Shown here piece by piece: positions 1 through 10,079 of a DNA stretch of 10,079 nt. The stretch's first letter is position 1; every line of letters starts with the position of its first letter. This DNA is from Acidimicrobiia bacterium (lineage in GTDB: Bacteria > Actinomycetota > Acidimicrobiia > Acidimicrobiales > AC-14), in the NCBI GenBank assembly GCA_019243595.1, contig JAFAUA010000049.1:1-10079 (forward strand), in the 5' to 3' direction. A program made the position numbers and the translations under genes. The notes beneath the pieces were generated by a model that was not told the DNA's origin, made no database searches, and saw only the letters and a program-made list of their open reading frames with translations.

Positions 1-659
1 GCCCACGACGCCGAGCCGGTGTGGAGACAAACCACCGTCTCCGTCTCCGCGCACGCGTCCCAGAGCGGGTCCCAGTCACGGCTGTGGGGCGACGGCAGCT
101 TCATCTGGGCCGGGAACTCGGGAAAGCTCAGCGCCCGGAAGCCCCGCGCCGCGTTGGCCCGCACCAGCTCGGCGGCGACGGACGGATCGAGCAGCCAGGT
201 GATCTGGAGCGGGATGATGCGCCCGGGATGGGTGCCGGCCCAGACGTCGTGGTGCCAGTCGTTCCACGCCCGCACGCACGCCAGGCCGAGCTCGGCGTCC
301 TGGGAGCGGGAGAACACGCCGCCCGCGAACCCGGCGATGAGCGACGGGAAGCACAAAGAGGCGGCGATCCCCGCCGCGTCCATGTCGATGACGCGCGCGT
401 CGATGTCCCAGCAGCCCTTGCGCATCTCGTCGAAGTTGGCCGGCTCCATCGACCACTCGTCCTTGGGGCGGCCGACGACGGCGTTCAGCCCGACGTTCGG
501 ATAGAGGTTGCCCTCGTACTGCCACGCCTGGCGGGCACCGTCGAGCTCGACGATCCTTGGCGCCCGCTCCTGCAGCGCCGCCGGGAGCCGGCCCTCGAAC
601 AGGTCGGGCGGCTCGATCAGGTGGTCGTCAACAGAGACCACCTTGTACCGCAGGGTCAC
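1..659 (-). CDS. Amidohydrolase-family (Amidohydro_2-like) metal-dependent hydrolase, N-terminal 219 residues, cut by window edge
   Basis: The N-terminal part of a TIM-barrel metal-dependent hydrolase; the reading frame leaves the window at base 1. The N-terminus reads VTLRYKVVSVDDHLIEPPDL. The VDDH(L/V)xEPPDL block at residues 10-19 is a hallmark of the actinobacterial amidohydrolase-2 group, where the acid/His pair sits at the metal site. A second typical strand, VCLHTGSASW, lies near residue 210. The GTG start at 657-659 is chosen because it follows the P450 stop by one base, has GAGG just upstream, and places the VDDH motif where the family expects it. The gene is almost certainly cotranscribed and translationally coupled with the P450, so the two probably act on the same compound. 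The substrate cannot be read from the sequence. A decarboxylase of the same fold (ACMSD-like) is an alternative. Confidence 0.85.
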   Translation of the reverse strand, partial: MTLRYKVVSVDDHLIEPPDLFEGRLPAALQERAPRIVELDGARQAWQYEGNLYPNVGLNAVVGRPKDEWSMEPANFDEMRKGCWDIDARVIDMDAAGIAASLCFPSLIAGFAGGVFSRSQDAELGLACVRAWNDWHHDVWAGTHPGRIIPLQITWLLDPSVAAELVRANAARGFRALSFPEFPAQMKLPSPHSRDWDPLWDACAETETVVCLHTGSASW

Positions 660-660
660 C

Positions 661-1848
661 TCAGCCCCACTCGAGCATGAGGTGCTCGGCCTGGCGGATG
701 CCGGGCGAGAAGTGCAGCTCGGCGCCGTCCTGGATTCGGTACTCGGGGATACGGGCGTGGAACTCCTCGAGGGCGACGCGCACCTCGAGGCGGGCCAGGT
801 GGGCGCCGAGGCACAGATGGTTCCCGCCGCCGAAGGCCACGTGGCGGTTGGGGTCGCGCCCGAAGCGCACGCCGGTGTCGCCGAACTCGTCATCGTCGAG
901 GTTGGCGGCGCCGATCACGAGCGTGGCGATGTCGCCGGGCTGCAGAGTCACGCCGCCGATCTCCACTTCCTTGGCGACCGTCCGCGGAAGCACCATCACC
1001 GGGGTCTCCCAGCGCAGCAGCTCCTCGACCGCTTGGGGGATGCGGGATGGATCGTCGACCAGCTGCCGGCGGAAGTCTGGGTGGTTGGCCAGGTAGACGA
1101 TCATGCAGTCGAGCGTGGCGGTCACGGTGTCGAGGCCGCCGAGCAGCAGGAGATGGGCGATGCCGAGCAGCTCTGTCTCGGTCATCTCCCGACCGGCCAC
1201 CTTGCCGTGGATGATCTCGGAGAGCAGACGGTCGTCCGGGTTGACCCGCTTGTCGGCGATGGCAGCCCGGAAGTAGTCGCTGATCTCGTGCGCGGTCTGC
1301 TTGCGGATCGCCGCCGCGCCGTCGAAGTCGAGGGGGTCGACGTCGGGGCGGATGGTGTTGTCGCGCCACTGCAGGAACTGCGGCAGGTCGTCCATCGGGA
1401 GGCCCATCAGGGCGAGGAAGATGCCCGACGGCAGCGGCGTCGCGTACTCCTCGTGGAAGTCGCAGCTGCCGCGGTCGGCGAAGCCGTCGAGCAGCTCGCC
1501 CACCAAGGCACGAACGTCGGGCTCGAGACGGTTGATCTCCCGGGGCACGAACCGCGGGTTCAGGAAGCGCCGGTAGTCGGTGTGCTGGGGCGGGTCGACC
1601 TGCAGGGGGATCAGCGGCTGCTCGCCGATCGAGAGCGCGTCGCCCGCCGAACTGAAGACCTCGGGATGGCGGAAGGCCCAGCACACGTCCTCGTAGCGCG
1701 TGAGGTACACCGACGCGTGGCCGTTGAAGTCCGAGCGCGACACCGGGCAGGCGCGGCGCAGACGGTCGTACGTCTCCTGCGGCGCGGCGGCGACGGCATG
1801 GCCGAAGAGAATGGCCCCGGGGTCGACGGACTCGGCGGTGTCGGTCAC
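661..1848 (-). CDS. Cytochrome P450, bacterial soluble class, 395 aa
   Basis: A heme monooxygenase of the soluble bacterial type, needing a ferredoxin and reductase that are not in the window. Visible motifs, counted from the GTG at 1848: an I-helix oxygen-binding segment GGLDTV at about 237-242, the K-helix ExxR as E276-L-L-R279, and the heme-ligand loop FGGGNHLCLGAHLAR with Cys346 as the axial ligand. At 395 aa the length is normal for the class. A longer frame opens at 1896, but GTG 1846-1848 is preferred: it has a strong AAGGAG eight bases upstream and overlaps the tetR stop as GTGA, a classic coupling arrangement. The gene is flanked by a TetR repressor upstream and an amidohydrolase one base downstream. 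This suggests an inducible degradation step on a hydrophobic or xenobiotic substrate, but that is inference. The CYP family is not assigned. Confidence 0.95.
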   Translation of the reverse strand: MTDTAESVDPGAILFGHAVAAAPQETYDRLRRACPVSRSDFNGHASVYLTRYEDVCWAFRHPEVFSSAGDALSIGEQPLIPLQVDPPQHTDYRRFLNPRFVPREINRLEPDVRALVGELLDGFADRGSCDFHEEYATPLPSGIFLALMGLPMDDLPQFLQWRDNTIRPDVDPLDFDGAAAIRKQTAHEISDYFRAAIADKRVNPDDRLLSEIIHGKVAGREMTETELLGIAHLLLLGGLDTVTATLDCMIVYLANHPDFRRQLVDDPSRIPQAVEELLRWETPVMVLPRTVAKEVEIGGVTLQPGDIATLVIGAANLDDDEFGDTGVRFGRDPNRHVAFGGGNHLCLGAHLARLEVRVALEEFHARIPEYRIQDGAELHFSPGIRQAEHLMLEWG

Positions 1849-2513
1849 GGCAGCTCCTTTTCGTCGAGGCGCAGGCCCCCGGCGACGAACCGCCACACAG
1901 AGCCGGCCACCTCCTTGCTGTCACGGCCCAGGAGGGCCACCTCGGCCAGTCCGTCGAGCAGGACGGCGAAGACCAACTCGGCCGCGCGCGCGACGTCGCC
2001 GGGATGGGCCTGGCCGGCGGCGGCCGCCCCGGCGACCTGTTCCTCGAGCAGGTCGGCGAGTGGCGCCAGCGCGCGCGACAAGCCTTCGGGCTGTTCGACG
2101 CTCAGGCGCCGGTACTCGCGTACGAGCACGTGCGTGTAGCCGGGCGCCTGGCGCGCCAGCTTGAACAAGGCCCGCACGTAGCGCTGCAGGCGTTCGTCGG
2201 GCGAGTCGCTGCGATCGAGGGCGTCGCGCAGCATCGCTGCGCCGGTGCGGCTCTCCTCCTCGAGCAGGGCGAGGAGCAGGTCGTCCTTGCCCACGAACGA
2301 CCGGTAGAAGGTCTTGAGGGAGACACCCGCCTTCGCCGCCACTTCCGAGACGGTGAACGAGGCGTCCTCGGCCTCGTCGGTCAGCTGGCGGGCGGCGTCG
2401 AGCAGCCGGTCGAGCCGCTCCATCGACCGGGTCGCCGCCGGGTCGAGCGATCGCCGGAGCGCCCGGTCCCGCCACGCAGGGGCATCCTCGGTTGCCTCAG
2501 AGGAGAATGGCAT
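1845..2513 (-). CDS. TetR/AcrR-family transcriptional regulator, 222 aa
   Basis: A one-component repressor with an N-terminal TetR helix-turn-helix at about residues 53-72 (FTVSEVAAKAGVSLKTFYRSF), followed by GKDDLLLAL, the usual start of helix 4. The C-terminal two thirds is an alpha-helical ligand-binding and dimerisation domain. The roughly 35-residue N-terminal extension with WRDRALRRSLDPA is typical of one actinobacterial TetR group and supports the ATG at 2513 over an internal ATG at 2423. The gene ends in a GTGA overlap with the P450 start, so regulator and enzymes are made from one message. The start codon lies inside a 33-bp dyad that is the natural candidate for its operator, which would imply autoregulation and control of the P450-amidohydrolase pair. 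The ligand is unknown. Confidence 0.93.
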   Translation of the reverse strand: MPFSSEATEDAPAWRDRALRRSLDPAATRSMERLDRLLDAARQLTDEAEDASFTVSEVAAKAGVSLKTFYRSFVGKDDLLLALLEEESRTGAAMLRDALDRSDSPDERLQRYVRALFKLARQAPGYTHVLVREYRRLSVEQPEGLSRALAPLADLLEEQVAGAAAAGQAHPGDVARAAELVFAVLLDGLAEVALLGRDSKEVAGSVWRFVAGGLRLDEKELP

Positions 2514-2537
2514 TGTCCTCTGAGGCTACCGCGGTAG
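2494..2537. promoter_or_regulatory. Compound palindrome over the tetR start: candidate TetR operator and promoter
   Basis: Bases 2494-2504 (GCCTCAGAGGA) and 2516-2526 (TCCTCTGAGGC) are perfect 11-bp inverted arms. The 11-base spacer is itself AATG-G-CATT apart from one G:G mismatch, so 2494-2526 is a near-continuous 33-bp dyad. Each arm also holds a small palindrome CCTC-N-GAGG (2495-2503 and 2517-2525), 22 bp apart, about two helical turns. A separate perfect palindrome, CTACCGCGGTAG, abuts at 2526-2537. On the minus strand a plausible -10 (TAGCCT, 2528-2523) and a weak -35 (AAGACC, 2550-2545, 16-bp spacer) would start transcription a few bases before the tetR ATG. Repressor bound here would block both. 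As RNA the dyad could instead form a hairpin hiding the start codon. Binding of TetR is inferred from position only. Confidence 0.6.
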
Positions 2538-2548
2538 GTCGGCGGGTC

Positions 2549-2983
2549 TTACTCCTTCTCTTCGTGCTCTTCGTGCTCGTGGCGGCTACGACCGCGGCCG
2601 CCCCGCTTGCGGGGGCCCAGCTTGTCGCTGTAGCTGTCCCGGATCCGGAGGGCCTCTTCCCGGTACTTCTTGCGCACGTCGTGCATGTCCTTGCGCATCT
2701 GGCGGCGCAGGTCGTGGACCTCGTGGTGGAAGCGATCCCAGGCGGCCTGGCGGCTCACGCCCACCGAGGCGCCGATCGTCTCCCACGTGGCGCCGTCGCC
2801 GATGGCCTCCTTGACCAGCTGGGCCTCCCACGTGGGCAGCTGGGCGCTCAGCGCCCGGGTGGCGCCGAGGGCTTCGAGGGGATCGCCGTTGCCGGTTGCC
2901 GTCTCCCAGGCCTGCTTGAGCAGCGCAGGGACCTCGCGAGGGCGAGGAGAATCGTCGTGTGCTTCGTTGGTAACTTCATCCAT
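2549..2983 (-). CDS. Small HTH DNA-binding protein with charged C-terminal tail, 144 aa
   Basis: A predicted DNA-binding protein of unknown regulon. A helix-turn-helix of the sigma-region-4-like kind seen in many small actinobacterial proteins lies at residues 66-85 (TWETIGASVGVSRQAAWDRF), preceded by a helical segment with LPTWEAQLVKEAIGDGA. Residues 86-120 form a long, highly charged helix rich in Arg, Lys, Asp and Glu, likely a coiled coil or nucleic-acid contact. The end is a basic stretch (RKRGGRGRSR) followed by the acidic, His-containing tail HEHEEHEEKE. ATG 2983 is chosen because a promoter-like pair places transcription start almost on it. An in-frame ATG at 3007 (8 residues longer) is possible but lies between two operator-like repeats. 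It sits first in the minus-strand cluster, 35 bases before tetR, and is divergent from the sulfite reductase. It could regulate itself, the sulfur genes, or both. Confidence 0.8.
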   Translation of the reverse strand: MDEVTNEAHDDSPRPREVPALLKQAWETATGNGDPLEALGATRALSAQLPTWEAQLVKEAIGDGATWETIGASVGVSRQAAWDRFHHEVHDLRRQMRKDMHDVRKKYREEALRIRDSYSDKLGPRKRGGRGRSRHEHEEHEEKE

Positions 2984-2986
2984 GCC

Positions 2987-3031
2987 GTCAAGGATGCCTT
3001 GACACATCACTTCTGTCAAGCGGAACTTGAC
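2987..3031. promoter_or_regulatory. Two identical-format operator-like inverted repeats, GTCAAG-N5-CTTGAC
   Basis: The palindrome GTCAAG-N5-CTTGAC occurs at 2987-3003 (spacer GATGC) and again at 3015-3031 (spacer CGGAA). The repeats are 28 bp apart, start to start. The second extends to seven-base arms (TGTCAAG/CTTGACA, 3014-3032). Both lie just upstream of the HTH gene start and 230-280 bases upstream of the sulfite reductase. Repeated palindromes of fixed spacing next to a regulator gene are what an autoregulated operator looks like. The adjacent HTH protein is the first candidate to bind them; the TetR protein or an unlinked sulfur regulator are alternatives. Confidence 0.65.
2991..3019 (-). 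promoter_or_regulatory. Candidate promoter of the HTH gene giving a leaderless transcript
   Basis: On the minus strand a perfect -35 hexamer TTGACA (3019-3014) is followed after 17 bases by CATCCT (2996-2991), a weak -10 that keeps the A at position 2 and T at position 6. Transcription would begin about seven bases further, at or next to the ATG at 2983, so the message would have little or no 5' leader. That is common in Actinobacteria and explains the lack of a Shine-Dalgarno. The -35 is part of the second operator-like repeat, and the -10 lies inside the first. A bound protein would therefore occlude both elements. Confidence 0.45.
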
Positions 3032-3071
3032 ACAAGTCGAAGTCCCCAAAACTTGATCAGATTTATCGGGA

Positions 3072-3206
3072 ATGATTGACTGGATGGTCGTGAGGCCCTC
3101 TCTCGCCCTGCGCTGCTCGTGGCTGCGTGAACTCGGCGCGCCATCGATCGCCATGGGCGTGACGCCCCACCTCGCCTTCGACGAGACCTGTCGCCTCCTG
3201 CCGTAA
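3072..3206 (+). CDS. Candidate leader ORF upstream of sulfite reductase, 44 aa with cysteine near its end
   Basis: A short open frame from ATG 3072 to TAA 3204-3206, ending 56 bases before the sulfite reductase start. Cys occurs at residues 15 and 40, and the end reads FDETCRLLP. Shorter versions could start at ATG 3084, ATG 3153 or GTG 3159; the last would be a 15-residue peptide. No convincing Shine-Dalgarno precedes any of these starts, so the leader would have to be leaderless or weakly translated. I do not recognise the peptide itself. Cysteine-containing leader ORFs before sulfur-assimilation operons are established in mycobacteria (there with Cys runs), and small leader peptides with a Cys near the end are annotated in other Actinobacteria. 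The strongest argument here is the RNA pairing described in the next entry. Translation is unproven. Confidence 0.4.
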   Translation: MIDWMVVRPSLALRCSWLRELGAPSIAMGVTPHLAFDETCRLLP

Positions 3207-3263
3207 GCGGACGCCGCGCGCTTCGCCGGCTCCGATTCCGCCCGTGCCCGTGAGGAGGTCGCA
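3189..3263 (+). promoter_or_regulatory. Predicted RNA switch: leader-ORF anti-Shine-Dalgarno pairing with the sulfite reductase RBS
   Basis: CCTCCT at 3194-3199, the codons just after the leader Cys codon TGT (3189-3191), is an exact complement of AGGAGG at 3253-3258, the reductase ribosome-binding site. The helix can add a G:U pair (3193:3259) and, after one mismatch, pair the TGT Cys codon with GCA at 3261-3263, which includes the A of the start codon. The loop between holds a nested GC hairpin at 3208-3234 (CGGA/TCCG and GCCG/CGGC stems). The expected logic is that a ribosome paused at the Cys codon when cysteine is scarce would mask the anti-SD and free the RBS. The pairing is seen directly; the regulation is inferred. 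Confidence 0.5.
3252..3258 (+). promoter_or_regulatory. Strong ribosome-binding site of the sulfite reductase gene
   Basis: GAGGAGG lies four bases before ATG 3263, close to a full match to the 16S rRNA 3' end. It fixes the start of the reductase and is the target of the upstream CCTCCT. Confidence 0.85.
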
Positions 3264-5035
3264 TGCTGATCCGGGAAATTGACCCCGCGCAAAGAGCTGA
3301 CATCGACAAGTTCCGAACGCAGCTCGACCTGTACCTGAACGGTGAGGTCGACGAGGATGCCTTCCGCGTCTTCCGCCTGAACAACGGCATCTACGGCCAG
3401 CGCCAAGGCGGCCATAACCAGATGGTCCGCGTGAAGGTGCCGTACGGCTCGATCCAGCCCGATCAGCTGGACATGCTCGCCCACATCGCCGACACCTACT
3501 CGCGCGGCTGGGGCCACATCACGACGCGACAGAACATCCAGTTCCACTACGTGCAGCTCGAGCAGGTGCCCGACGTGCTCGAGGACCTGGCGTCGGTCGG
3601 CCTGACGACCCGCGAGGCGTGCGGCGACACCGTGCGCAACATCCAGGGCTGCCATCTCGCCGGCGCCTGCCCGTTCGAGGTCCTCGACATCAGCCCGTGG
3701 GCGGAGGCGACGTTCCGCTATCTGCTCCGGTACCCGTACTCGCAGCGCCTCCCGCGCAAGTTCAAGATCAACTTCTCCGGCTGCACCACCGACTGCGGCC
3801 AGGCCATGTTCAACGACGTCGGCATCATCGCCGTCGGCCGGCCCCGGCCGGACGGCACCGTGGAGCCCGGCTTCAAGGTGTTCTTCGCCGGCGGCCTCGG
3901 CGCCAACCCCAAGGCGGCCCAGGCTCTCGAGGAGTTCACGTCTCGCGAGGACCTGATGCCGACGATCGAGGCGGTCCTTCGCACCTTCGACCACTACGGC
4001 AACCGCGACAACAAGCTGCGGGCCCGCATGAAGTGGCTGCTCGACACCATGGGCGTCGACGAGCTGCGTCAGCGCATCCTCAAGGAGCGCAAGTTCCTGC
4101 GGGCGTCGACCACCTGGGCGCACGGGATCCCCGAGTACGTGCAGGAGCACGGCGACGCGCCGGCGGGCGTGTCGACCACGACCGATCCGACGGCGATGGG
4201 TTGGGGCACCAACGTCACGTTCAAGCACCGTGATCCGTACGGCCGCTGGGACGACGCCAACGTCGTGCGCGGCGTCGCCAAGGGCACCGTGTCGGCCTAC
4301 GCCTACGCCCGCCTCGGCGACATCACCAGCGACCAGTTCCGGGCGCTCGCCTCGACCCAGCGAGAGCTGCGTGCCGAGGTGCGAGTCACTAACCGCCAGA
4401 ACGTCGTGTTCCGCGGCCTCACCGAGGAGCAGCTGCCGACGCTCTACGCCCGCCTCAACGCCATCGGCATGGCCGAGCCTGGCGCCGAGCTGGCCCGCGA
4501 CGTCGTGAGCTGCCCGGGTGCCGACACGTGCAACCTGGCGGTCACCCAGTCCCGCGGCCTGGCCTCCGATATCGGCCGGGCGCTGGAAGAGGCCGGGCTC
4601 GCCGACGTCGGCGGTGTGCGCGTGAACATCTCCGGCTGCACGAACTCGTGCGGCCAGCACCACGTCGCCGACATCGGCTTCCTCGGCGTCGAGCGCCGGG
4701 CGCACGGCAAGCCCGCCCCCGGCTACCAGATGCTGCTCGGCGGACGCCTCGGTCAGATGGAGGTGCAGTTCGGCGTCAAGGCGCTGCGCCTGCCGGCCAA
4801 GGCCACCGGCGAAGCGACCGTCCGTGTCGTCAGCCGCTTCGCCAACGAGCGTGAGGCGGGCGAGGAGTTCGGCAACTGGCTCGACCGCGTCGGTGGCGCG
4901 TCGGCGATTGCCGCCGAGCTCAAGGACCTCGACCAGTTCCCCACACCGGAGGAGCGGCCCGACTTCTACGTCGACTTCGACGAGACCGGTCCGTACGTCG
5001 CCGAAGTGGGCGCCGGCGAATGCGCGGGGGCCTGA
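3263..5035 (+). CDS. Ferredoxin-type assimilatory sulfite reductase (nitrite/sulfite reductase family), 590 aa
   Basis: A siroheme and [4Fe-4S] enzyme for six-electron reduction of sulfite to sulfide (or nitrite to ammonia) in the cytosol. The fold is two homologous halves, each with a ferredoxin-like half-domain followed by a siroheme/Fe-S domain. The siroheme-contact motif is TTRQNIQF at 87-94 in half one and NRQNVVF in half two. The cluster ligands are C417-x5-C423 (CPGADTC) and C459-x3-C463 (GCTNSCG). Half one also carries a full quartet, C130-x5-C136 and C174-x3-C178, which is unusual for the family. ATG 3263 has a GAGGAGG ribosome-binding site. Sulfite rather than nitrite is favoured because an APS reductase gene follows four bases after the stop, and both are preceded by a cysteine-type leader. 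No dedicated flavoprotein partner is adjacent, so ferredoxin is the likely donor. The sequence alone cannot exclude nitrite as substrate. Confidence 0.93.
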   Translation: MLIREIDPAQRADIDKFRTQLDLYLNGEVDEDAFRVFRLNNGIYGQRQGGHNQMVRVKVPYGSIQPDQLDMLAHIADTYSRGWGHITTRQNIQFHYVQLEQVPDVLEDLASVGLTTREACGDTVRNIQGCHLAGACPFEVLDISPWAEATFRYLLRYPYSQRLPRKFKINFSGCTTDCGQAMFNDVGIIAVGRPRPDGTVEPGFKVFFAGGLGANPKAAQALEEFTSREDLMPTIEAVLRTFDHYGNRDNKLRARMKWLLDTMGVDELRQRILKERKFLRASTTWAHGIPEYVQEHGDAPAGVSTTTDPTAMGWGTNVTFKHRDPYGRWDDANVVRGVAKGTVSAYAYARLGDITSDQFRALASTQRELRAEVRVTNRQNVVFRGLTEEQLPTLYARLNAIGMAEPGAELARDVVSCPGADTCNLAVTQSRGLASDIGRALEEAGLADVGGVRVNISGCTNSCGQHHVADIGFLGVERRAHGKPAPGYQMLLGGRLGQMEVQFGVKALRLPAKATGEATVRVVSRFANEREAGEEFGNWLDRVGGASAIAAELKDLDQFPTPEERPDFYVDFDETGPYVAEVGAGECAGA

Positions 5036-5039
5036 CGAC

Positions 5040-5717
5040 ATGGCAATGACACTCCCCCGCTCCGAGCTCTCGCCGTCGGAGATGGCGTCGCTCAACGAGC
5101 AGTTCGAGAGCGCGCCGGCCAGCGAGATCATCCGCTGGGCGGTCGACACGTTCCATCCCCACCTGGCGTTGACGGCGTCGATGACCGACGCCGTCCTCAT
5201 CGATCTCGCCGTCACGGTCGAGCCGTCGATCGAGGTCGTCTTCATCGACACCGGCTACCACTTCCCGGAGACGCTCGAGACGGTCGAGACGGTGCGCCGG
5301 AAGTACGGGCTGAACCTCAAGATGATGACGGTGCCGCATCACGCCGAGGAGCTCTGGAAGGTCGATCCCGAGAACTGCTGCTCGGCGATCAAGGTCGGCC
5401 AGCTCGACCGGGCCCTGATGGGCAAGGAGGCGTGGATGAGCGGGCTGCGCCGGGCCGAGTCCCCGACGCGGGCCAACGCCCCGATCCTGTCGCTGGATCT
5501 CCGAGGGCTGGTGAAGATCAATCCCATCGCCATGTGGACCGACCTCGACGTCCAGGGCTACATCAAGGACCACGACGTCCCGGTGAACCCCCTCGTCGAC
5601 CAGGGCTACCCGTCGATCGGCTGCCAGCCTTGCACGCACCCCGTCGAGCCGGGCGCCGACCCCCGCTCAGGCCGCTGGGCGGGCAAGGACAAGACGGAGT
5701 GCGGTCTGCACCTCTAG
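5040..5717 (+). CDS. cysH: Phosphoadenylyl/adenylyl-sulfate reductase, APS-type (CysH), 225 aa
   Basis: Reduces activated sulfate to sulfite with thioredoxin, feeding the adjacent sulfite reductase. It has the PP-loop ATP-pyrophosphatase-like fold, with the nucleotide-binding region near LTASMTDAVLIDLA (44-57) and the family block VVFIDTGYHFPETLET (67-82). Cys113-Cys114 plus C195-x2-C198 form the [4Fe-4S] ligand set that distinguishes APS reductases from most PAPS reductases. The catalytic Cys221 lies in the conserved C-terminal ECGLHL. The length is normal for an assimilatory APS reductase. ATG 5040 is four bases after the upstream stop, so the two genes form one transcription unit; a second ATG at 5046 is a possible start. 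The stop is interlocked with that of the convergent glycosyltransferase gene. No ATP sulfurylase genes are in the window. Confidence 0.95.
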   Translation: MAMTLPRSELSPSEMASLNEQFESAPASEIIRWAVDTFHPHLALTASMTDAVLIDLAVTVEPSIEVVFIDTGYHFPETLETVETVRRKYGLNLKMMTVPHHAEELWKVDPENCCSAIKVGQLDRALMGKEAWMSGLRRAESPTRANAPILSLDLRGLVKINPIAMWTDLDVQGYIKDHDVPVNPLVDQGYPSIGCQPCTHPVEPGADPRSGRWAGKDKTECGLHL

Positions 5718-7081
5718 GCAGCGTCCCGAGAAAGAGCGGGTCGGCGCGGCTGGAGGGTCCACACGAGCACGGCGATGATGATCGCCAGCTCGAGCAGCGG
5801 CACCCACATCTGGAACAGGTCGAGCTGGAAGCGCTGCAGCGGCGACCGGAGGAACAGGCGGTCCACGGCTTGACCGTGGACCTCGGGGTCGGGCACGTAG
5901 GCCAGATGCAGGACGGCGCCGTGGAAGAGGGCGAGCCACGTGAACCGTGAGCGCCACGCAAGGGCGAAGGCACCGAGACCCCAGAACACGTACCACGGCA
6001 GCACGTAGGGGCCGAGAATGCAGTAGGCGAACACGGCACCGCCGGCCGCGAGTGCCGGGTTGGCGTGGTCGAGCCGTCGCCGGGCGAGGACGAGGGTGAG
6101 CACGACAACGGTGGCCGTCGCGGTCGTGGCAATCCAGCGGGTGAGCCCGTGCCCGCCCAGCCAGCGTTCGGGGCCCCCCCACACCGACGGGCCGCTGAAG
6201 TGGAGCTGGGCGGCGCGCAGCGGTCCGATCGCGGTCGCGCCGCCGACGATCCCGTACCCAACCAACGCCGCGATCGCCGCCGCCCCGTACAACTCGGCGG
6301 CCGGTCTCCATCCCCTGTTGCGCCACACCCACACGCCCACCGCAACCAAGGGCAGGACGGCCGCCACCTTGATCAAGGCGGCGACGGCCAAGGCCAGGCC
6401 CGCCCATCGCATGCTGTCGCGCGTCGCCAGCACGACGCCGACGAGGACGGCGAGGCCGACCCACGCGTCGTTGTGGGCACCGTTGACGACGCTGATGACG
6501 ACCAGCGGGTTAAGCCCGATGACAGCGACGGCCGCCGGACTGCGCGTCCGCCGCCACACGAGCACGAGCACGGCGAGCACGCACGCCGCGGCCAGCAGCT
6601 GGAAGAACACGCGGGCGGCCAGGAACGAGAAGCCGAACAGCACCATGCCGGCGCCGGAAACCGCGGTGAAGACCGGTCCGTACACCGACTTGGTGTCCTT
6701 GTAGATGCGATCGACGTGCTGAGCCCACCTGTCGGACGGATGGTGCGACGCCGGCGTCGTGTACGGACTGGCGTGATAGTGGGCGACGACGCGTCCGTAC
6801 CAGGAGTACGCCCAGACGTCGCCGGACTCGGTGGGCGGCACGACGACGGCGAGCACGAGCAAGGCCACGCTGCAGCCGGCGACGAGCACCTTGGGCAGCG
6901 TCGACGGCAGCCCGGCCCGGCGGCGCCTGACCTCCGCGACCACGACGACGGCCCCGGCCAGGTACCCAACCGTGAGCAGCAGCATGTTCGGACCGAACGA
7001 CCCGTTCGGCCCTCGCAGGAGGACGGCGGCGGTCGTCCCCGTCGTGACGAGGGCGGCCAGCGCGGCCAGTGGGGCCCGCAC
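5714..7081 (-). CDS. Polytopic GT-C glycosyltransferase, MptB-like polyprenol-phosphomannose-dependent mannosyltransferase, 455 aa
   Basis: An integral membrane sugar transferase predicted to use a polyprenyl-phosphate sugar on the outer face of the membrane. There are about ten or more hydrophobic segments, for example at roughly 4-22, 33-51, 64-81, 138-150, 154-175, 184-198, 207-220, 227-250, 265-281, 316-333, 343-360 and 426-442. The first large loop has the acidic GT-C signature GDVWAYSWYGR with Asp88. The block NGAHNDAWVGL (200-210) matches the GGHNDAL type seen in MptA/MptB lipoglycan mannosyltransferases. GTG 7081 is chosen because it shares one base with the stop of the upstream VWA gene (TAGTG); the frame extends upstream but only as antisense of sense over that gene. 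A run of seven G at codons 301-303 is in frame. The donor and acceptor are inferred from family only; a GT87-type transferase is a close alternative. Confidence 0.85.
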   Translation of the reverse strand: MRAPLAALAALVTTGTTAAVLLRGPNGSFGPNMLLLTVGYLAGAVVVVAEVRRRRAGLPSTLPKVLVAGCSVALLVLAVVVPPTESGDVWAYSWYGRVVAHYHASPYTTPASHHPSDRWAQHVDRIYKDTKSVYGPVFTAVSGAGMVLFGFSFLAARVFFQLLAAACVLAVLVLVWRRTRSPAAVAVIGLNPLVVISVVNGAHNDAWVGLAVLVGVVLATRDSMRWAGLALAVAALIKVAAVLPLVAVGVWVWRNRGWRPAAELYGAAAIAALVGYGIVGGATAIGPLRAAQLHFSGPSVWGGPERWLGGHGLTRWIATTATATVVVLTLVLARRRLDHANPALAAGGAVFAYCILGPYVLPWYVFWGLGAFALAWRSRFTWLALFHGAVLHLAYVPDPEVHGQAVDRLFLRSPLQRFQLDLFQMWVPLLELAIIIAVLVWTLQPRRPALSRDAA

Positions 7082-8529
7082 TACCCCAGCTGTTCGACGA
7101 AGCGCTCGAGCTGCCGCAGGTTGCGGCACTCGTACACGCCGTCGCAGTGCGCCCCGTACTCCGACACGATCGAGTCGCCCGTGTCCCAATAGCTGCGCGG
7201 CTCGGGGTTGAGCCAGTAGACGTGGCGCGCCCGCTGCCGCAGCTCCTTGACGATCCACGCCTGTGACGAGTGATAGTTGTTGCGGGCGTCGCCGAGGAGG
7301 ATCACCGAGCTCTTCGGCGACACCTCGCGGCCCCACTTCTCCCAGAACACCTGGAAGGCGTGGCCGTAGTCGGAGTGGCCGTCGACCCAGATGACGTCGG
7401 CCTCGGTGTTAACGCGGTGCACGGCCTGATTGACGTCCTCGGTGCCCTCGAAGAACCGGGTGACCTCGTCGATGCCGTCAATGAACACAAAGGCGCGCAC
7501 GCGTGAGAACTGACTGGCGATTGCGTAGACGAACATCAGCGTGAAGCGGGCGAAGGCGGCCACCGAGCCCGAGATGTCGGCGACCACGAGGATCTCGGGC
7601 TTGGCCGGGCGCGGGTAGCGGAACTTCGGCTCGGCCGGCACGCCGCCGTAGGAGAGCGAGTGGCGCATGGTGTTGCGGAAGTCGAGCGGACCCTTGCGGC
7701 CGTGACGGCGCTTGCGGGCCAGGCGCACGGCGAGCTTGCGGGCCAGGGGTTGGATCGTCCGTCGCAGCTGCGCCATCTCGTCGCGGCTGGCGTGCATGAA
7801 GTCGACGTCCTCGGGCAACGGCTTGCGCAGGGTGCGGGCCATCGCCTCGGGACCCCGGTCGGCTACCAGCCTTCGGCGGATCTCGGCCTCGATCTCCTGG
7901 CGCAGTTGGGCGATGCGCTCCTGGTACTCGTCGCGCTCGAGCCTCTCCTCCAACGATGTGAGCTCGCCGCCGGCTTGCTCGGCCTGCTCGCGGCTCGCCT
8001 CCATCAGCCGCTCGAGAACGCCGTCGAGGTCGAGGTTCCGCAGCGTGCGGTACAGGTAATAGGTCCCGCCCACCGGTCGGCCGGGCTCCATGCCCGCGAA
8101 GCGGGTCACCGCCTGGCGGGCGAGCGCCTTGAGCGTGGCTTCGTCGGCGTTGAGCAGGGCCTTGTAGAGCATCTCGGCCAGCTCTTCGGGGCTGAGCGAG
8201 TCCATGGCGCCCGCACCCGCGGCGCCGCTCTCGTCGAGCTGGAGGTTCCCGGCGTCGGCATCGCTCTCGAGATCGGCCTCGTCGCCGGGACCGGGTCGGC
8301 GCAGCGAGAAGTAGACCTCGAAGACCGTTTCGAACGCCTTCCAGTGGGCGTGGCTCTTGACCAGCGTGGCCGCGAGCGCGTACTTGAACGCCTCCCGGTC
8401 CTCCATCGGGATGTGCTGCACGGCCTCCATGGCGTCGAGGTTTTCGGTGAGGCTGACCGGCAGCCCGGCCGTACGCAACTCCTGGATGAAACCCTCGAGA
8501 ACGTCGAGCATCGACGACGTCGCAGACAT
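7081..8529 (-). CDS. CoxE-type von Willebrand factor A (VWA) domain protein, 482 aa
   Basis: The metal-binding partner of the MoxR-type ATPase encoded just upstream; such pairs act as chaperone-like systems for metallocofactor insertion or complex assembly. The N-terminal half is helical, with an acidic Gly/Ala-rich linker (about 81-110) and a charged helical region likely to be coiled coil (about 165-225). The C-terminal VWA_CoxE domain begins at about 310 with the MIDAS motif D318-I-S-G-S322 in ILVVADISGSVA and contains a second acidic site, GDARNN (413-418). ATG 8529 is taken as the start. A GTG at 8535 overlapping the ATPase stop as GTGA is equally possible, since neither has a clear ribosome-binding site. 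The stop shares a base with the glycosyltransferase start. The client is unknown; no Mo-hydroxylase or CO dehydrogenase genes are present. Confidence 0.9.
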   Translation of the reverse strand: MSATSSMLDVLEGFIQELRTAGLPVSLTENLDAMEAVQHIPMEDREAFKYALAATLVKSHAHWKAFETVFEVYFSLRRPGPGDEADLESDADAGNLQLDESGAAGAGAMDSLSPEELAEMLYKALLNADEATLKALARQAVTRFAGMEPGRPVGGTYYLYRTLRNLDLDGVLERLMEASREQAEQAGGELTSLEERLERDEYQERIAQLRQEIEAEIRRRLVADRGPEAMARTLRKPLPEDVDFMHASRDEMAQLRRTIQPLARKLAVRLARKRRHGRKGPLDFRNTMRHSLSYGGVPAEPKFRYPRPAKPEILVVADISGSVAAFARFTLMFVYAIASQFSRVRAFVFIDGIDEVTRFFEGTEDVNQAVHRVNTEADVIWVDGHSDYGHAFQVFWEKWGREVSPKSSVILLGDARNNYHSSQAWIVKELRQRARHVYWLNPEPRSYWDTGDSIVSEYGAHCDGVYECRNLRQLERFVEQLG

Positions 8530-8531
8530 GC

Positions 8532-9425
8532 TCACGACGCTGCCGCGGAGAGCTCCTTGGCCGCCTTCTCGATGTCGGACTGGTACTTCAGCAGAATGTG
8601 CAGCGTCTCGGTGGCCTGCGCCTCGCTGATCTCGGTGGCACCGAGCAACAGCAGCGTGCGTGCCCAATCGAGCGTCTCCGACACCGACGGCGCCTTCTTG
8701 AGCTCGAGCTGGCGGATGCTGCGCACGACGCGGGCGATCTGGTCGGCCAGGTTCTCGGTGATGCCGGGCACCCGCGCCAAGACGATCTCCTTCTCGCGGG
8801 CCAGGTCGGGGTAGTCGAGGTGCAGGTAGAGACAGCGGCGCTTGAGCGCCTCGGAGAGCTCGCGCGTGTTGTTGGAGGTGAGGAACACCAACGGCACCTG
8901 CGTGGCCTGCACCGTGCCCAGCTCGGGAATCGAGACCTGGTAGTCGGAGAGGATCTCGAGCAGGAGCGCCTCGGTCTCGACCTCGACGCGGTCGACCTCG
9001 TCGATCAGCAACACCACCGGGTCGGTGGCGCGGATCGCCTCGAGCAGGGGCCGGGTGAGCAGGAAGTCCTCGGCGAAGATGTCCTCCTCAATGTCGTTCC
9101 AGGTCGCCTTCTCGTCCTCGTTGCGCTCGACCTGAATGCGCAGCAGTTGCTTCTTGTAGTTCCACTCGTACAGGGCCTTGGACTCGTCGAGCCCCTCGTA
9201 GCACTGCAGACGGATCAGGCGGCTCTCGGTGAGCTCGGCGATCGACTTGGCCAGCTGCGTCTTGCCGGTACCCGCCGGGCCCTCGATGAGAACGGGCTTC
9301 TGCAGGCGGTCGGCGAGGTAGACGACGCCGGCGATCCCCTCGTCGGCCAGGTAGTTGACGCCGGCGAGGCCCTCGCGCACCGCCGGCACTGACTCGAAGC
9401 GGGGCTCGGCGTTGGTGAGGGTCAC
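8532..9425 (-). CDS. MoxR-family AAA+ ATPase, 297 aa
   Basis: An ATP-driven remodelling protein that normally works with a VWA partner, here the next gene. Visible motifs: Walker A GPAGTGKT (49-56), Walker B VLLIDE (138-143), sensor 1 TSNN (183-186), paired arginines R196-R197 for the arginine finger, and a sensor-2 region around [10 protein letters not shown] near residue 245. The length is typical of the CoxD-like branch of MoxR ATPases. The GTG start at 9423-9425 overlaps the proA stop as GTGA, with GAAGGA upstream; the tight coupling argues for stoichiometric synthesis. The gene ends next to or overlapping the start of the VWA gene. Roles shown for relatives include maturation of CO dehydrogenase and methanol dehydrogenase. 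None of those clients is nearby, so the target is unknown. Confidence 0.93.
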
Positions 9426-10078
9426 GTGCGGATCTGTCCTTCCCCGTGGACGACGTACTTCGTCGTGGTGAGCTCGCGCAGGCCCATGGGCCCGCGGGCG
9501 TGCAGCTTCTGGGTGCTGATGCCGATCTCGGCGCCGAACCCGAACTCTTCGCCGTCGGTGAAGCGGGTCGATGCGTTCACGATCACCGCGGCGGCGTCGA
9601 CCTCACGCTCGAAGCGGCGGGCCGTGTCGACGTCGGTCGTGCAGATGGCCTCGGTGTGGCCGGTGCCGTAGGTGTTCACGTGTTCGATCGCGGCGTCGAG
9701 CGTGGGGACGACCGCCACCGACATCTTCAGGGCGAGAAACTCGGTGCCGAAGTCGCCGTCGCTCGCTGGTCCGATCGTGTCGACGATGGCGCGGCTGGCG
9801 TCGTCGCCCACCAGCTCGACCCCGTCGAGCGCTCGAGCCGCACGCGACAGGAACTCCTTGGCGACCGCCTGGTGCACCACGAGCGACTCGGCGGCGTTGC
9901 ACACCGACGGACGCTGCGTCTTGGCGTTGACAACGATCTCCAGCGCCTGATCGAGATCGGCGTGCTCGTCGACGTACACGTGGCAGTTGCCGTCGCCGTC
10001 GATGACGTAGGGCACGGTGGCGTTGTCGAGCACGGCTTTGATCAGCGAGGGGCCGCCCCGGGGGATCAGGCAGTCGAT
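9422..10078 (-). CDS. proA: Gamma-glutamyl phosphate reductase (glutamate-5-semialdehyde dehydrogenase), C-terminal 218 residues, cut by window edge
   Basis: Second step of proline synthesis: reduces gamma-glutamyl phosphate to glutamate-5-semialdehyde with NADPH. The visible part begins with [12 protein letters not shown], a well-conserved ProA block. It contains the catalytic cysteine in [10 protein letters not shown] (residue 60 of the visible part) and the late ALDH-fold blocks [18 protein letters not shown] and [19 protein letters not shown]. ProA is usually about 410-430 residues, so roughly half is missing beyond the right edge. The TGA stop overlaps the GTG of the AAA gene. proB and often obgE precede proA in related genomes, so this whole minus-strand block is probably the tail of a proline operon with extra genes attached. 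Confidence 0.96.
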
Positions 10079-10079
10079 G

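Follow-up and report, generated by a model that had tools for sequence, protein, structure and literature searches.

The window, the 10,079-nt stretch of DNA analysed here, is contig C48 of a 3.7-Mb draft genome. In it a short open reading frame precedes the genes for a sulfite/nitrite reductase-like hemoprotein (SIR) and for CysH, with a divergently transcribed gene on its other side (Table 1). Between the divergent gene and the leader promoter, at 2981-3045, lie repeated TTGACA/TGTCAAG-like boxes.

Table 1 Features of the leader-SIR-CysH locus, in window coordinates
Feature	Position	Strand	Remarks
Divergent gene upstream of the leader	2552-2983	-	No convincing Pfam match
-35-like TTGATC	3053..3058	+	Within the conserved upstream box CTTGATCrGATTnnTCrGgAAT; aligned relatives
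-10-like TTGACT	3076..3081	+	17 nt past the -35-like TTGATC; overlaps the ATG 3072 codon region
Leader ORF	3090..3206	+	Probable leaderless GTG start; 38 codons + TAA; (V/M)RPSLALRCSWLRELGAPSIAMGVTPHLAFDETCRLLP; protein-level selection, 41 loci
Invariant leader-peptide core GAPSIAMGVTPH	3135..3170	+	Alignment of relatives
TGT cysteine codon, presumed pausing codon	3189..3191	+	Cys34 counted from GTG 3090
CCTCCT, complementary to the SIR Shine-Dalgarno sequence	3194..3199	+	Seen in the window's genus
C-rich spacer, leader stop to Shine-Dalgarno sequence	3207..3252	+	
AGGAGG, SIR Shine-Dalgarno sequence	3253..3258	+	
SIR	3263..5035	+	ATG 3263; scores do not reach the curated cut-offs for single equivalogs
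Phosphoadenylyl/adenylyl-sulfate reductase CysH	5040..5717	+	PRK02090, 243 bits, cut-off 154; start inferred

The sequence-only reading had described the short frame as an ORF of 44 codons at 3072-3206, with its stop 56 bases before the SIR ATG. That frame is present in the sequence, but ATG 3072 is probably not where it begins, since the likely -10 element overlaps this codon and the sister locus L003 has an in-frame stop there (ATG GTT GAC TGA). Alignment with relatives makes GTG 3090 the likely start of the window's leader, with ATG 3084 as a possible alternative; genome G003 has an ATG at the position matching GTG 3090. Across the relatives, a TANNNT motif is found 6-9 nt upstream of the chosen leader start in 35 of 42 loci, as compared with 1 of 2073 A/GTG codons in downstream coding DNA, a contrast that is overstated because each leader start was picked as the best among several candidates at its locus, with five set by hand, and the background codons were unselected. 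Despite this inflation, the regular spacing of the motif, which is 7 nt in 27 of the 42 loci, supports leaderless leader mRNAs, and to judge from these alignments that is how they look. In the window's genus TTGACT takes the place of TANNNT at -10, and a strict sigma-70 scan of window positions 2950-3330 returned no promoter. A conserved box lies over the -35 position and comes in two forms (at 3050-3075 in the window, and 20-50 nt before the -10 element in other loci): CTTGATCGGATTACTCAGGAAT-like in the window's order and TTCCYGACC-N6-CTGGYATTT-like in other families of the class. The first form may be a regulator's site, since it is also found at SIR genes without a leader.

A leader-peptide family of Acidimicrobiia

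The short ORF ahead of SIR is real and is one of an as yet unnamed family of leader peptides in Acidimicrobiia, whose core, GA[PAN]S[IV]xxGxTPHxxxDExC, was found at 41 distinct loci after removal of duplicates, together with one degenerate locus (L010), which was added by hand and stands outside the 41-locus counts. In oriented DNA upstream of SIR, the same core occurs in two genomes of the window's genus and in members of other families and orders. Of the 397 genomes sampled from the order, 23 matched a 13-sequence profile (A1) at E <= 0.01; the core is carried only by the 10 with E < 1e-9, and the remaining 13 were treated as noise. In the class sample the same profile matched 33 of 395 genomes at E <= 1e-4, with G000 and G023 common to the order and class samples. 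These two genomes were again the only matches in a phylum sample of 396 genomes of only partly known class make-up, in which no match fell outside the window's order. With a 25-sequence profile (A2), 10 of 14, 8 of 12 and 7 of 7 genomes matched in three families of the class; a match in G555 (E 4e-6, within a 487-aa frame) has no core and was excluded. The distribution is patchy. Most SIR loci examined are without the core, and in the window's own family G000-G003 carry the leader, G004 has a degenerate form and G006-G009 gave no match. At the degenerate locus (L010, G004:C112) the GAPS part of the core is lost and FDETC is kept, with its TGT, and the spacer has a CCTCCT directly before the Shine-Dalgarno sequence.

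Among 768 candidates in the protein collection, 112 were homologues; they have no Pfam domains, and those that are named are called 'hypothetical'. NCBIfam and Pfam profiles run on 13 members gave nothing better than E 0.15, Rfam had no match at its gathering thresholds (only IRES_mnt, at 15.2 bits against the 100 required), searches of the PDB (best E 0.55) and of phage records (best E 4) returned no convincing match, and no account of this peptide came up in a literature search that took in Acidimicrobiia leader peptides.

Averaged over 41 loci and 23 codons, pS comes to 0.551 and pN to 0.261, and pN is the lower of the two in 97.7% of pairs. Eight residues (G, A, S, G, T, P, H and D) are invariant across the 41 loci, and their codons vary synonymously in every case except that of D. 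The excess of pS over pN and the varied synonymous codons at conserved residues show that the peptide is under selection. The C-terminal part of the leader varies in length and sequence among loci.

SIR lies downstream of the leader in 40 of the 42 loci and is immediately next in 36. At L005, L138 and L141 a TauE/SafE-type gene sits between the two (Pfam was run on L141 only, and the first gene of L138 was judged by its likeness to L005 and L141), and at L077 the intervening gene encodes ATP-sulfurylase. The two loci without SIR have other genes of the same theme: at L166 the leader precedes CysH and a siroheme-synthase-type protein, and at L140 (G045:C110) it precedes JAB, ThiS and PALP (cysteine synthase-like) genes, a gene set like that of the mec-cysO-cysM cysteine pathway, which uses protein-bound sulfur. 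Sulfur or cysteine genes thus follow the leader in all 42 loci, and the supply of sulfide and cysteine is the theme common to the leader-linked operons.

The cysteine codon, Shine-Dalgarno pairing and the spacer

The family has a single conserved cysteine codon, the window's leader having an additional, non-conserved Cys9. The conservation of this codon in relatives had been proposed as a check in the sequence-only reading, and it is borne out: the codon is TGT in 37 of the 37 core loci that have Cys, and also in L010, and TGC never occurs at that position. For comparison, TGT makes up 17 of the 355 Cys codons in the downstream SIR genes, and the remaining Cys codons within the leaders comprise 7 TGC and 1 TGT. 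The four core loci that lack Cys retain the third-base T, with AGT for Ser (L006, L183) and GAT for Asp (L184, L185). The third base is therefore T in 41 of 41 loci, where SIR codon usage predicts 2.2 codons ending in A or T; since the search patterns ignored the codon, this invariance does not arise from the selection of cases. On a SIR tree of 39 tips, the column shows 3 residue changes and 0 third-base changes, as compared with 4-17 third-base changes at the codons for G, A, S, G, T, P and H (two of the tips are short SIR pieces of 91 and 55 residues, and L140 and L166, which have no SIR, and L010 were left out). The third base of D15 likewise shows 0 changes on this tree, its codon being GAC in 39 of 39 tips. 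At the protein level, the column in the 112 collection homologues holds 98 Cys, 11 Ser, 1 Thr and 1 Asn, and one protein ends before it. Cysteine is thus not strictly required, given the Ser or Asp in 4 of the 41 loci and, among 111 collection proteins, the 13 with another residue. From the invariant T we infer that a codon which is rarely used and decoded by wobble is needed in the A site. Separately, codons ending in A or T are scarce in the four codons before the Cys codon (6 of 152 across the 41 loci, about 19 expected).

The elements from which the sequence-only reading had built an attenuator, that is the TGT codon, the CCTCCT at 3194-3199 and the complementary AGGAGG of SIR, are all present in the sequence, and its extended helix, which takes in the Cys codon, also appears in the predicted fold, where the stretch with the Cys codon and CCTCCT lies on AGGAGGTCGCA. 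In partition-function calculations on the window, the Shine-Dalgarno sequence pairs with CCTCCT with a probability of 0.96-0.99, falling to 0.00 when a ribosome is placed on the Cys codon, and the probability that it is unpaired rises from 0.01-0.02 to 0.38-0.63. Pairing alone is unremarkable, as CCTCCT is common enough in the window (10 copies on the two strands against 5.7 expected, with at least as many in 17 of 200 shuffles) and the predicted folds have no more stability than those of shuffled sequence (z +0.73 for 206 nt and -0.36 for 81 nt). The covariation between 3194-3199 and 3253-3258 for which the same reading had called was absent, CCTCCT and AGGAGG being identical in the three members of the genus. 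In the sister L003 the pairing probability is 0.71 with 3 nt of SIR included, 0.05 with 33 nt and 0.00 with 60 nt; in the sister L032 the Shine-Dalgarno sequence prefers another partner, which leaves a probability of 0.00.

The same analysis also covered the 36 loci where SIR is the next gene, that is all but L005, L077, L138, L140, L141 and L166; for L001 and L032 it used an ATG two codons before the GTG, with the genus members recalculated from GTG. Across these loci, accessibility of the Shine-Dalgarno sequence does not differ from that of shuffles (0.25 versus 0.27, p 0.35), the gain with a ribosome at the Cys codon is likewise no different (0.057 versus 0.019 in shuffles, p 0.19), and five-base anti-Shine-Dalgarno stretches, present in 14 of the 36 loci where 16.4 would be expected, are not above chance. 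A conserved sequestration of the Shine-Dalgarno sequence is therefore not supported, the partition functions, computed both for free RNA and with a ribosome footprint, showing no significant difference from shuffles. The proposal that ribosome occupancy of the Cys codon decides whether the ribosome-binding site opens accordingly stands as a prediction for the window, but not as a general mechanism, with the sisters not robust and the 36 loci unenriched. The built-in anti-Shine-Dalgarno stretch would at most be a local variant of the output.

An intrinsic terminator was rejected as the output, since none was found in window positions 2950-3330 and a T-rich run is present in only 3 of the 36 loci. 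The spacer after the leader stop is rich in C and poor in G, with 52% C and 26% G in the 36 loci, as compared with 31% and 29% before 111 SIR genes without a leader (p 6e-14), a control that consists of DNA upstream of SIR and often includes promoter DNA. Together with the presence of Rho in the genome, the C-rich spacer makes Rho-dependent attenuation a live option, and in most relatives it points to Rho-dependent termination rather than to Shine-Dalgarno pairing; protection from Rho by a stalled ribosome would require the right geometry.

A putative ribosomal sensor of cysteine and its alternatives

A conserved leader with a rare codon that never varies suggests that the ribosome, in reading it, senses the supply of cysteine and switches the genes that make cysteine. 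On balance we favour the reading in which the leader ahead of SIR-CysH senses cysteine by ribosome pausing and carries a conserved nascent chain, and cysteine sensing as such is likely on the comparative evidence. In outline, the leader peptide would be the first cistron of the SIR-CysH mRNA, which would begin at the start codon. With its exit tunnel occupied by the conserved chain, the ribosome would pause at the wobble-decoded UGU codon, the usual form of an invariant NNU codon at a fixed distance past the core. Scarce Cys-tRNA would lengthen the pause and thereby raise expression of the downstream genes, through unmasking of the Shine-Dalgarno sequence, through Rho, or both; in the window, the pause would release the SIR Shine-Dalgarno sequence from CCTCCT. 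We advance more tentatively, as a possibility, that the family represents a new class of ribosomal sensor, in which the chain GAPSIxMGRTPHExxDEx primes the ribosome and a single wobble-decoded NNU codon, normally UGU-Cys, gauges cysteine. Under this bolder proposal, decoding at the sensor codon, beyond the amino acid itself, would be the conserved function, because the Ser and Asp lineages have kept the U.

Several other readings have to be weighed against ribosome pausing at the cysteine codon, and the probabilities assigned to them overlap with that of the favoured reading, since two of them are special forms of it. One is an arrest peptide in the sense of TnaC, in which the core would bind a small sulfur metabolite or the tunnel, charging of Cys-tRNA would not be the signal, and access of Rho to the C-rich spacer would be the output. 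It draws on that spacer and on a core that is better conserved than the cysteine (8 invariant residues, against Cys in 37 of 41 loci), on the persistence of the NNU codon when the residue changes, and on the near-constant place of the Cys column, which in 32 of 41 loci falls on codon 24 or 25 (31-34 in the other 9, and 34 in the window). The prevalence of Cys at that column, in 98 of 111 collection proteins as well as in those 37 loci, nevertheless fits a cysteine signal better, and we consider the arrest peptide somewhat unlikely. The other special form is translational attenuation in the window's genus, where a ribosome on the Cys codon would open the SIR Shine-Dalgarno sequence held by CCTCCT. 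The near-complete pairing predicted for the window and its loss with a ribosome in place speak for it, as does the same logic reported for mycobacteria (cited in PMC13236596), but with no covariation, the two sisters not robust and no enrichment over the 36 loci it appears unlikely.

Two further readings were also weighed. The invariant T could belong to a hairpin of the leader RNA, GAC-N7-GUC, whose three pairs are all possible in 32 of 41 loci and with which the invariant GAC codon of D15 and the scarcity of A/T endings just before TGT would agree. The pairs are broken in the other 9 loci, though, where the T is invariant too, and Rfam gave no match; as a conserved element the hairpin was rejected on account of those broken pairs, and we regard this account of the T as very unlikely. 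Least probable of all is a microprotein acting in trans, for instance on SIR. The strong conservation of its residues would suit such a role, but a third base that is invariant across Cys, Ser and Asp codons is unexpected for a protein function, the C-terminus is variable in length and sequence, and the leader is the putative first cistron also at cysteine operons that have no SIR.

Should ribosome pausing at the cysteine codon hold, the range of cysteine-responsive leader peptides, so far mycobacteria and a few other Actinobacteria, would come to include a largely uncultured class. Their design there would differ, a conserved peptide with a single invariant, rare codon replacing the cysteine run. 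The 3 residue changes against 0 third-base changes lead to a prediction, namely that changing TGT to TGC, with the peptide left the same, should weaken regulation. The core also offers a handle at the protein level for finding sulfur operons, as well as small ORFs that are annotated 'hypothetical' or missed.

Relation to known leader peptides

Mycobacterial poly-cysteine leaderless sORFs ahead of cysA2 and other cys operons were reportedly described by Canestrari et al. in 2020. The Acidimicrobiia leader resembles these in being a short, putatively leaderless ORF that would be first in the mRNA, with a Cys codon near its end and sulfur or cysteine genes behind it; it differs in its single Cys codon, its conserved core and its invariant UGU. 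Leaders with cysteine runs had been predicted in mycobacteria, P. acnes and B. longum in 2005, with Rho suggested as a possibility for the mycobacterial ones in section 6 of that paper (Seliverstov et al., PMC1262725); they were seen in mycobacteria by ribosome profiling in 2015 (Shell et al., PMC4633059) and are cited as translational attenuators (PMC13236596). As far as these accounts go, the two kinds also share the lack of an intrinsic terminator. We do not file the present leader with the mycobacterial poly-Cys leaders, as it is without their defining cysteine run, even though on present evidence it would work alike. The suggestion of the sequence-only reading that it might be a separate version of the mycobacterial logic is upheld by a different peptide with one conserved Cys codon. 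The leader's link to sulfur assimilation and cysteine synthesis is supported as well.

A second point of comparison is TnaC, a leader of 24 residues. In E. coli it exemplifies how a conserved chain can turn the ribosome into a sensor (PMC8429421). The likeness lies in a short leader with a conserved chain, in the place of the sensor codon (24 or 25 in most loci) and in a possible Rho-type output. In contrast to TnaC, the genes here are biosynthetic rather than catabolic, the presumed pause is at a sense codon and not at a stop, and a ligand is hypothetical; a relation in sequence is not claimed. The trpL, leuL and metL attenuator leaders of Streptomyces are similar in being leaderless and in having the relevant codon ahead of amino-acid genes, but several of them end in terminator hairpins and none of the eight listed in the source is cysteine-dependent (PMC8079986). 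A single relevant codon is found among the leaders described there as well, as in TrpL2 (PMC8079986).
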